From Paenibacillus sp. FSL R7-0204 (GTDB lineage: Bacteria; Bacillota; Bacilli; Paenibacillales; Paenibacillaceae), in contig NZ_JBBOCA010000001.1 in assembly GCF_038002225.1 (NCBI RefSeq), forward strand, positions 5,084,001-5,148,000: 64,000 nt of DNA. Direction: 5' to 3'. Positions 1 through 64,000 of the stretch are shown here, in pieces (the first letter of the stretch is position 1; each line of letters begins with the position of its first letter). The notes below the pieces were generated by a model. It saw only the letters and a list, made by a program, of their open reading frames with translations. It made no database searches and was not told where the DNA came from. The translations under genes and the position numbers were made by a program.

Positions 1-111
1 ACGGATTCCCCCGTAGGGTGACTGCTGATAGGTATCTGCGAATTGCTCATATTCCGGTCCCAGCAGCTCTTTCATACGCTGCGCGAAAGCTCCGGGCAGT
101 TGTGCTGTCAT
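1..111 (-). CDS. 16S rRNA m5C methyltransferase (RsmF/NOL1-NOP2-Sun family), N-terminal fragment
   Basis: Only the first 37 codons lie in the window; the rest runs off the left edge. The fragment begins MTAQLPGAFAQRMKELLG and continues with EYEQF, which resembles the start of RsmF-type rRNA cytosine-C5 methyltransferases (a short helical lead before the PUA-like and SAM-binding domains). The ATG at 111 has GGAGG eight bases upstream, a good ribosome-binding site. A hairpin at 138-161 separates it from the relQ-DUF309 pair, so it is probably transcribed separately. No catalytic motif is visible, so the family call rests on N-terminal resemblance alone. Confidence 0.5.
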   Translation of the reverse strand, partial: MTAQLPGAFAQRMKELLGPEYEQFADTYQQSPYGGIR

Positions 112-137
112 GATGCCTTCCTCCCGCTCAAATAATC

Positions 138-161
138 AGGAACACCCCTGCGGGTGCTCCT
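138..161 (-). terminator. Hairpin after the relQ-DUF309 pair
   Basis: Ten-base arms AGGAACACCC and GGGTGCTCCT, one mismatch, with a four-base loop. Read on the minus strand it follows the DUF309 stop. The U-run behind it is weak (GATTATTT), so it may be an inefficient terminator. Confidence 0.4.
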
Positions 162-178
162 GTTGTACCTTACTATAG

Positions 179-643
179 TCAAGCGCCACCCGGGCTGTGC
201 CTGGGTCTGTCCGGCCGCTGCGGCCCGCGCCGCTGGGGCAGCACAGGCGGAGTAGACTCAGCCGCCAGCCTGACCTCTTCCTCCAGCACAGGGTCTACGA
301 TGCGGATTGTGAGATCATAATAATCAAAGGACTGATCGTTGTAAGCCTCCAGACGGGCAACATACTCCCCAGCTTCCCGGACCAGCTTCGCCAGATCAAT
401 ACCCAGCGTCACCGCCGGATATCTGCCCAGTACCTCATGAGACTGCTTCAGCAGAATCAGGCCACCGCGCACATTGGTATTACGGAAATGGTACAGCCCG
501 ACTGCCACCTGCAGCAGAGCTTTGTATAACGGATCACGCTGCTTCTCCAGCCATAATTCCTCAAGCACCTCATGACATTCGAAATAATCCCTGTCCCGGT
601 TGAAGTAAATGAGGTAGGCCAGATAGAGCGGCTCATAAGCCAT
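179..643 (-). CDS. DUF309 domain protein
   Basis: A 154-aa protein. The N-terminal half carries the DUF309 signature: YFECHEVLEELWLEK (His and Glu spaced as HxxxE, then a Trp) followed by a helix-rich stretch with LLQVAVGLYHF. This matches the YpuF-like family, whose molecular role is not established. The reading frame is open further upstream (to 688), but the ATG at 643 fits the domain start and lies inside the last codons of relQ, giving an 11-base overlap that suggests translational coupling. The C-terminus is a Pro/Arg-rich tail with no obvious domain. Confidence 0.75.
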   Translation of the reverse strand: MAYEPLYLAYLIYFNRDRDYFECHEVLEELWLEKQRDPLYKALLQVAVGLYHFRNTNVRGGLILLKQSHEVLGRYPAVTLGIDLAKLVREAGEYVARLEAYNDQSFDYYDLTIRIVDPVLEEEVRLAAESTPPVLPQRRGPQRPDRPRHSPGGA

Positions 644-1445
644 CCGGCTCGCTGCCCTTCTTGGCATTCGAGAGCAGCTCGCGCACATGGTCCAGCAATT
701 CCTTCATTGCATCCATATCCTGAGCCTGCCAGATCGCATTGAACCGTTCCTGGCTCTCAATCGCTTCATTCACAAGATGATAGAAATACAGCTGATGAAT
801 GGCCTTCAGCAATTGGGTCGTCATGTTCGAGTTCTCCTCGAAGGTCTTCTGGGCCTCCAGAATCTCTTCCCGGATGCTCGACATCTCGCTGTCCAGAATG
901 GAAGCCGCTTCTGCTGCCGTCTTCAGGCGCACCCGCATTTCATCGGGCAGGCTCTCCCGGTATTTATAATTCAGCGAATGCTCAATGGTTGCCCAGAAGT
1001 TCATCGCCAGTGTACGGATTTGAATTTCAGCCAGTACAATCTTTTGACCCAGCGCAGTCTGTACCGGATACCGGATGATCATATGGAAGCTGCGGTAGCC
1101 GCTTTCCTTATAATTGGTAATGTAGTCCTTCTCATATAATACTTCAAGGTCCTTGCGGGCGCGGATGTATTCCGCCACTCTGCGGATATCCTCGACGAAC
1201 TGGCACATAATGCGAATGCCGGCGATATCCTCGATGCCCGTTTCCAGATCCTCCATTTTTACGTTTAACCGTTTGGCCTTCTCAAGTATGCTAGACAGCC
1301 GCTTCACACGGCCGGTAACGAATTCAATCGGAGTATATTCTTCCCTTTTCTTGAGTTCGGAGCGCATCGTCTTGAATTTAACCTTCAATTCCTCCACCGT
1401 TTGTTCATAAGGAAGCAGAAAAGTTCCCCAGTCCCTGACGTCCAT
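633..1445 (-). CDS. relQ: Small alarmone synthetase, GTP pyrophosphokinase (RelQ/YjbM type)
   Basis: Transfers pyrophosphate from ATP to GDP or GTP to make (p)ppGpp, the stringent-response alarmone. The 270-aa product lacks the hydrolase and regulatory domains of long RSH proteins, as expected for small alarmone synthetases. Visible synthetase motifs are SPIEFVTGR-like (TPIEFVTGR), DIAGIRIMCQF, the substrate-binding loop YKESGYRSFHM and the C-terminal EIQIRTLAMNFWATIEH. The order and spacing match Bacillus YjbM. I chose the ATG at 1445 because GGAGG sits eight bases upstream and the protein then starts MDVRDW like YjbM; a longer form from 1469 is possible. Compared with YjbM (about 211 aa) it has a C-terminal extension of roughly 60 residues, mostly helical, of unknown role. 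The stop overlaps the DUF309 start. Confidence 0.9.
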   Translation of the reverse strand: MDVRDWGTFLLPYEQTVEELKVKFKTMRSELKKREEYTPIEFVTGRVKRLSSILEKAKRLNVKMEDLETGIEDIAGIRIMCQFVEDIRRVAEYIRARKDLEVLYEKDYITNYKESGYRSFHMIIRYPVQTALGQKIVLAEIQIRTLAMNFWATIEHSLNYKYRESLPDEMRVRLKTAAEAASILDSEMSSIREEILEAQKTFEENSNMTTQLLKAIHQLYFYHLVNEAIESQERFNAIWQAQDMDAMKELLDHVRELLSNAKKGSEPDGL

Positions 1446-1472
1446 CGCCTTGTCCTCCTGTCCATTCATCCT

Positions 1473-2567
1473 TCAGTGATGATCAGCGCCTACCGCATCA
1501 AGGAGCCGCTGGAAGCCGTCCCGCCGCAGCAATTGCCGTAATCCGGCATGCACTCTACGGTTAACCTCCGGCCCTTCATAGATGAGTGCTGTATAAATTT
1601 CGACCAGACTGGCGCCCGCCCGTATCTTATCGTAAGCATCCTGGGCTGTAAAAATCCCGCCCGACCCGATAATCGGCAGCTTGCCGCCAGTCTGACTGTA
1701 GATTCTGCGGATAATCTCTGTAGAACGTTCGCGCAGCGGCTGGCCGCTCAGCCCGCCCGTTTCACCGGCTTTGTCGCTCTGCAGCCCTTCACGGGAGAGT
1801 GTCGTATTGGTGGCAATAATGCCGTCCATTCCGGCTTCCGTGATGGTATGTACCATATATTCCAGCTCAGCGTCACTGACATCGGGAGCGATCTTGACCA
1901 GCAGCCCCTTCGTGATGCCCGTCTTCACCCGCTGCAGCTCCATCTCTTCCTTAACCTCGCTAAGCAGGTTCGAGAGCTCGCTGCCATGCTGAAGACTCCG
2001 GAGATCCGGGGTATTCGGCGAGCTGATATTAACCACAAAAAAATCACCGTACGGATACAGCGTACGGATACACTTGCGGTAATCCTCATGCGCCAATTCA
2101 TTCGGGGTGGCCTTGTTGCGTCCGATATTGACCGCCACCGGAATTCTGCGCTTCTTCAGCTTCTTGAGGCGTTCAGCCATGGCCTCCGCGCCTTCATTAT
2201 TGAAGCCCATCCGGTTAATGAGCGCCTTGTCGGGCAGCAGCCGGAACAGCCGGGGACTGTCATTGCCGGGCTGGCCTACCGGAGTTACCGTGCCTACCTC
2301 CATAAATCCGAAGCCGATCGAAGAGAACCCTCCTACCGCTTCCGCATTCTTATCCAGTCCTGCCGCTAAACCCACAGGGGTCGGGAAATGTACCCCGAAC
2401 AGGTCCACTGCAAGATCAGCCGTCTCAGGAACCCCGTACATCAGGCGCATGGCTGCGCTCCCGCCGGGAACTAGATCTGCTTTATTCAGTCCGCCGATGA
2501 CGAGATGATGCGCCGTCTCCGGGTCCATTTTAAAGAAAATTGGTTTACCAAAATGTCGATACAGCAC
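1473..2567 (-). CDS. pyrD: Dihydroorotate dehydrogenase (quinone), class 2
   Basis: Oxidises dihydroorotate to orotate in pyrimidine synthesis, passing electrons to membrane quinone through FMN. The 364-aa length and the N-terminal helical hairpin (LYRHFGKPIFFKMDPETAHH) mark the class 2, membrane-associated type rather than the PyrDB/PyrK class usual in Bacillus. FMN-binding and catalytic segments are clear: PVGLAAGLDKN, NRMGFNNEG, NISSPNTPDLR with the class 2 catalytic Ser region, and the C-terminal IIGSGGIFTAQDAYDKIRAG. The start is GTG at 2567, preceded by AGGAG at good spacing. No other pyr genes are adjacent; it lies 27 bases upstream of relQ on the same strand. Confidence 0.93.
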   Translation of the reverse strand: MLYRHFGKPIFFKMDPETAHHLVIGGLNKADLVPGGSAAMRLMYGVPETADLAVDLFGVHFPTPVGLAAGLDKNAEAVGGFSSIGFGFMEVGTVTPVGQPGNDSPRLFRLLPDKALINRMGFNNEGAEAMAERLKKLKKRRIPVAVNIGRNKATPNELAHEDYRKCIRTLYPYGDFFVVNISSPNTPDLRSLQHGSELSNLLSEVKEEMELQRVKTGITKGLLVKIAPDVSDAELEYMVHTITEAGMDGIIATNTTLSREGLQSDKAGETGGLSGQPLRERSTEIIRRIYSQTGGKLPIIGSGGIFTAQDAYDKIRAGASLVEIYTALIYEGPEVNRRVHAGLRQLLRRDGFQRLLDAVGADHH

Positions 2568-2722
2568 CGTTCTCGCTCCTTCAAGGGAACCACAATTGAC
2601 ATAACGACTCCCGTATCTATAGGTTTCTTCTTAATTTTATCCGTTTCCGGGGGAAAAGAAAAGTTTTTTGCCGCAGCGATTGTCCCCGCCCTGCCATACT
2701 TCCTTGACGCCGCCGCCAATTC

Positions 2723-3244
2723 TCACAGATTCCCCGTAATTTCAATTCCGTCTGCGGTCCGCAGGTGATTCCTTGCCCAGCCTATGAACTGGTTCAGGAA
2801 ATCCTGTAGTTCAGAGTCTCTAACCCGCTGCTGCTCAAGCTCAGACAAGATGGACTCCCACAAGCTCTTCGGAATAGGATTCTCCCAGCAAGGGTCCAGC
2901 GATGTCTGCTCTTCTCCAGTGAAGGGATTCGTTACAGGGAACACCCTGCCCACCGCAGGCTTAAGATACTCGAAGTCCTCTTCATACATAAACAGCATCT
3001 CTTCCGGTGCACTCCCGCCCTCTTCCATGTTCATATCATACCGGGAAAAGGTAAACCCTATATTCCTCCGGGGACCAGCATAGCGGTATAGCAGCACCGG
3101 AATTTTGCTTTTGGATCTGCTTGCCATGGCAGCATCACTCCTGTTTCTGTGTTCTTCAAGCTCCAGCATAAAACCTTCCTTATAATACTCCAGCCGGTAT
3201 TCCTGTGTATAGACTAAGGCTTCGGCGATCCATTCCTGCCGCAA
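2723..3244 (-). CDS. Hypothetical protein
   Basis: I do not recognise this 173-aa acidic protein. It has no signal peptide or membrane segment. Segments that may help later searches are LLYRYAGPRRNIGFTFSRYD, MYEEDFEYLKPAVG and the helical C-terminus ELQDFLNQFIGWARNHL. The TTG at 3244 is the first possible start but has no evident ribosome-binding site. An ATG at 3169 has AAGGAAGG four bases upstream and may be the true start; codon use upstream of it still looks coding, so I keep the longer form. It is divergent from the small membrane peptide gene at 3372. Confidence 0.6.
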   Translation of the reverse strand: MRQEWIAEALVYTQEYRLEYYKEGFMLELEEHRNRSDAAMASRSKSKIPVLLYRYAGPRRNIGFTFSRYDMNMEEGGSAPEEMLFMYEEDFEYLKPAVGRVFPVTNPFTGEEQTSLDPCWENPIPKSLWESILSELEQQRVRDSELQDFLNQFIGWARNHLRTADGIEITGNL

Positions 3245-3371
3245 GAGATTGCAGCTAGACTTGTCTTTTCATCCAGACTAGAATAGAGGAGCGGGCACAA
3301 GTTCCATGCACCGCCGGCAATCCTCACATGTAAGGGTTATCACAGACTAAGAGAGAAAGAAGGGTGACCTA

Positions 3372-3509
3372 ATGTCAACCAAACGTAAGCCTCCTACACT
3401 CCAGCAGAAAAAAGAAGAAGTGAACCGCAAAGCCATTCTGTGGATCAGCGCCAGTCTGGTACTGCTGATTGCGCTTATCGCCGTTTTATTTGTCGTTGTC
3501 GGGAATTAG
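3372..3509 (+). CDS. 45-aa single-span membrane peptide
   Basis: A short gene reading MSTKRKPPTLQQKKEEV, then a hydrophobic helix (WISASLVLLIALIAVLFVVV) ending in GN. The basic N-terminus and single C-terminal span suggest a tail-anchored membrane peptide with the N-terminus inside. GAAGGGTGA lies just upstream of the ATG as a ribosome-binding site. The stop codon overlaps the last codon of the convergent L,D-transpeptidase gene by four bases. Function unknown. Confidence 0.65.
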   Translation: MSTKRKPPTLQQKKEEVNRKAILWISASLVLLIALIAVLFVVVGN

Positions 3510-4933
3510 TTCAGCCAATGGTACACTTTATGGGGGTTGGTCTGATTACGGGGCGAATCCGAAGGGAAACGTTCCTCCGGTACGACCAGCTCCTCAGGCA
3601 GAACCCCTTGACTGATCAGAACCTTCGTGCCCATCGGCACCATCGCGAACAGCTCCTCGACATCCTTCCGGCTCATCCGGATACACCCCAGCGACTCATC
3701 CTTGCCGATGCTATCCGGCTCATTCGTCCCGTGAATTGCATAATTACTGTCCGAGAGCTGCATGCCGCGGCTGCCGAATTCCCCGTTATCGCGCCTGTTC
3801 GGGTTCACGACCTTGTCCTTAATGAAGAACTCCCCTTCAGGGGTCTTATCTCCGCCGAGTCCTACGGCATAATTCCGCAGAATCACATTGCCGCTGGTGA
3901 CCGCCAGACGGTGGTTTTGCTTATCTACAATAATAGCAAGCGGTTCTCTGAAAAAAAGCTTCTCCCCCGGCCCCGCCGCCGGACGTCCACCGCCCGTCTG
4001 CTCGTGCCCGGGAGTACCTGACTCTTGGCCACCAGACGGCTGTGGTGATGCAGAGAGCAGCGGCGCCTCTCCTCGTGCAGTGGCCCGCAGCGGTGCGAAG
4101 GCTTCCTTCATCAGCGGGGTAATGCCGCCCAGCACGTTCGCCGGGAACGGCTTCACTAATTCCTGTACCGCTTCGGGATAAGTCCCCTTGCTGCTCTTGT
4201 ACGCACGCAGCGCACTCCAGAGCACAGCCAGCTCCTCCTGCTGCTTCTGCCAGCCCAGCCCCTGCTGCTTGAGCTCCGCCGGATCCGGCGGCTGGCATGC
4301 GCACGCTGCCGGATTATAGGACTGATAGACTATGCGCCCTTCTCCGCTCTTGGCAAGGGTAGCCTCCAGCGGCAGCCCCTTCTTCCACAGCAGCCATTTG
4401 CCCGAGCGCTTCATACCGAGCAGTGCGGTGGCGGAAGGCGTCTTCGCCGACTTCAGGATGGCTGCCAGGCCCCCGCCCCCTGCAGCAGCATCCGCCGCTA
4501 CCGCCGTGAAATCCAGACTTGCCGGTTCTTGCGGACTTACCTGTGTCTCTTCGGCTGTCTCCGGCAGCACGGCTGAGATATTCGCGACCGGAGCAGCTGC
4601 CCCCTTACTGTCCGGCAGAATTCCCGGTGCGACGGCAGCAGGAATAAGCATGAGCAGCAGCAGCATTAGAGCCAGAAGCACCCGGCGCTTCCTGAGCCCC
4701 GCAGTCTGCCGTTCCCGGGCCGATTCCAGCAGCCCTTCCTCGTACTGCTGCAGCATATCCGCCGGCACCTTGCTGCGTTCAAATGCCTCATACACTTCCC
4801 CGGCCTGATTATAGCAGTAATTCGCTTTTCCATACTGCCCGTTCTTATAGTATTCCTTACCAAGCAAGTACCATGCCATCTTATTATCCGGATGCATCTG
4901 TACATAGGCTTTTAGATGCTGAGCATTCTTCAT
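3506..4933 (-). CDS. L,D-transpeptidase with N-terminal TPR and transmembrane anchor
   Basis: Likely cross-links or trims peptidoglycan through a catalytic cysteine. Domains in order: residues about 1-60, a TPR-like helical repeat (MAWYLLGKEYYKNGQYGKA) predicted to be cytoplasmic; about 82-105, one membrane span (LLALMLLLLMLIPAAVA); a long Pro/Ala/Gly-rich linker; about 330-455, a YkuD domain with HGTNEPDSIG and the SLGCIRM motif holding the catalytic Cys. The ATG at 4933 has TGGAGG five bases upstream; an in-frame GTG at 4945 lacks one. Many L,D-transpeptidases carry LysM on the outside; here a TPR on the inside is unusual and suggests a cytoplasmic partner. Confidence 0.88.
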   Translation of the reverse strand: MKNAQHLKAYVQMHPDNKMAWYLLGKEYYKNGQYGKANYCYNQAGEVYEAFERSKVPADMLQQYEEGLLESARERQTAGLRKRRVLLALMLLLLMLIPAAVAPGILPDSKGAAAPVANISAVLPETAEETQVSPQEPASLDFTAVAADAAAGGGGLAAILKSAKTPSATALLGMKRSGKWLLWKKGLPLEATLAKSGEGRIVYQSYNPAACACQPPDPAELKQQGLGWQKQQEELAVLWSALRAYKSSKGTYPEAVQELVKPFPANVLGGITPLMKEAFAPLRATARGEAPLLSASPQPSGGQESGTPGHEQTGGGRPAAGPGEKLFFREPLAIIVDKQNHRLAVTSGNVILRNYAVGLGGDKTPEGEFFIKDKVVNPNRRDNGEFGSRGMQLSDSNYAIHGTNEPDSIGKDESLGCIRMSRKDVEELFAMVPMGTKVLISQGVLPEELVVPEERFPSDSPRNQTNPHKVYHWLN

Positions 4934-5008
4934 GTTGGCCTCCACTATCGGTGGTATGGTTATGTATTCGTATGTACCTTCTATTGTATATCGGCAGTGG
5001 ATGCAAAA

Positions 5009-5052
5009 AAAGACACCTCAAGCCGCATTTATCGCGGTCAGGAGATGTCTTT
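5009..5052 (-). terminator. Terminator of the ferredoxin gene
   Basis: On the minus strand, AAAGACATCTC and GAGGTGTCTTT pair around an inner CCGC/GCGG stem and run into TTTTTTG. Confidence 0.8.
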
Positions 5053-5070
5053 ATGTAAGAAGGCAGAAGC

Positions 5071-5331
<261 letters not shown>

Positions 5332-5371
5332 TTAACTATACAGCCTGCAGTCGCAGCCTGTTATTTTTCTC

Positions 5372-5400
5372 ATATTAATATAAATAGGATACAATTTCAA
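5372..5400 (-). promoter_or_regulatory. Sigma-A promoter of fer
   Basis: On the minus strand TTGAAA (5400-5395) and TAATAT (5377-5372) are separated by 17 bases, about 60 bases before the fer start. Confidence 0.6.
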
Positions 5401-5472
5401 TGAATTTTCAATGTGTTGACATTATTGCCTCATTCTCTGCGATGCTCCAGGCGGCTGATGACGGGCCTTAAC

Positions 5473-6765
5473 TCAGTCTATATCCTTGTCAGCGCCGCCC
5501 AGATTGTCCTTCTGCAGCGAGGTGCCCCGCTCCTTATGATTACGCAGCCGCGCCGAGTGGCTGTCGCTCAGCATCCCTGCGGTCAGCACTGCATTCTCGC
5601 CGAATTTATTGCGCAGCATATCCATCGCTTTATTGAGCGATTCCTTCTTCGGCTGCCGTTCGTAGTCGAACAGGTCCAGCTGAATGGCCGACTCCTCTTT
5701 GGGTATCAGCCCCTGGAGCGTTACCCCCAGCAGCCGTACCGGCTTGTCGCCCTTCCAGTGGCGCGCGAACTGGTCGCATGCCACCTTATAGATGTCCTCG
5801 GCGCTCTCCGTGGGAGCCTCAAGCTTGCGGGAGCGGGTAATCGTCTTCATATCCGGCGTGCGGATCGTCAGCTGTACCCCCGCTGCAACCAGCCCCTGCT
5901 TCCTCAGCCTCCGCGCAACCTGATCGCTCAGGTTCAGCAGAATCGGGCGCGCCTCAGCCAGCCCTACCACATCATGCGGCAGCGTGGTTGTATGGCCGAT
6001 GGATTTGCTCTGCTCCCGCTCAGGATTCACGATCCCGTGATCAATCCCGTTCCCCGCCCGCTTCAGCCAGGCGCCCATGACGCCGAAATGCCCGACCAGC
6101 ATCGCCTCGTCCGCAGCCGCCAGCTGTCCGATGCTGTAGATACCCAGCTTTCGCAGCTTCTCGGCCGTCTTGCCGCCAATGCCGAACATCTCATTGCACG
6201 GCTTGTCCCACAGCACGGACTGCACATCGCGCAGCCGCAGCACGGAGATGCCGCTGGGCTTCTTCAGATCAGAAGCGATCTTCGCCAGCAGCTTGTTGGG
6301 GGCAATCCCAATGGAGCATGGCAGACCCAGTTCCTCCATAATCCGCCGCTGCAGTGCCTCTGCAATCTCCAGCGGCGTTCCAAATTGGCGGGAGCCGGTG
6401 ATATCCAGATAACACTCGTCTATCGAGACCGCTTCGAGCAGCGGAGTATAGCTGTAGGCAATTTGCATAAATGCATTCGAGTACTTGCGGTATAGATGGA
6501 AATCCGGCTTAATAAGCATTAAGGAAGGACAAATCCGCAGCGCCTTCTGCACCTGCATGCCGGTGGAGATGCCCAGCCTGCGCGCGGCGTAGGAGCAGGT
6601 GACGATAATACCTCTTCTAGCCTCCACGCTGCCCGCCACTGCTGTCGCCTTGCCTTTATATTGCTCCGGATCTTCCGCCTCATGCACAGAGCAGTAAAAG
6701 GCATTCATGTCCACATGCAGAATAACCCTGCCGCTTGCCGGATAATATTGATCCACGCTCTGCAT
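5473..6765 (-). CDS. dinB: DNA polymerase IV (Y-family)
   Basis: A translesion polymerase of 430 aa. Catalytic acidic residues are seen in VILHVDMNAFYCSV (first Asp) and SIDECYLDITG (Asp-Glu pair); the ARRGIIVTCSYAARRLGI loop and the helix-hairpin-helix region (MFGIGGKTAEKLRKLGIYSI) follow. Near the C-terminus, QLDLF is a textbook beta-clamp binding pentapeptide, so it should dock on DnaN. The ATG at 6765 has AAGGTGG six bases upstream; a GTG nine bases earlier is less likely. The product resembles Bacillus PolY1/YqjH. No LexA box was evident immediately upstream. Confidence 0.93.
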   Translation of the reverse strand: MQSVDQYYPASGRVILHVDMNAFYCSVHEAEDPEQYKGKATAVAGSVEARRGIIVTCSYAARRLGISTGMQVQKALRICPSLMLIKPDFHLYRKYSNAFMQIAYSYTPLLEAVSIDECYLDITGSRQFGTPLEIAEALQRRIMEELGLPCSIGIAPNKLLAKIASDLKKPSGISVLRLRDVQSVLWDKPCNEMFGIGGKTAEKLRKLGIYSIGQLAAADEAMLVGHFGVMGAWLKRAGNGIDHGIVNPEREQSKSIGHTTTLPHDVVGLAEARPILLNLSDQVARRLRKQGLVAAGVQLTIRTPDMKTITRSRKLEAPTESAEDIYKVACDQFARHWKGDKPVRLLGVTLQGLIPKEESAIQLDLFDYERQPKKESLNKAMDMLRNKFGENAVLTAGMLSDSHSARLRNHKERGTSLQKDNLGGADKDID

Positions 6766-6878
6766 GGTATCCACCTTCTTATCTTCGGGGTTCCATTGTT
6801 ATTGTCAGCATACCTCTACCCCGGCGGGAGGTCAACTTGCCAGAGAGCCGCTTGTGACAGCGGGGTGAGAAAAGTTCT

Positions 6879-6909
6879 TTGTTACTTTCCCGCGTAAAAA
6901 TGCTATAAT
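6879..6909 (+). promoter_or_regulatory. Probable cimA promoter
   Basis: TTGTTA (6879-6884) and TATAAT (6904-6909), spacing 19, somewhat long. The leader to the start codon is about 45 bases and shows no T-box structure. Confidence 0.5.
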
Positions 6910-6961
6910 ATAAAAATTAATTTCCTATGCGAAGGCTAATAACACTTTTAGGAGGACACTC

Positions 6962-8581
6962 ATGTCTAAGTCTATCTCCATCTTCGATACCACCCTGCGC
7001 GACGGAACACAAGGCGAGGGGATCAGTCTGTCGGCGGATGACAAGCTGAAGATTGCCAGGAAACTCGACGATCTGGGTGTCCATTATATTGAAGGCGGCA
7101 ATCCGGGCAGCAACAACAAGGACATCGAATTTTTCAAAAGAGTCCAGGAGCTTCATCTGAATGCCAAGATTACCGCATTCGGTAGCACCCGGCGCAAGAA
7201 CACGGTGACTGAGCAGGACGAGGGGCTGCAGCGGATAATTAACGCCGGGGTTCCGGCGGCTACCCTGGTGGGCAAATCGTGGGATTTCCATGTTCATACT
7301 GCCCTGCAGACCACTCTGGAAGAGAACCTGTCCATGACCTTCGACTCCATCTCTTATCTGAAGCGCAAGGGGCTTGAGGTCATCTTCGACGCAGAGCATT
7401 TCTTCGACGGCTTCAAGAACAACCCTGAATACGCCGCTGCTGTTCTCACCCGTGCCCGCGAGGCCGGAGCAGATTGGCTGGTGATGTGCGATACGAACGG
7501 CGGCACCTTGCCGCATGAGATTCATGATATTGTGACAAGCATCGGTGTGCTGCTCCCGGAAGCATCGCTCGGTATTCATACACACAACGATTGTGAGCTT
7601 GCGGTTGCCAACACCCTAAGCGCAATCGGCGCCGGTGCCCGGCAGGTCCAGGGGACCATTAACGGCTACGGAGAGCGCTGCGGCAATGCCAATCTGTGTT
7701 CCATCATTCCAACACTGCAGCTGAAGATGGGCTATCACTGCATCCCTGGTGATTCCCTCCCGCAGTTAACCAACACGGCCCGGTTCATCAGCGAGGTCGC
7801 CAATGTGAACATGCCGGTGAATCAGCCTTATGTCGGCACAGCCGCTTTCGCCCACAAGGGCGGCATCCACGTATCCGCCATTTTGCGCGATTCACGGACG
7901 TACGAGCATATTGCCCCTGAACTGGTCGGCAATAAGCAGCGCGTCCTGGTCTCTGAGCTTGCCGGACAGAGCAATGTGCTGTCCAAAGCGCAGGACATGG
8001 GACTCAGTCTTGATCCAAGCAGCGAGCAGGCGCGCAAGGTGATTGACAAGATCAAGAATCTTGAACATCAGGGGTATCAGTTCGAAGGCGCGGATGCTTC
8101 GCTTGAATTGCTGCTCCGGGAAGCGACCGGCGAGACCAATGAGCTGTTCACCTTCGAGTCGTTCAAGATGCTGGTTGAGAAGACCGCCGGCCGCCCTGTC
8201 GTCTCCGAGGCCTTCGTCAAGCTGAGGGTCGGCGGCGAGAGCCTGTACACAGCCGCCGAAGGCAACGGACCGGTCAACGCGCTGGATAATGCGCTGCGTA
8301 AGGCGCTGCAGACCTACTTCCCTCAGCTTAAGGATATGCACCTCTCCGACTACAAGGTCCGTGTGCTGGATGAGCAGGATCAGACTGCCGCAAAGGTCCG
8401 CGTGCTAATCGAATCCAAGGACTACAGCGACACCTGGAGCACCGTAGGCGTATCCAGCAACGTGATCGAAGCGAGCTGGGAGGCTTTGGTCGATTCCATG
8501 CGTTATGCCCTTCTGGGACAGATCTCACTGGACCAGGAAATTCCTGCCAGCAGTGAACCAAGAGGTCTGGTCAATCACTGA
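6962..8581 (+). CDS. cimA: Citramalate synthase
   Basis: Condenses pyruvate and acetyl-CoA to (R)-citramalate, an entry to isoleucine that bypasses threonine. The 539-aa product has the HMGL-like TIM barrel with IFDTTLRDGTQGEG at the N-terminus, the metal-binding HTHNDCELAVANTL and GYGERCGNANL, and a C-terminal LeuA-type allosteric dimer domain (about 400-515). The CimA-type features EGGNPGSNNKD and VGKSWDFHV separate it from LeuA and NifV. GGAGG lies seven bases before the ATG. It stands alone between its own promoter and terminator, without leuBCD nearby. Confidence 0.92.
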   Translation: MSKSISIFDTTLRDGTQGEGISLSADDKLKIARKLDDLGVHYIEGGNPGSNNKDIEFFKRVQELHLNAKITAFGSTRRKNTVTEQDEGLQRIINAGVPAATLVGKSWDFHVHTALQTTLEENLSMTFDSISYLKRKGLEVIFDAEHFFDGFKNNPEYAAAVLTRAREAGADWLVMCDTNGGTLPHEIHDIVTSIGVLLPEASLGIHTHNDCELAVANTLSAIGAGARQVQGTINGYGERCGNANLCSIIPTLQLKMGYHCIPGDSLPQLTNTARFISEVANVNMPVNQPYVGTAAFAHKGGIHVSAILRDSRTYEHIAPELVGNKQRVLVSELAGQSNVLSKAQDMGLSLDPSSEQARKVIDKIKNLEHQGYQFEGADASLELLLREATGETNELFTFESFKMLVEKTAGRPVVSEAFVKLRVGGESLYTAAEGNGPVNALDNALRKALQTYFPQLKDMHLSDYKVRVLDEQDQTAAKVRVLIESKDYSDTWSTVGVSSNVIEASWEALVDSMRYALLGQISLDQEIPASSEPRGLVNH

Positions 8582-8612
8582 CCTCCTTGGCTTCGCTCTA
8601 TGCACTCCACAA

Positions 8613-8652
8613 AGCCCTCCGATGCGGTGAACTTTCTCCGCACAGGAGGGCT
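8613..8652 (+). terminator. Terminator of cimA
   Basis: AGCCCTCC and GGAGGGCT with an inner TGCGG/CCGCA stem, followed by CTTTATTTT. Confidence 0.85.
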
Positions 8653-8678
8653 CTTTATTTTGCGGCTGATCGCCTGTG

Positions 8679-9239
8679 CTAGGAGCCGGTCAGCGCGATA
8701 ATCTTTTTTTCCAATTCCTCAGCGCTCAGAACCCCTAGAATAATCTCACTGATGACACCGTTCTTATCAATTAACACATTGGTCGGGAACACCGCCCCGT
8801 TATACTTGTCGAAGATCTGGCCCTTCAGATCATACATCACCGGGAAGGTCAGCATGTACTTCTTCACGAAGCGTTCCGCATTAGGCTTATAGTCCTGGCT
8901 GGTCACGTTAATTCCGTATACATCCAGCACCTTGCTGTATTTCATAGCCAGCTTATTCAGCTCAGGAGCCTCCTGCCGGCAAGGATCACACCAGGAAGCC
9001 CAGAAGTTAAGAATGACCGGCTTCTCCCTTGCCCCATCGACCCCATATTGCTTATCCCCTTCCTGTACTGTAAAAGGAGGCGCTTTGAGTCCGGCGGAGG
9101 CACCAGTCTCCGGTTCCGCCGTCTGCTCCAGGACCGCAACCGCTTTAGGCTCCGATTTCACTTTATGTTCTATGGCAAGAACGGCCAGAAAAACAATCAA
9201 GGCCAGAATTGTTACATTCCGTTTATGGACTGCTTTCAT
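8679..9239 (-). CDS. TlpA/ResA-family thiol-disulfide oxidoreductase, membrane anchored
   Basis: A 186-aa protein with an uncleaved N-terminal anchor (residues 8-24, VTILALIVFLAVLAIEH), then an extracytoplasmic thioredoxin fold. The redox site is WCDPC (Cys84, Cys87), with the cis-Pro loop at FPTNVLIDKNG. Asp-Pro between the cysteines differs from the EPC of ResA and is closer to StoA/TlpA types. It probably reduces cysteine pairs outside the membrane, as in cytochrome c maturation or spore cortex formation. No cytochrome biogenesis genes are adjacent. Confidence 0.87.
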   Translation of the reverse strand: MKAVHKRNVTILALIVFLAVLAIEHKVKSEPKAVAVLEQTAEPETGASAGLKAPPFTVQEGDKQYGVDGAREKPVILNFWASWCDPCRQEAPELNKLAMKYSKVLDVYGINVTSQDYKPNAERFVKKYMLTFPVMYDLKGQIFDKYNGAVFPTNVLIDKNGVISEIILGVLSAEELEKKIIALTGS

Positions 9240-9616
9240 TGAGTTCAGATCCTTTACATGGAGGATTTTCCTCTATTGTACCCCCACTTGCTCCAGTTTC
9301 AAACGTTATTTACATAAAAAAGAGGATTCCGTCAAAGACGAAATCCCATGAAGAGAGAGGGGTAAAGCTGACAGCGGCCAGGGAAGCCTCCGGCTGTTCA
9401 GACCGGACTCTTCCGTACAGCAGAGGCTGGGGAAGCTTCTGCGGCCCGGCTGGCGCAGGAGACCTGCGGACAGCTGCTGGTGCTGCCGCAGCGGGTGGCA
9501 TGTGTATTGGCCCTTAGGCCGACACGCAACGTAGCGCCTGACCCGCCGCCGTCCTGAAATACCTTAATTAAGCCCCCGCTTTGCAATGCAATCCGGCCAG
9601 TCTTACACAATAGCCC
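9240..9616 (-). other. Intergenic stretch without a supported gene
   Basis: Between the TlpA gene start and the exonuclease stop. The 9398-9610 minus-strand frame reads GRIALQSGG, then GGGSGATLRVGLR, faintly like the last strand of a histidine-kinase ATPase domain. It lacks a credible start and the rest of such a domain. It may be a decayed remnant or a Paenibacillus intergenic repeat. I do not call it a gene. Confidence 0.3.
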
Positions 9617-10366
9617 TCATGTCCTGCTTAGATAGGCGTACAAGTCGCCTAGTGTATCCACCTGGTTCTTTTGTAAGATCTGGCGGATGTAAGCAACCCA
9701 CAACTTCGCCGTCATCTTGGCATCCTCCAGCGCATGATGGCGGCCCTCAATAGGAATCTCATGGATCGCCAGCAGCTCATCCAGCGTGTAATTGCTGCGG
9801 TGCGGCTCCAGCCAGCGGGCCAGCATCATCGTATCAAGCACCCGGTGGGTCAACTGGACCTTGGAGGTCTTCCATAAGGCAGCGTTCAGGAATGCCTTAT
9901 CATGGGCACTTCCGTGCGCCACCAGCACCCGCTGTCCGACGAAGGACATGAAGTTATGCAGGCCATCCATCAGCGGCGGAGCAGCGGAGGTCATCTCTGC
10001 TGAAATTCCGGTCAGTCTCGTAATATTGTCAGGAATCGTTGCCCCGCAGTTCACCAGTGTATAGAAGCATTCCTCTGCCTTGATCTCTTCCCCTACTACC
10101 CGGATCGCCCCGATGGACATAATCTCGTCCCCTCCCTGGTGGGAGAAGCCTGTAGTCTCAAGATCGAATATTACCGTCTCCAGTTCAGACAGGGGAGTAT
10201 GCAGCACTTCGGGACGCCGTTTCTCGCGCATCAGAGAACGGATAAAGGCCATTTGCTGGGCGGTCTGCTGCGCCGATTCTCCGCCTCTCATGGAAGCGAT
10301 GGCAGAGGGCATTCCGCCTTGCCGCAGATTATTCCAGAATCCTCCGCCTTTGCTCGGCTCCTTCAT
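9617..10366 (-). CDS. DnaQ-like 3'-5' exonuclease
   Basis: A 249-aa DEDDh exonuclease, like the proofreading subunit of DNA polymerase III or RNase T. Exo I is FDLETTGF, Exo II lies around AHGSAHDKAFL, and Exo III is HHALEDAKMTA, giving all four acidic metal ligands and the histidine. The first 70 residues are a basic, Gln-rich extension. AAGGAGA precedes the ATG. Its start overlaps the stop of the upstream DUF294 gene as ATGA, so the two are translationally coupled. The same order of a DUF294 nucleotidyltransferase and an epsilon-like exonuclease suggests a joint role in nucleotide or nucleic-acid processing; this is inference. Confidence 0.88.
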   Translation of the reverse strand: MKEPSKGGGFWNNLRQGGMPSAIASMRGGESAQQTAQQMAFIRSLMREKRRPEVLHTPLSELETVIFDLETTGFSHQGGDEIMSIGAIRVVGEEIKAEECFYTLVNCGATIPDNITRLTGISAEMTSAAPPLMDGLHNFMSFVGQRVLVAHGSAHDKAFLNAALWKTSKVQLTHRVLDTMMLARWLEPHRSNYTLDELLAIHEIPIEGRHHALEDAKMTAKLWVAYIRQILQKNQVDTLGDLYAYLSRT

Positions 10367-11445
10367 AGCTGTCTCCTTTCCGCTGACCGGAGCTGCCGCT
10401 GCAGCGCCTTGTGCAGGCGTCTGATCAGCAGCAGGCTTTCCCGCAGCTCCGCCCGAAGCTGCTTATTCTTCAGATCATTCTCCGCATAATAATCACTGCT
10501 CACGAGCAGGCCGTCTGTCACCGTAAACGGTGTATTCACCCGCATCCTGAGCGCTGTCAGACAAGCACGCCTGATCTCCTCCAGATGCTGATACTGCTCC
10601 AGCTTAGCCAGCTCATCCAGCCGCTTCAGTGTCGAAGATGCTTCGATTCCATGGAGCAGCGACAAGTGCCTGACAATATTGACAAGCGGAATGTAGAGGC
10701 CATATTTGACATCGAAACCGCCGGCATTATCACCGAACCGTTCCGTGAGCACCTGCCCCAGCAGGTTCAGCGTTGCCTTATGGCGCACTGTATTGCGAAG
10801 TACCGCCATCGTCAATTTGCTGTTATCCGTGAATCCGTTATGCAGGGCTTCCCGCCACTGCGCAGACAGCGTCTCACTTCCCGCTACATGCCGCATATCC
10901 GAAGCTATAATCAGGTACCTCACAGGCTCCCATTCGAGTTGCTCCATCCAGTCTGCCAGTTGGAGCTTCCAGTCAGCCAGTGACTTCCGCCAGAGCGGCT
11001 CAGAGCACATGACCCTGCCCTCACACTTCTCATAGCCAATTGCCTCAAGAACATCCGACAGCATGCTGCCAAAAGCTTCGAAATACCTTTTCCGCTCACC
11101 CTCCAGCGCTTCCTCAACAATCAAGCCGTTATCCTGATCGCTCCATAGCGTAGCTTCCTGCCGGCCCGCACTGCCGAATACAATAAAGGAATAGGCGCAG
11201 GGAGGCAGGCCGTAGCCCGCCTCCTTCATCTGCGCCTCACATATCCGTACCGCCGTCCCGGCAAGCTGGTCATGCATCGCATTGACCCGGTGCATCCATT
11301 CCTGAACGGGAATCACGCCCAGCTGCTCCAGCAGCGCTTGTTGACAAGCGGTACGCCTCCTCTTGAGCTCCTCCGGCGAACCGGCTGTTACGATGGACAA
11401 GTAACTTTCTTCTTCGTTCCAATCTGCTGCCTCCATCGAAGCCAC
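10363..11445 (-). CDS. DUF294 nucleotidyltransferase-like protein
   Basis: A 360-aa protein with the polymerase-beta-like signature GSAGRQEATLWSDQDNGLI (GSxGRxE and SDxD, metal-binding acidic residues), which is the DUF294 core related to GlnD and GlnE uridylyl- and adenylyltransferases. A C-terminal helical DUF294_C region follows (about 210-350). Unlike many family members it carries no cNMP or CBS sensor domain. The start is GTG at 11445 with GGGAGG eight bases upstream. It overlaps the downstream exonuclease by four bases. The ammonium transporter gene, next to it, ends 30 bases upstream, which makes a link to nitrogen signalling possible but unproven. Confidence 0.8.
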   Translation of the reverse strand: MASMEAADWNEEESYLSIVTAGSPEELKRRRTACQQALLEQLGVIPVQEWMHRVNAMHDQLAGTAVRICEAQMKEAGYGLPPCAYSFIVFGSAGRQEATLWSDQDNGLIVEEALEGERKRYFEAFGSMLSDVLEAIGYEKCEGRVMCSEPLWRKSLADWKLQLADWMEQLEWEPVRYLIIASDMRHVAGSETLSAQWREALHNGFTDNSKLTMAVLRNTVRHKATLNLLGQVLTERFGDNAGGFDVKYGLYIPLVNIVRHLSLLHGIEASSTLKRLDELAKLEQYQHLEEIRRACLTALRMRVNTPFTVTDGLLVSSDYYAENDLKNKQLRAELRESLLLIRRLHKALQRQLRSAERRQL

Positions 11446-11475
11446 TCGGTCCGCCTCCCTGCCTGAGTAAAGATA

Positions 11476-12870
11476 TTAGTGTTTGAGGGTTTTGGATTCT
11501 GATTCACTGATCAGCTTCATTTGCTCAGGATAACCGTAAGTACCGTGCTCACTGATATCCAGACCCATCAATTCTTCTTCTTCCGTTACACGGATACCCA
11601 TAACCATCTTCATTACATACAGGATGACGAAGGACATCACGGCTACGAACACGAACGTTCCGACTACACCAAGCGCCTGCACGCCGAGCTGATGGAAGCC
11701 GCCCCCATAGAACAGACCGGCTTTACCTACAAGTGCGCCTTTTTCAATCAGATCAGGTGCTGCGAAGAGGCCTGTAGACAACGCCCCCCACATACCGGCG
11801 ATACCATGTACAGAGAAAGCATAGATCGGATCATCCAGTCCTGCACGCTCCAGCCACTGTGAAGTCATGAAGGTGAAGGCACCGGCAACGAGACCGATAA
11901 CAATGGCTGCCCAAGGCTCTACGAAGGCACAGGCACCGGTGATGGCAACCAGGGCTGCAAGTACGCCGTTAAGCATGGCCGGAATGTCGGATTTGCCGAA
12001 GTACAGCCAGGAAGCTGCCAGTGCTGCCAGACCGCCTGCCGCCGCTGCAATGTTAGTAGTCAGTGCTACGTGTCCGAAGAATCCGCCCATAGGAGACAAC
12101 GCGCTGCCCGGGTTGAAGCCGAACCAGCCGAACCAGAGAATGATAACCCCAAGCACAGTGAATACCTGATTATGTCCCGGAATAATAACCGGCTTGCCTT
12201 CTTTGTTGAATTTGCCAAGACGGGGCTTAAGAAGAATGGTCGCCACTACAGCCGCCGTTGCACCTGTAAGATGGACTACTGTAGAACCTGCATAATCCTG
12301 CATGCTCAGCTCTGCCAGCCAGCCGCCGCCCCATACCCAGTGGGCTACAACCGGATAAATCACAACCGAGAAGAGAATTCCGAAGATAATGTATACGCTA
12401 AGCTTAGCACGTTCAGCCATACCGCCGGACACAATCGCCAGGGAGACTGCCGCAAATGCCATTTGGAACAGGAATTTCGTATTTAGTGTAACATCGGAGA
12501 AGGCCAGGGATTCGAATGCAGAGGCGGCCGAATCGCCGCCGTAGAAGAAGCCTGTAGTTCCAAAGAAGCTGTTGCCGTTACCGAAGCCAAGACCAAAGCC
12601 CAGTGCCCAGAAGCACAAGCTTGCAATTGCCAGTGTCAGTACCGTCTTACCGGCCACATGACCGGCATTCTTCATCCGGACCGAACCGGCCTCAAGTAAT
12701 GCGAATCCTGATTGCATGAAGAATACAAGGATAAATGCCAGGAACGTAAATGCTGTGTCGAGTCCGATCTGCAGATCCGGTGCTGCCGGACCCTCTGCTG
12801 CGAAGGCGCTGACCGGATAGATCATCAGTGTAATCATACCCAGGAACATCATCAACATCTTTTTTTTCAT
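11476..12870 (-). CDS. amtB: Ammonium transporter (Amt family)
   Basis: Imports ammonium or ammonia across the membrane. The 464-aa product has a signal-like N-terminus (MKKKMLMMFLGMITLM to AFA-AEG) and eleven membrane spans typical of the family. Signatures include FFMQSGFALLEAGSVR, the HWVWGGGWL helix with the periplasmic Trp, DYAGSTVVHLTGA with the first pore histidine, and FSVHGIAGMWG with the second. The cytoplasmic tail (MGLDISEHGTYGY) is the usual PII-contact region. The ATG at 12870 follows GGGG six bases upstream; a GTG at 12882 is less likely. No glnK/glnB is adjacent. The promoter carries two GlnR/TnrA-like boxes. Confidence 0.95.
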   Translation of the reverse strand: MKKKMLMMFLGMITLMIYPVSAFAAEGPAAPDLQIGLDTAFTFLAFILVFFMQSGFALLEAGSVRMKNAGHVAGKTVLTLAIASLCFWALGFGLGFGNGNSFFGTTGFFYGGDSAASAFESLAFSDVTLNTKFLFQMAFAAVSLAIVSGGMAERAKLSVYIIFGILFSVVIYPVVAHWVWGGGWLAELSMQDYAGSTVVHLTGATAAVVATILLKPRLGKFNKEGKPVIIPGHNQVFTVLGVIILWFGWFGFNPGSALSPMGGFFGHVALTTNIAAAAGGLAALAASWLYFGKSDIPAMLNGVLAALVAITGACAFVEPWAAIVIGLVAGAFTFMTSQWLERAGLDDPIYAFSVHGIAGMWGALSTGLFAAPDLIEKGALVGKAGLFYGGGFHQLGVQALGVVGTFVFVAVMSFVILYVMKMVMGIRVTEEEELMGLDISEHGTYGYPEQMKLISESESKTLKH

Positions 12871-12889
12871 AGTGTACCCCACTCCCCAA

Positions 12890-12906
12890 TGTTATATTTT
12901 CTAACA
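12890..12906 (-). promoter_or_regulatory. GlnR/TnrA box downstream of the amtB start site
   Basis: TGTTAGAAAATATAACA on the minus strand is a full match to the consensus TGTNAN7TNACA. It lies about 20 bases before the amtB start codon and downstream of the -10 element, a position expected to repress when GlnR is bound. Confidence 0.75.
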
Positions 12907-12927
12907 AAGCGTGAAACTCTTAATGTC

Positions 12928-12957
12928 ATTATAATCAGAAGTCAGGTAAATTGACAA
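12928..12957 (-). promoter_or_regulatory. amtB promoter with overlapping second GlnR-like box
   Basis: On the minus strand, TTGTCA (12957-12952) and a perfect TATAAT (12933-12928) with spacing 18. A near-match box, TGTCAATTTACCTGACT (12956-12940), with one mismatch in the right half site, overlaps the -35. The two box centres are 50 bp apart, about five helical turns. Confidence 0.6.
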
Positions 12958-13361
12958 GACTATTTTTTTGAATGTTCTAATTTAATTTTGGAAGCTGTGC
13001 CATTCTGAACCCAAGGCCCCCTCCCGAGCACGATTACCGGTAACCTGCCAGGATTAACGCGCTTCCTTACGCATCAATTATGCAAACGCATACAGTCAAC
13101 AGAGCTTTCTCCTACGTTTCATACTGTATTTTTATTAATGTCTATTAGTAAACATGCCTTTTATTATCCCTTGATCACACCACACCACACTCTCCGCCCA
13201 CCGCGATCCTGATGTTTTCCAGATGTGCTTGGCGCTTAATCATATAACACGTTATGTCATGTTTCAAATGAATTCTTCCCCTCTAAGGAATATCCTCGCT
13301 TCGATTGCCTCCCAATCATCTTTATGAAAAGTCAGCATATACTTTAAAGTAAGCGTCACGT
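12958..13361. other. Gene-free region between amtB and the MerR gene
   Basis: About 400 bases, A+T-rich, with no ORF of credible length or start. It holds the perfect palindrome ACTTTAAAGT at 13341-13350, just upstream of the MerR promoter and a possible autoregulatory site. I see no RNA gene. Confidence 0.4.
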
Positions 13362-13391
13362 TTGACTGTACGGTTTCCAATTTGATATGAT
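13362..13391 (+). promoter_or_regulatory. Promoter of the MerR gene
   Basis: TTGACT and TATGAT with spacing 18, about 40 bases before the ATG. Confidence 0.5.
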
Positions 13392-13432
13392 TATTTCACG
13401 CAGGAAATAGCGAGGTGAGATAACTTGGAGAT

Positions 13433-13864
13433 ATGACCCTTTACCGGATCGGAGAGCTGGCCAAAGCGGCCGGCATCAGTGAACGCACCATTGATTATTA
13501 TACGAAGCTTGGACTGATTACACCGGAATCCAGGAGCATGAAGAATTACCGGCTCTACAGTCATGAAACCTTAGTCGTTCTGAAACGTATTAATCAGCTT
13601 AAGCAAGAGAAATATACATTGGAAGAAATCAAATCCCTGATGGGCAAGTGGAATGCAGCCACACCTGAGGCTGAAGTCTCCGGCAAGCTGGTCCAGCTTG
13701 AGCTTCAGATGCAGCAGCTTGAACGGGAAGTGAAGGCCCTGGAGCCCGTGATAAGCGGTTTGAAGCCCGGTCAGGCCAACCGGGCACTGGCAGCACTGAT
13801 TCCTCAGGGCGTCGCCTGTATGGAAGCGATCCGGCTTCTGCTGACGCAGGGGCCTCCAATGTAA
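13433..13864 (+). CDS. MerR-family transcriptional regulator
   Basis: A 143-aa regulator. The winged-helix DNA-binding domain occupies residues 3-72 (YRIGELAKAAGISERTIDYYTKLGLI and the wing at KNYRLYSHETL), followed by a dimerising coiled coil (about 82-107, LVQLELQMQQLEREV). The C-terminus is short with no metal-binding cysteines (only one Cys), so it does not look like a heavy-metal sensor. The next gene, yugP, starts 34 bases downstream and may be in the same transcript. Target unknown. Confidence 0.85.
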   Translation: MTLYRIGELAKAAGISERTIDYYTKLGLITPESRSMKNYRLYSHETLVVLKRINQLKQEKYTLEEIKSLMGKWNAATPEAEVSGKLVQLELQMQQLEREVKALEPVISGLKPGQANRALAALIPQGVACMEAIRLLLTQGPPM

Positions 13865-13898
13865 CAGCTTGTAATTTATAATGGAGGAATGAGCACCT

Positions 13899-14576
13899 AT
13901 GATGCCACTAATGTATGTATTGTTAGCTGTCGCTTTTATCTTTTCTGTATGGGCCCAGTTCAGGGTCAAGGGCAATTTCAAGAAATGGGCCAAGGTGCCG
14001 AACATGAACGGCTTAACGGGTTACGAAGCAGCCCGGCGTATGCTGGATGCCAACGGACTTTACGATGTTCCCATTGAACCGGTTCAAGGAACCCTCACAG
14101 ACCACTACGACCCGATTAACCGCGTTGTGCGGCTGTCGGAGCCTGTATATTATGAAAGCTCCATCGCAGCGGTCTCTGTCGCTTGTCACGAGATCGGCCA
14201 TGCGATTCAGCATAAGGAGCATTATCCGATGCTGGCACTGCGCCACCGGATGTTCCCGGTCGTGAACTTCGCTTCCGGGGTCGCTCCCTTCATGCTGCTT
14301 GCAGGCTTCATCTTCAGCTCGCTCAACCTTATTGGGCTCGGTATTATCTTCTTCTCTGCCGCAGTTGCCTTCCAGCTGGTCACGTTGCCTGTTGAATTCA
14401 ACGCAAGCAGCCGTGCGCGCCAGATTATGGTACAGCAGGGCTTCATCCGCAATGATGAAGAGCGCGGCGTAGCCAAGGTTCTGAATGCCGCAGCGCTCAC
14501 CTATGTTGCTGCAGCGCTGGTATCCCTGATCGAACTGATCCGCTTGATCCTGATGTTCCTCGGCAACCGCGATTAA
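13899..14576 (+). CDS. yugP: Zinc metallopeptidase, YugP family
   Basis: A 225-aa membrane protein with the zincin motif HEIGHAIQH (two His ligands and catalytic Glu) on the cytoplasmic side of three or four membrane spans (residues 4-18, about 130-165, 200-220). This is the YugP/DUF2268-unrelated membrane peptidase family widespread in Firmicutes; its substrates are unknown. ATGGAGG lies upstream of the ATG. It follows the MerR gene on the same strand and ends at the large hairpin it shares with the convergent LysR gene. Confidence 0.88.
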   Translation: MMPLMYVLLAVAFIFSVWAQFRVKGNFKKWAKVPNMNGLTGYEAARRMLDANGLYDVPIEPVQGTLTDHYDPINRVVRLSEPVYYESSIAAVSVACHEIGHAIQHKEHYPMLALRHRMFPVVNFASGVAPFMLLAGFIFSSLNLIGLGIIFFSAAVAFQLVTLPVEFNASSRARQIMVQQGFIRNDEERGVAKVLNAAALTYVAAALVSLIELIRLILMFLGNRD

Positions 14577-14590
14577 GATCTATATGACTA

Positions 14591-14639
14591 CACAGACAAT
14601 ACCCCGGTCGGCTATGAGCCGACCGGGGTATTGTCTGTG
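14591..14639. terminator. Shared bidirectional terminator between yugP and the LysR gene
   Basis: A 23-bp perfect stem (14591-14613 with 14617-14639) and a three-base loop. The right arm encodes the last codons of the LysR regulator, whose TAG lies at the loop (14614-14612). Confidence 0.85.
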
Positions 14640-15529
14640 TGTCTGTCTTTGAAATAGGTAAGCAGGAAGTTACGGAAGGACTGGGCGACCAGCGGCAGCT
14701 TGCCTTCTGCCCGGTGAATCAGACCCACGGTTCTGGTAATCGTAGGCTCCACCACCCGGACCTGCGCAGGCTGCATCGGGTTCGTCTGGTAGAGCGCCAT
14801 CTCCGGCAGCAGGCTTACTCCCATCCCGGCAGCTACCAGCCCGCGGATCGTATCGGTCTCCCCGCCTTCAAAAGCAATCTGCGGCTTGAACCCTGCCGCA
14901 AGGCAGGCCTGCCACACAATCGGCCGTAGTGAGTAGCCTTGGCTGAACAATACGAATTTCTCGTCCCGCAGCTGCTCCAGCCGGATCACTTCTTCGCTGG
15001 CAAGCGGATGATTCTGCGGCAGAATGGCGAACAGCTCCTCGGTCATGACGATATCTCCGGCCACATGTCCCACATTCTCGGGGAACGGGGAGATGAATGC
15101 CAGATCCACCTCTCCAGAGATCACATCCTTGATTAAGGATGGATAGGCTCCCTGCTTGAAGCGGAATTTTACATGAGGATAATGGCTTCGGAACTCCGCC
15201 ACAATTGAAGGAATCAGATGAGTCCCGAGGCTGTGCGGGAAGCCGATGCGGATCTCACCACGCTCCGGGTCAAGGAATTCATGCACCTCCGCCACAGACC
15301 TGTCGAGTTCATTCAGGACCGACTCCACTCTTTTGCAAAAGAGCTGCCCTACAGGCGTAAGCTGCAGGTTTCTCCCCTTCTGCATGAACAGATCCACCCC
15401 CAGCTCCTGCTCCAGCTGATGAATCTGGCGGCTCACCGCAGATTGTGCGACATGCAGCTCCTCCGCTGCTCTGGTGACATGTTCCTTCTGGGCAACCTTC
15501 AGAAAATACTGCAGCTGTCTAAGCTCCAC
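14612..15529 (-). CDS. LysR-family regulator, GltC-like
   Basis: A 305-aa LysR-type regulator. The N-terminal winged helix (MELRQLQYFLKVAQKEHVTR and AQSAVSRQIHQLEQELGV) is followed by the two-lobed effector domain (about 90-295). It aligns by eye with Bacillus GltC along its length, including LDPERGEIRIGFPHSLGTHL and GLVAAGMGVSLLPE, although GltC's target gltAB is not nearby. The start is GTG at 15529 with GGAAGGG upstream. The C-terminal codons for TDNTPVGS lie within the terminator hairpin, an unusual arrangement. Confidence 0.88.
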   Translation of the reverse strand: MELRQLQYFLKVAQKEHVTRAAEELHVAQSAVSRQIHQLEQELGVDLFMQKGRNLQLTPVGQLFCKRVESVLNELDRSVAEVHEFLDPERGEIRIGFPHSLGTHLIPSIVAEFRSHYPHVKFRFKQGAYPSLIKDVISGEVDLAFISPFPENVGHVAGDIVMTEELFAILPQNHPLASEEVIRLEQLRDEKFVLFSQGYSLRPIVWQACLAAGFKPQIAFEGGETDTIRGLVAAGMGVSLLPEMALYQTNPMQPAQVRVVEPTITRTVGLIHRAEGKLPLVAQSFRNFLLTYFKDRHTDNTPVGS

Positions 15530-15543
15530 GATTACACCCTTCC

Positions 15544-16164
15544 TTATCGCCGGTTTCGTTTGAATACACGGATGATTAGCCCATAGATGAAGAATCCGGC
15601 GATCAGGCCGCCGATATGAGCCATATAGTTGATATATGGAGTGGCAAAGGACATGATAATCCCCATCACCAGAAGTCCATAGAGTGTCTTGCGCGAGCCC
15701 TCATCCATCATCGCCCTCTGGAACAACGCAATATAGAGGAATGCGCCATAGACGGCGTAGATCGCTCCCGAGGCCCCTACAGAAACAATCCCAATCTCCA
15801 CAGTCCCGTGGCTGACAACTCCAAGCAGATTAGCAATGAAGCCTCCGCCCAGATACAGCAGCGCATACCGCCACCAGCCCATTAGCCGCTCCAGCGGCGG
15901 GGCGAACACAAGCAGCGAGAAGCTGTTGAAGAACAAATGGGCGAAGCCGTTATGCAGGAACATCGCAGCCGCGTAGCGCCACAACTCATCCTTTTCAGGT
16001 CCCACATTGACTGTAGCCCCATACTTCACCAGCGTGTACAGGTTGGTGGAGCCGCCATTCAGGGACAGCACGATGAACATAACCACGTTGGCCAGAATCA
16101 GCGCACAGGTTACAGGATAATACCGGAGATAACTTCTCCACTTCTCATACCTTATAAAAATCAT
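15544..16164 (-). CDS. Rhomboid-family intramembrane serine protease
   Basis: A 206-aa protein with six membrane spans. The catalytic Ser is in VGASGAIYAVYG and the catalytic His in MAHIGGLIAGF; the HNGFAHLFFNSFSLLVF segment of span 2 carries the conserved His and Asn of the oxyanion site. Cleaves membrane proteins within the bilayer; substrates unknown. I chose ATG 16164 because AAAGG then lies nine bases upstream; the ATG at 16173 has no room for one. It precedes the LysR gene by 14 bases and may share its transcript. Confidence 0.9.
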   Translation of the reverse strand: MIFIRYEKWRSYLRYYPVTCALILANVVMFIVLSLNGGSTNLYTLVKYGATVNVGPEKDELWRYAAAMFLHNGFAHLFFNSFSLLVFAPPLERLMGWWRYALLYLGGGFIANLLGVVSHGTVEIGIVSVGASGAIYAVYGAFLYIALFQRAMMDEGSRKTLYGLLVMGIIMSFATPYINYMAHIGGLIAGFFIYGLIIRVFKRNRR

Positions 16165-16195
16165 AACACCCATCCTTTTATGTATGTTGTCCAGC

Positions 16196-16225
16196 TCGAC
16201 ATCCAGCTTCTAAAAAGATTATAAT
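16196..16225 (+). promoter_or_regulatory. tpx promoter
   Basis: TCGACA and TATAAT with spacing 18, about 50 bases before the start codon. Confidence 0.6.
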
Positions 16226-16276
16226 TTATTCTGGCAGGTACATGCCAATAATGCAATTCAAGGAGGAAACAAGGAC

Positions 16277-16795
16277 ATGACGCAAGAAAGAACAGGCGTA
16301 GCCACTTTTAAGGGCAACCCCATCACTCTGGTAGGCCCGCAGCTGAAAGCCGGAGATCCCGCACCGCAATTCACGGTAAGCAAGAATCTCCTGGAAGATG
16401 TTACTCTTACAGATTACGCTGGCAAAATCAAGCTGATCAGCGTTGTACCTTCCCTGGATACCGGTGTGTGCGATGCGCAGACCCGCCGTTTCAACAGCGA
16501 GGCCGCCGGTCTTGGCGATGATGTAGTCATCCTCACCATCAGCACAGACCTTCCTTTCGCCCAGGCCCGCTGGTGCGGCGCCGCAGGCATCGACAGTGTA
16601 ATCACCCTGTCCGACCACAAAGAGACTTCCTTCGGACAAGCCTACGGCGTCCTGATCAAGGAATTCCGACTCGACATGCGCTCCATCTTCGTTGTAGACA
16701 AGAACGACACTTTGGCTTATGTCGAGTATCTCGGTGAAATGGCTGAGCACCCGGACTACGAAGCGGCGATTTCCGCAGTTAAAGCTCTGCTGTAA
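16277..16795 (+). CDS. tpx: Thiol peroxidase (atypical 2-Cys peroxiredoxin)
   Basis: Reduces organic peroxides and H2O2 with thioredoxin. The 172-aa product has the peroxidatic Cys65 in SLDTGVCDAQTRRF and the resolving Cys100 in ARWCGAAG, the spacing typical of Tpx. AAGGAGG precedes the ATG. It has its own promoter and a strong terminator, so it is monocistronic. Cytoplasmic. Confidence 0.96.
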   Translation: MTQERTGVATFKGNPITLVGPQLKAGDPAPQFTVSKNLLEDVTLTDYAGKIKLISVVPSLDTGVCDAQTRRFNSEAAGLGDDVVILTISTDLPFAQARWCGAAGIDSVITLSDHKETSFGQAYGVLIKEFRLDMRSIFVVDKNDTLAYVEYLGEMAEHPDYEAAISAVKALL

Positions 16796-16856
16796 GATTG
16801 ACTGACAGCACTGATATGTTATACAGCATCCAAGCCTATAGATGTCCACATTTTTG

Positions 16857-16894
16857 AAAAAAAGCGGCAGAAGGTCTTCCTTCTCCGCTTTTTG
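16857..16894 (+). terminator. Terminator of tpx
   Basis: AAGCGG(C)AGAAGG pairs with CCTTCTCCGCTT and is flanked by A and T runs, so it may work both ways and also serve the convergent DUF1499-like gene. Confidence 0.85.
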
Positions 16895-16991
16895 CGTATG
16901 ATGATCAATAAGGATATCCGTGCCCGGAACAGGCTGTCCCACTCCCGGAAACCGCATACAATCCCGGCAATACATGCCCGGATTCTCGTCC

Positions 16992-17381
16992 TCAATCCAC
17001 CTTATATTTGCCCAGCTTCTTATCCAGAGACTGATACAAACGCTGAATGACACGGTAATTGGCACCCAGATCGCCAAGCGAACCTCTGGATGCTGAATAT
17101 ATATCTACGGCACAGCGTACGGGCGTAGTGCTTAGCACAGATACGGTAATATCCAGCGAGCGGCCTAACGCCGTTCTTTTCTCCAGGGTAATCTCCCCTA
17201 CAGACTGTACTTCATGCAAGACCTTAAATCCAGGAATTTTCTTCAGCGTTGCGGATACTTCATCCCACGCCTTGTCTCTTGAAAGATTGTAATAACGCGT
17301 TTTCAATGCCGGATCTTTGGCACGGTCGCTTGTTCCGTCATGACTGCGAAATAAACCGACCAAGGTTCTTTTCAACGACAA
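16992..17381 (-). CDS. DUF1499-like protein
   Basis: A 129-aa soluble protein. The segment RAKDPALKTRYYNLSRDKAWDE-like, followed by GFKVLHEV and a strand-rich half (DITVSVLSTTPVRCAVDIYS), resembles DUF1499, a small family of unknown function. Strongly basic overall with no membrane segment. The start is TTG at 17381 with GAGGGGG upstream. It lies just after the terminator of the probable 6S RNA gene on the same strand. The family call is tentative. Confidence 0.6.
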   Translation of the reverse strand: MSLKRTLVGLFRSHDGTSDRAKDPALKTRYYNLSRDKAWDEVSATLKKIPGFKVLHEVQSVGEITLEKRTALGRSLDITVSVLSTTPVRCAVDIYSASRGSLGDLGANYRVIQRLYQSLDKKLGKYKVD

Positions 17382-17477
17382 AATTCTTCCCCCTCTTCAA
17401 ATCCCAAGTTCACTACCCTAAGTGTAACACTCTTGTCCGCGGAACAAAAGGGCATTGCTCACTTTAGCCTTGAAAAA

Positions 17478-17515
17478 GGCACCCTCTACCCGCAGTAAGC
17501 AGGTAACAGGGTGCC
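17478..17515 (-). terminator. Terminator after the 6S RNA candidate
   Basis: GGCACCCT pairs with AGGGTGCC; read on the minus strand it runs into TTTTTC. Confidence 0.85.
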
Positions 17516-17530
17516 TTGTCAATTCCATTA

Positions 17531-17720
17531 GAAAACCCGCCTATGCCGTCCGGCTGCAGTGTCTTCTGAACCTGCTAGAGCAGGTGGGTGACCGCAGAAG
17601 TCGTTTTTGAATTCCCCAGGTCATATAGACAGGGCTGTTCAGCCGCGCTTCATGTAGATCTCCCAAGACATTATCATTGGTTCAAAACAACGAGCAACCA
17701 TAACGTACATCGCAGGATTT
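17531..17720 (-). ncRNA. ssrS: Probable 6S RNA
   Basis: No protein is encoded here, but a good promoter (17755-17727) would start an RNA of about 190 bases, the usual 6S length. Its ends pair (AAATCCTGCGATG with CATAGGCGGGTTT, with mismatches). A long inner helix joins GTTGTTTTGAA with TTCAAAAACGAC, and a small hairpin ACCTGCTCTAGCAGGT sits within a CTTCTG/CAGAAG stem on the 3' side. Closing stem, large central bubble and terminal stem are what 6S RNA needs to mimic an open promoter and hold sigma-A RNA polymerase. I have not run a covariance search, so the call rests on length, promoter and fold. Confidence 0.6.
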
Positions 17721-17726
17721 ATAAAC

Positions 17727-17755
17727 ATTATAGTGCGTTTTGACGAAAAAGTAAA
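17727..17755 (-). promoter_or_regulatory. Promoter of the 6S RNA candidate
   Basis: On the minus strand TTTACT (17755-17750) and a perfect TATAAT (17732-17727), spacing 17. Confidence 0.7.
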
Positions 17756-17825
17756 CCTGTATACGCTTTATTTAACGCCGGAATGATTTTCTGTTGACAT
17801 TACTGCCCGGATGATCAAAGGAATG

Positions 17826-18680
17826 TTAAGTCCGCTTGAAATCCTTACCGGCGTCCTTATCTCTGTTATCTTCATCCTCGTCTTCGTCATCATCGTCGTC
17901 ATCGTCGTCATCGGACGCAAGACCTTCATTCTCAGCCGCTTCCAGCGCGGCCTGTTCTTCAGCCAGCTTCTTTTTCTCCACCTGTAGTTGCAGCTTATTG
18001 TATGTAGCGAAGAAATTAAAGAAGGCAAGCATAGCAACCAGCGTGGGAATACAAATCACGTATAGAACGGGATACCGCAGACCTATATAGAGTAGAACGC
18101 CTGAACCAATCAACGTCGAGAACACACGGATCGGCCGGGCGATCGTGAGCAGAATCGAATTGGTTACCACTTCCTTGAACGTCATCTGGTAGTGAACCAC
18201 GATGGAGAAGAAGTTAAACATCGATACGAACAAAATAATCATCAGCACCAGCATCAGGATACCGACGATCTTGAAATTCGGCATTTGCGTCATGTATACG
18301 GTCACATCAACGTACATCACGACAAACAGCAGGGTGTAGATAAGCCCTCCCAGCATGCTTTTCAGATAATTCTCTTTGTACCCCTGAAAAAAAGTGCGGA
18401 ATGTACTTACATCGGTATTGCCCATTACCCATTTGCGCACCACTGTGAATAACGCCGACGTCGCCGGAAATACAGTGAATGGCGCGAATACACCAAGTAC
18501 CCAGTTCAGCATAATCTGCTCATTCGGTCCGCCTGCTTCTGAACCCAGCATGAGGATCTTCATAATTCCTGCGAACAGGAACGGTATCGAACACAATGCC
18601 CATAAAATATTGCTGAAGGCGATGCGTGAGATCCATTCCGTGATGCGGTATATACCGCCCATTGCTCCTTTAAACTCCAA
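17826..18680 (-). CDS. YesL-family (DUF624) membrane protein with acidic tail
   Basis: A 284-aa protein with about six membrane spans over residues 15-230 and the DUF624 pattern (NILWALCSIP, then FFQGYKENYLKS). Such proteins often sit beside carbohydrate uptake genes; none is adjacent here. The C-terminal 60 residues are cytoplasmic: a charged coiled coil (KLQLQVEKKKLAEEQAALEA), then an Asp/Glu run from a GAY-type codon repeat at about 17865-17920. The start is TTG at 18680 with GGAGG upstream. The acidic tail is not part of the family core and may vary in length between strains. Confidence 0.8.
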   Translation of the reverse strand: MEFKGAMGGIYRITEWISRIAFSNILWALCSIPFLFAGIMKILMLGSEAGGPNEQIMLNWVLGVFAPFTVFPATSALFTVVRKWVMGNTDVSTFRTFFQGYKENYLKSMLGGLIYTLLFVVMYVDVTVYMTQMPNFKIVGILMLVLMIILFVSMFNFFSIVVHYQMTFKEVVTNSILLTIARPIRVFSTLIGSGVLLYIGLRYPVLYVICIPTLVAMLAFFNFFATYNKLQLQVEKKKLAEEQAALEAAENEGLASDDDDDDDDDEDEDEDNRDKDAGKDFKRT

Positions 18681-18859
18681 TTCCCTTCCTCCTGTCTATC
18701 TTATGCATACTGCGTATCTTAACTATACCTGTTTGTACTGGACTTTTCCAGCGCCCAAGTTTACAAGTTCTAGGTAAGTGTCTAAGCAAGCTCTGCAATA
18801 CGTCCATATATTACATTGTAACCACAACAAATCCCCCATGCTCAAAGGAGGTTGACCTC

Positions 18860-18955
18860 ATGTCTGCACCTGGCTGCTGCAATCCCTGGACTTCCACTGG
18901 AACAATTCTCGTGCTCTTCATCCTGCTGGTCATTATCAGCCGTACCTTCATCTAA
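18860..18955 (+). CDS. YjcZ-like small membrane peptide (31 aa)
   Basis: Reads MSAPGCCNPW then a hydrophobic helix TILVLFILLVIISRTFI. The size, Gly/Cys/Pro-rich head and C-terminal VLFILLVII helix match the YjcZ-type sporulation peptides of Bacillales. AAAGGAGG lies at good spacing before the ATG. It ends before the helicase terminator, which can serve both directions. Confidence 0.7.
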   Translation: MSAPGCCNPWTSTGTILVLFILLVIISRTFI

Positions 18956-18970
18956 GCGAATCCACAGTAA

Positions 18971-19009
18971 AAAAGAAGACGGGAACCGGTAACGGTTGCT
19001 CGTCTTCTT
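18971..19009. terminator. Terminator of the RNA helicase gene
   Basis: GAAGACG pairs with CGTCTTC around an inner AACCG/CGGTT stem; read on the minus strand it runs into TTTTTT. It also follows the convergent YjcZ-like gene. Confidence 0.85.
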
Positions 19010-19028
19010 CAAGGTGTTCTGTTATGGC

Positions 19029-20696
19029 TTAAGCGTCAAAATCCTGCTTGGCCGGGCGTGTGCTTGTGCTGCTCGGACGCGAGGATGGTCTTCCGTCTGT
19101 GTTACGGCTCGCTCCATCACGGTTGCCTTTGTAGCCGCCCCCGTAGCTGCTGCCGCTTCCGCTGTTGCCGCCATAGCCGCTGCTGTAGCCGCCACGGGTG
19201 CTTCCGCCGCTGCTGGCGTTGTCACGATTTCCGCGATAGCCGCCGCCGCTTGCATTGTCACGGTTACCGCGATAGCCGCCACCGGAGCTAGAACCGGAAC
19301 CTGAACGGTTGCCGCCATAGCCGCCGTTAGGCTTACGCCCGCTGCGGATGTCATTCTTGCCGCCGCGGCGCTTGGCACGGATCGGATCTTCAGGAGTCAA
19401 TTCAATTTGCGCATCCTTATTGTCGCCGGTAAGAAGCTTCATAGCTGCGGACAGCAGCTGTACAGAATCATATTGCTCCAGCAATTGAATGGCAATTCCT
19501 TTATATTCATTCAGTTCACCAGTCTCAACCATTGCCAGCAGACGTTCAGCAGTAATGCGCTGTTTGCCTTCAATAGCCTCGGCCATTGTAGGAAGCGGTT
19601 TACGGGTAATGCGGTGACGGGTAACGCGTTCGATCAGGTGCAGGTGATCCATTTCGCGCGGAGTTACGAAGGACCAAGCCGTTCCTTCTTTGCCGGCGCG
19701 GCCTGTACGGCCGATACGGTGTACATAGCTCTCCGGGTCCTGTGGAAGGTCGAAGTTGATTACATGCGTTACGCCGGATACGTCCAGGCCGCGTGCAGCT
19801 ACGTCCGTAGCAACCAATACATCAATGCTGCCGTCGCGGAATTTGCGCATTACAGCGTCACGCTGGTTCTGCGACAAGTCGCCATGCAGGCCGTCAGCGG
19901 AATATCCGCGCTTCTGCAAGCCTTCAGCAAGCTCGTCTACCCGGCGCTTCGTGCGGCCGAATACAATTGCCAGATCTGGCGATTCCATGTCAATCAAGCG
20001 GCTAAGCGCTTCGAATTTCTGGCGTTCAGGAACTTCAACATAAGCCTGGTCGATAAGCGGTGCGCTAATCTGCTTAGGAATTACGGATACATGCTGCGGG
20101 TTCTTCAGGAACTGCTGGGCAAGGCGTTGAATGTTAGGAGGCATAGTAGCCGAGAAGAGCATGGTCTGACGTTCTTCAGGAACGAGCTTGAGGATAGTCT
20201 GGATATCCTCCATGAAGCCCATGTCGAGCATTTCATCGGCTTCATCCAGTACGATCGTCTGAACATCATCCAGGCGGATGGTCTTGCGGTTGATATGGTC
20301 CAGGAGGCGTCCTGGTGTACCAATGATAATCTGTGGTTTTCTCTTCAGTCCGCGGATCTGGCGGCCGATATCCTGCCCGCCGTAGATAGCCAGTGAACGA
20401 AGTCCTTTGAAGCGGGTCAACTTACCGATTTCTTCAGCGACCTGGATGGCAAGCTCACGAGTTGGCGTCATTACCAGTGCCAGGATTTTCTCTTCTTCTC
20501 TTGCGATCTTGGAGATGAGGGGAATCCCGAAGGCTGCGGTTTTACCTGTACCCGTCTGTGCCTGTCCGATAAGATCCGATCCGGCCATGGCAAGCGGGAT
20601 AGCCTGCTCCTGGATTGGTGTTGCTTCCTCAAATCCTAGCTCTGTGATTGCTTGAAGTACTTTTGGCTCCAAGCCGAATTCTGCGAATGTTTTCAA
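19029..20696 (-). CDS. cshA: DEAD-box RNA helicase, CshA type
   Basis: An ATP-dependent RNA helicase of 555 aa. All core motifs are present: Q motif ([23 protein letters not shown] split over residues 5-28), [34 protein letters not shown], and in lobe 2 RGLD and [13 protein letters not shown]. The C-terminal 110 residues are a Gly/Arg/Asn/Ser-rich RNA-binding tail with two near-exact [12 protein letters not shown] repeats. Family members act in cold adaptation, ribosome assembly and the RNA degradosome. I chose TTG 20696 (product [12 protein letters not shown]): AGGAG lies one base before the ATG at 20705, too close, but ten bases before this TTG. A leader of about 230 bases precedes it. Confidence 0.93.
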
Positions 20697-21023
20697 ATTA
20701 TTCATGCTCCTTCTATACAGTGGACATTCCACATGCTTGTCTGTATTCTTAAGTAGCGGTAAACACATTTATAGGCTGTCCAATCATGCCGTATTTCCTG
20801 CATGGTTTAGCGCGTATTGGGACAAAAAAATGTCCTATGATCAGGCCACTACTTACACCTGACAATTGCAGCTTCGCATTCTAAGCAATGCAAAAATACC
20901 ATTGTAACGTCCTACTCAAGAATATCCTATACATTATATCACAAACCCAATCAGGAATACCAGTGTATTCCTTACTTTCATTACTTACATGACACTCACA
21001 CTATACTTCAGAGGTGAATTTGC
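20697..21023. other. Helicase leader and divergent promoter region
   Basis: No ORF. On the minus strand an extended -10 (TGATATAAT, 20941-20933) would give a leader of about 230 bases before the helicase start, including the hairpin GGACA/TGTCC at 20820-20835. Long leaders are common for cold-induced DEAD-box genes. The yitT promoter must lie at the right end. Confidence 0.45.
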
Positions 21024-21851
21024 TTGGTTAAACTAAGATTATTCGGGAGCTTTCTTGCCGTTCTTTTCGGGTCAGCGATGATCGCAAGCGGCTTTAATCT
21101 GTTCCTGATCCCCCACAGACTGCTCAGCGGAGGCGTATCCGGCCTTGCCATGCTGGCCGGTTATTTTACTCCTTTTAACATCAGCTTACTGTATTTACTC
21201 TTCAATATCCCGCTGCTTGCTGCCGGATGGTTCCAGCTCGGCCGGAGATTTATCATTCTGAGCATTGTCTCTGTAGGAGCAACAACCTGGTTGATGACAG
21301 TCGTGCCTGTCGTTCAGGTGTCCTCGGATATGCTGCTCGCCTCTGTATTCGGAGGGGTGCTTGTAGGTGTCGGGGCTGGTGTATCCTTCCGCGTAGGAGG
21401 CTCCTCGGGCGGCTTCGATATTCTGGGCTCTATTATAACACGGTACCGGGACTTCCCGGTAGGCAGTGTGCTGGTCGGCCTCAACGGTCTCGTCATTCTT
21501 GCTGCGGCTTATTTTGACGACAACTGGAATCTGGCGCTTGCATCTATGGTGTCTATTTACGTCACTGGTAAGGTGGTCGACCTGATCCATATCAGCCACA
21601 TCAAAGTTACCGTGTACATCATCACCAACCGGACTGATGAGCTGCTGCAGCAATTGCTGGGCCTTCAGCGCGGAGTTACAAAATTCAAGACAGAAGGTGC
21701 TTATTCTCATGTGGAACGGGACATGCTAATGACAGTGACCACACGGTATGAGCTTGCAGAGCTGAAACGCATTATCAAAACAAGCGACCCGCAGGCTTTT
21801 GTGAATATTGTTGAAACAGTCGGTGTGATGGGCTCTTTCCGCAAACGGTAA
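21024..21851 (+). CDS. YitT-family membrane protein
   Basis: A 275-aa protein with five or six membrane spans (DUF161/YitT_membrane: SAMIASGFNLFLIPHRLLSGG and SFRVGGSSGGFDIL), followed by a cytoplasmic DUF2179 domain (about 205-270, KVTVYIITNRTDELLQQLL, then VETVGVMGSF). This architecture is common in Firmicutes; a transport or sensing role is assumed but not shown. The start is TTG at 21024 with GAGGTGA upstream. Divergent from the helicase. Confidence 0.9.
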   Translation: MVKLRLFGSFLAVLFGSAMIASGFNLFLIPHRLLSGGVSGLAMLAGYFTPFNISLLYLLFNIPLLAAGWFQLGRRFIILSIVSVGATTWLMTVVPVVQVSSDMLLASVFGGVLVGVGAGVSFRVGGSSGGFDILGSIITRYRDFPVGSVLVGLNGLVILAAAYFDDNWNLALASMVSIYVTGKVVDLIHISHIKVTVYIITNRTDELLQQLLGLQRGVTKFKTEGAYSHVERDMLMTVTTRYELAELKRIIKTSDPQAFVNIVETVGVMGSFRKR

Positions 21852-22020
21852 TTCATAAGAAAATGCTTATCCGTTCAAATTATGTTATATTATAGCTACG
21901 CAGGACCTTAACAATTTCATGAAGATTGTGATTTACCCTCTTTTTTCCAGGCACTTCGTTTTTCCGGGTGGACCCTGAATTCTGATTCAGTTCGATTCGA
22001 AAAAGGAAAGGGTGATTGTT

Positions 22021-22215
22021 GTGGAAATGGAAACGGTAAAACTGTCAGCAATCGTCATGAGGTGGTATCCGGATATGATACCGTTCCTGAAGCAGGACGA
22101 ACTCAATTCTGTAATCGTACTGCGTGACGGTCTGAGTATTCTGGAACCGGCAGATGCTATGGATATCATCCATTACAGCATTTGCGAGCATCAGAATTCT
22201 GCGTATCTTCATTGA
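22021..22215 (+). CDS. Small hypothetical protein (64 aa)
   Basis: I do not recognise it. The product MEMETVKLSAIVMRWYPDM continues with FLKQDELNSVIVLRDGLSIL and a Cys/His-containing tail. It is soluble, compact and free of low-complexity sequence. I chose GTG 22021 with AAAGGAAAGG nine bases upstream; GTG 22012 and ATG 22027 are alternatives. It is followed closely by a strong terminator, which supports a real gene. Confidence 0.6.
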   Translation: MEMETVKLSAIVMRWYPDMIPFLKQDELNSVIVLRDGLSILEPADAMDIIHYSICEHQNSAYLH

Positions 22216-22247
22216 GCAAGCTGCCCTAAAGAGCAAGTTGTAATAGT

Positions 22248-22289
22248 TGCCGCCCTGGTCATTGGCCTTCGTGCCAGTCCGGGGCGGCA
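22248..22289 (+). terminator. Terminator of the 64-aa gene
   Basis: TGCCGCCC pairs with GGGGCGGCA, with an inner TGG/CC extension, then TTTACTTTT. Confidence 0.8.
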
Positions 22290-22456
22290 TTTACTTTTAT
22301 ATTCAGCGGTTCAAAATCTGTACATCCCGTTTATAAACAACAAGAGCGGAAAGATGACATCAAAAAATTACGGGTATTGTTACAAGTCTGTTCTTTTTGG
22401 GTGCATCCGTTACCTTATACTTTATAAGGAATGTACATAAAGGGAGCGAATAAGAA

Positions 22457-23686
22457 ATGAATATCACCTGGGCTTTACTGATGATGGCACTGGGAGGCGT
22501 GGGTGTCCCGAATCAAGGACATGAAGCCGATGTGGCAGCAGTACTGCAGAGCGCCATGAATCCCCCCATCGTCTCAGAACACACAACGAATCCGGACGCA
22601 GCAGCATCACCGAACGGCGGCGGCACTGCCTCTCCTGCACCTTCACCAAGCGCATCGCCGGAGACAGCACGTATTGCCGATCCGCAGCCGGATGCTCCCA
22701 AGGTTAAAGGGATATACGTGACTGCCTACAGCGCCGGGGGCGCACGGATGGAGACACTGCTTGCCCTGCTGGACAAAACTGAGCTCAACTCCATGGTCAT
22801 CGATATTAAGGATGATGCCGGATATATCACCTACAAGACGGACAATGCTGAGCTTCAGCAAATGGGACATCCCCAGCCGTTCATAGGGGATATCAACAAG
22901 CTGATGACCCGCCTGAAGGAGCATGATGTATACCCGATTGCGCGGATCGTAGTATTCAAGGATTCAGTACTCGCCAAGAAGAACAAGGAATTATCCTTCG
23001 TCAACAAAGACGGCTCTGTCTGGGCCAACAAGGGCGGAGACAGCTTCGTCAATCCTTATAATGAAAATGTGTGGAAGTATAACGTAGACATTGCCAAGGA
23101 GGCCGTTAAGCTTGGGTTCAAGGAAATCCAGTTTGACTATGTACGCTTCCCTGAAGGCTTCGAGAAGCGTGCGGACACTCTGAAATACACCAAGAGCGAC
23201 AGACCGCGCGTGGAAATCATCGCCGACTTTGTCAAGTATGCCAAAGCTGAGCTGGCCCCGCTGGGAGTTCGGATCTCTGTGGATATCTTCGGCTATGCCG
23301 CCTCGGTACCTGCTGCAGAAGGCATCGGCCAGGATTTCGTGAAGATCTCCAAGAATGTTGATGTCATCAGCCCGATGGTCTATCCGAGCCATTATTCCAC
23401 CGGCTGGTTCGATGTGAAGGATCCGGACAAAGACCCTTATGCTACAATTAAGGGCTCAATGGTCGATACACACAAGAAGTTGAATCCGCTAGGCAGCTTC
23501 AAACCGGTGATCCGCCCATGGATTCAGGATTTCACCGCCAGCTGGCTGGGCAGCGGGCATTATGTCAAATACGGCAAGAAGCAGGTTGAAGATCAGATCC
23601 GTGCCTTGAAGGATCAGAATATCGACGAATTCCTGCTTTGGAATGCCAATAACCGCTATACCGCCGATGTGAAATACGACCAATAA
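22457..23686 (+). CDS. Putative glycoside hydrolase (DUF4015), exported
   Basis: A 409-aa protein. Residues 1-25 are hydrophobic but lack the usual basic start, so export is likely but not certain; a Ser/Pro/Ala linker follows (about 45-75). The catalytic-like TIM barrel of DUF4015 spans about 80-400: GIYVTAYSAGG, the acidic strand VIDIKDDAGYI, IQFDYVRFPEG with a candidate catalytic Asp, and VDIFGYAAS, VISPMVYPSHY. The substrate of this family is not established; polysaccharide of the cell wall or exopolysaccharide is plausible. It has its own terminator. Confidence 0.85.
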   Translation: MNITWALLMMALGGVGVPNQGHEADVAAVLQSAMNPPIVSEHTTNPDAAASPNGGGTASPAPSPSASPETARIADPQPDAPKVKGIYVTAYSAGGARMETLLALLDKTELNSMVIDIKDDAGYITYKTDNAELQQMGHPQPFIGDINKLMTRLKEHDVYPIARIVVFKDSVLAKKNKELSFVNKDGSVWANKGGDSFVNPYNENVWKYNVDIAKEAVKLGFKEIQFDYVRFPEGFEKRADTLKYTKSDRPRVEIIADFVKYAKAELAPLGVRISVDIFGYAASVPAAEGIGQDFVKISKNVDVISPMVYPSHYSTGWFDVKDPDKDPYATIKGSMVDTHKKLNPLGSFKPVIRPWIQDFTASWLGSGHYVKYGKKQVEDQIRALKDQNIDEFLLWNANNRYTADVKYDQ

Positions 23687-23732
23687 GCTTTCTGCAATTA
23701 TCCGGATGTATCTATAGCCGCAAGATATCCAG

Positions 23733-23757
23733 AGCCCGGCAGCTGCCGGGCTTTTTA
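23733..23757 (+). terminator. Terminator of the DUF4015 gene
   Basis: A 20-base perfect palindrome, AGCCCGGCAGCTGCCGGGCT, followed by TTTTTA. Confidence 0.85.
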
Positions 23758-23819
23758 CTGGGACTATTTACACTGGGAATATAAGTATCTAAAATTAAGA
23801 TAACGGGGCATTGATAATT

Positions 23820-25175
23820 ATGAAACAGACTTCCTCCATTAAACAAAAGGCCGGGCAATTCCTGCATATATTGCTTCCGATTCTGATTACTCAAATTGCC
23901 TTGTCGGCCATTACCTTCTTCGACACCAATATGTCCGGCAAATTCGGTACGAATGATCTGGCCGGCGTAGCCATCGGCACAAGCTTGTGGATTCCGATCC
24001 AGACAGGCCTCAGCGGTATTCTTATGGGGATAACGCCCATTGTGTCTCATCTCCTCGGCAGCAAGCGGGGCAAGGATGTGGCTAATCAGGTAATGCAGGG
24101 CATTTGGCTCTCCCTGATCGTATCCGTGCTCGTGCTGATTCTTGGCAGCCTCGCTCTCACACCGATCTTGAATTTCATGAATCTGGAGCCTGCGGTACGC
24201 AATATTGCCTTCCGCTTCCTCGGTGCCATCTCCTTCGGCATTATCCCGCTGTTCGGCTACACCGTTGTCCGCAGCTGCATTGATGCCCTGGGCCAGACCC
24301 GTGTCTCCATGTTCATCACCCTGATTGCCCTGCCGGTCAATGTGGGGCTTAACTATCTGCTGATCTTCGGCAACTTCGGCTTCCCCCGCCTTGGCGGAGT
24401 AGGCGCAGGCGTTGCCTCTGCGATCACGTATTGGGTCATCTTCCTGATTGCCCTGGTCTTCGTCTACCGGGCCGAGCCTTTCCGTAACCTGCAGATTTTC
24501 CGTAAATTTCACGCGTTGTCCCTGGTAAGCCTCAAGGAGTTGCTGAAGATTGGTGTGCCGATCGGCTTTTCAATCTTTTTCGAGACGGCGGTGTTCTCGG
24601 CTGTAACCCTGCTGATGAGCCGCTTCGATACCATTACAATCGCTGCCCATCAGGCCGCCATTAACTTCGCATCCACCCTCTACATGATTCCGCTGAGCAT
24701 CTGCATGAGTCTGACGATTCTCGTCGGCTTCGAGAGCGGATCCGGCCGGCTGAAGGATGCACGCCAGTATGGCATTATGGGCATTGGTACGGCGGCTGTC
24801 CTCTCCCTGCTCACAGCACTGGTGTTGCTCTTCGCCGGGAATCATGTGGCCGGGCTGTATTCGGATGACCATGAGGTTATCTCGCTGATCCAGCATTTCC
24901 TGATCTATGCGATCTTCTTCCAGATCTCCGACGCTATCGCAACCCCGACCCAAGGCGTGCTGCGGGGATATAAGGATGTTAATCCTGCGTTCGTCATCTG
25001 CTTCATTGCCTATTGGGTGATCGGTCTGCCCGTCGGATACGTGCTCGCCACTTACACTGAGCTTGGGGCCTACGGCTACTGGATTGGCCTCATTACGGGC
25101 CTTGGAATCGGTGCAATCCTGCTGCTGGCCCGGCTCGTCAGGGTGCAGCGCAGATTCGCCCCGGAGAAGGCATAA
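23820..25175 (+). CDS. MATE-family efflux transporter
   Basis: A 451-aa protein with twelve predicted membrane spans in two similar halves, the mark of MATE (NorM-type) drug/sodium or proton antiporters. Typical segments are FFDTNMSGKFGTNDLAGVAI, QTGLSGILMGITPIVSHLLG in the first half and IAAHQAAINFASTLYMIPLS, ATPTQGVLRGYKDVNP in the second. ATG 23820 is preferred to the in-frame TTG at 23811; neither has a strong ribosome-binding site. Exports cationic toxins; substrate unknown. Confidence 0.92.
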   Translation: MKQTSSIKQKAGQFLHILLPILITQIALSAITFFDTNMSGKFGTNDLAGVAIGTSLWIPIQTGLSGILMGITPIVSHLLGSKRGKDVANQVMQGIWLSLIVSVLVLILGSLALTPILNFMNLEPAVRNIAFRFLGAISFGIIPLFGYTVVRSCIDALGQTRVSMFITLIALPVNVGLNYLLIFGNFGFPRLGGVGAGVASAITYWVIFLIALVFVYRAEPFRNLQIFRKFHALSLVSLKELLKIGVPIGFSIFFETAVFSAVTLLMSRFDTITIAAHQAAINFASTLYMIPLSICMSLTILVGFESGSGRLKDARQYGIMGIGTAAVLSLLTALVLLFAGNHVAGLYSDDHEVISLIQHFLIYAIFFQISDAIATPTQGVLRGYKDVNPAFVICFIAYWVIGLPVGYVLATYTELGAYGYWIGLITGLGIGAILLLARLVRVQRRFAPEKA

Positions 25176-25236
25176 TTCCCCACAGCAAAGTGAAGCTATA
25201 GCTTCAATGTATACTCAATTCTTGTATGGTAATAAA

Positions 25237-25280
25237 AACAGCCACAGACATTCGGGAGATCCCCTTCGTCTGTGGCTGTT
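25237..25280. terminator. Bidirectional terminator between the MATE and cstR genes
   Basis: AACAGCCACAGAC pairs with GTCTGTGGCTGTT, flanked by A and T runs. Confidence 0.85.
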
Positions 25281-25285
25281 CTTCA

Positions 25286-25546
25286 TCACCGGCTTTTTAC
25301 AAGCAGATCCACCGCTTCCTTAATCACTTGCTCAGGGGAATTCCCCTTCGCCAGCTCTTCCTGGATACAGTGCTCCAGATTGTCTCCGATCACTGCACCA
25401 ATAGAACGGTCTACAGCTGTCCGGATCGCTGTCAACTGAGTCACAATCTCACGGCAATCCTTGCCTTCCTCCAGCATCCCCAGCACTCCCCTTACCTGAC
25501 CTTCAATACGTTTCAAGCGGTTGGTAATGGCTTTATCATATTCCAC
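25286..25546 (-). CDS. cstR: CsoR/FrmR-family repressor, CstR type (persulfide sensor)
   Basis: An 86-aa all-helical DNA-binding repressor. Cys31 (GKDCREIV) and Cys60 (NLEHCIQEE) lie at the same positions as the two sensing cysteines of Staphylococcus aureus CstR. The copper-ligand His that CsoR has four residues before the second Cys is Asn56 here, which argues against copper sensing and for cross-linking by persulfides. The start is GTG at 25546 with GGGAG upstream. It lies 16 bases after the sulfur-handling fusion gene, and CsoR-type operators stand in front of that gene, so it is probably autoregulated in one operon. Confidence 0.88.
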   Translation of the reverse strand: MEYDKAITNRLKRIEGQVRGVLGMLEEGKDCREIVTQLTAIRTAVDRSIGAVIGDNLEHCIQEELAKGNSPEQVIKEAVDLLVKSR

Positions 25547-25562
25547 TGTCGATCAGCTCCCT

Positions 25563-28049
25563 CTAGATAAATAAGTTCACGCCGGAGTCCTCGGCAGCTC
25601 CAAGATAGCTGGCAACACCGCCGAAATCCACACCTTCAATCAATTCCTCCTGCTTGATGCCCATGATATCCATACTCATTGTGCAGGCCATCAGCTTAAC
25701 CCCCGCATGCAGTGCGCCCTGCATCAGATTCTCCAGGGACTCCACATTCTTGCGGCCCATCGTATAACGGATCATTTTGGCGCCAAGCCCGCCCATATTC
25801 ATTCTGGATAAAGGAAGCTTCCGCGTTCCCTTCGGCATCATCAGGCCAAACATCCGGTCGAGAGCATTCTTCTTCACCTGCGGAGACTGCCCCCGGCGCA
25901 GAACATTAAGCCCCCAGAAGGTAAAGAACATGGTTACCTGCTTGCCCATCGCTGCAGCGCCTGTTGCAATAATGAAGGAAGCAATGGTTTTGTCCAGATC
26001 ACCGCTGAATACAATCATCGTGGTTCCTTCGGAGACTTCTGCCTGTCCCGCCGGTACTGCGGCTCTGTCTGCCGGGTCTTGTCCCTTGCGCACCATTGCC
26101 TGAACCTTGCCTCCGGATACATCCACAGCTTCCAGCGTATTCCCCGTCTTACTGCACCACTGCCTGATATCAGCGGCAAAGCCGAAATCCGTTGCAGTGA
26201 TCTCTACCCGCTGGCCTTCCTCCATAGAACGGATAGTCTCATATACTTTGAGTATAGGGCCAGGGCACTGTAATCCGCAAGCATCCAGCAAGAGCGGCGC
26301 CTTACTGCTAAGCTGTTCCTGGATATGGACTATACTGGCGGGAGACGAGTCCTCTTTTTTCAAAACCGGTGCTTCTGTCTTCCCGGAATCTCCAGTGTTA
26401 TTCCTTCTTGCCATTGCTGCGTATGTTTTGTAGCCTCCGTCAACGTTTCGTACTGCATATCCATATTGAATTAACATCCGGGCAGCAATGTAGCCGCGTA
26501 GCCCTACCTGACAGGATACGGCGATCTCCTGATCCCGCGGAATCTCTGCAAGCCGGTCTCTCAGCTCAGCCAGAGGAATATTGATAGAACCGGGTACATA
26601 ACCGGCTAACCGCTCTACTTCGTCTCTGACATCAATGATAAGACCGCCACTGCGGGCGAATTCGTCCACTTCATGCCATTGCAGATTGCGGACGAGTCCT
26701 TCTATCAGATTGGAGGCAACATAACCCGCCATATTGACCGGATCTTTGGCCGAGGAATACGGCGGCGCATATGCCAGCTCCAGATCCGCCAGCTCATCAG
26801 CCTTAAGCTTGCTGCGGATAGCGGTGGCAATGACATCGATTCTTTTGTCGACACCGGCACTTCCGACCGCTTGCGCTCCATAGATCTCTCCGGTCTGCGG
26901 GTTGAACAGCAGCTTGAGCGCTATCGGTGCAGCACCGGGGTAGTAACCGGCGTGGGAATTCGGATGGATATGCACAGCTTCAAAGGGAACGCCCAATGAA
27001 CTAAGCGTCTTCTCATTATTTCCGGTCAGCGCAGCCGTCATATCGAAGAGCTTGATAATCGCAGTACCTAATGCTCCCGTATACGAGGCTTGCCGGCCAT
27101 TGATATGATCAGCGGCCAGACGCCCCTGACGGTTGGCACCCCAGGCAAGGGACACCATGGTATCGAACCCCTGAACACGGTCCTTCACTTCAATGACATC
27201 TCCAACAGCATAGATAGCCGGATCACTCGTCTGCAGTGAAGCATTCACCTTAACAGCCCCCCGGATGCCCAGCTCAAGTCCGCAGCTTCGTGCCAGGTCA
27301 TTCTCAGGACTGACCCCGATCGCCAGAATAACCATATCCGTGCTAAGCTCCCCGCCGGAGGAGAGGCGAACCAGACGGCCTTGTTGTTCAAAAGCCTCTA
27401 CGCCCTCATTCAGCCGCAGCTCGACCCCATGCAGACGCATATGCTCCTCCAGCGGACGAACCATCTCCAGGTCAAGCGGGTTCAGAATCTGCTCCCCCCG
27501 GTCAATTACTGTTACGGCAAGCCCCCGTTCCCGGAGATTCTCAGCCATTTCAAGGCCGATAAAACCTGCTCCAATTACAGTGGCATGCCGGGGCTGACGG
27601 CTGTCCACATATGCCTTGATACGGTCTGTATCCGGAATATTCCTTAAGGTAAACAGGTTATCAGCCTCGTTAATACCCGGAAAAGGAGGAACAATCGGCT
27701 TAGCCCCGGGAGAAAGTACAACAATATCGTATGGAATCTGCTGTGTCTCTCCTGTCGTTACATTGCGGCAGTACACCTGCTTGCGTTCGCGGTCAATCTG
27801 TGTCGCCTCAGTAAAGACTTTCACATCGATATTGAAACGCGCCTGTATACCAGCTGGTGTCTGCAGGAACAGTTTATCTCTTGAATCAATAGTCTCGCCT
27901 ATATAATAAGGCAAGCCGCAATTGGCAAAGGAAACATGCTCTCCCCGTTCCAAAATAATAATCCGGTCTTCTTCATTTAATCTTCTTAAGCGTGCAGCCG
28001 CCGACGCCCCTCCGGCAACTCCGCCAATAATGACTATCGTTCTACTCAT
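25563..28049 (-). CDS. CoA-disulfide reductase / rhodanese / TusA / DsrE fusion protein
   Basis: An 828-aa multidomain enzyme for reactive sulfur. Residues 1-445: FAD/NAD(P)-dependent CoA-disulfide or CoA-persulfide reductase with GGVAGGASAAARLRR, the redox Cys44 in SFANCGLPYYIG, and YAVGDVIEV. About 455-545: rhodanese domain, active-site Cys513 in VSCQVGLRGY. About 585-655: TusA domain with Cys591 and Cys595 in CGLQCPGPILK. About 676-828: DsrE2-like domain with Cys789 in KLMACTMSMDIMG. Reductase-rhodanese pairs are known; adding TusA and DsrE on one chain lets sulfur pass between four active cysteines. It heads the operon ending with cstR and is likely induced by sulfide or persulfide. Confidence 0.92.
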   Translation of the reverse strand: MSRTIVIIGGVAGGASAAARLRRLNEEDRIIILERGEHVSFANCGLPYYIGETIDSRDKLFLQTPAGIQARFNIDVKVFTEATQIDRERKQVYCRNVTTGETQQIPYDIVVLSPGAKPIVPPFPGINEADNLFTLRNIPDTDRIKAYVDSRQPRHATVIGAGFIGLEMAENLRERGLAVTVIDRGEQILNPLDLEMVRPLEEHMRLHGVELRLNEGVEAFEQQGRLVRLSSGGELSTDMVILAIGVSPENDLARSCGLELGIRGAVKVNASLQTSDPAIYAVGDVIEVKDRVQGFDTMVSLAWGANRQGRLAADHINGRQASYTGALGTAIIKLFDMTAALTGNNEKTLSSLGVPFEAVHIHPNSHAGYYPGAAPIALKLLFNPQTGEIYGAQAVGSAGVDKRIDVIATAIRSKLKADELADLELAYAPPYSSAKDPVNMAGYVASNLIEGLVRNLQWHEVDEFARSGGLIIDVRDEVERLAGYVPGSINIPLAELRDRLAEIPRDQEIAVSCQVGLRGYIAARMLIQYGYAVRNVDGGYKTYAAMARRNNTGDSGKTEAPVLKKEDSSPASIVHIQEQLSSKAPLLLDACGLQCPGPILKVYETIRSMEEGQRVEITATDFGFAADIRQWCSKTGNTLEAVDVSGGKVQAMVRKGQDPADRAAVPAGQAEVSEGTTMIVFSGDLDKTIASFIIATGAAAMGKQVTMFFTFWGLNVLRRGQSPQVKKNALDRMFGLMMPKGTRKLPLSRMNMGGLGAKMIRYTMGRKNVESLENLMQGALHAGVKLMACTMSMDIMGIKQEELIEGVDFGGVASYLGAAEDSGVNLFI

Positions 28050-28069
28050 TCTAATTCCCTCCTATTTGC

Positions 28070-28085
28070 ATACCCCTATGGGTAT
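28070..28085 (-). promoter_or_regulatory. CsoR/CstR-type operator 1
   Basis: ATACCCCTATGGGTAT, a perfect inverted repeat of ATACCC around CTAT, 20 bases before the start of the fusion gene. The G-tract half sites are typical of CsoR-family operators. Confidence 0.7.
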
Positions 28086-28091
28086 CATAAT

Positions 28092-28107
28092 ATACGGGTG
28101 GGGGTAT
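28092..28107 (-). promoter_or_regulatory. CsoR/CstR-type operator 2
   Basis: ATACGGGTGGGGGTAT on the plus strand is a second G-tract site (minus strand ATACCCCCACCCGTAT). Its centre is 22 bp from operator 1, two helical turns, so two tetramers could bind the same face. Confidence 0.6.
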
Positions 28108-28118
28108 ACTGTCAAGTC

Positions 28119-28160
28119 AAAAAAGAGCAGCCCCTTCCGGTGATGGAAGGATTGCTGCTC
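28119..28160 (-). terminator. Terminator of pfkA
   Basis: GAGCAGC pairs with GCTGCTC around CCTTCC/GGAAGG; read on the minus strand it runs into TTTTTTGAC. Confidence 0.85.
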
Positions 28161-28197
28161 CGCTGAGAGTTGAAAATCGTATGAATCCTGTGTGTTC

Positions 28198-29169
28198 TTA
28201 CTGGGATAACCGGGAAGCCAATTCGTACAGCTCGATATTGAAATCCTTCTTCGTGTTCACTACCTTGTCGATATCGGTAAGAACCAGTTCCCCTTTAATA
28301 ATCCCGCATGCCTTGTCTGATTCGCCTTCGATCAGCTTACGAACCGCGAAATCAGCCAGACGGCTGGCGAGGTTACGGTCTCCTGGTGTTGGAGTCCCTC
28401 CACGCTGAATGTGTCCCAGTACCGTAACACGGGCATCCAGGGAAGCATGGCGGTCTTTGAGTGCCTGAGCAACATCCTCACCCTTGCCGACGCCTTCAGC
28501 TACAATGACAATACTGTGACGTTTGCCGCGTGCGAAATTATCCTTCATCCGGTCAGCTACCTCATTCAGGTCATAAGGCATTTCCGGCACCAGAATCGTC
28601 TCCGCCCCGGAAGCAAGGCCTGCATGCAGAGCGATATCTCCACAGTGACGACCCATAACCTCTACGATGGAGGAACGTTCATGGGAAGACATGGTGTCGC
28701 GCAATTTATTGATCGCATCCACTACTACGCCTACGGCAGTATCGAATCCAATCGTATAGTCTGTGAAAGAGATATCATTATCAATAGTTCCCGGAAGAGC
28801 CATCGTCTTGATTCCCAGCTTACTGAGTTTGTTGGCGCCATGGTAAGAGCCGTCTCCGCCGATAACAACCAGACCGTCGATACCAAGCTCATTCAGAATG
28901 TCAGCACCCTTCTGCTGGCCTTCCGGCTTCATGAACTCCAGACAACGTGCAGACTGCAGAACGGTACCTCCGCGCTGGATGATATCTCCGACACTGCGCA
29001 GATCCATCGGGAAAATGTCGCGGTTCAGCAGGCCCTGATACCCGCGCTGAATGCCGAATACTTCAATTCCGAAGTAGATCGCGCTGCGGACAACCGCACG
29101 CACTGCGGCGTTCATCCCCTGGGAGTCTCCACCGCTGGTTAATACTGCGATTTTTTTTACGTTTGACAT
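28198..29169 (-). CDS. pfkA: ATP-dependent 6-phosphofructokinase
   Basis: Phosphorylates fructose 6-phosphate in glycolysis. The 323-aa product shows the ATP-binding TSGGDSQGMNAAVRA and GGDGSYHGANKLS, the catalytic PGTIDNDISFTDYTIGFDTA with the general-base Asp, and the fructose-phosphate site VMGRHCGDIALHAGLASGA. Arg residues of the PEP/ADP allosteric site are in the usual places. GGAGG lies at good spacing before the ATG. In Bacillus pfkA is followed by pyk; here it stands alone with its own terminator. Confidence 0.96.
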   Translation of the reverse strand: MSNVKKIAVLTSGGDSQGMNAAVRAVVRSAIYFGIEVFGIQRGYQGLLNRDIFPMDLRSVGDIIQRGGTVLQSARCLEFMKPEGQQKGADILNELGIDGLVVIGGDGSYHGANKLSKLGIKTMALPGTIDNDISFTDYTIGFDTAVGVVVDAINKLRDTMSSHERSSIVEVMGRHCGDIALHAGLASGAETILVPEMPYDLNEVADRMKDNFARGKRHSIVIVAEGVGKGEDVAQALKDRHASLDARVTVLGHIQRGGTPTPGDRNLASRLADFAVRKLIEGESDKACGIIKGELVLTDIDKVVNTKKDFNIELYELASRLSQ

Positions 29170-29233
29170 TCTGTTAGTTCCTCCTTAAATTTGTGCCGGT
29201 TTCTCCCCTTACCCGGAGAAGACCCAGCAGCAT

Positions 29234-30331
29234 CTAATACATGTGTTTGCGTATCCAGCGGCTGTTGACGAAGAAGAAGAGTCTGGTCAGCGGACTATTC
29301 TTCATCAGCCTCCGGGATACCGAGCGGACCTCCTGCTGCTCACTAACCTTGGGATCGGATAAATACAGGGCCAGCAGTCCTTCGATGATCATACGGTGCA
29401 TGGAGTTCTCGGGAAGACTCCGGACATCCTTGCGGGCCCACTCCACAATGGAAGCGATCCGGTTCAGCATCATATCCGTATTCTCATAATAATTGCAGAA
29501 ATTGAGATCACCGCCGGCCCGGTCTTCATCCTGATCAATCAGATAATCCAGCATGATATGCAGACCGCACACATGCGGAAAATAAGCAGCACGAATGGAT
29601 GATGAGGCCACTGTACTTAGCTTAGGATCACAAGACGCCAGAAAAAGCATGAATACGCCCAGGGTTGAACCGGTTGCGGCCGCAAACTCATTCCACTGGA
29701 GATGAGGCGCCCGGTGCCCTTCCTTTTCCCACCATTCCTTGAGGGCAGCTTCTCTAAGCTCCGGGTGAATGTGCTTATAGACCTGAAGGTCGGTGTACAA
29801 TACGGCCAGATTATAGACCTCTTCAGCAGCAGCACCGTATCCGGGTAGCCGGGAGGTCATCTCCTGGCATTTGCGGACCAGTCTGTGCAGGTATCCGCCG
29901 TCATTCTGTTCCGTGCGCAGCGCGTAATAGTTCACAGGCTCTGCGCCGGGGGTAACAGCATCCAGCATGGACTTATGCAGCAGCCGGAAATCAGCCGGGT
30001 CAAGCGAAGTACTGCGGTCACACAGGTTGTCCAAATAATCACTGATCGTCTGATAAGCAACAATTAGCGGAATCAGTATATGTCTCATCGACAAATTGCC
30101 GGCGGCATAGATTCCGCCGCCTTCGCAATGAAACTGCTTCGTTTCAATGCTGGCAAGCGCTTGCTTGCGGAGCTCGGGATCGGGAATTCCTTCTGCATCC
30201 TTGCGCCAGGAATCGAGACATGATCGCACTTCCGGCAGCACGTACTTATAGACTCTCTTCATGAGTCCAATAGGACCGCGCGGACTACGGTTACGGCCTT
30301 GCTCAAATTCATTCAATGACAGTGCCTCCAC
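29234..30331 (-). CDS. ytpB: Tetraprenyl-beta-curcumene synthase family protein (DUF2600)
   Basis: A 365-aa all-helical protein like Bacillus YtpB, the large-terpene cyclase that makes tetraprenyl-beta-curcumene, the precursor of sesquarterpenes in spores. Recognisable segments are the acidic YQTISDYLDNLCDRS, LHIMLDYLIDQDEDRAGG and NFCNYYEN. It lacks the classical DDxxD motif of ordinary class I synthases, as the family does. The start is GTG at 30331 with AAGGAG upstream. The prenyl-chain synthase and squalene-hopene-type cyclase that complete the pathway are not in the window. Divergent from the MFS gene. Confidence 0.9.
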   Translation of the reverse strand: MEALSLNEFEQGRNRSPRGPIGLMKRVYKYVLPEVRSCLDSWRKDAEGIPDPELRKQALASIETKQFHCEGGGIYAAGNLSMRHILIPLIVAYQTISDYLDNLCDRSTSLDPADFRLLHKSMLDAVTPGAEPVNYYALRTEQNDGGYLHRLVRKCQEMTSRLPGYGAAAEEVYNLAVLYTDLQVYKHIHPELREAALKEWWEKEGHRAPHLQWNEFAAATGSTLGVFMLFLASCDPKLSTVASSSIRAAYFPHVCGLHIMLDYLIDQDEDRAGGDLNFCNYYENTDMMLNRIASIVEWARKDVRSLPENSMHRMIIEGLLALYLSDPKVSEQQEVRSVSRRLMKNSPLTRLFFFVNSRWIRKHMY

Positions 30332-30509
30332 ATTGTTGTCTCCTTATCCAAATCATGATTATTATAATATGCAGAGCGGATTTGTACAAACAACAAAATC
30401 ACTTTCGCAAACTCTTGAAAGATTCAGAAAATCGATATTTTACGAAACCCCCGGCTTCTCCGCTTTATGCTATACTATACTTTTCTATATCCCGAAGGAG
30501 TGCACAATC

Positions 30510-31754
30510 ATGAATGCGAGGCGGAGCGGCGGCCAGTACAGTGATCAAAACTGGCTGCGATCCTTTATGTTTACGCTGTACGGCACCAGTGTGCTGGTTG
30601 TTTCTTATTTCCCGTTATTTTATGCCCACCTGGGCTTCAGCAGTCCGCAAATGGGTCTGCTCTACTCCGTAGGCCCGTTAATCTCAATTCTCTCTAACCT
30701 GTTCTGGAGTATGATGAGCGACCGGCTGGGTACCGTCCGTAAGATTATGGCCCTCCTGCTTGGAGGCCAGCTGATTACCGCCATTATTCTGGCCAGAGCC
30801 ACCGATTTTTCTAGTGTCATGCTTATTTTGTCCTTTTTCTATTTCTTCTATTACCCTGTCTTTCCGCTGGCAGATACGATGGCTATCAAAATAGCCCAGC
30901 GCCACGGACGGAATTTCATCGCCATCCGTGTATTCGGCTCGCTCGGATACTCCTTCTTCGCCCTTACAATCGGCTATGTACTCAGAACACTGGGACCTCA
31001 GTACAGCGTAGCGATTTGTATTGTGATTGTCGTAACAGCGCTGCTGATCACGGTAGGGCTGAAGGATGTGAAGCGAACCGAAGCGGCACCGCGCTCTGTA
31101 GAGAAGGAATCTATAGACAAACCGCTGAAGGGCTCCGGACTCCGGGAGATTCTGCTGCAAAAGGAAGTGCTGTGGTTCTTCGGCTCTGTCTTCCTGCTGG
31201 CCATCGGCTACCGGATGAATGAGGCCTTCCTGACGATCAGCCTCAAGGGCATGAATGCAGGAGATGAGATTGTGGGCTGGGCGCTGCTGGCTTCTGCGCT
31301 CAGTGAGATCCCTATCTTCTTCCTGCTCAGCAGATATGGCGACAAGTTCAAGGAGCTGCCGCTGCTCGCTTTTGCCAGCCTGATGTTCACGCTGCGCTTT
31401 CTGTTCATGTCGCTGGCCCAGGAGCCGGGTACCGTGGTTGCCATTCAGGCCATGCACAGTATTTCGTTCGGCATTTATTATGTAACCGCCGTCCGCTACA
31501 TCACCCGGATCATCCCTGATCACCTGCGGGCAACCGGAATGGCACTCTTCACCGTCGTATGGTCCAGCGGCGCAGGTCTGCTCAGCGGCACCTTCGGCGG
31601 GCTGATCTACCAGGATGCCGGCCGGTTTGTATTCTATCTGGTTGCTACCGGCTTCTCGGTTCTGGCCTTCATCGGCTTCCTGTCCAAGCATCTGATGGAC
31701 CTCGGGGGCGGCGCAGACCGTCCGCTGCGGCGTAAGAGCAAGACCCCGCTCTGA
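30510..31754 (+). CDS. MFS transporter (MFS_1-like/PPP-type)
   Basis: A 414-aa protein with twelve membrane spans. FFYFFYYPVFPLADTMAIK and RHGRNFIAIRVFGSLGYSFF match the LacY/nucleoside-permease-like MFS_1_like group, which includes phenylpropionate permeases and Bacillus YwbF. Substrate cannot be read from sequence. ATG 30510 has GAAGGAG nine bases upstream; the frame is open farther upstream but has no start with a ribosome-binding site and would overlap the divergent ytpB gene. Confidence 0.88.
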   Translation: MNARRSGGQYSDQNWLRSFMFTLYGTSVLVVSYFPLFYAHLGFSSPQMGLLYSVGPLISILSNLFWSMMSDRLGTVRKIMALLLGGQLITAIILARATDFSSVMLILSFFYFFYYPVFPLADTMAIKIAQRHGRNFIAIRVFGSLGYSFFALTIGYVLRTLGPQYSVAICIVIVVTALLITVGLKDVKRTEAAPRSVEKESIDKPLKGSGLREILLQKEVLWFFGSVFLLAIGYRMNEAFLTISLKGMNAGDEIVGWALLASALSEIPIFFLLSRYGDKFKELPLLAFASLMFTLRFLFMSLAQEPGTVVAIQAMHSISFGIYYVTAVRYITRIIPDHLRATGMALFTVVWSSGAGLLSGTFGGLIYQDAGRFVFYLVATGFSVLAFIGFLSKHLMDLGGGADRPLRRKSKTPL

Positions 31755-31770
31755 CTGATTATGAGCGGGG
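31744..31770 (+). terminator. Hairpin at the end of the MFS gene
   Basis: CCCCGCTC and GAGCGGGG with an 11-base loop that spans the stop codon. No T-run follows, so it may be a stability element rather than a terminator. Confidence 0.4.
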
Positions 31771-31822
31771 AAGGATATATCCACACCGGACGTAAATCAT
31801 AATTTCCTAATCAATAAAAAAA

Positions 31823-31844
31823 CACAGCCCCCGGAGGAACTGTG
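31823..31844 (-). terminator. Terminator of the cold-shock gene
   Basis: CACAG/CTGTG stem extended by G-U pairs; read on the minus strand it runs into seven T residues. Confidence 0.7.
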
Positions 31845-31934
31845 CTGCTCAAGCTGCCTGATGCTACTTATGCCAGTGCGTGCTAGATCAAATATATATA
31901 TTGCGGCTGACAGAAGCTCTGCCTTGGCCGTATT

Positions 31935-32132
31935 TTATAATTTAACTACGTTTGCTGCCTGTGGACCACGGTTACCATCAGTAACATCGAATTCTACCGC
32001 TTGGCCTTCGTCCAAAGTCTTGAATCCGTCGCCTTGAATTGCTGAGAAGTGAACGAATACATCTTCGCCGCCTTCAACTTGAAGAAAACCATAACCTTTT
32101 TCTGCGTTAAACCATTTTACTGTACCTTTCAA
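31935..32132 (-). CDS. Cold-shock protein, CspB/CspD type
   Basis: A 65-aa single cold-shock domain that binds single-stranded nucleic acid and acts as an RNA chaperone. RNP1 is KGYGFLQV and RNP2 VFVHFSAI, with the conserved Trp8 and Phe residues. TTTTTAGGAGG lies before the ATG. A short leader starts with a hairpin next to the ribosome-binding site. Confidence 0.95.
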
Positions 32133-32150
32133 ATGAACAACCTCCTAAAA

Positions 32151-32171
32151 ATACCGCCATATATGGCGTAT
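32151..32171 (-). promoter_or_regulatory. 5'-terminal hairpin of the csp mRNA
   Basis: ATACGCC-ATATAT-GGCG(G)TAT, a near-perfect palindrome predicted to begin at or near the transcription start and to end just before the ribosome-binding site. Confidence 0.5.
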
Positions 32172-32177
32172 GCTTAC

Positions 32178-32206
32178 ATTATACTCTTTCTATACTTGTA
32201 AAGCAA
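32178..32206 (-). promoter_or_regulatory. Promoter of the cold-shock gene
   Basis: On the minus strand TTGCTT (32206-32201) and TATAAT (32183-32178), spacing 17. Confidence 0.65.
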
Positions 32207-32304
32207 TCCATCTTTTCCCTGATTTCATGATTTAATTTGCTTTTCCCTTCTCCGGTGCGTTATCATTGACCCAAAAGCCAAAAATCGCCAGGGTGGTAAT
32301 GATA

Positions 32305-32538
32305 ATGATCAAAAAACATGAAATATACAAAACAGACAAATGGAACATGATGACGGTGGAGGTTCAGGGACGTTATATTATCCTTCGTGAAATCTCTGAC
32401 CAATGGGGAGAAGAAACGCATACCTTCATGAGCCGTCCGGCTATGATGCAGTGGGTGAACAACCGCTTCAATAAAGAATCCTACAAGGATAATGAAGAAG
32501 AGTACAAGAATATCATCGCAGCCTTCAAACAGGTGTAG
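32305..32538 (+). CDS. Small hypothetical protein (77 aa)
   Basis: A hydrophilic protein MIKKHEIYKTDKWNMMTVEV, then RYIILREISDQWGEETHTF and a Tyr/Asn-rich tail. I do not recognise a family. The ATG at 32305 has GGTGG eight bases upstream; an ATG six bases earlier is possible. It is followed after six bases by a 56-aa membrane protein gene, so the two are likely co-translated. Confidence 0.65.
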   Translation: MIKKHEIYKTDKWNMMTVEVQGRYIILREISDQWGEETHTFMSRPAMMQWVNNRFNKESYKDNEEEYKNIIAAFKQV

Positions 32539-32544
32539 CCCGGC

Positions 32545-32715
32545 ATGGATAATGAAAGTCTTGTCATTTATGTAGTAGTCGTCCTGTGTCTGGGTGCCGT
32601 ACTGATTATGAGCAAGGACAAAATGCCCCCGCGCATGAAGCGCGGGATGGCATTGACCGCAGTCATCATGATTGCGCTGGCTTTTGTCTTCATTATTTAT
32701 AGCCTGCTCACATAA
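32545..32715 (+). CDS. Small membrane protein (56 aa), two spans
   Basis: Reads MDNESL, a first hydrophobic helix (VIYVVVVLCLGAVLIM), a basic loop SKDKMPPRMKRGM and a second helix (ALTAVIMIALAFVFIIYSL). The basic loop should be cytoplasmic, putting both ends outside. It starts six bases after the stop of the 77-aa gene. Function unknown. Confidence 0.65.
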   Translation: MDNESLVIYVVVVLCLGAVLIMSKDKMPPRMKRGMALTAVIMIALAFVFIIYSLLT

Positions 32716-32927
32716 CTTCATCTGTAAGCACACTTATGATTTAATAAACATGAATTGGCAGGGCATACTAAGCAGACTTTGAGAATCAGGAGGCTGCCGT
32801 CATGTCCGTTACCGCCAAATCACTCCCGCTCCTGCTTGCGCTCAGCCTGCTGCAAGGAACTCTGTCCTCAGCGCTCCTGCAGGCGGAGAGCAGCCCAGCC
32901 GCATCCCATCTACCGAGGAGGATTTCT

Positions 32928-34718
32928 ATGGAACAATTACCTAAGAGAAGTGAAGTGCCCGCCGAGAACCGCTGGAAGCTTGAAGATATGTTTGCTTCAG
33001 AGGAGCAGTGGGATGCCGAATATAAGGAAGTGAAGGCGCTCATCACAAGCGCTGCCGCCTTCCAAGGGAAGCTGGATTCTCCCGAAGCCCTGAAGAAATG
33101 CTTCGAGCTGGACGATAAGCTGTCCCTGCTGACTGAACGTCTCTATGTCTATGCGCATATGCGCCAGGATGAGGACACAGCGGCTCCGAAGTATCAGGCT
33201 CTCTCCTCCAAGGCCAAGAAGCTTGGCGTTGAAGCGGGTGAAGCTCTTTCTTTTGTCACACCTGAGATTCTGGCCCTGCCTGACACCACGCTGGACCAGT
33301 TCATCGCCGACCCTTCACTCTCCGACTACACCTTCACCTTGACTGAAATGAAGCGCGAGAAGGCCCATGTCCTGTCCAAAGCGGAAGAAGCGCTGCTGGC
33401 TCAGGTCAGCACGATCGCCCAGGCCCCGCAGACTGTATTCAGCATGCTGAATAATGCGGATCTGAAGTTCCCGAAGATTAAGAACGAAGAAGGCAAGGAA
33501 GTCGAGCTGACGCACGGAAGCTATATTCAATTCCTCGAAAGCCCGGACCGTGAGGTCCGCAAGAACGCCTTCAAAGCGGTCTACGAAACTTACGGCAAGC
33601 AGAAGAACACCATTGCCGCCACGCTGAGCGCGAATGTGAATAAGAATGTCTTTTACTCCCGTGTGCGCAAATATCCTTCCGTGCTGGAGATGTCGCTCTA
33701 CGGCGACAATATTCCGAAGGAAGTCTACACGAATCTGATCGATACGATTCACGAGAGTCTGCCGCTGATGCACCGTTATATGAAGCTGCGCCAGAAGCTG
33801 CTCGGGGTAGATGAGCTACATATGTATGACTTGTTCGCTCCGCTTGTGGACGAATATAAGCTGGATATTACTTTTGACGAGGCCAAGAAAATTACCAAGG
33901 AAGGCCTGAAGCCGCTCGGCGAGGACTACCTGAGTGTTCTGCAGGAAGGCTATGACAAGAGCTGGATCGATGTCTACGAGAACGAGAATAAACGCTCCGG
34001 CGCCTACAGCTGGGGAGCTTACGGCACCCATCCTTACGTGCTGCTGAACCATAATGACAATCTGAACAGCATGTTCACACTGGCGCATGAGATGGGTCAC
34101 GCCCTGCATTCCTACTATTCGGACACCGCGCTGAAATACCGGGACGCACAGTACACTATTTTCCTGGCGGAGGTTGCTTCTACTACCAATGAGGCGCTGC
34201 TGATGGATTACCTGCTGAACAAATCCACAGATCCGAAGGAAAAAATGTACCTGCTCACCTATTATGCCGACCAGTTCCGCACGACGGTATTCCGGCAGAC
34301 GATGTTCGCTGAATTCGAAAAAATCATTCACCAGCGTGCTGAAGAAGGCGAGTCGCTCACACCGCAGGATCTCTCGGCCATCTACTATGACCTGAATGTC
34401 AAGTATTACGGCAAGGATATGGTGGTCGATCAGGATATTGAGATGGAGTGGGCACGGATTCCGCATTTCTATAACAGCTTCTATGTCTATAAATATGCTA
34501 CCGGCTTCTCGGCGGCGACGAGCTTCGCCAAACAGATCCTGGATGAAGGCAAACCGGCGGTTGACCGTTACCTCGGCTTCCTGAAGAGCGGCGGCAGCGA
34601 TTATTCCATTAACATCCTGAGCAAGGCCGGGGTGGATATGTCGTCTCCTGAGCCGATCCGTGAAGCCATGAGCGTATTTGAGAGCGTCATTGAGCAGATG
34701 GAACAGTTGACCAAGTAA
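32928..34718 (+). CDS. pepF: Oligoendopeptidase F (M3 family)
   Basis: A zinc peptidase that cuts peptides of roughly 6-18 residues. In the 596-aa form the HEMGHALHS motif lies at residue 387 onward, with the third ligand Glu in LAEVASTTNEALL; a PepF N-terminal helical domain precedes it. The ATG at 32928 has GAGGAGG six bases upstream and gives the usual PepF N-terminus, MEQLPKRSEVPAENRW. The same frame is open upstream to an ATG at 32802 that has its own AGGAGG eight bases before it and would add 42 residues resembling a signal peptide. Both forms may be made. Confidence 0.92.
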   Translation: MEQLPKRSEVPAENRWKLEDMFASEEQWDAEYKEVKALITSAAAFQGKLDSPEALKKCFELDDKLSLLTERLYVYAHMRQDEDTAAPKYQALSSKAKKLGVEAGEALSFVTPEILALPDTTLDQFIADPSLSDYTFTLTEMKREKAHVLSKAEEALLAQVSTIAQAPQTVFSMLNNADLKFPKIKNEEGKEVELTHGSYIQFLESPDREVRKNAFKAVYETYGKQKNTIAATLSANVNKNVFYSRVRKYPSVLEMSLYGDNIPKEVYTNLIDTIHESLPLMHRYMKLRQKLLGVDELHMYDLFAPLVDEYKLDITFDEAKKITKEGLKPLGEDYLSVLQEGYDKSWIDVYENENKRSGAYSWGAYGTHPYVLLNHNDNLNSMFTLAHEMGHALHSYYSDTALKYRDAQYTIFLAEVASTTNEALLMDYLLNKSTDPKEKMYLLTYYADQFRTTVFRQTMFAEFEKIIHQRAEEGESLTPQDLSAIYYDLNVKYYGKDMVVDQDIEMEWARIPHFYNSFYVYKYATGFSAATSFAKQILDEGKPAVDRYLGFLKSGGSDYSINILSKAGVDMSSPEPIREAMSVFESVIEQMEQLTK

Positions 34719-34741
34719 GCCAGAAGGCTTAGTATTACAGT

Positions 34742-34770
34742 AATCCCTTGCCCCTTGCGGGCAGGGGATT
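34742..34770 (+). terminator. Terminator of pepF
   Basis: AATCCCTTGCCC pairs with GGGCAGGGGATT (one mismatch), then TATATTGT; moderate U content. Confidence 0.65.
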
Positions 34771-34805
34771 TATATTGTCACACACCGAAACTAGGAGGAA
34801 GAAAT

Positions 34806-35129
34806 ATGAAATTTCAATGGTCACTTATATTAGGCTTGTTCTTTGCCTTGTTAACCGCTGTATTCGCAGTCATGAACGTAGATCCGGTTCCGGTGAATTT
34901 CGGCTTTGACTTTGTCAGCATCCCGCTGATTCTCGTCATCCTTGGCTGCGCGCTGATTGGTGGCGTGGTGGTAGGTTCGTACGGGATTTTCCGCCAGTAT
35001 AAGCTGCAGAAGCAGATTAAGAGCCTGAATGCCGAGCTTGCCAAGCTGCGTGACGGGGGAAGTATTAATATGGAGCCTATCCCTGCTGAGAGTGCTCCTT
35101 TTACTCCAGAAGGATCATCCCAGCTGTAA
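34806..35129 (+). CDS. LapA-domain (DUF1049) membrane protein
   Basis: A 107-aa protein with two membrane spans (residues 5-23 and 38-62) and the LapA_dom pattern, in which FAVMNVDPVPVNFGF links the spans. A cytoplasmic coiled coil follows (QYKLQKQIKSLNAELAKL) and a Ser/Pro tail. In Gram-negatives LapA/LapB tune lipopolysaccharide synthesis; the role in Firmicutes is unknown. AGGAGG precedes the ATG. The M42 peptidase gene begins 27 bases downstream. Confidence 0.87.
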   Translation: MKFQWSLILGLFFALLTAVFAVMNVDPVPVNFGFDFVSIPLILVILGCALIGGVVVGSYGIFRQYKLQKQIKSLNAELAKLRDGGSINMEPIPAESAPFTPEGSSQL

Positions 35130-35156
35130 CCCATAGACGAATAGGAGGAACTGTCC

Positions 35157-36200
35157 TTGCTTAACATCCAGCCCAATGAAGAATATATTCTGAATCTGCT
35201 CAAAAAACTGCTCGACACCCCGAGCCCCAGCGGCTTCACCGCCCAGGTGATGGCTCTGGTGGCCGAAGAAGCGGCAGCGCTCAGTATTCCGCTTACCTGG
35301 AATGAAAAAGGCGGCGCGATACTCACCGTACCCGGACTTGATCCTTCGCGCACAATCGGCATCAGCGCCCATGTGGATACGCTCGGTGCCATGGTCCGCT
35401 CCATTAAGTCTAATGGTACCCTCCGCTTAACCTCTGTAGGCGGATTCAGCATGAACAGCATTGAGAATGAGTATTGCATCATCCATACCCGCAGCGGCTT
35501 AACTTATACCGGTACGATCCTGACCAGTCATCCATCTGTGCATGTGTATGCTGATGCCCGTGATTTCAAGCGTGCGGAAGAGAATATGGAGATCCGGATT
35601 GATGAACTGGTCTCCACCAAGGATGATGTGCTGAAGCTGGGGATTTCGGTAGGTGACTTCATTTCGTTCGATGCAAGGGCGGTGCTTACCCCCAGCGGAT
35701 ATATCAAATCCCGCCATCTGGACGACAAAGCCAGTGTAGCCGCCTTATTCGGGCTGCTGGAGAGCATCCGGCGCGAAGGCTGGAAGCCGCTGCACAACCT
35801 ATCGCTGCTCATCTCCAACTATGAAGAGGTCGGTCACGGCGCTGCCTGGATTCCAGGGGAGATCAATGAGATGATCGCTGTGGACATGGGCGCGATGGGC
35901 GATGACCTCAGCTGCAAGGAGACGGATGTCTCCATCTGTGCCAAGGATTCCTCCGGCCCGTATGACTATGCCATGACCAGCCGCATGATCGAGCTGGCCA
36001 ACGGTCTGGCTATTCCATTCGCGGTCGATATCTATCCGCAATACGGCTCTGATGCTTCTGCTGCGCTGCGCGGCGGAAATAACATCCGGGCCGCACTGAT
36101 CGGACCGGGCGTACACGCCTCCCACTCTATGGAGCGTACCCACAAGCAGGCTGTGCTGAATACCGCTAAGCTGCTTGCGGCTTATGTTGGGGCGAACTGA
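35157..36200 (+). CDS. M42-family metallopeptidase (glutamyl/deblocking aminopeptidase type)
   Basis: A 347-aa cytoplasmic di-metal aminopeptidase of the PepA/YhfE/FrvX kind, likely assembling into a TET-like dodecamer. Ligands are in SAHVDTLG, RHLDDKASVAAL (bridging Asp), NYEEVGHGA (catalytic Glu pair), AVDMG and the C-terminal HASHSMERTH. The start is TTG at 35157 with AGGAGG eight bases upstream. It follows lapA and ends at a strong bidirectional terminator. It may finish peptides produced by PepF, encoded just upstream. Confidence 0.9.
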   Translation: MLNIQPNEEYILNLLKKLLDTPSPSGFTAQVMALVAEEAAALSIPLTWNEKGGAILTVPGLDPSRTIGISAHVDTLGAMVRSIKSNGTLRLTSVGGFSMNSIENEYCIIHTRSGLTYTGTILTSHPSVHVYADARDFKRAEENMEIRIDELVSTKDDVLKLGISVGDFISFDARAVLTPSGYIKSRHLDDKASVAALFGLLESIRREGWKPLHNLSLLISNYEEVGHGAAWIPGEINEMIAVDMGAMGDDLSCKETDVSICAKDSSGPYDYAMTSRMIELANGLAIPFAVDIYPQYGSDASAALRGGNNIRAALIGPGVHASHSMERTHKQAVLNTAKLLAAYVGAN

Positions 36201-36266
36201 TCGGGCTGCTCGCCACGGCGGGTCACTTTCTATAGCAACACGACCTGGATATTAGTAAACAAGTAC

Positions 36267-36309
36267 AAAAGGCAGCACCAGCTCATTTCAATAGCTGGTG
36301 CTGCCTTTT
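36267..36309. terminator. Bidirectional terminator, M42 gene and TPR operon
   Basis: A 17-bp stem, AAAAGGCAGCACCAGCT with AGCTGGTGCTGCCTTTT, loop of nine, followed by T on the plus strand and preceded by A. Confidence 0.85.
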
Positions 36310-36448
36310 TAGTAGACTATATTAATCTTGACCAGGCCGAAATGTTGCAACTATTGCAACCTGGCCCGCCCATAATTGGACATTTGCAGGGATTCCTGCA
36401 TAAACTGCAACAATTCCCCTACCCATCGGCTCCGGTGAGGATTTATCC

Positions 36449-36575
36449 TGCATTTTGTGCAACATTTGCGTATTAGAGCTAAGATAACGAGCGAGATCTT
36501 GCATTTTGGGCAGGATTTTCGCATAACCCTCTGACCTTGAGGATTAGAGCTGCGATGACGAGTGAGATATTGCAT
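36449..36575. repeat. Degenerate intergenic repeat
   Basis: Two 33-base copies (36472-36504 and 36543-36575) that begin ATTAGAGCT and end TTGCAT agree at about 28 positions, 71 bases apart; a TGCATTTTG-GCA segment also recurs between and before them. No protein is encoded. Confidence 0.6.
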
Positions 36576-36582
36576 CCCCCGG

Positions 36583-37077
36583 TTAAGGCCATACCTGCTC
36601 CAGCTTGTCCGCATAATACTTGATGGCCTTATGGTAATCCCGGATACCGGGATCAGCCGATGTATCGGCAAGCAGGTTAAGCAACAGTTCCATCGCCTCT
36701 GTATGCGCACCGAGATTATGCAGCGTCATGGCCAGAAAAGCCTTGAATTCCACACGCTGCGGGAATTCAAGCGTACCCTTCTCCAGCAGCGCACGGGACT
36801 CTGTATACTGCCCCAGCGTCCGGTACGTGCTGCCCAGGCCCAGCATCGCGCCTGCCTTCTGCTCCGCATCCGGAAGCCCCAGGGCAAGACTCTGCTCGTA
36901 ATAAGCTACCGCCTCGCGTTCCAAGCCCAGCACATCATGCGTCCATGCCAGCTGATAATACAGTTCGGCATTACTCCCGTCTGCTGACAGTAGCTCTATC
37001 AGCATGGTCCTTGCTTCTTCTGCCCGGCCAGAGGACCGGAGCTGCACAGCAGCTTCTATCGTATGAGTCACAGCCAC
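36583..37077 (-). CDS. Tetratricopeptide-repeat protein
   Basis: A 164-aa soluble protein made of about four TPR-like helical hairpins, for example AELYYQLAWTHDVLGLERE and GSTYRTLGQYTESRALLEK. Such folds bind partner peptides; no catalytic domain is present. I chose GTG 37077 (MAVTHTIEAAVQL) because GGAGGGG lies seven bases upstream. It is the last gene of a minus-strand run and lies 25 bases after the ABC-F gene. Confidence 0.85.
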   Translation of the reverse strand: MAVTHTIEAAVQLRSSGRAEEARTMLIELLSADGSNAELYYQLAWTHDVLGLEREAVAYYEQSLALGLPDAEQKAGAMLGLGSTYRTLGQYTESRALLEKGTLEFPQRVEFKAFLAMTLHNLGAHTEAMELLLNLLADTSADPGIRDYHKAIKYYADKLEQVWP

Positions 37078-37102
37078 TGTCCCCTCCTTCTGCACCGCGG
37101 TG

Positions 37103-39052
37103 TTACTTACCCGCGATCTTCTCCGCCAGCTCACTCAGATACGTCCAGCGCTCCATCAGACGCTCCAGCTCTGCCTCGGCCAGCCGCTGCTTCTCCACCA
37201 GCTCCTGCAGCCTGCCGGAGTCGGCAAAGGCCGCTTCCATCTGTGCCGAGATATCTGTCAGATGCTGCTCCGCCTGTTCAATGGCCGCGTCGATTCCCTC
37301 GTACTCGCGCTGCTCCTTGAAGGTGAATTTCAGCTTCTCGCGCGGCGCTGACCCGGCCTGAGCATTCCCGCCCTGCTCAGCAGCGGCACCAGCCCCGCTG
37401 GCACTGCGGCTGGAGCCGCCTTCTGCCTTGCCGGAGTTCCCGCTGCCGGACGGGACGTTCTTCGCCAGCCACTCTTCATATTCACTATAGTCCCCGACAT
37501 GCAGGCGGATCCCCCCATCCTCGAAGGCAATCAGCTTATCCACAGTACGGTCCAGGAAGTAGCGGTCATGCGATACGGTGAAGACTACGCCGGGAAATTC
37601 ATCAAGGTAATCCTCCAGCACAGCGAGTGTGCCGATATCCAGATCATTCGTCGGCTCATCCAGCAGCAGCACGTTTGGCGCTCCCATGAGGACACGCAGC
37701 AGGTAGAGACGTCTTTTCTCGCCGCCGGACAGCTTGGAGATTGGCGTCCACTGCATCGCGGGCGGGAACAGGAAGCGCTCCAGCATTTGCCCGGCGGTGA
37801 TGACACTGCCGTCTGCGGTCTTGATGATCTCCGCTTCTTCCTTCACATACTCGATCGCCCGCAGGCTGAGATCCATGTCCTGATGCTCCTGGGTGAAATA
37901 GCCCAGCTTCACGGTTGTCCCGAGCTGCACCTCACCGCTGTCCGGGGTAAGCTTACCGGCAATCAGGTTAAGCAGCGTGGACTTGCCGCTGCCGTTCTTG
38001 CCGACAATCCCCACCCGGTCCTGCGGCACAGCAATATAATTCAGATCCTTGATTAAGGTCCGGCCGTCCAGCGATTTGGTGAGATCCTGAATCTCAATGA
38101 TTTTGCGGCCCAGTCTGGTGGAGGCTACAGAGATATCCATAGATGACGCCGATGCGCCTCCCGTGCTCTCCTTGAGCTTCTCGAAGCGGTCGATCCGCGC
38201 CTTCTGCTTCGTGGAGCGGGCCTTAGCCCCGCGGCGAATCCAGGCCAGCTCGGTGCGCAGCAGATTCTTGCGCTTCTGCTCGGCCGAAGCCTCCCGTTCT
38301 TCACGGTCTGCCTTCAGCTCCAGGAACCGCGAATAGTTCGCTTCATACCGGTACAGATTCCCGCCGTCCAGCTCAAGCATTACACTGGCTACCCGTTCCA
38401 GGAAATAACGGTCATGCGTTACCATCAGCAGAGCCCCGCGCCGCTTCTGCAGATACTGCTCCAGCCAGGCTACGGAATCCGTATCAATATGGTTGGTAGG
38501 CTCATCCAGAATCAACAGCTCCGACGGTGTAATCAGTGCCGCCGCCAGCGCTACGCGCTTGCGCTGTCCACCGGAGAGGCTCTCCATCCGGGCATCGAAC
38601 CGGGTAATCCCCAGCTTCGTGAGGACCGTCTTGGCCTCACTCTCCAGCTGCCAGGTGCCGGCGGCGTCGATGGCCTGTCCAATCCGGACAAGCCTGCTCT
38701 CCAGCCCTGAGTCTCCCGGATTCTGCTCCAGAAGAGACATCACCTCCATGTATTCCCGCATCGTCGCAAGCTCCGGGTCCTCTCCGGCAAATACCTGCTG
38801 CAAGACCGTATTTCCAGGCTCATAAGGCGGATTCTGGGCCAGAAACTGCACCCGCACATCATTGCCGATATTAATTTGCCCTTCATCTGCTGTATCGAGC
38901 CCGGCGATAATCTTCAAAAAGGTTGATTTTCCCGTGCCATTGACGCCAATTACGCCTATCTTATCCCTGTCGTCCATGCCAAAGGAGGCATCACGGAACA
39001 GGGTTTTCTCCCCGTAGCTCTTGGAGAGATGTTCCACCGTCATAATATTCAT
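37103..39052 (-). CDS. ABC-F family ATPase (Uup-like)
   Basis: A 649-aa protein with two ABC ATPase domains and no membrane spans. Walker A motifs are GVNGTGKST and GKNGSGKST, signature motifs LSGGQRKRVALA and LSGGEKRRLYLL, Walker B LLILDEPTNHID and VLLLDEPTNDLD. A basic interdomain linker (about 250-320) and a C-terminal coiled coil after a Gly/Ser/Ala linker resemble Uup. ABC-F factors act at the ribosome E site or on branched DNA; drug protection is possible but Uup type is favoured by the C-terminal coil. GAGGAC precedes the ATG. Confidence 0.92.
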   Translation of the reverse strand: MNIMTVEHLSKSYGEKTLFRDASFGMDDRDKIGVIGVNGTGKSTFLKIIAGLDTADEGQINIGNDVRVQFLAQNPPYEPGNTVLQQVFAGEDPELATMREYMEVMSLLEQNPGDSGLESRLVRIGQAIDAAGTWQLESEAKTVLTKLGITRFDARMESLSGGQRKRVALAAALITPSELLILDEPTNHIDTDSVAWLEQYLQKRRGALLMVTHDRYFLERVASVMLELDGGNLYRYEANYSRFLELKADREEREASAEQKRKNLLRTELAWIRRGAKARSTKQKARIDRFEKLKESTGGASASSMDISVASTRLGRKIIEIQDLTKSLDGRTLIKDLNYIAVPQDRVGIVGKNGSGKSTLLNLIAGKLTPDSGEVQLGTTVKLGYFTQEHQDMDLSLRAIEYVKEEAEIIKTADGSVITAGQMLERFLFPPAMQWTPISKLSGGEKRRLYLLRVLMGAPNVLLLDEPTNDLDIGTLAVLEDYLDEFPGVVFTVSHDRYFLDRTVDKLIAFEDGGIRLHVGDYSEYEEWLAKNVPSGSGNSGKAEGGSSRSASGAGAAAEQGGNAQAGSAPREKLKFTFKEQREYEGIDAAIEQAEQHLTDISAQMEAAFADSGRLQELVEKQRLAEAELERLMERWTYLSELAEKIAGK

Positions 39053-39103
39053 CAGTTGTCCTCGCTTGCCTTATATTTTGAAACCGGAATTGGCTGTTCT
39101 CCT

Positions 39104-39715
39104 TTAAGATTCAGCTTCAGCAGGGAAGTCCCCCAGCGCCGAATCCAGGCTGCCCAGTGCCCCAGTGATAAAGAGCCTGGCCGCAAATTTCGCCCGCTTA
39201 TCCGCATCTGCCTCGGCAAACTCAGGGTCGAACAGGATGTCCATCTTCAGACGGTCCAGAATCCCGATATACGACTGCGCCATCAGCTCAGGCTCGGTAG
39301 CCCCGCCTTCCAGCAGCACCTTCACCACAGCCTGCATATAGGCTTCCATGAACTGCGCCATATAAGCCACCAGCTCAGGGTTATTGTTAGGCGCACGGAA
39401 GAACAGCTTCGTATGCTGCTTGCGCTCATAGTAATAGAACAGATGATGCTCTGCAATAACGGAGAGCTTGTCTGTCAATGCGGAGCGGGTCCTCAGCTTG
39501 CCCTCAAGCTGCTCAAGGAAGCCTTCACAATCGCGGCGGGTAACCGCCATGAAGAGCTCCTCTTTGCTTTTAAAATATAAATAGACCGTACCCTTGGCAA
39601 TGCCGGCACGTTCGGCCACTTCCGACATCTTCGTTTCATAAAAGCCGCCTGAACCGAAAAGCTCATAAGCGGCATCCAGAATAGCTGCATGTTTGTCTAC
39701 GGATGCACTGCTCAA
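39104..39715 (-). CDS. TetR/AcrR-family regulator
   Basis: A 203-aa repressor-type protein. The N-terminal helix-turn-helix is AILDAAYELFGSGGFYETKM, then AGIAKGTVYLYFKSKEELF; the rest is an all-helical ligand domain like that of FadR/YxaF-type regulators. The start TTG at 39715 has GGGAGG eight bases upstream. It lies 51 bases before the ABC-F gene and might control it, or its own operon. Confidence 0.88.
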   Translation of the reverse strand: MSSASVDKHAAILDAAYELFGSGGFYETKMSEVAERAGIAKGTVYLYFKSKEELFMAVTRRDCEGFLEQLEGKLRTRSALTDKLSVIAEHHLFYYYERKQHTKLFFRAPNNNPELVAYMAQFMEAYMQAVVKVLLEGGATEPELMAQSYIGILDRLKMDILFDPEFAEADADKRAKFAARLFITGALGSLDSALGDFPAEAES

Positions 39716-39789
39716 CGGTTCACCTCCCAACCCATAAAATCCAGCATGTTACCGGATAACGCAACGGCCGGCTTAACCTATGGCCGTCC

Positions 39790-40623
39790 TTATCCTATGT
39801 AACTGATATAACTGACCAGCAGCGCTACAGCACCGCCTATTATAGAACTTACAGCATTTACAGTGTCATTGTCCATCCAGCGCCAGCCCCTGGCGTATTC
39901 CGTAGGCTTCCCGCAGTGCATAGAGGCTTCGACCTCGCGGCCGCAGACCGTGCAGCGGTTCATCCGTTGCACGGTAGCACCCAGAACCGAGTCGGCAAAA
40001 GCTCCTGCAAGCCCGCCCAGCAGTCCGGCCAGCACCAGCAGCCAGAAGGCATGCGGTGTCATGCCGGAGGCCGCCCGCAGCAGCCAGGAGGCTGCGCCGA
40101 TGAGCGCCCCTCCCGCAGCCGCGGCCAGCGTCCCTGGCAGGGATACGCCGCCGGAGGTGCCTGCCTGCAGCACCTTCCCGGTCAGCACCGACCGGGGAGG
40201 CTTCCGGGCCAGCGTGCCGATCTCTGTCGCCCATGTATCCGAGGTCACGGTAGCCATCACCCCAATGAACAGGAAGCTCCAGAGCTCCAGCGGATAGACC
40301 GCGTTCAGCAGAACGGCCAGCATCCCAAGTCCGCCGTTGGCGAAGACCTGGCCCGCGTCGCGGCGTCCGGTTTTATCATACGTGGCCTCCAGCTCTGCCT
40401 TATTCTCATGATGCAGCTTCGACAGCAGGGTTGAGGAGATGAAGAACACGAGCAGGATACCGAACCAGAACAGATTCCCCGCACCGAAATAGATCGTCCC
40501 CATCATTACTGCCGCCACCATCCCTGATAAGCTAAGCGACTGCTTCCAGTAAGCGGCCCCGGCAACCAGCAGCGCACCGCAGGCCCCGATCAGCCATTGC
40601 AGCACTTCAAGTCCTGAGAGCAT
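39790..40623 (-). CDS. DUF92 membrane protein
   Basis: A 277-aa protein with about six or seven membrane spans. Conserved DUF92 segments are NGGLGMLAVLLN, SDTWATEIGTL and TSGGVSLPGTLAAAAGG, then FADSVLGATVQ. A small zinc-ribbon-like insertion, RCTVCGREVEASMHCGKPT, has three Cys and one His. The family includes plant VTE6 phytyl-phosphate kinase, so a CTP-dependent prenyl or lipid kinase is possible. The start lies four bases after the FAH gene stop. Confidence 0.87.
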   Translation of the reverse strand: MLSGLEVLQWLIGACGALLVAGAAYWKQSLSLSGMVAAVMMGTIYFGAGNLFWFGILLVFFISSTLLSKLHHENKAELEATYDKTGRRDAGQVFANGGLGMLAVLLNAVYPLELWSFLFIGVMATVTSDTWATEIGTLARKPPRSVLTGKVLQAGTSGGVSLPGTLAAAAGGALIGAASWLLRAASGMTPHAFWLLVLAGLLGGLAGAFADSVLGATVQRMNRCTVCGREVEASMHCGKPTEYARGWRWMDNDTVNAVSSIIGGAVALLVSYISYIG

Positions 40624-40627
40624 CGCC

Positions 40628-41251
40628 TTAACCGATCAGGCAGGTGCCCATGAGGCGCGCGCCCCAGAACAGCTCGAACGAATCTCCTGCTACTACGGGA
40701 CCTACGCCGGCTGGAGTTCCGGTGAAGATAATGTCGTCTTTGCCCAGCCCGTAACGGGCGGCAATGAATTCAACGATTTTTTGCAGGGAAAAAATCATGT
40801 TCTTCACGTTCCCGCGCTGAACCTCAATTCCGTTCTTGCGGACGGTGAAGTCGGTGGCCTCCAGCTCCTCTTCCTCAGGCAATGCCATGTACGGGGTCAG
40901 CGGAGCTGCGTTCTTGAAGCCCTTCGCGGCTGTCCACGGCAGACCCTTGCGCTGCAGATCATTATGCACATCACGGAGCGTGAAGTCGAGGCCCAGCGCC
41001 ATGACATCCACCAGCTCCTGCACACTCATCCCCGGCACGTAATCACGCGCAATGCGCAGCACCAGCTCCCCCTCGTAATGAATCAGTCCGGCGTCCTTGG
41101 GCAGATGGATGATCGCTTTATCCAGGGCCACAGCAGCATGAGACGGCTTCAGGAAGATCAGCGGCTCGGCAGGCACCTTGTTGCCCAGCTCCTCCGCATG
41201 TAATTGATAGTTGCGTCCTACACAGTATACATTATTGATCGCACTGCTCAT
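40628..41251 (-). CDS. Fumarylacetoacetate hydrolase family protein
   Basis: A 207-aa protein with the FAH fold. Metal ligands are the Glu pair in HYEGELVLRI and the Asp in LGLDFTLRD; the start VYCVGRNYQLHAEELG and the end IIFTGTPAGVGPV are typical. Members cleave acylpyruvates or decarboxylate oxaloacetate; this short type is near FAHD1/YcgM. Cytoplasmic. GAAGGAACA precedes the ATG. Nearly contiguous with DUF92. Confidence 0.9.
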   Translation of the reverse strand: MSSAINNVYCVGRNYQLHAEELGNKVPAEPLIFLKPSHAAVALDKAIIHLPKDAGLIHYEGELVLRIARDYVPGMSVQELVDVMALGLDFTLRDVHNDLQRKGLPWTAAKGFKNAAPLTPYMALPEEEELEATDFTVRKNGIEVQRGNVKNMIFSLQKIVEFIAARYGLGKDDIIFTGTPAGVGPVVAGDSFELFWGARLMGTCLIG

Positions 41252-41311
41252 TGTTCCTTCAGCTCTCTTCCTCTATGAATTGATATTCATACTGCAATGC
41301 TGCAATCCTTA

Positions 41312-42046
41312 TTAGGCCTTCCAAAAGAGTTCGCCCCAAATATCCGGACGGTTCGTACAGATCATAATATCGGAATGAATCTCCGACAGGCGGCGCATCT
41401 CCTTGCCCTTGTTCAAGGTCCAGGCCATCACCTGCACCCCGCGTTCAATCAGGGATTTGGCCAGAACCGGGCTAAGCCGGTCGAAGCTGATGGATAAGAA
41501 GGAGCAGCCCAGCTCACTAAGCTTACCCGCAGGGTCGCCGGATCTGGAGTCATAGATCAGCCCTGTATGGAACCGCGCGTCCAGCTCCTTGATCCGCCGC
41601 AATACACCGGCATCGAACGAGGTCAGCACCACTTCCTCGCGCATTCCCTTGGCATTCACCAGATCAATGACCGCCTGCGCAAGACCCGGATACATCTCAC
41701 CCACCGTCTTCAGTTCAATATTCAGCCGCAGCCGGCCTGACGCCAGAGCGAGCACCTCTTCAAGAGAAGGCACACGCTCTCCGCGAAAAGCACGCCCTTT
41801 CCAGCTTCCCGCATCCAGCCGCCGCATGTGTTCATAATCCATATTCTTCACCTTGCCGTGTCCGTTGGTCGTACGGTCCAGGGAATAATCATGGATGACC
41901 ACGGGGACCCCGTCCTTCGTCAGCTGCACATCAATCTCCATCCAGCGTACAAAAGGCAGCGCAATCGCCATCCGCACAGCGGAGAGTGTATTCTCAGGAG
42001 CTTTGCCGGAAAAACCGCGGTGGGCTACACACATATTGTTCATCAT
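41312..42046 (-). CDS. Glycerophosphodiester phosphodiesterase
   Basis: Splits glycerophosphodiesters to glycerol 3-phosphate and an alcohol. The 244-aa TIM barrel has the catalytic His in CVAHRGFSGKAPENT, the metal ligands in WMEIDVQLTKDGVPVVIHD (Glu, Asp, second His) and RLNIELK. No signal peptide, so cytoplasmic, like YqiK. GGAGG lies eight bases before the ATG. Between capA and the FAH gene, same strand. Confidence 0.93.
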   Translation of the reverse strand: MMNNMCVAHRGFSGKAPENTLSAVRMAIALPFVRWMEIDVQLTKDGVPVVIHDYSLDRTTNGHGKVKNMDYEHMRRLDAGSWKGRAFRGERVPSLEEVLALASGRLRLNIELKTVGEMYPGLAQAVIDLVNAKGMREEVVLTSFDAGVLRRIKELDARFHTGLIYDSRSGDPAGKLSELGCSFLSISFDRLSPVLAKSLIERGVQVMAWTLNKGKEMRRLSEIHSDIMICTNRPDIWGELFWKA

Positions 42047-42062
42047 TGATACGCACCTCCGG

Positions 42063-43475
42063 TTATTTCACCGCTTGGGTTACGGTACCGTCATTGCGGA
42101 CCTTGATCAGGCCGGAAGAAATAGACTGTATTCTGTGCAGCAGCAGCTGCCCGTCAGCATCATTCATCGGCACCGGCTGCGCCAGCTCGGCATCCATCGG
42201 CTTCAGCTTAAGAGAGCATTGCCCCTGCTTGCTGCATTCCGCCTGGAATACCGCCGTCTCCCAAGTAGCCGGGATGGAGCCGCGAGTGAAAATAAAGTTG
42301 CCTGTGCTGTAAGCGATCCATTTTCCTTTATATGGCTCAATTCCCTGCAGCACGTGCGGATGACCCCCCATCACAAGATCCGCTCCGGCATCAATGAAGT
42401 TATGTCCGAGCGCCTGCTGGGTCTTGTCATACTGCTCCATCCGCTCCCGTCCCCAATGGACGACGACAACGACAACATCGGCCTTTTGCTTGGCTGCGGC
42501 AATCGCCTTGAGCGCTTCCGCACTGTCATACACCGAGGCAAGGCCGGGCTTGCCCGCTTCCGCCTTCCATTCAATCACCGGCATCACCCGTGTGAAGCCC
42601 AGCAAGGCAATCTTAATTCCATTACGTTCGAAATACTGCGCCGAATATGCCTCCTGGCTGTTCCGCCCTGCCCCCACATGAGGGATTCCGCGCTCGCCCA
42701 GATGCTTCAGGGTGTCCAGCAGTCCTTCCTCCCCCTGATCCAGCGTGTGGTTGTTAGCCAGATTGACAGCGTCCACACCGGCGGCTTTGAGCGCATCCAG
42801 CGCTTTCGGCGGGCCCTTGAACACAAACTGCTTGTTCTTGGCCCCAACCCCGCGTGTAGTAATCGGAGTTTCCAGATTGACTACCGTCAGGTCATCCTTT
42901 TTGAACATTCCATCCAGGGCGCTGTAGGAATAATCGTAGCCCTTCTGCTCCAGCAGTGCGCCTGCTTTTCCGCTGAAGATGATATCTCCGGCAAAGCTCA
43001 GCTTCACCGTGCCGCCGGAGGTATTCTCCGGCAAGCCTGCGACCAGCCCGCTGCTGCTTCCCGTTGTGGCCTGCGGCGCATCCGTTGGGGTTGCCTGATC
43101 CGTTAGCGGCGGTGTAGGCGTAGCCGAGGCTTCCGTGGCCGCCGCAGGCACTGGAGAAGCCTCCGGTGTCTCCTCCGGAGCAGGCTCAGCAGTGGCTGTA
43201 GCCTCTGTCCCTGGCGCTTCCTCTGTAGGGACGGCTTCTGTAGGGGTTTCTGTAGGGGCTGCCGCCGTTGCAGCAGCTTCCGGTGAAGGCGAGGTAACGA
43301 GCGCCGCTTGCGGAGCAGCAGAGCCCTGCGGGTCCTTGTCGTCCATGAATGAATAAGCGAGCGCAGCGGTAATCATCAGCAGCAACGCCACATTGACCCA
43401 CGCCCACACCCTTCTGCGCCGTCGCCTGCTATGTTGTCTCTTGCCTTGTCTATTGCCTGATCTCGGCGGATACAT
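42063..43475 (-). CDS. CapA-family protein (metallophosphatase-like), membrane anchored
   Basis: A 470-aa protein. Residues 1-26 are strongly basic (six Arg in a row at 20-25), 27-46 form a signal anchor (VWAWVNVALLLMITAALAY), then a long Pro/Thr/Ala/Glu spacer (about 55-150), then the CapA domain (about 158-440) with LSFAGDIIFSG, LETPITTRG, NLANNHTLDQGEEG and GGHPHVLQGIE. Members are linked to poly-gamma-glutamate anchoring or turnover, but no capBC genes are near. The domain lies outside the cell. First gene of the minus-strand run ending with the TPR gene. Confidence 0.9.
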   Translation of the reverse strand: MYPPRSGNRQGKRQHSRRRRRRVWAWVNVALLLMITAALAYSFMDDKDPQGSAAPQAALVTSPSPEAAATAAAPTETPTEAVPTEEAPGTEATATAEPAPEETPEASPVPAAATEASATPTPPLTDQATPTDAPQATTGSSSGLVAGLPENTSGGTVKLSFAGDIIFSGKAGALLEQKGYDYSYSALDGMFKKDDLTVVNLETPITTRGVGAKNKQFVFKGPPKALDALKAAGVDAVNLANNHTLDQGEEGLLDTLKHLGERGIPHVGAGRNSQEAYSAQYFERNGIKIALLGFTRVMPVIEWKAEAGKPGLASVYDSAEALKAIAAAKQKADVVVVVVHWGRERMEQYDKTQQALGHNFIDAGADLVMGGHPHVLQGIEPYKGKWIAYSTGNFIFTRGSIPATWETAVFQAECSKQGQCSLKLKPMDAELAQPVPMNDADGQLLLHRIQSISSGLIKVRNDGTVTQAVK

Positions 43476-43571
43476 GAGTGCAAGTAATCTCCTTTACCCT
43501 TAAAGTGTTTCTATTATAGCATATCTATCAGCTGCCGCTCCAAGCCGGGAACGGAACCATTTACTAAATAA

Positions 43572-43622
43572 CCCCGCAAAGTGGGGCTTTAGCTTCGATG
43601 ATGACTCAGGTGCTTTGCGGGG
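43572..43622. repeat. Inverted repeat between hemG and capA
   Basis: CCCCGCAAAG and CTTTGCGGGG can pair over a 31-base loop. The left arm can also fold alone as CCCC-GCAAAGT-GGGG, so two exclusive structures exist. Confidence 0.45.
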
Positions 43623-43638
43623 GAGTCCCATATCTAAA

Positions 43639-43671
43639 AACGGTGGAGCGCCACTGCTCCGCTCCACCGTT
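43639..43671 (-). terminator. Terminator of the hem operon
   Basis: AACGGTGGAGCG pairs with CGCTCCACCGTT; read on the minus strand it runs into TTTTTAG. Confidence 0.85.
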
Positions 43672-43675
43672 GCTT

Positions 43676-45136
43676 TTATACTGTAGCTCCCGCCGGTTCC
43701 GGCAGCTTCGGGAGGCTGGTTGCGGCACTCTCAGCCGTAAGCTTCGCCTGCTTGATGCAGTCCGGCATCCCGATGCCGTCATAGCCTGCGCCAAAGGCAT
43801 AGACCCCCGGCAGCTTCTGCGCCAGCTCGCTGCGCAGGCCGGCAATCCGGCCGGGATGGCCGACCGGATACTGCGGCATGGACGACCTCAGCCGGGTGAT
43901 CTCTGTGAACAGCGGCGCTGCGGTGATCCCCATAATCTCCTTCAGGTCCTTGCGCACCAGCTCCGCCAGCGCGTCATCCGGCAGCTCCACATTCTGTTCA
44001 TCCCCCGACCGTCCCACGTAACAACGCAGCAGTACCTTATCGTCAGGGCTCGTATGCAGCCATTTGGTAGAGGTCCAGGTACAGGCGGTGATGTTCCGCC
44101 CTTCCTTACGCGGAACAAGGAAGCCCGATCCATCGTACTCGGTAACGATATCTTGCCTTGTGAACGCCAGAACAACATTAGCTACTGATACATAGTTCAC
44201 TGCATCCAGCGCCGAGACATCCACATGGGGACGCAGCAGCTCTGCGGCTGCAAAGTTCTGCACTGTAATATAGATGTCGTCTGCTTCCAGCAGCTCACCG
44301 CCCTCAAGCTCCACCTCATAACGGACAGCGCCGGAAGAACCGGCGCCTCCCAGCACCCGGATGGACTTCGCTCCTGTCCCCGTGATTTGCCGGACATCCT
44401 GCAGATCATGGATGAGCGCATGCACAAGACTTTGCAATCCTTGACGGAAGGTGAGGAAGGCACTTTTCTTCGTCCCGGTATGAGTCTCCACCGGCTTCCT
44501 GCCGGTCGTCATTCCACGGATCAGGCTGCCGTACTGGCGCTCGACCTCACCGAACTGCGGAAAGGTCGCCTGAAGGCTGATCTTGCGCATATCCCCTGCA
44601 TAGATTCCTGCCAGCAGCGGCTCCGTCATATTCTCCAGCACCTCTGTACCAAGACGGCGCTCAATCAGATCGCCAAGCGACTCATCCTCAGCACTGCGGC
44701 GGGGCGGAAGTACGAAATCCATCATCGCCCGCATTTTGCCGCCGAAGGAGACCAGTCCGCTCTTGAGGAAGGGCTTCAGCTCGGTCGGAATGCCCAGTAC
44801 AAGACCGGCAGGCATCGGATGAAGCTTGCCCCGCTGCAGGATGTAGGTCTTCTTGGCGTTCGGATTCGTGCTTACCAGCTCATGGTCCAGCTCGAGTTCC
44901 CTGGCCAGATCGCTCATCGCCGTCTTGCGGGCCAGGAAGGAATCCGGGCCCTTCTCAATCACGAAGCCATCACGGTGCAGTGTTTCGATTTTGCCGCCAA
45001 GGACCTTGTCCTTCTCAATAAGGGTAATCTCCGGCTGTACGGCCGCCTCACGGTAGAACTTGCGGATATAGAATGCGGCGCTGAGCCCGCTAAGGCCTCC
45101 GCCGATAATAACTACCTTGCGGGGTGATGCGGTCAT
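43676..45136 (-). CDS. hemG: Coproporphyrinogen III / protoporphyrinogen oxidase (HemY type)
   Basis: An FAD enzyme of 486 aa that removes six electrons from the porphyrinogen, in Firmicutes at the coproporphyrinogen step of the coproporphyrin-dependent heme pathway (CgoX; older name HemY). FAD-binding VIIGGGLSGLSAAFYIRK at the N-terminus, substrate-domain FVIEKGPDSFLARK and a C-terminal FAD segment GVYAFGAGYDGIGMPDCIK are clear. Start overlaps the hemH stop by four bases (ATGA), as in Bacillus hemEHY. Last gene of the operon. Confidence 0.93.
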   Translation of the reverse strand: MTASPRKVVIIGGGLSGLSAAFYIRKFYREAAVQPEITLIEKDKVLGGKIETLHRDGFVIEKGPDSFLARKTAMSDLARELELDHELVSTNPNAKKTYILQRGKLHPMPAGLVLGIPTELKPFLKSGLVSFGGKMRAMMDFVLPPRRSAEDESLGDLIERRLGTEVLENMTEPLLAGIYAGDMRKISLQATFPQFGEVERQYGSLIRGMTTGRKPVETHTGTKKSAFLTFRQGLQSLVHALIHDLQDVRQITGTGAKSIRVLGGAGSSGAVRYEVELEGGELLEADDIYITVQNFAAAELLRPHVDVSALDAVNYVSVANVVLAFTRQDIVTEYDGSGFLVPRKEGRNITACTWTSTKWLHTSPDDKVLLRCYVGRSGDEQNVELPDDALAELVRKDLKEIMGITAAPLFTEITRLRSSMPQYPVGHPGRIAGLRSELAQKLPGVYAFGAGYDGIGMPDCIKQAKLTAESAATSLPKLPEPAGATV

Positions 45137-46077
45137 GGCAGATTCACCTTCAACTGGTTCGCCTTCGTACGCACCACATCGCTGAGCACCGTCATATAAG
45201 CCGGATCACTGTTCAGCGAGTCAATCCGCAAGAGACGCATATCGAGCTCGGAGGCAAGCTGCTGCGCTTCAATATCCAGATCGTACAGCACCTCCAAATG
45301 GTCGGAGACGAAGCCGATCGGGGCTGACAGCACGTATTTCACCTGACTCTCGGCCAGTTCACGCAGCGTATCAAGAATATCCGGTCCCAGCCAAGGCTCA
45401 GCCGTCCGGCCCGCACTCTGCCAAGTGAACTGCCAGGATTCTACCCCTGCCTGTGCAGCAATCGCCTGAGAGGTCTCCAGCAGCTGGTCACGGTACGGAT
45501 CGCCCATCGCCAGAATGCGTTCAGGAAGACTATGTGCACTGAACAGCACGCGCACTTCCTCGCGCGACGCTCCGGTCTCTTCGAACTCGTCCAGCTTGGC
45601 AGTCACTCTCCGGCTAAGCACATCGATCAGCTCGGGATGCATATGGTAGTTCTCTACGAACTCCATATGAATGCCGCAGGCTTCGGCTTTTTCCTTGGCG
45701 CGCTTGATATAGGTCCCTACACTCATCACAGAGTAATGCGGAGCCAGCACGATGCCAATCGCCTGGGTAATACCGTCCCGGACCATAGCCTCGACACCAT
45801 CCTCGATGAACGGTCTGGCATGCTTGAGACCCTGGTAGCAGACATACTGGATCTGCCCGCTGTTCAGCTTAGCCTGCAAGGCTTCCACCTGACGGTCCGT
45901 ATTCTCTCTAAGCGGAAAAACCCCGCCGACAATCGCCTTATAGCGGTCCTTCAGCTCTTTGAGCTGCTCAGCTGAAGGAGCGTTCCCCCGGCGGATATGC
46001 GTATAATAAGCCTCTACATCCTCAAGACTCTCAGGCGTGCCGTACGACATCACGAGTACTCCAATTTTGTTGGCCAC
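45133..46077 (-). CDS. hemH: Coproporphyrin III ferrochelatase
   Basis: Inserts Fe2+ into coproporphyrin III (CpfC). The 314-aa product shows GVLVMSYGTPESLEDVEAYY, the catalytic His in FSAHSLPERI and the acidic FVSDHLEVLYDLDIEAQ. Monomeric, soluble, no 2Fe-2S Cys motif, as in Bacillus. I chose GTG 46077 (MANKIGVLVMSYG), nine bases after AAAAGGGG; the ATG at 46086 abuts that site. Overlaps hemG by four bases. Confidence 0.94.
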   Translation of the reverse strand: MANKIGVLVMSYGTPESLEDVEAYYTHIRRGNAPSAEQLKELKDRYKAIVGGVFPLRENTDRQVEALQAKLNSGQIQYVCYQGLKHARPFIEDGVEAMVRDGITQAIGIVLAPHYSVMSVGTYIKRAKEKAEACGIHMEFVENYHMHPELIDVLSRRVTAKLDEFEETGASREEVRVLFSAHSLPERILAMGDPYRDQLLETSQAIAAQAGVESWQFTWQSAGRTAEPWLGPDILDTLRELAESQVKYVLSAPIGFVSDHLEVLYDLDIEAQQLASELDMRLLRIDSLNSDPAYMTVLSDVVRTKANQLKVNLP

Positions 46078-46165
46078 GGTTTCCATCCCCTTTTATGAAT
46101 AATTAACGTCCTATACAGCAAAGAGAGCAGCAAAGGCTGCTGCCATCTTGATGCTATTTCTTCAA

Positions 46166-47227
46166 CTATGCCAGCGGCGGTGCCGACTGTTTCATTGCCG
46201 CTGCTGAATACTCATGCACATAATCCGTTAATTCCTTGAGCGTATCGAGTGAAGCTTCAGGGAATAATCCATGTCCCAGGTTAAAAATATACCCCGGTCG
46301 CGTAATGCCTTCATCGATCAGTTCCTTGGCCCGGGCTTTGAGCATATCCATCGGCGCGGTCAGCAGATATGGATCAAGATTGCCTTGAACCGCATAGCCT
46401 CCGCCGAGTCTGCGCCGTCCTTCGGTGATGCTTACCCGCCAGTCCAGTCCGATCACATCGGCCTGCAGCTTGGTCAAGCTGGGGAGCAGCTCCCCTGAGC
46501 TGACACCGGGGAAGTAGATCTTCGGAACCTCCAGATCGGACAATTCGGCAAAAATCCGGGTGATCGTAGGCAACACATACTGCTCGAAATCACGCGGAGC
46601 CAGCGCCCCGACCCAACTGTCGAACAGCTGGAACGCCTTCCCGCCGCTGGCGACATGGGCGCGCAGATAGGCGATAACCATATCGCCCAGCTTCTCCATC
46701 AGCTTCTCCCACACCTGAGGCTGGCTGAACATCAGCTCCTTGGTGCGGTGATAGGTCTTGGACGGTCTGCCTTCGATCAGATAACTGGCGATGGTGAACG
46801 GAGCTCCGGCAAAGGTAATCAGCGGAACGTCCAGCTCCTTATCCAGTATGGCGATGGTCTCCAGAATATGGCCCAGGTCGCCTTCCACATCAATCGGCTT
46901 CAGCCGGTCCACATCGTTTGCAGAGCGGATCGGATTCTCGATAACCGGCCCGATATTCTTCACAATGTCAAAATCCACACCGAGGGAGGCCACCGGATTC
47001 ATGATGTCAGAATACAGAATCGCTGCGTCCACGCCCAGCTTGCGCACAGGCATCAGGGTCACTTCAGCCGCAAGCTCAGGCTGCCTGCAGATCTCAAGCA
47101 GCGAATATTTCTCCTTGATCGTACGGTAGTCGGGATCATACCGGCCAGCCTGCCGCATGTACCATACGGGGGTGTACTCCGTGTTCTGCTGTCTGCAGGC
47201 ACGGATAAAAGTGTCGTTGTAGGTCAT
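46166..47227 (-). CDS. hemE: Uroporphyrinogen decarboxylase
   Basis: Converts uroporphyrinogen III to coproporphyrinogen III. The 353-aa product has the N-terminal signature PVWYMRQAGRYDPDYR with the substrate Arg residues, the catalytic Asp in AILYSDIMNP, and GNLDPYLL and FNLGHGLFPE at the C-terminus. ATG 47227 has GGAG eight bases upstream; the longer open frame is not used. First gene of hemE-hemH-hemG. Confidence 0.95.
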   Translation of the reverse strand: MTYNDTFIRACRQQNTEYTPVWYMRQAGRYDPDYRTIKEKYSLLEICRQPELAAEVTLMPVRKLGVDAAILYSDIMNPVASLGVDFDIVKNIGPVIENPIRSANDVDRLKPIDVEGDLGHILETIAILDKELDVPLITFAGAPFTIASYLIEGRPSKTYHRTKELMFSQPQVWEKLMEKLGDMVIAYLRAHVASGGKAFQLFDSWVGALAPRDFEQYVLPTITRIFAELSDLEVPKIYFPGVSSGELLPSLTKLQADVIGLDWRVSITEGRRRLGGGYAVQGNLDPYLLTAPMDMLKARAKELIDEGITRPGYIFNLGHGLFPEASLDTLKELTDYVHEYSAAAMKQSAPPLA

Positions 47228-47363
47228 GATAAGATCTCCATTAGATTTGATAGATTGCTGTGAAAAACACATATCATTATTATGCCCCTTTTGTAAGCGG
47301 CTAACAACCGCATCACCCAAAAGGGAATGACAATCCCATGACATTACTATGACAAGTGTTGCA

Positions 47364-47391
47364 TTGTCCGGCTGAAAAACTATGATATACT
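47364..47391 (+). promoter_or_regulatory. Probable promoter of the MFS gene
   Basis: TTGTCC and TATACT with spacing 16; a second TATAAT lies eight bases further (47394-47399). Confidence 0.45.
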
Positions 47392-47455
47392 GATATAATG
47401 TCAATTTTTCGTGAACACTGTATCTTTGAATCCCCTGAAAGGAAGTGAAAGCACT

Positions 47456-48676
47456 TTGAAGAATTGGGAGACCTGGAAAGTCAACCTCATGGTGCTTTGG
47501 TTCGGCCAGTTTCTGGTGAATGCAGGCATGACTATGATTACCCCGTTTCTGTCGCTTTATCTCGCCAAAGATCTGGGGGTGACCGGCGACCGCGCGATCG
47601 GGATGTGGGCCGGGCTTATTTTTGCCGCCAACTTCTTGACCTCGTTCATCTTCCAGCCGCTCTGGGGCAAGCTTGCCGACAAATACGGACGCAAAATTAT
47701 GCTCCTGCGCTCCAGCTTCGGCATGGCGATTGTTATTGTGCTGATGGGCTTCGCCCAGTCCCCGATGCAGCTGCTGCTGCTCCGGCTGCTGAACGGAACC
47801 ATCTCCGGCTTCAACCCCGCCTCTGTCGCGCTGGTCTCAGGCACCACACCGAAACCGAAGATGGGCTTCGCAATGGGTCTGATGCAGTCCGGCGCGGTAG
47901 CCGGAACGATTCTGGGGCCGCTGATGGGCGGCTTACTGGCCGACTGGATCGGGTTCCGCCCGATTTTCTATGTGGTCGGCGCGCTGCTGTTCGTTGCTTC
48001 ATTGCTGGCGTTATTCCTGGTCAAAGAGAAATTCGACCGGGCAGAAGCAGCACAGGTGCCTCAGGTATCCGTGCTGGAAGGCTTAAAGGAACTGGCGAAG
48101 GTGCCGCAGCTTCCCGCCCTGTTCGGCGTGACCTTCCTGCTGCAGTTCGCCATGGTCAGCCCCATGTCGCTGCTACCGCTCTATGTAGAGAAGCTGCACG
48201 GCACCACCGTGGACCTTGCCTTCTGGGCAGGTATGGTCAGCGCAGTCACCGGTATCTCGAATATGCTCGCTTCGCCGCTGCTCGGCAAGCTCAGCGACAA
48301 GGTAGGGGCGCACCGGATACTGACCTTTGCGCTGATCGGCGCCGCTCTGTTCCTGATCCCGCAGGCGTTCGTGACCAGTGTCTGGCAGCTGATTCTCGTC
48401 CGCTTCCTGATGGGCGTCTTCATGGGCGGCCTGCTGCCTAGCGTCAACGCCCTGATCCGCTCCTATACGCCTGACGGCAAGGAGAGCCGGGCATTTGGCT
48501 TCAACAGCAGTACACTCGCGCTCGGCAATATGCTCGGTGCGGTGATCGGCGGATTCCTGTCCGGTTATATCGGGATTGAGGGCCTGTTCATTGTCTCCGG
48601 TGCATTCCTGCTGATCAATACGGTCTGGGTGCGGATCAAGCTGTACAAGAAGACTGAACCCCGGCTATTCCGTTAA
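47456..48676 (+). CDS. MFS transporter, DHA1-type multidrug efflux
   Basis: A 406-aa protein with twelve spans. The loop 2-3 motif is GKLADKYGRKIMLLRS (motif A) and motif C is GAVAGTILGPLMGG in span 5, the mark of proton antiporters of the drug:H+ DHA1 group such as Bacillus Blt/Bmr and YttB. The TTG at 47456 (MKNWETWKVNL) follows GGAAGTG by eight bases; a GTG at 47411 lies too close to the promoter. Divergent from hemE; export of a porphyrin or heme is possible but only a guess from position. Confidence 0.88.
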   Translation: MKNWETWKVNLMVLWFGQFLVNAGMTMITPFLSLYLAKDLGVTGDRAIGMWAGLIFAANFLTSFIFQPLWGKLADKYGRKIMLLRSSFGMAIVIVLMGFAQSPMQLLLLRLLNGTISGFNPASVALVSGTTPKPKMGFAMGLMQSGAVAGTILGPLMGGLLADWIGFRPIFYVVGALLFVASLLALFLVKEKFDRAEAAQVPQVSVLEGLKELAKVPQLPALFGVTFLLQFAMVSPMSLLPLYVEKLHGTTVDLAFWAGMVSAVTGISNMLASPLLGKLSDKVGAHRILTFALIGAALFLIPQAFVTSVWQLILVRFLMGVFMGGLLPSVNALIRSYTPDGKESRAFGFNSSTLALGNMLGAVIGGFLSGYIGIEGLFIVSGAFLLINTVWVRIKLYKKTEPRLFR

Positions 48677-48764
48677 CAGGCTGCTTCTCTTATGGGCGGG
48701 ATAACTGGTGTATGCGGTACGAGCGGTACGACTGGCATGAACGGTATGGCCGGTGCGGTCCAGG

Positions 48765-49394
48765 CTATTTCACCATCGCCAGCGCCAGGCCGTCATAGGC
48801 AGGCAGCAGTGTGCTGGTCAGGCGGGGATCGCCCGCAATCATCTCATTGAAGCGGCGCATGGCCTGGACTGCCGGTCCGTTCTTCTCTGAATTGAGCGTG
48901 CGTCCGCGCAGAAAAATATTGTCCCCGGCAATAATCGCCCCCGGCGAAGCAAGCCGGATCGCATATTCCAGATAATTCGGATAGTTCTCCTTATCGGCAT
49001 CGATGAAGAAGAAATCATACCTGTTCCCCTGTGCTTCGAGCAGCTTCAGGCTATCCAGTGCAGGGCCGATCCGGTATTCCACCCGATCGCCGAAGCCCGC
49101 CTGCTGCAGATGGCTCTGTGCCAGCTCTGCATAGTCAGCCTTAAGCTCCAGAGACGTCAGACGGCCTTCCTGCGTGAGTCCCCGGCACAGACAGATTCCG
49201 CTGTAGCCGCCAAGCGCTCCGATCTCCAGCAGGTTTGCTGAGCGGGAGAGGGACACCAGCATCGTCAGCAATCTGCCGTAGCCCGGGGCAATGGACACCT
49301 CCGGCATGCCGCCCGCCGCGATGGCTGCTTTTACTTGGAGCAATAATTCATCTTCTGTATATAGCTGTTCGCTGTACTCTTCCTGATTCTGCAT
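48765..49394 (-). CDS. O-methyltransferase (family 3)
   Basis: A 209-aa SAM-dependent methyltransferase. Motif I is LLEIGALGGYSGICL, the metal-binding Asp is in DFFFIDADKENYPNYL, and IIAGDNIFLRG follows, as in caffeoyl-CoA and catechol O-methyltransferases; Bacillus YrrM is similar. In the family the enzyme uses Mg2+ and methylates a catechol-like hydroxyl or tRNA. ATG 49394 has GAGGAG seven bases upstream; the frame upstream of it lacks one. Confidence 0.9.
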   Translation of the reverse strand: MQNQEEYSEQLYTEDELLLQVKAAIAAGGMPEVSIAPGYGRLLTMLVSLSRSANLLEIGALGGYSGICLCRGLTQEGRLTSLELKADYAELAQSHLQQAGFGDRVEYRIGPALDSLKLLEAQGNRYDFFFIDADKENYPNYLEYAIRLASPGAIIAGDNIFLRGRTLNSEKNGPAVQAMRRFNEMIAGDPRLTSTLLPAYDGLALAMVK

Positions 49395-49502
49395 ATGTAT
49401 TCTCCTCTTGAATGGGTGTGTGTGCCTGCGGACAGGCATTGTGCAGAACTCTTCCTTACCCTATACTGTAAGCTGAACGTTCTGCAGGTCAGATGACAAA
49501 CC

Positions 49503-49754
49503 ATATAAATTGAACTTGAAAATATACAGGCAGGGAAAAGTGACGGAAGTGAATTTTGGAGCTGTAGGAGCGGCAGCGTCCGCCTGAAAGCTTTCCGCAG
49601 GAAAGCTCGCTACGGAAGCATCAGCAGTCACCGGATTTCTACCGCGAACAGCGGTTTAAACAAGAAATCTGGGGATGGGCAGCGGCCGTAAGCCCAAAAC
49701 TTCTCTGGAGTCACGACGATCCCCTACTGAAAAACTTACAAGTACAATTTATAT
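49503..49754. mobile_element. MITE-like element with terminal inverted repeats
   Basis: Left end ATATAAATTGAACTTG (49503-49518) and right end CAAGTACAATTTATAT (49739-49754) are inverted copies with one mismatch. The 220 bases between encode no protein and hold nested hairpins: GCTTTCC-GCA-GGAAAGC, and ACCGC-GAACA-GCGGT inside GATTTCT/AGAAATC. Clear target duplications are not seen. It could be a non-autonomous mobile element or a structured repeat of Paenibacillus. Confidence 0.5.
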
Positions 49755-49815
49755 AGTTACTCTTATTGTACTGGCTATACGTATTTATCCACAAGTTAAA
49801 CGGAGTTGAGCGCAC

Positions 49816-50949
49816 TTGGGCAAATTACAATTGATCGCCACCGCCCCCATGGGGCTGGAGGCTGTAGTAGCACGCGAATTAAACGAGCTGGGTTATGAGA
49901 CCACGATCGAGAACGGACGGGTCCTGTTCAGCGGGGATTACATCGACATCTGCCGCTGCAATCTGTGGCTGCGTACCTCGGACCGTGTACTGGTGAAGAT
50001 GGGCCAGTTCCCGGCCCGGACCTTCGATGAGCTGTTCGAAGGAGTGAAGGCAATAAATTGGGAGGACTGGATTCCCGAGAACGGCGAATTCCCTGTAGAG
50101 GGCCGCTCGCATAAATCTCAGCTGACCAGCGTACCTGCCTGCCAAGGGATCGTCAAGAAGGCCATTGTCGAGAAGCTGAAGCTGTCATACCACACCGAAT
50201 GGTTCCCGGAGAACGGGCCCCGGTATGTGGTAGAAGTGATCCTGCTGAATGATATCGCGCTGATCACCCTGGACACCACCGGCCCGGCCCTGCACAAGCG
50301 CGGCTACCGCCGCCAGGCTACGGAAGCGCCGCTGAAGGAGACGATGGCTGCCGCTCTCATCCAGCTCAGCCGCTGGAATGGCCATCGTCCGCTCTATGAT
50401 CCTTGCTGCGGATCAGGCACGATTCTGATCGAAGCCGCGATGATTGCCTGGAATATCGCGCCGGGGTTGCGCCGCTCCTTCCCGTCCGAGCACTGGCCGG
50501 AGATTCCCCAGCGCCTGTGGGAGGAAGCCCGCGAAGAAGCCTTCGATGCGGTGCGTGACGATTACCCGCTGCAGCTGACCGGAACGGATATCGATCCGGC
50601 GGCGATTGAGATCGCCGAAGCGGCGGCGAAGAGCGCCGGACTCTCCGGTGAGATCACGTTCAAGCATATGGCGGCGGCGAAGGCCCGGCCGGAAGGCGAA
50701 TACGGCTGCATCATCACCAACCCGCCTTACGGCGAGCGGATCAGCAATGACAAGGAAGTGGAGAAGCTGACCCGCCAGTTCGGCGAGATGATGCTCTATC
50801 TGCCCACCTGGTCCTTCTTCGCCATCAGCCCGTACAAGGAGTTCGAGCAATACTACGGACGCAAGGCGGACAAGCGCCGCAAGCTCTACAACGGCCGGAT
50901 CGAATGCCAATACTATCAATACCTGGGGCCGCTGCCTCCACGGAAGTAG
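49816..50949 (+). CDS. ypsC: THUMP-domain rRNA methyltransferase (RlmL/YpsC family)
   Basis: A 377-aa SAM-dependent N2-guanine methyltransferase of rRNA. A THUMP RNA-binding domain spans about 45-160 (FDELFEGVKAINWEDW), then the methyltransferase with YDPCCGSGTILIEAA (motif I) and the catalytic TNPPYGERI (NPPY). This is the short single-domain form, without the RlmK half of E. coli RlmKL. The start is TTG at 49816 with GGAG upstream. Has its own terminator. Confidence 0.92.
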   Translation: MGKLQLIATAPMGLEAVVARELNELGYETTIENGRVLFSGDYIDICRCNLWLRTSDRVLVKMGQFPARTFDELFEGVKAINWEDWIPENGEFPVEGRSHKSQLTSVPACQGIVKKAIVEKLKLSYHTEWFPENGPRYVVEVILLNDIALITLDTTGPALHKRGYRRQATEAPLKETMAAALIQLSRWNGHRPLYDPCCGSGTILIEAAMIAWNIAPGLRRSFPSEHWPEIPQRLWEEAREEAFDAVRDDYPLQLTGTDIDPAAIEIAEAAAKSAGLSGEITFKHMAAAKARPEGEYGCIITNPPYGERISNDKEVEKLTRQFGEMMLYLPTWSFFAISPYKEFEQYYGRKADKRRKLYNGRIECQYYQYLGPLPPRK

Positions 50950-50968
50950 GCAATATTCAGTCTAAGAA

Positions 50969-51017
50969 GCCTTAAGTCCCATGAAGCACTCTGTGCTTGC
51001 GGACTTAAGGCTTTTTT
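50969..51017 (+). terminator. Terminator of ypsC
   Basis: GCCTTAAGTCC pairs with GGACTTAAGGC, with an inner AAGCA/TGCTT stem, then TTTTTT. Confidence 0.85.
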
Positions 51018-51023
51018 GCGTTT

Positions 51024-51128
51024 GCGGGGCCAATTTTCATCGGTTTTTCGATTACATTTGGTCCGCACACCTCCACGCTGCGCATTGTGATCGGTTTTCC
51101 GATTACATTTGCCCCGCGCACCTCCGCA
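51024..51128. repeat. Two-copy 51-bp direct repeat
   Basis: CGGTTTTTCGATTACATTTG (51041) recurs as CGGTTTTCCGATTACATTTG (51092), exactly 51 bases later, each followed by a CCGC-CACCTCC segment. No gene is supported here. Confidence 0.65.
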
Positions 51129-51139
51129 CACCAAAACAA

Positions 51140-51160
51140 CCCCCGCAAATAACGCGGGGG
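51140..51160 (-). terminator. Terminator of the DUF1450 gene
   Basis: CCCCCGC pairs with GCGGGGG; read on the minus strand it runs into TTGTTTTG. Confidence 0.75.
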
Positions 51161-51193
51161 CTGTGCGATGCTGCAGGGCGCAGCAGATCTGAA

Positions 51194-51433
51194 TTACTTC
51201 TTCTCCACCGGCCGTTTGACGAAGGCTTCCGCTTTGGCCAGCACCTCGTCTTCCGTCGGTCCGCTGATGTAGCGGCCGTTGATGTAGACAAACGGGCGTT
51301 TGCCGCACGGTCCGCAGTAGGAGATGCAGCCTGTCTTGATCTCGGCATCCGGTGCCATCTTCAGCAGCTTGGGCACGATGCTTTTCATTTTGATATGATT
51401 GCACTCGTCACAAATTCTAATATCGTTAGCCAT
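51194..51433 (-). CDS. DUF1450 protein (YuzB-like)
   Basis: A 79-aa protein with CDECNHIKM at the N-terminus and CISYCGPCGKRPFVYINGRY in the middle: five Cys that could hold a metal or Fe-S cluster, and a thioredoxin-like second half. Matches YuzB/DUF1450 of Bacillales, function unknown. ATG 51433 has GAAGGG upstream. It lies 42 bases after the HesB-like gene on the same strand; an in-operon link to iron-sulfur metabolism is plausible. Confidence 0.8.
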   Translation of the reverse strand: MANDIRICDECNHIKMKSIVPKLLKMAPDAEIKTGCISYCGPCGKRPFVYINGRYISGPTEDEVLAKAEAFVKRPVEKK

Positions 51434-51475
51434 GAAGCAACCCTTCTTTATGTCCGTAAAATACGGGCGGATCAA

Positions 51476-51778
51476 TTAGTGATCGCCATGATTTCCTTTA
51501 GACGGATTAGTAATCACAAAACCTTCTTCCGGCAAGTACAGATAATCAATCTTCACACCGTCCAGCAGCGGCTGGTTCGGATCAAGAATCACATCGATAT
51601 CCTTGTCGGTGGAGACCACAACATCGTTCTCCTTGGGCGTGTCCAGATCCAGTCCGTAGTGGGCATGGTCGCCATGGGCATGTGTAATCGCTACACGAAG
51701 CTTAAGCTCGCTGTTGCCTTCAAGTTCCATGGTCTTCTTTATCACTTTAGCCGCGTTGCGGGTAATTTTGACGTTCAT
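51476..51778 (-). CDS. HesB/IscA-like protein without the cysteines
   Basis: A 100-aa protein with the HesB/IscA fold pattern: MNVKITRNAAKVIKKTMEL, LKLRVAITHAHGDHAHYGLD and DVILDPNQPLLDGVKIDYL. Where A-type Fe-S carriers have GCSG and a C-terminal CxC, this protein has HAHGDHAH and a tail NHGDH, so histidines replace all three cysteines. It may bind another metal or be a non-Fe-S relative. Same strand as the DUF1450 gene, immediately upstream. Confidence 0.75.
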   Translation of the reverse strand: MNVKITRNAAKVIKKTMELEGNSELKLRVAITHAHGDHAHYGLDLDTPKENDVVVSTDKDIDVILDPNQPLLDGVKIDYLYLPEEGFVITNPSKGNHGDH

Positions 51779-51903
51779 TCGATTCCATCTCCCAGGCCTC
51801 TATATTTTAAATACTCAATAATTCATTTTAAGGAATACTGGAGGATAAAGCAACCATTAGGAGATGGACATCCACAGTTAAAGGAGCAATCGTCGCTAAA
51901 ATG

Positions 51904-52155
51904 TCATCTTCCGCTGTGCAGCGCTGCGTATTTACGGTCCATCCGCGAGACGAACCAGCCCATCAGCAGCATCGTTACGCCAATATCGTCAACCGGTACA
52001 AACGGCATGATATCGGGCAGCACCCAGTACAACAGCACCGGAATAGTGAACAATAGCTTGTCGGCCATAGCCACATTAGGCGAAACGATATAATGCCAGG
52101 AGCTGCGGAATATATGAGACCATTGTTTGAGTGACAACAGTTTTCTGAATTTCAT
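51904..52155 (-). CDS. DUF1232 (YkvA-type) small membrane protein
   Basis: An 83-aa protein with two hydrophobic segments: LLFTIPVLLYWVLPDIMPF and IGVTMLLMGWFVSRM, joined by VPVDD. The DP-FxPVxD-D pattern is that of DUF1232. The basic N-terminus (MKFRKLLSLKQW) should be inside. Function unknown. Confidence 0.8.
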   Translation of the reverse strand: MKFRKLLSLKQWSHIFRSSWHYIVSPNVAMADKLLFTIPVLLYWVLPDIMPFVPVDDIGVTMLLMGWFVSRMDRKYAALHSGR

Positions 52156-52186
52156 GAGTTATGCCTCCCTGTGTAATCTGTGTAAG

Positions 52187-52244
52187 CAGCAAAGGACACC
52201 GCCGCTAAGCACCTGTAAAAGGATTGCGGCTGTGCCCTTTGCTG
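52187..52244 (-). terminator. Terminator-like hairpin after the beta-helix gene (repeat copy 1)
   Basis: CAGCAAAGG(A)CAC(C)GCCGC pairs with GCGGCTGTGCCCTTTGCTG at 17 of 19 positions. Its 3' arm and flank (52220-52278) match a second hairpin at 63388-63439. Confidence 0.6.
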
Positions 52245-52321
52245 TTATCTTACGCGAATGCGCAGGATTCGTTTCGCTTTTAAGTAGAATTTTATCGAAT
52301 TCTCCCGAACCGGACCAACAT

Positions 52322-54442
52322 TCACTCCGTCACCTTAACATCGTCGATCCGTGCGGTGCTGGAATGCATCCGCAGTCCGATCTTCCCTCCGGCCGGCTGC
52401 GCCGCCGTATCGGTCCACTGGATCAGCTGGGTACCGCCCGCAGATGCCGTAATCGTACTGCCGCTTACCGTCACCTTCAGCTCAGTCCACTGGCCGGGCG
52501 TGACGGCAAAGCTTACGCTGCTGACCATCGTGAGCGTTCCGGCTGTTTTTTTGAACAGCTCCGCCTTGTCACCGGAATCATTCAGCCGGAACATGTAATA
52601 ATTGGAAGCATCCGCATACCGGAACAGCAGGCCGGCGTTGGCGAAGGTATTCAGCAGCTTGACTCTAGCCGAATATGTGTAATTCCTCCAGGAGGCGTCG
52701 CCTGTATAGGCAAGCGCTTCTCCTGTCCCGGAGTTCTGTGATAGAGCCTTCGTGCCGTCATCCTCCACACTCCAGGCTCCCCCAGAAGTCGTCCATCCGC
52801 TGGAATTGCCATCCTCAAAATCATCCTGGAACAGCGTAACCGGCGGTGTGATCGTACCCTGGAATTCAAATGCTCCGATATCCGGCACGCTGTTATACAG
52901 CGGATTCCCGAAGAAGTCCTGTCCTCCGTTGCCTGTAACCGCCGCCCCGGCATTGATCAGCGGAGAGGAGAGCGCAAGCTTATAGCCGTCTGCCGAATCA
53001 AGTCCTGTGGCCGTGCCGGGACTTACGAATCCGGGGTTGCCTGTGATTTTATTGGGATCGCTCGGAACATTTGAGTTCAGCCCGTAGAAGCTGTTGTGAT
53101 CATACGTCATTCTGGGGCTGTTCGTGTATTGTCCGCTGGCACCATTATAAAAGATATTGTTCGTGTAATAGGCCATTCCTGTATTGCTCGCATGGGTCAG
53201 CGCCTTATTCTGCGTTCCCGAACGATAGATGATGTTGTTGTAGACATAGAGATTGCCCCCGCCGTTCACCAGATGGAACACCCCGTTAGCGTCCTTATCG
53301 TTCTGGCTGATATTATAGCGGAAAATATTATTGTTCGTGTTGTTCATGACCAGCAGGGTACCGCCCTCATTGTCATAGCTGAAATTGTACTGGTAGATGC
53401 TGTCGTGCACCTCGATGTCGAAGTCCCAGGGCTGGCCGTCTCCACCCAGCATCCGGGTATCGGAGGCCTCGTTGTACTGGAAAATAGCACCCTTCGTATA
53501 ATAAGCCCACTGCGCCGCAACGACAGTGATATCCTCAAGATAGTTGACGATGGATGTGTTCACATCGCAGGCTTCTCCGATGGACTTCGTCTTGTTGTAT
53601 TCGATCAGCGGCGAGGCGCCGGCTCTGACCAGGATGCCGTCCCGGTGGATCTTCTCCACCACATTGCCCCGGATGACCACACCCCGGAAGGCGTCGAACT
53701 TATGTGTCCAGGCACTGTTGAAAAAAGCATCCGTCATCGTCTGTATCCCCGTGTCCGCCACGTTAATGACCGTATTGTCCTCGATCAAAATATCTTCCCA
53801 GGTGCTCTCAAGTGCTGTATTGGCTCCCCGGGCATGAAAGTTGATGCCGCCTGTGCGGCGGTCTGTGCCGAAGATATCGTGGATGTCGAGATTGCGGATA
53901 TACATATGCCGGAAGTTCCCAGCCCCTGCTCCTTCGCCTACGACCAGCACGCCGTTTCTGCGCATATCTGTAGGCTGCTGTCCGCTTGTAATCTCCAGAT
54001 TGTTGATCTCCCAGTAAGAGACATTGCGCAATCTGACCCCGAAGCCTTCACCGCCCACTGCGGTGTTGCCGAAATCAATCACCGGCTTGGCTCCGCTCCC
54101 GTAGCGGTCTACCGTAATCGGATTCCCCTCTGCGCCTGAGCCCTTGAGATCCAGATACTGCTCCTTCCATATACTGCCTGCCTTGAGCAAAATCCGGTCC
54201 CCCGGGCTGAAGGTCACGCTGTTGACTTTGCCCAGCGTCTTCCAGGCTGCCGCTTCACTGGTGCCGGAGCTATTGTCACTGCCCTGGGCAGCATCGACGT
54301 AATACGTGGTGCCTGCCGCCTCTGCAACCGGACCCGATATTCCTGAGATAAGACTGAACAGCAGAAAGCCGATGATACCAAGCAAGGTCAGCCTGCCCGG
54401 CCTGCCTTGTCTTGATCTATGCTTCATACGATACCTTGTCAT
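52322..54442 (-). CDS. Secreted right-handed beta-helix protein with C-terminal lectin-like domain
   Basis: A 706-aa exported protein. The signal peptide is residues about 1-45 (basic head, LTLLGIIGFLLFSLISGISG, cut near AEA-AG). About 48-520: a DUF1565 start (TYYVDAAQGSDNSSGT) and parabeta-helix coils with NNIFRYNIS and YVYNNIIYRSG repeats, the fold of pectate lyases and other polysaccharide lyases; catalytic residues cannot be named. About 540-705: a concanavalin-like domain (FQDDFEDGNSSGWTTSG, WRNYTYSARVKLL) that may bind carbohydrate. ATG 54442 follows GGGAG by ten bases. Likely degrades the polysaccharide whose products the ABC system imports. Confidence 0.85.
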   Translation of the reverse strand: MTRYRMKHRSRQGRPGRLTLLGIIGFLLFSLISGISGPVAEAAGTTYYVDAAQGSDNSSGTSEAAAWKTLGKVNSVTFSPGDRILLKAGSIWKEQYLDLKGSGAEGNPITVDRYGSGAKPVIDFGNTAVGGEGFGVRLRNVSYWEINNLEITSGQQPTDMRRNGVLVVGEGAGAGNFRHMYIRNLDIHDIFGTDRRTGGINFHARGANTALESTWEDILIEDNTVINVADTGIQTMTDAFFNSAWTHKFDAFRGVVIRGNVVEKIHRDGILVRAGASPLIEYNKTKSIGEACDVNTSIVNYLEDITVVAAQWAYYTKGAIFQYNEASDTRMLGGDGQPWDFDIEVHDSIYQYNFSYDNEGGTLLVMNNTNNNIFRYNISQNDKDANGVFHLVNGGGNLYVYNNIIYRSGTQNKALTHASNTGMAYYTNNIFYNGASGQYTNSPRMTYDHNSFYGLNSNVPSDPNKITGNPGFVSPGTATGLDSADGYKLALSSPLINAGAAVTGNGGQDFFGNPLYNSVPDIGAFEFQGTITPPVTLFQDDFEDGNSSGWTTSGGAWSVEDDGTKALSQNSGTGEALAYTGDASWRNYTYSARVKLLNTFANAGLLFRYADASNYYMFRLNDSGDKAELFKKTAGTLTMVSSVSFAVTPGQWTELKVTVSGSTITASAGGTQLIQWTDTAAQPAGGKIGLRMHSSTARIDDVKVTE

Positions 54443-54466
54443 TCGGATCACACTCCCGCAGATTAG

Positions 54467-55819
54467 TCATAAAGCGGCCCAGGCCTCACCCAGCCAGGCT
54501 CCCTGCTGCACCAGCCCGTTCTGAAGCTTGGCGAGATCCACCTTCCGGCTCTGTCCCTCCGCTTCGGCCGCCATCGCCGCCGCCATACCCGCCGCCTGCC
54601 CCATGGCGAAGCAGTTCGGCATCACACGCAATGAGCCTTGCACGACACGGTCCGAGGAGGCGGCGCGCCCCGCCACCCATACATTGTCCAGGCCCACCGG
54701 CAGCATGCAGCGGTAAGGGACACCGTGCGACTTCCCGGGCGGAAGATGGTGGATATGCATCGCCCCGCTGCTGCGGGCCATATGAATATCGATGAAGTAG
54801 CTGTTGCGGGCAATATCATCCGGGAAGGAAGCCATATTCATGAAATCCTCCTGGGTCAGCACGTAATCGCCCACAATCCGCCGCGTCTCGCGGATACCGA
54901 TCTGCTCCCCGGTGGACACCAGATGGGCCTGTTCAAATCCGGGTACATAAGCCCTGAAGAATTCCAGCTGACGGTGAACCAGTTGGCGTCCCTCTATGGC
55001 GCCCCGGGTCAGATCCTCTGCACGGGAGCCGTCAATGCCGAACACATGGCCGAAATTCACACCGACCAGATAATCGGCAATCCAAGCCAGGCCTGAGACG
55101 GAGTCCCGGCCCTGCGGCAGCTTCCCGTCCGCCTGCGCCTGCTGGACCGCCTGATGAATCTGATCGGTGTCACCGCTTTCATTCCGGTATTCTTCAAAAC
55201 GCTGCCGGTCCACATTCGCCAGCAGATAGCATATGGTCGCGGCCTGAAGCTCGCCGGATTCTCCGCCCTTATGGAACGGCGCTCCCGCCAGAGCGGCCAG
55301 ATCTGCGTCCCCTGTCGTATCAATAACCGTTCGGGCGCGGACCAGACTCCGGCCCGACTTGTTGACGATCACCACGCCCTCAATGCTTCGGCCGGTCTCA
55401 TCCATCACCGTCTGGCTCGCCACGGTATGGAGCAGCACTTCCGCTCCGCTCTCGGTGGCAGCCTCGTCGTATACACGCTTCAGCACCTCCGAGTCGATGG
55501 GCACCCAGTCCAGCTCCGCCCCGAAGCGCTCGCGGAACTCCGGCTCACATCCGGCCTTCATCCGGTCAAGCAGCTCTAAGCCAATACCGCGCACGACAGC
55601 CTTCTCCCCGTCGCTGTAAGGACAGAAGGCCGGCACCAGGGCAACGGTGCCCATGCCGCCCAGGAAGCCGCGCTGCTCAATCAGCAGCGTCCGCGCCCCG
55701 CTGCGGGCCGCAGCTATCGCCGCCGCCACACCGGCAGGCCCGCCGCCCGCAACCAGCACATCCACCTCGCGGGATACCGTGATCTCCTCCGCAGGCAAGG
55801 TAAATACAGTTCTCTTCAT
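54467..55819 (-). CDS. FAD-dependent oxidoreductase (PF12831 type)
   Basis: A 450-aa enzyme with the nucleotide-binding VDVLVAGGGPAGVAAAIAAARSG (read in two parts) at residues 20-40, and GFLGGMGTVALVPAF, TVIDTTGDADLAALAG and a C-terminal MGQAAGMAAAMA segment. This family is common in polysaccharide-use loci and may oxidise sugar alcohols or unusual uronates, but the substrate is unproven. No signal peptide. It ends 24 bases before the beta-helix gene. A 9-bp inverted repeat (CTGCAACAG, 55877-55910) stands before it. Confidence 0.85.
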   Translation of the reverse strand: MKRTVFTLPAEEITVSREVDVLVAGGGPAGVAAAIAAARSGARTLLIEQRGFLGGMGTVALVPAFCPYSDGEKAVVRGIGLELLDRMKAGCEPEFRERFGAELDWVPIDSEVLKRVYDEAATESGAEVLLHTVASQTVMDETGRSIEGVVIVNKSGRSLVRARTVIDTTGDADLAALAGAPFHKGGESGELQAATICYLLANVDRQRFEEYRNESGDTDQIHQAVQQAQADGKLPQGRDSVSGLAWIADYLVGVNFGHVFGIDGSRAEDLTRGAIEGRQLVHRQLEFFRAYVPGFEQAHLVSTGEQIGIRETRRIVGDYVLTQEDFMNMASFPDDIARNSYFIDIHMARSSGAMHIHHLPPGKSHGVPYRCMLPVGLDNVWVAGRAASSDRVVQGSLRVMPNCFAMGQAAGMAAAMAAEAEGQSRKVDLAKLQNGLVQQGAWLGEAWAAL

Positions 55820-55876
55820 CGTTCTTCCTCCTTGAAGCTATACTTAGTACTCCTCACCATTATAAGAAGGCGGAGG

Positions 55877-55910
55877 CTGCAACAGCGTGCAGACTGATTG
55901 CCTGTTGCAG
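55877..55910 (-). repeat. Inverted repeat before the FAD oxidoreductase gene
   Basis: CTGCAACAG and CTGTTGCAG separated by 16 bases, between the yesN-like stop and the oxidoreductase start. No T-run; may be an operator or a stability hairpin. TATAAT lies just downstream on the minus strand. Confidence 0.45.
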
Positions 55911-55926
55911 TGGACAGTTTTGACCT

Positions 55927-57549
55927 TTATGGCTTGGCGTCATCCGTGGATGGCTCTCTGCCCTGCTCCTCCACCGGACCGCCCTTGAATTCGCTGGGAT
56001 TCCGGCCGCTATATTTCTTGAACACCTTGGAGAAGTACGCCCGGTCGGAGAAGCCGAGGGTATAGGCGACATTCTCGACGGTCTCCTGCGGGCGGGCCAG
56101 CATGGTGATGGCCATATTCATCTTGTACTGGTTCACGTAATCGGTGAAGTTCACGCCGGACAGCTTCTTGAAATAGCGGGAGAAGTAGCTGGCATTCAGA
56201 TGCAGATGCTCTGCCATGTCGGTAGAGGTGACCATCCGGTCCACATGCTCCTCCAGAAACTCATCCACGGCCTGAAGTCGGATATCCTTCTCCTCAGCAG
56301 CTGCGGGGGCCAGTGTATGCTGCCGCCACAGATGCCTCAGCTCCCGCTTGGTCAGGCTGGCCGCCTCCCCGATATGAACCGTCTGCTCCAGCTGCGTGAA
56401 GAAGTCCTCCTCGGCCAGCCCTCCGGCTTCGAAGGCCAGCTGGCGCACCAGATCCCCGCAGGTCTCCTTCACCAGCCGGGGCAGCAGCCGCTCTGCCGAT
56501 GCCTGCTGGGTCCACTGATTCACAGCCAGATCAATCCAGGCGGCCTGTTGATCAAGAAGCGCCAAAGACAGCATACCGCGTTCCTTTTCCCCGCGCCGTT
56601 CTAATGTCTGCCCGAAATCCGCATGCTCCTCAAGCAAAGATACAAGCTTCACTGACTTATAAAAGTTATTTTCCCGGCAATCCGTAAATGTCTTGTATAA
56701 CACATCGAAGCTGCGGACCGGTACACAGGACTCCGAATAGAACCCCCGCAGGGTAATCTTCAGATACTGCTCCACCTTATCCTGTACCGCCTGCATGAAT
56801 TCAGCCAGCTTGTTCTCTGTAACGCCGGGGTCCGCCACATTCCAGACCAGATAAATATCGGCGTCCCTGCTCATAATCGGTGTAATGGAAGCCTCAGCAG
56901 CAGACAGCTCCAGTGCAATATTGTTCACGGCTGAATGGATCAGCGGAATATCCTTGTACCGGTAACGCTCAGTGACAGATGCGGCATCCATATGAAGGAA
57001 TCCATGACGCAGAAAGGGGTGCTTCCAGGAGATGCCCAGCCGTTCACCGAACTCCAGGGTATTCTCCTGGCCCGCCGCACCCGACAGCAGCTGCTTCAGG
57101 AAGCTCTGCTTCAGCACTTCCTTATTGCGCTCAATCGCCTGACGGAAGGAGTAGCGCTCCAGCAGTTCCTCCCGGCTTTTGAAGCGGCTCATCGCTTTGG
57201 CGAGACTGCTCTTAAGCTGCTCAGGCGACAGCTCATCCTTGATCAGATAATCATCCGCCTCCAGTTGGATCGCCCGCTTCGAGTAATGGAAATCCTCATA
57301 GCAGGTCAGGAAAATCAGGCGAACCTCCGGCTTCGTGATCCGGAAGGCATCCGCCAGCTCCAGCCCATCCATCCCCGGCAGCCCGATATCCACAATCACA
57401 ATATCCGGCAGTGTGGTATGGAACTGCTCCAGTGCATCCTCACTGCTATAAGCCGAAGACACCAGCTGCAGATCCAGCCCGAGCGGCCCGAGCAGATATT
57501 CCACATATTCCAGCATCGGGACATCATCGTCAATCAGCATCAGGGTCAT
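55927..57549 (-). CDS. yesN: Two-component response regulator, YesN type (AraC output)
   Basis: A 540-aa regulator. Receiver domain residues 1-120 with acidic DDD near the start, the phospho-acceptor Asp in IVIVDIGLPGMDG, the Thr in FLTCYED and the Lys in YLIKDEL. A long middle region (about 160-410) links to a C-terminal AraC-type pair of helix-turn-helix (about 430-525: TSTDMAEHLHLNASYFSRYFKK and VAYTLGFSDRAYFSKVFKKYSG). It overlaps the kinase gene by 20 bases. Expected to turn on the sugar ABC operon. Confidence 0.92.
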   Translation of the reverse strand: MTLMLIDDDVPMLEYVEYLLGPLGLDLQLVSSAYSSEDALEQFHTTLPDIVIVDIGLPGMDGLELADAFRITKPEVRLIFLTCYEDFHYSKRAIQLEADDYLIKDELSPEQLKSSLAKAMSRFKSREELLERYSFRQAIERNKEVLKQSFLKQLLSGAAGQENTLEFGERLGISWKHPFLRHGFLHMDAASVTERYRYKDIPLIHSAVNNIALELSAAEASITPIMSRDADIYLVWNVADPGVTENKLAEFMQAVQDKVEQYLKITLRGFYSESCVPVRSFDVLYKTFTDCRENNFYKSVKLVSLLEEHADFGQTLERRGEKERGMLSLALLDQQAAWIDLAVNQWTQQASAERLLPRLVKETCGDLVRQLAFEAGGLAEEDFFTQLEQTVHIGEAASLTKRELRHLWRQHTLAPAAAEEKDIRLQAVDEFLEEHVDRMVTSTDMAEHLHLNASYFSRYFKKLSGVNFTDYVNQYKMNMAITMLARPQETVENVAYTLGFSDRAYFSKVFKKYSGRNPSEFKGGPVEEQGREPSTDDAKP

Positions 57550-59278
57550 CAAGGGGAACCGCCTCCTTCTCCCGGGTCACTGGGATATATAGGGTGAACG
57601 TCATGCCATCTTCATCTTCTCTTGCCTGCGCGCTCAGCCGTGCGCGATACCCGTACAATACCTGCAGACGGCGTGCCGTGTTGACCAGCCCGACTCCTTT
57701 TTCCGGCCAGAGCGCAGTGTCTTCACTTCCTTGCAGACGTCGGTTCAGGCGCTGGAGCTTATCCTCCGGCATCCCGCGGCCGTTATCGCTGATGCTGATG
57801 CGCAGCAGATCCGACTCGAACGCTGCTTCGAGCCGGATCGCCGGATGGTCCGGACGGGCGGAGAAGCCGTGACTGATTGCATTCTCGACAATGGGCTGGA
57901 GCAGTAGCCGGGGCAGCATCACAGCACCTTCCTCCTCTCCCACCTCGCATTCCCAGGCGATATCCAGACGGTTGCGGATCTGCATCACCTGCACATAGCT
58001 GCCCAGCACCCTGCATTCCTCCGCCAGCGCCAGCGGCTTATCCACATGCACATACACGCGCAGCAGCTTCATGAGCGCATCGATCATGGCGCCATGCGCC
58101 GGGTCCCCGCTCAGCAGCAGATCCACCTTGATCGAATTGAGCGTATTCAGCAAAAAATGAGGCCGGATCTGCGCCGCCAGCGCCTGAAGCTCCAGCTGCC
58201 TTTTCTCCTCCTGCTCACTCTCGACCTGCTGCAGCAGGCCGTTCATATCCTCCAGCATCTGATTGAAGGCCGCCGACAGCACCGCCACCTCATCCTTGCC
58301 CTTGACGGGTATCCGCACCGCACGGTTGCCGCCGACATACTGCTTGACGCTGGCCCGCAGCAGGCTGATCGGCTTGTTCATATATCCGGCCCACAGCATG
58401 GACAGGACCAGAAACGCCAGGAAGAATAGTCCAATCAGCGAGATTGACACCAGAAACTCCCGGTTGATATGGCTGTCGATGGAGCTGCGGGGCGTCTTGC
58501 TGGTCAGCAGCCAGCCGACCTTGGGAATACGGACCTCACTGACCAGCAGCGGGCCTTCATCTGCATTAGCCGCTTCTCCGGTGACAGCAATGCTTCTCCC
58601 CTTCTGGTCAACCAGCGTGAGCCTGCTTACCGCATTGCCTGTGTCGAGCAGGCTGCGGAAGTAGTGGCTTGGAATGCCTACATACAACGTGGCAAGCTTG
58701 TCCTGATTCAGCGGGTCGGTAATGAAGCGTACCGCATAATAATAATCCGGTGCAGCGGGGGTGCCGCCGTAGGGGAACCATTGCAGCGACACTTTTTCCC
58801 GCTCATCCAGCCTGCTGCTCTCCTTAAGAAGCTTCTCAGGCAGTACAGAGAACACCGGAATATTCTGGTTGCCGATCAATATCCGGTTCTCCCGGTTGAC
58901 CAGCATGATCTGAAGATCAGCATCGAGCGACTGCACCGACAGGATATTGGCCGTAGTCTTGAGCTTGTTGTAATGGGTATACACTCCGTAATTTCCGAAG
59001 CTCCCGGTATTTTTGAGATAACGCAGACTCTCCAGCACGGCCGGATCATAAGCCTCAGAGAAATACACCGAGACAAACGAGATGCTGTCCACCGTTTTTT
59101 CCATTTGACTGCCGATGACCTTAAGTGTCTCCTCATTCGAACGGGCGATCTTCTCACTCACATTCTCCCGCACAGAGGTATACGACCAGAACGTAACGAC
59201 AACAAAAGGCAGCAGGATCAGGATCAGGAACGTGTATTGCAGTCTGCGATGGAAGGAAAAACGGCTTAACCATTTCAT
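57530..59278 (-). CDS. yesM: Sensor histidine kinase, YesM type
   Basis: A 582-aa membrane kinase. Span 1 is residues about 15-35 (YTFLILILLPFVVVTFW), an extracytoplasmic sensor (about 36-275), span 2 about 278-300 (LIGLFFLAFLVLSMLWAGY), HAMP, then His_kinase with the phospho-His in LQALAAQIRPHFLLNTLNSIK and an ATPase domain (ISDNGRGMPEDKL, GVGLVNTARRLQ). ATG 59278 has GGTGG eight bases upstream. Senses extracellular sugar, perhaps through the binding protein encoded just upstream. Confidence 0.93.
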   Translation of the reverse strand: MKWLSRFSFHRRLQYTFLILILLPFVVVTFWSYTSVRENVSEKIARSNEETLKVIGSQMEKTVDSISFVSVYFSEAYDPAVLESLRYLKNTGSFGNYGVYTHYNKLKTTANILSVQSLDADLQIMLVNRENRILIGNQNIPVFSVLPEKLLKESSRLDEREKVSLQWFPYGGTPAAPDYYYAVRFITDPLNQDKLATLYVGIPSHYFRSLLDTGNAVSRLTLVDQKGRSIAVTGEAANADEGPLLVSEVRIPKVGWLLTSKTPRSSIDSHINREFLVSISLIGLFFLAFLVLSMLWAGYMNKPISLLRASVKQYVGGNRAVRIPVKGKDEVAVLSAAFNQMLEDMNGLLQQVESEQEEKRQLELQALAAQIRPHFLLNTLNSIKVDLLLSGDPAHGAMIDALMKLLRVYVHVDKPLALAEECRVLGSYVQVMQIRNRLDIAWECEVGEEEGAVMLPRLLLQPIVENAISHGFSARPDHPAIRLEAAFESDLLRISISDNGRGMPEDKLQRLNRRLQGSEDTALWPEKGVGLVNTARRLQVLYGYRARLSAQAREDEDGMTFTLYIPVTREKEAVPLDDPDAD

Positions 59279-59360
59279 AAGAATTCCACCCCGCACTGTA
59301 ATGAAAGCTTCAACGTCCCTATTATAATCCAAAATCCCTGCTGCCTTTGCACTTCATCCG

Positions 59361-60725
59361 TTATTTCTGATTGGCAGAAACTACCTTCTCGACTTCCGCT
59401 GTCATCTCATTCTTGACCTCATCGAAGCTGCGGTTATCCAGGATGAAGCTGGCGAAGCCGTTCTCCACAATCGCTTTCAGTTCGCTGCCGTAGGGCACGC
59501 TGAAGGTGTCCGGCATTTTAATATTCGGATCGAACAGCGTCTTGGAGAGGGAGGCGGTATCGATCAGGTCTGTATTTTCCCCGAAAAAGCTGTTGATCAG
59601 CTCCGCTCCGTCCACGCCCTTGAACGAAGGAATCTCCTTGGTGAACTTGTAGGCTTCCTTGGACATCCAGCGGATGAAGTCATACGAGGCTTCCTTATTC
59701 GCTGATTTCGCGCCCATGGCCAGGCCGCCGCCGGAGATATTCGTCATGCCCAGTTCCTTACTGTCCACCGAACGCGGCAGCGGAGCGTACATGCTCTGGA
59801 ACTCATGCGGGAATTTCTCCAGGTTCAGCGCCGCCCGGACAGCATAGCTTGGCACGGCCAGCATACTGGCATTTCCGGCAAAAAACTGCTGCAACACATG
59901 GTAGTTCGAGGCCAGCACATCGGCATACGGCTCAGCGCTCTTATCTTCCTTCTCCATCGTGCGGCGGAGGTTGAAGAAGTATTCGAAGGACGGATCGTCA
60001 AAAATCGGCTTCAAGTCTGCGCTAAGCTGCGGATGCGGCTTCTCGGTGTATGCGATAATGTTCGGATATTCGCCCCAGGTGTGGAAGTACGTTCCGAAGT
60101 GCTCGGGTGTCGTCAGCTTCTTGGCATACTCACGGAAATCATCCCAGGTCCAGCCCATCTCCGGCAGGGTCAGCCCTGCGGCTTCCAGATGATCCTTGTT
60201 GAAGACCGTCAGCCACTGCGTGGAGCTGGGCAGAATGCCGTAGACCTTGTCGTCCAGCTTCAGCAGCTTGGAATATTCATCCTCGGGTTTGATGCTCTCC
60301 TGTTCAAAAAAAGAGTTAAGCGGTTCCACAACTCCCCGCGAAGCGCGCTCCAGCAGCTCATCCTCGTTACCGGTCATAAAGACATCGACCACTTCGCCGC
60401 CTGCTACCAGGATGTCCAGCTTCTTCATGAAATCCGTACTGTCGCTGTTCTGGACCAGGGATTCATATTCCACTTCGACTTTATCCTGAGCTTCGTTGTA
60501 AGCCTGCACGGCCTGGTAGATCGGCTCTTCCGGCTTATCGGCCTTGAAGGTGTAGAATTTGATCTTGGCTTTGCCTGCGGGCTGGGCTGTGCCGGCGGTT
60601 CCGGCAGACGGATCAGCCGAGGCTGGTGCATCGGTTGCTGCTGAGGTGTTGCCCCCATTCCCGCCGCAAGCGGTGACGGAGAGCATGAGGAGCATACTGG
60701 CAAGCATTAATGGTAGTTTTTTCAA
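59361..60725 (-). CDS. ABC transporter sugar-binding lipoprotein (family 1)
   Basis: A 454-aa extracellular binding protein. Signal peptide and lipobox end at Cys20 (LSVTACGG); an Ala/Thr/Ser/Pro spacer follows, then the two-lobed domain (about 55-450) with TQWLTVFNKDHLEAAGL, WTWDDFREYAKKLT and FIRWMSKEA. The start is TTG at 60725 with AAGGGGG upstream. Encoded after both permeases, with a strong hairpin between. Likely binds an oligosaccharide. Confidence 0.92.
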   Translation of the reverse strand: MKKLPLMLASMLLMLSVTACGGNGGNTSAATDAPASADPSAGTAGTAQPAGKAKIKFYTFKADKPEEPIYQAVQAYNEAQDKVEVEYESLVQNSDSTDFMKKLDILVAGGEVVDVFMTGNEDELLERASRGVVEPLNSFFEQESIKPEDEYSKLLKLDDKVYGILPSSTQWLTVFNKDHLEAAGLTLPEMGWTWDDFREYAKKLTTPEHFGTYFHTWGEYPNIIAYTEKPHPQLSADLKPIFDDPSFEYFFNLRRTMEKEDKSAEPYADVLASNYHVLQQFFAGNASMLAVPSYAVRAALNLEKFPHEFQSMYAPLPRSVDSKELGMTNISGGGLAMGAKSANKEASYDFIRWMSKEAYKFTKEIPSFKGVDGAELINSFFGENTDLIDTASLSKTLFDPNIKMPDTFSVPYGSELKAIVENGFASFILDNRSFDEVKNEMTAEVEKVVSANQK

Positions 60726-60778
60726 AGCAATTCCCCCTTGATTTGTTGTCTGCAGGCTCATTATACAATCTAAGCTTT

Positions 60779-60810
60779 GCGCACACCGTGTACAGCTATG
60801 CGGTGTGCGC
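60779..60810 (-). repeat. Intercistronic hairpin before the binding-protein gene
   Basis: GCGCACACCG and CGGTGTGCGC form a 10-bp perfect stem with a 12-base loop. No T-run follows on the minus strand, so it probably stabilises or processes the mRNA rather than ending it. Confidence 0.65.
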
Positions 60811-60827
60811 GTACACTTTTTTGACCT

Positions 60828-61658
60828 TTATCCTTTGACCCCGCCGATGGCAATCCCGTTAATGACCTGCTTCTGGAGGATCAGGAACAGCACCAGCAGC
60901 GGCAGAATCGCGGCGACGGAGGCCATCATCATGACGGAGATCTGTGTACCGAATTCCTCCTTGAAAAATTGCATCCCGAGCGGAATCGTATACAGCTTGG
61001 TCGAATTCAGCATAATCAGCGGCCCCTGGTAATCATTCCAGGTCCAGATGAACTTGATAATCCCCACTGTTGCCAGAATCGGACGGCTCAGCGGCAGCAC
61101 CACGCTCCAGAAAATCCGTAAGAACCCGGCGCCGTCCAGCTCTGCAGCCTCCAGCATATCATTATGAATCCCGATCATGAACTGGCGCAGCAGGAAGGTG
61201 AAGTAGCTGGAGAACATCCCCATCAGGATGAGCGCGGCGTGAGAGTCGTAAAGGCCCAGCTCTTTAATCATAATATAGCGCGGCACGAGCGTTGCCTGCT
61301 CTGGAATCATCATGAACGCCAGCATCAGGGTGAAGATCAGAGCTCTGCCCTTGAAATCCAGCTTGGCGAGCGCATACCCGGCCATGGCCGAGATGACGAT
61401 TGTCGCCAGGGTGGAGATCAGGGCGATTTTGAGCGAGTTCATATAAAATAATCCGAATGCCACATCACCCATCCATACCGCCTTGAAGTTAGAGATCAGA
61501 TTCCAGTCGGTGGGAATCCACTGAATCGGGAAGGTCCAGACCTCCTTCTCCGTCTTCGAGGCCGCCGACAGCATCCATACCAGCGGCATCAGGAAGAATA
61601 CCGAGCACAGGGCGAACAGGACCGTGAAGATCAGATTGCCGGGCTTAAGTTTTTTCAT
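60828..61658 (-). CDS. Carbohydrate ABC transporter permease (MalG type)
   Basis: A 276-aa permease with six spans. The EAA loop is EAAELDGAGFLRIFWSVVLP, which contacts the ATPase. The start region KKLKPGNLIFTVLFALCSVFFLMPLVWM and the end IAIGGVKG are typical of MalG/YesQ. ATG 61658 has AAAGG eight bases upstream. No ATPase gene is in the locus; a shared MsmX-type ATPase is expected, as known for other YesMN-linked systems. Confidence 0.93.
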   Translation of the reverse strand: MKKLKPGNLIFTVLFALCSVFFLMPLVWMLSAASKTEKEVWTFPIQWIPTDWNLISNFKAVWMGDVAFGLFYMNSLKIALISTLATIVISAMAGYALAKLDFKGRALIFTLMLAFMMIPEQATLVPRYIMIKELGLYDSHAALILMGMFSSYFTFLLRQFMIGIHNDMLEAAELDGAGFLRIFWSVVLPLSRPILATVGIIKFIWTWNDYQGPLIMLNSTKLYTIPLGMQFFKEEFGTQISVMMMASVAAILPLLVLFLILQKQVINGIAIGGVKG

Positions 61659-61689
61659 TGTCATTGCCTTTCGTTCCTTTCGCCTTGGA

Positions 61690-62628
61690 CTAGTAATGGA
61701 CCTTGCGGTTCTGGGTTATCCAGGTAATGGAGGTCACCAGCATAATGATCAGGAACAGCACCCAGGACATCGCGGAGGCATAGCCCATTTTGAAGCGCTC
61801 GAATCCTTCTTCGTAGATCTGGTACACGATCACAGTGCTGGAATAGTTAGGCCCGCCGCCGGTCAGGAACTTGATCATATCGAAGATTTTGAAGGAAGAG
61901 ATCGTGCTCGTTATGGCCAGGAAAAAGGTGGTCGGCCCCAGCAGCGGCAGCGTAATCCGCCGGAATTGTCCGATCCCGCTGGCCCCGTCAATCGTCGCCG
62001 CCTCATACAGCTCCTCGGGAATATTCGTCATCCCCGCCAGGAAAATAATCATCTGATAGCCCAGCAGCTGCCAGACATAGATAATCATAATGGCAATCAG
62101 CGAGAAGCTGGTATCGACCAGCCAGCGCGGCGGTTCGGATACTCCAAGCTGCATCAGGATCTGATTGACCGGCCCCTTGGACGGATGGTAGAGCGCTTGC
62201 CAGACTGCGGCGATGGCTACCGTGGAACAGATATAAGGTACAAAGAAGGCAACCTTAAAGAACGTCTTGGCGTACAGCTTCTTATGGATCAGCGCCGAGA
62301 GCACCACCCCCAGCAGCATCGTGACCGGCACCGTGCCGACAGTAAACAACACATTATTCTTCAGGGCCAGCAGGAAGCGGTTGTCCCTGAACAGTTCAAT
62401 AAAGTTATCTAGACCGACAAAGTTAATCGCCGACAAGCCGCCGACCAGGTTCCACTCCGTCAGGCTGAGGAACAGGCTGAACAGCAGCGGGAACACGGCG
62501 ATGACGAGCATCCCGATGACCTCCGGCGCAATGAACAGCCATCCGGCTAGCTGCTCCCGTCTCTTGCGCGTCCAGTAGGTTCGCGCTGCGGGCTTAACGG
62601 TCTTGCGGGTAACGGCAGATTGACTCAT
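61690..62628 (-). CDS. Sugar ABC transporter permease (MalF type)
   Basis: A 312-aa permease with six spans, a basic N-terminus (RKTVKPAARTYWTRKRREQ) and the EAA loop EAATIDGASGIGQFRRITLP. Similar to YesP/LplB. First gene of the operon; 31 bases separate it from the second permease. The operon promoter must lie in the 850-base region upstream. Confidence 0.93.
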   Translation of the reverse strand: MSQSAVTRKTVKPAARTYWTRKRREQLAGWLFIAPEVIGMLVIAVFPLLFSLFLSLTEWNLVGGLSAINFVGLDNFIELFRDNRFLLALKNNVLFTVGTVPVTMLLGVVLSALIHKKLYAKTFFKVAFFVPYICSTVAIAAVWQALYHPSKGPVNQILMQLGVSEPPRWLVDTSFSLIAIMIIYVWQLLGYQMIIFLAGMTNIPEELYEAATIDGASGIGQFRRITLPLLGPTTFFLAITSTISSFKIFDMIKFLTGGGPNYSSTVIVYQIYEEGFERFKMGYASAMSWVLFLIIMLVTSITWITQNRKVHY

Positions 62629-63092
62629 CGCGCGCTCCCCTCAGCTGCTGCGCCGCAGGAGGCCGTCAGCGGGCTTTTACAACTAACTAATGCATATGTT
62701 TCGTACTCCATCTCGCCCTCACTTTCCCGGCAGACACTTGGGCTGTCCTATAAGCCTAGGCCGCCTGCCGCTCATCTATACGCTAATTTTAGCAAGAGAC
62801 CCGGAGGAGTACGGTATAGCTTTCATACGGGTTGATGTGTATTATTTTGACTCTTGGGGGGATGGGGATGGCAGAGTTGGATGGATGGGAGTGGGTATGT
62901 TGGGACGTGTGGGGCTGGGGAGGTGGGGAGGTGGGGGATTGACTTTGGCTGGGTGGTTGGTGATGGAATGATGGGGATTGATAATGGGTGCTGATGAGTG
63001 GATTACTTGCAGGTTGACAGCAGGGAGTTGGGCTAGCATTGGAGGTGTGAAAACTAACTTTGGGGTTGGGCAGCCTGATCAGCATACTCAGA
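62629..63092. other. Upstream region of the ABC operon, G-rich
   Basis: No gene supported. The plus strand is very G-rich at 62858-62990; four runs of at least four G within 27 bases (62911-62937) make a strong G-quadruplex motif. The operon promoter is probably between 62640 and 62850, but I could not fix it. Confidence 0.5.
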
Positions 63093-63296
63093 GGGATTTA
63101 TACACTACATTTACTCACCTGGCCCACTTTTGAGGAATTCAAAGGGATTTATACACTACATTTGCTCGCCTGGCCAACTTTTGAGGAATTCAGAGGGATT
63201 TATACACTACATTTACTCACCTGGCCCACTTTTGAGGAATTCAGAGGGATTTATACACCACATTTGCTCGCCTGGCCCACTTTCAGGGAAATCTAG
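63093..63296. repeat. 51-bp tandem repeat, four copies
   Basis: Units start GGGATTTATACAC at 63093, 63144, 63195 and 63246, exactly 51 bases apart and highly similar, then decay over the next 90 bases. The length is a multiple of three, so one plus-strand frame stays open (RGIYTLHLLTWPTFEEF per unit), but there is no credible start. Confidence 0.85.
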
Positions 63297-63387
63297 GGCA
63301 CTTTTGCTCTTCATTTCCTCATCTAGCCAAACCTAACCCACTTTTGCTGAAATTCAGGGGCACTTATGCACCTCATCCCACGCAAAA

Positions 63388-63439
63388 AAAGGATACAGCC
63401 GCAAAGCATCAATTGGTCAGGATTGCGGCCGTGCCCTTT
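63388..63439 (-). terminator. Terminator of the M14 gene (repeat copy 2)
   Basis: AAAGG(AT)ACAGCCGC pairs with GCGGCCGTGCCCTTT; read on the minus strand it runs into TTTTTTTGCG. Homologous to the hairpin at 52187-52244. Confidence 0.7.
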
Positions 63440-63478
63440 GCTGTTATCTTACGCAAATTTGCAGAGATTGTTTCATTT

Positions 63479-64000
63479 TTATTTCAAATTTGACAAAATC
63501 GTACTGAGAATTAGGCCTGTGTCCAGCGCCATATCCTCAAAATCAGCCACGGGCAGCGGATTCTTGCCCACTCCCAGCTCAACGGTGAAGCCCGGCTTGC
63601 GGAAGCGCTCGATGAACCAGTCCTTGTAGCCGGCATCGCTGCCGGTCAGCTCCACCGCCCGGTAGCCGCTGGCTGCCGCCAGCCGGGCCGACCATTCTTT
63701 ACTCTCCGGCGGCTCATAGCCCCGGTAGTTCCAGTAGATCTCAGCCCCCTGGCTGTGCAGCGAGACGGCCGCATCGCCTGGAACCCGCTCGGCCAGCGCC
63801 CCCAGCGCCGCCGCCTCCGGCTCACTGAGCGGTGCCGGGCCGCTGTAATCGCGCGGAGCCGGGCCGGGCACCTGCCGCCGGTCACGTTCCTCTTCCCAGT
63901 GCGCGGGGAACTGGTCTCCCAGATCGACGCCGCGGATGTTCGCCTTCCAGTGCCTGAAGCTGCGCCTGCCGCAGTTCCACCTCATCAGCTGCGCATAATG
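63479..64000 (-). CDS. M14-family zinc carboxypeptidase, C-terminal part
   Basis: The gene enters from the right edge; about 173 codons are visible. ANIRGVDLGDQFP, VSLHSQGAEIYWNYRG (zinc-ligand His) and PGFTVELGVGKNPLP (catalytic Glu) mark an M14 peptidase of the gamma-D-glutamyl-diamino-acid endopeptidase kind (Bacillus YqgT/ENP1), which acts on peptidoglycan stem peptides. Asp-Gln-Phe-Pro replaces the usual Asn-Arg-Asn-Phe-Pro substrate site (RGVDLNRNFP), which is odd and may alter specificity. The start and first half lie outside the window. Confidence 0.82.
   Translation of the reverse strand, partial: HYAQLMRWNCGRRSFRHWKANIRGVDLGDQFPAHWEEERDRRQVPGPAPRDYSGPAPLSEPEAAALGALAERVPGDAAVSLHSQGAEIYWNYRGYEPPESKEWSARLAAASGYRAVELTGSDAGYKDWFIERFRKPGFTVELGVGKNPLPVADFEDMALDTGLILSTILSNLK

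Follow-up and report, generated by a model that had tools for sequence, protein, structure and literature searches.

The stretch of Paenibacillus sp. FSL R7-0204 DNA analyzed here (the window; 64,000 nucleotides) encodes a two-gene unit, in which a four-domain fusion of a CoA-disulfide/persulfide reductase, a rhodanese, TusA, and a DsrE-like domain is followed by a CstR-type repressor. The fusion is probably (with a probability of about 0.75) a CstR-repressed CoA-persulfide/polysulfide reductase whose on-board carriers feed the reductase. It is a well-formed but ordinary example of an already described enzyme type, and the two-gene unit does not amount to a novel type of system; what is new here is the operator-like footprint upstream of it and a survey of its spread.

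The fusion is encoded on the reverse strand (25563..28049) by an open reading frame of 828 amino acids with an ATG start and no internal stops; an earlier end coordinate of 28110 includes the promoter/operator region beyond this frame. The domains, each above its curated Pfam cut-off, are Pyr_redox_2 (residues 4-292), Pyr_redox_dim (332-434), Rhodanese (465-544), TusA (588-655), and DrsE_2 (PF13686; 676-827, E 1.3e-60, score 204.3 against a cut-off of 25), and the assignment is accompanied by matches in NCBIfam and the PDB. A first-pass annotation, made from the sequence alone, had described a CoA-disulfide reductase, a rhodanese, TusA, and a DsrE-like domain joined in 828 residues, and the Pfam order bears this out, with both TusA and the DsrE-like domain found at the C-terminal end. 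Because the DsrE2 equivalog model NF047629 (NCBIfam) scores below its cut-off (87.6 against 210) and the PF13686 cut-off is exceeded, the last domain is termed DsrE-like rather than DsrE2. The FAD/NAD(P)H disulfide reductase domain carries the active-site Cys44 within the sequence SFANC, which we take to be the active-site cysteine motif of these enzymes, and the rhodanese that lies C-terminal to it carries the catalytic Cys513.

Conservation was examined in 80 related loci, the best 80 of 181 confirmed. The chain is a single open frame of 815-907 residues in all 80, a count that is biased toward full-length relatives by the use of the fusion as query; like every count over these loci, it is drawn from related, and hence non-independent, sequences. 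Cys44, Cys513, Cys595, and Cys789 are cysteine in 80/80 loci, and Cys591 in 72/80, so Cys595 is more likely than Cys591 to be the carrier cysteine of TusA. These five positions had been read correctly from the translated frame in the first-pass annotation. The three further cysteines of the fusion are retained less often (Cys632 in 44/80 loci, Cys256 in 10/80, and Cys94 in 3/80). The linkers at residues 547-585 and 658-674 have mean majority fractions of 0.32 and 0.30 over the 80 loci, compared with 0.62-0.75 within the domains. In an AlphaFold2 model of the fusion (39 sequences; mean pLDDT 84.9, pTM 0.66), pLDDT falls below 50 in residues 553-582 and 665-671 only, between confidently predicted domains. 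The poor conservation and low pLDDT of both inter-domain linkers fit flexible tethers, and with a pTM of 0.66 the model leaves the arrangement of the domains unsettled.

The closest proteins of solved structure match the N-terminal two-thirds of the chain. In a PDB search, CoADR-RHD (3icr), presumably the Bacillus anthracis enzyme, aligns over fusion residues 2-546 (750 bits), and the coenzyme A persulfide reductase (CoAPR) of Enterococcus faecalis (8a56) over residues 5-545; the former is a 588-residue chain of reductase and rhodanese only, and the latter a 571-residue PDB chain, likewise without the TusA and DsrE-like domains present here. The E. faecalis enzyme, named by a variant of "coenzyme A persulfide reductase" in its description, reduces CoASSH, is regulated by CstR, and is persulfidated at the rhodanese Cys508 (PMC9405070, 2022; this and the other papers cited by PMC number are drawn on in excerpt). 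By analogy, the reductase and rhodanese of the fusion would act like CoADR-RHD or CoA-persulfide reductase: Cys513 would handle the sulfur of CoA persulfide or polysulfide, and Cys44 would form a mixed disulfide that is reduced via FAD, yielding CoA and H2S. Less credible is that the fusion is mostly a thiol-redox enzyme, a CoA disulfide or general disulfide reductase in which the sulfur-carrier domains are secondary. The NF010037 CoA-disulfide reductase cut-off is indeed narrowly exceeded (399 against 394; NCBIfam), and a B. fragilis double mutant lacking bmoR and the related gene 0572 is diamide-sensitive, with no persulfide sensitivity mentioned in the excerpts (PMC6158253), but scores for TIGR03385 (525.1 against 578.8) and NF007123 (382 against 458) fall below their NCBIfam cut-offs, Cys513, Cys595, and Cys789 are as invariant as the reductase cysteine, and the adjoining regulator is CstR-type. 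We therefore regard such a role as quite unlikely.

The complete four-domain architecture also has precedents. The first-pass annotation was sound in its observations and in its interpretation of the domain order, the cysteines, and the CstR-type repressor, but its claim to novelty, that in known systems these carriers are separate proteins or parts of shorter fusions, is contradicted by Pcar_0429 (2012), by BF638R_0572 (2018), and by chains that are common in Bacilli. Pcar_0429 of Pelobacter carbinolicus has the same four domain types as the fusion, and its gene is named as one of those most strongly upregulated during sulfur reduction (PMC3543383). Its numbering places it beside Pcar_0426-0428 (two periplasmic thioredoxins and one outer membrane protein), and CstR is not mentioned in the excerpts (PMC3543383). 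BF638R_0572 of Bacteroides fragilis has the identical domain order in one chain, with near-identical residue ranges, and likewise lies in an operon with its own repressor; that repressor, however, is the MarR-type BmoR rather than a CstR-type protein, and it bound at the BF638R_0572 promoter, at an inverted repeat with TTTCC (PMC6158253). A four-domain chain with CstR is absent from the excerpts of PMC6158253, PMC3543383, PMC9918477, and PMC9774590. Literature searches returned no paper joining CstR with "CoA-disulfide reductase" (a search whose reach is limited by enzyme-name variants and subscription papers) and none linking CstR, Paenibacillus, and persulfide (limited by wording and, again, subscription papers).

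The 2012 description of Pcar_0429 already put forward an intramolecular persulfide relay, coupled to NADH/FAD reduction, with sulfur passing from the rhodanese to the TusA-like and DsrE-like domains, where disulfide formation releases sulfide (PMC3543383); for the Paenibacillus fusion the relay is a proposal too. Here, TusA (through Cys595) and the DsrE-like domain (through Cys789) would serve as tethered persulfide carriers, which most likely gather sulfane sulfur from other donors and deliver it to the rhodanese and reductase. This direction of feeding is one of two, since the Pcar_0429 proposal runs the opposite way. The on-board reductase is favored as the end point, although this is unproven, because the only TusA found in a search of the genome is that of the fusion and a search for a DsrC/TusE-type acceptor, with E. 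coli as the positive control, found none. It is improbable that the fusion acts instead mainly as a sulfur-distribution hub, in which sulfur accepted by the rhodanese from CoA persulfide or thiosulfate would travel outward through TusA and DsrE into biosynthesis, as it does along the separate Rhd-TusA-DsrE proteins of sulfur oxidizers. The sole TusA found would suit such a role, as would the direction from rhodanese to TusA to DsrE that is summarized for Allochromatium (PMC9918477) and proposed for Pcar_0429; the failure to find an acceptor, the fused flavin reductase, and the adjoining CstR-type repressor all speak against it. The fusion could also be pictured as the cell's single sulfane-sulfur junction, in which floppy linkers hold the sole TusA, together with a DsrE-like carrier, to the reductase and let one enzyme choose between H2S release and biosynthetic hand-over while CstR sets the enzyme's amount, although we consider this rather unlikely. 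Rhodanese domains occur in three frames of the genome: a 320-residue two-domain protein, a 127-residue protein, and the fusion itself.

The regulator supports the reading of the fusion as a persulfide reductase. Its gene (25286..25546, reverse strand; 86 amino acids, GTG start) begins 16 nt past the end of the fusion on the same strand, and its product belongs to PF02583 (88.5 bits against a cut-off of 22.8; Pfam). The best PDB matches are 7mq1 and 7mq2, the latter labeled CstR in a figure legend (PMC9774590). It has the residue pattern of CstR, with Cys31, Cys60, and a non-His residue, Asn56, at the copper-ligand position, the same pattern that had been described initially. In the PDB alignment, 7mq1 also has Asn at this position and 7mq3 shows Ala. 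The C31/C60 dithiol is shared with the CstR/YrkD sulfane-sulfur sensors (7mq1/7mq2; PMC9918477, PMC5480029, PMC9774590), although in Staphylococcus aureus and Bacillus licheniformis these sensors control cst/yrk clusters in which the carriers are separate or differently fused and which also include sqr and pdo. Membership in the CsoR family is all that speaks for a copper sensor and a copper-induced operon. We reject this reading, which is very improbable, on the Asn56 pattern: the His ligand is replaced by Asn here and in 40/40 neighboring homologs, and the one other CsoR-family protein found in the genome retains a Cys-His-Cys pattern. Of four ORFs tested around that second protein, two matched Pfam, one as an MFS transporter and the other as a PadR regulator, and with such neighbors a copper role for it is unproven.

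For comparison across loci, the 80 were grouped by hand into 28 Paenibacillaceae (L006-L033, of which L015, titled Bacillus sp., was included by 69% identity), 34 other Bacilli, and 18 Clostridia and others. A CsoR-family gene lies within the fetched stretch (up to 3 kb on each side of the fusion, shorter at contig ends) in 40/80 loci, and all 40 of its products have the C31/N56/C60 pattern. Such a gene accompanies 25/28 Paenibacillaceae fusions, just downstream, as well as 14/34 in other Bacilli and 1/18 in the remaining group; the fusion is not always accompanied by a nearby cstR, since the fetched stretch of 40/80 loci has none. In six genomes without a local gene, a scan gave 20 CsoR-family matches, 12 of which were inspected as loci. 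Among these 12, a C/N/C protein is encoded elsewhere in the genomes of L009 (L106), L034 (L101), L045 (L105), and L050 (L104), and none was seen among the inspected matches from the genomes of L010 and L011. Three Paenibacillus loci (L009, L010, and L011) keep tandem one-mismatch sites at -55/-34 without an adjacent cstR.

Upstream of the fusion, two tandem operator-like inverted repeats, 22 bp apart, overlap a predicted promoter (TTGACA - 17 nt - TATTAT; 28087..28115, reverse strand; 11/12 matches). The promoter match is not significant by itself, since the scan found 2 sites where 3.2 were expected. The upstream site, ATACCCCCACCCGTAT (28092..28107, reverse strand), has two mismatches to ATACCC-N4-GGGTAT, lies in the promoter spacer, and abuts the -10 element, and the downstream site, ATACCCATAGGGGTAT (28070..28085, reverse strand), is a perfect match immediately past the -10. 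A weakly supported terminator-like hairpin (28132..28151, reverse strand; 5 found against 2.6 expected) separates the phosphofructokinase gene from the operon. No other perfect match exists in the 7,710,461-base genome, and the reversed control gives none. Two other places in the window match with two mismatches, and the upstream site alone is within chance. With three mismatches allowed, 24 matches lie in the window where 18.9 would be expected, and 14/100 shuffles reach 24, so the pattern is informative only when near-perfect and through its conservation. One-mismatch sites elsewhere give no sign of a wider regulon, as at this setting palindromic places number 18 in the whole genome and 9 in the reversed control.

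Conservation of the sites is pronounced. Within 400 nt 5' of the fusion, 56/80 loci carry a site with no more than one mismatch, and 25/80 a perfect one; shuffled upstream regions, with base counts preserved, gave a mean of 0.02 of 80 loci and a maximum of 1 (50 shuffles). Together with the genome count, these shuffles exclude a chance origin of the perfect site. The remaining 619,175 bases of the loci contain three such sites, all of them in the three Lactococcus loci (L059, L061, and L062) and ∼2.3 kb 5' of the fusion. These are perfect matches, with none at the fusion itself and cstR ∼0.2 kb downstream, and perhaps mark the head of a longer operon. By group, sites with at most one mismatch are present in 27/28 Paenibacillaceae, 28/34 other Bacilli, and 1/18 others. 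In 23/28 Paenibacillaceae loci, two sites (up to two mismatches each) are spaced 21-22 bp apart, about two helical turns, which lends support to the upstream two-mismatch site; the other five have spacings of 19 bp (two loci) or 54 bp (one), a single site (one), or none (one). Operators of CstR are pseudo-palindromic, with a G/C tract. From the conservation pattern we regard the sites as candidate CstR-type operators to which CstR would bind, a label based on this conservation rather than on published CstR operator letters. Among the 18 non-Bacilli loci (L057, L063, L064, L066, L067, L070, L072-L079, L081, and L083-L085), both a CsoR-family neighbor and a site occur only in L057. The rarity of sites outside Bacilli indicates that CstR control is not bound to the fusion as such.

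In the proposed model, which borrows the dithiol switch from published CstR relatives, CstR made from its own operon would occupy the two tandem operators over the promoter until persulfide or polysulfide joins C31 and C60' in a cross-link, which would release the repressor. The enzyme would thus be made when reactive sulfur rises, and the two-gene operon would clear sulfane sulfur.

Four-domain chains are common in Bacilli, and further members occur in Clostridia. Counted by the presence of DrsE_2 in a frame of 815-910 residues, a criterion that covers one of the four domains and the chain length, and with the window's own genome included, probable chains of this kind are found in at least 61/100 genomes of the genus and at least 25/111 of the class. 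Among the best 120 of 7962 homologs, most are named "CoA-disulfide reductase" and some "FAD-dependent oxidoreductase" or "DsrE/DsrF/DrsH-like family protein". The genome also encodes a second, stand-alone DrsE_2 protein of 158 residues beside a class-V aminotransferase (L108, 2427-2903, reverse strand), and stand-alone DrsE_2 frames of similar size occur in many genomes of the genus among the matches listed. Elsewhere in the window are a DUF2600 protein (PF10776; 29234-30331, reverse strand), two genes upstream and with no evident sulfur link, and a putative glycosyl hydrolase domain, DUF4015 (PF13200; residues 85-401 of 409), encoded at 22457-23686 on the forward strand.

A fusion known from few papers is therefore common in Paenibacillus and present in many other Bacilli, where it usually lies behind conserved CstR-type operator-like sites. 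With a single chain, regulator, and promoter, and with its TusA the only one that the genome search found, the Paenibacillus unit offers a simple two-gene system for the relay proposal.
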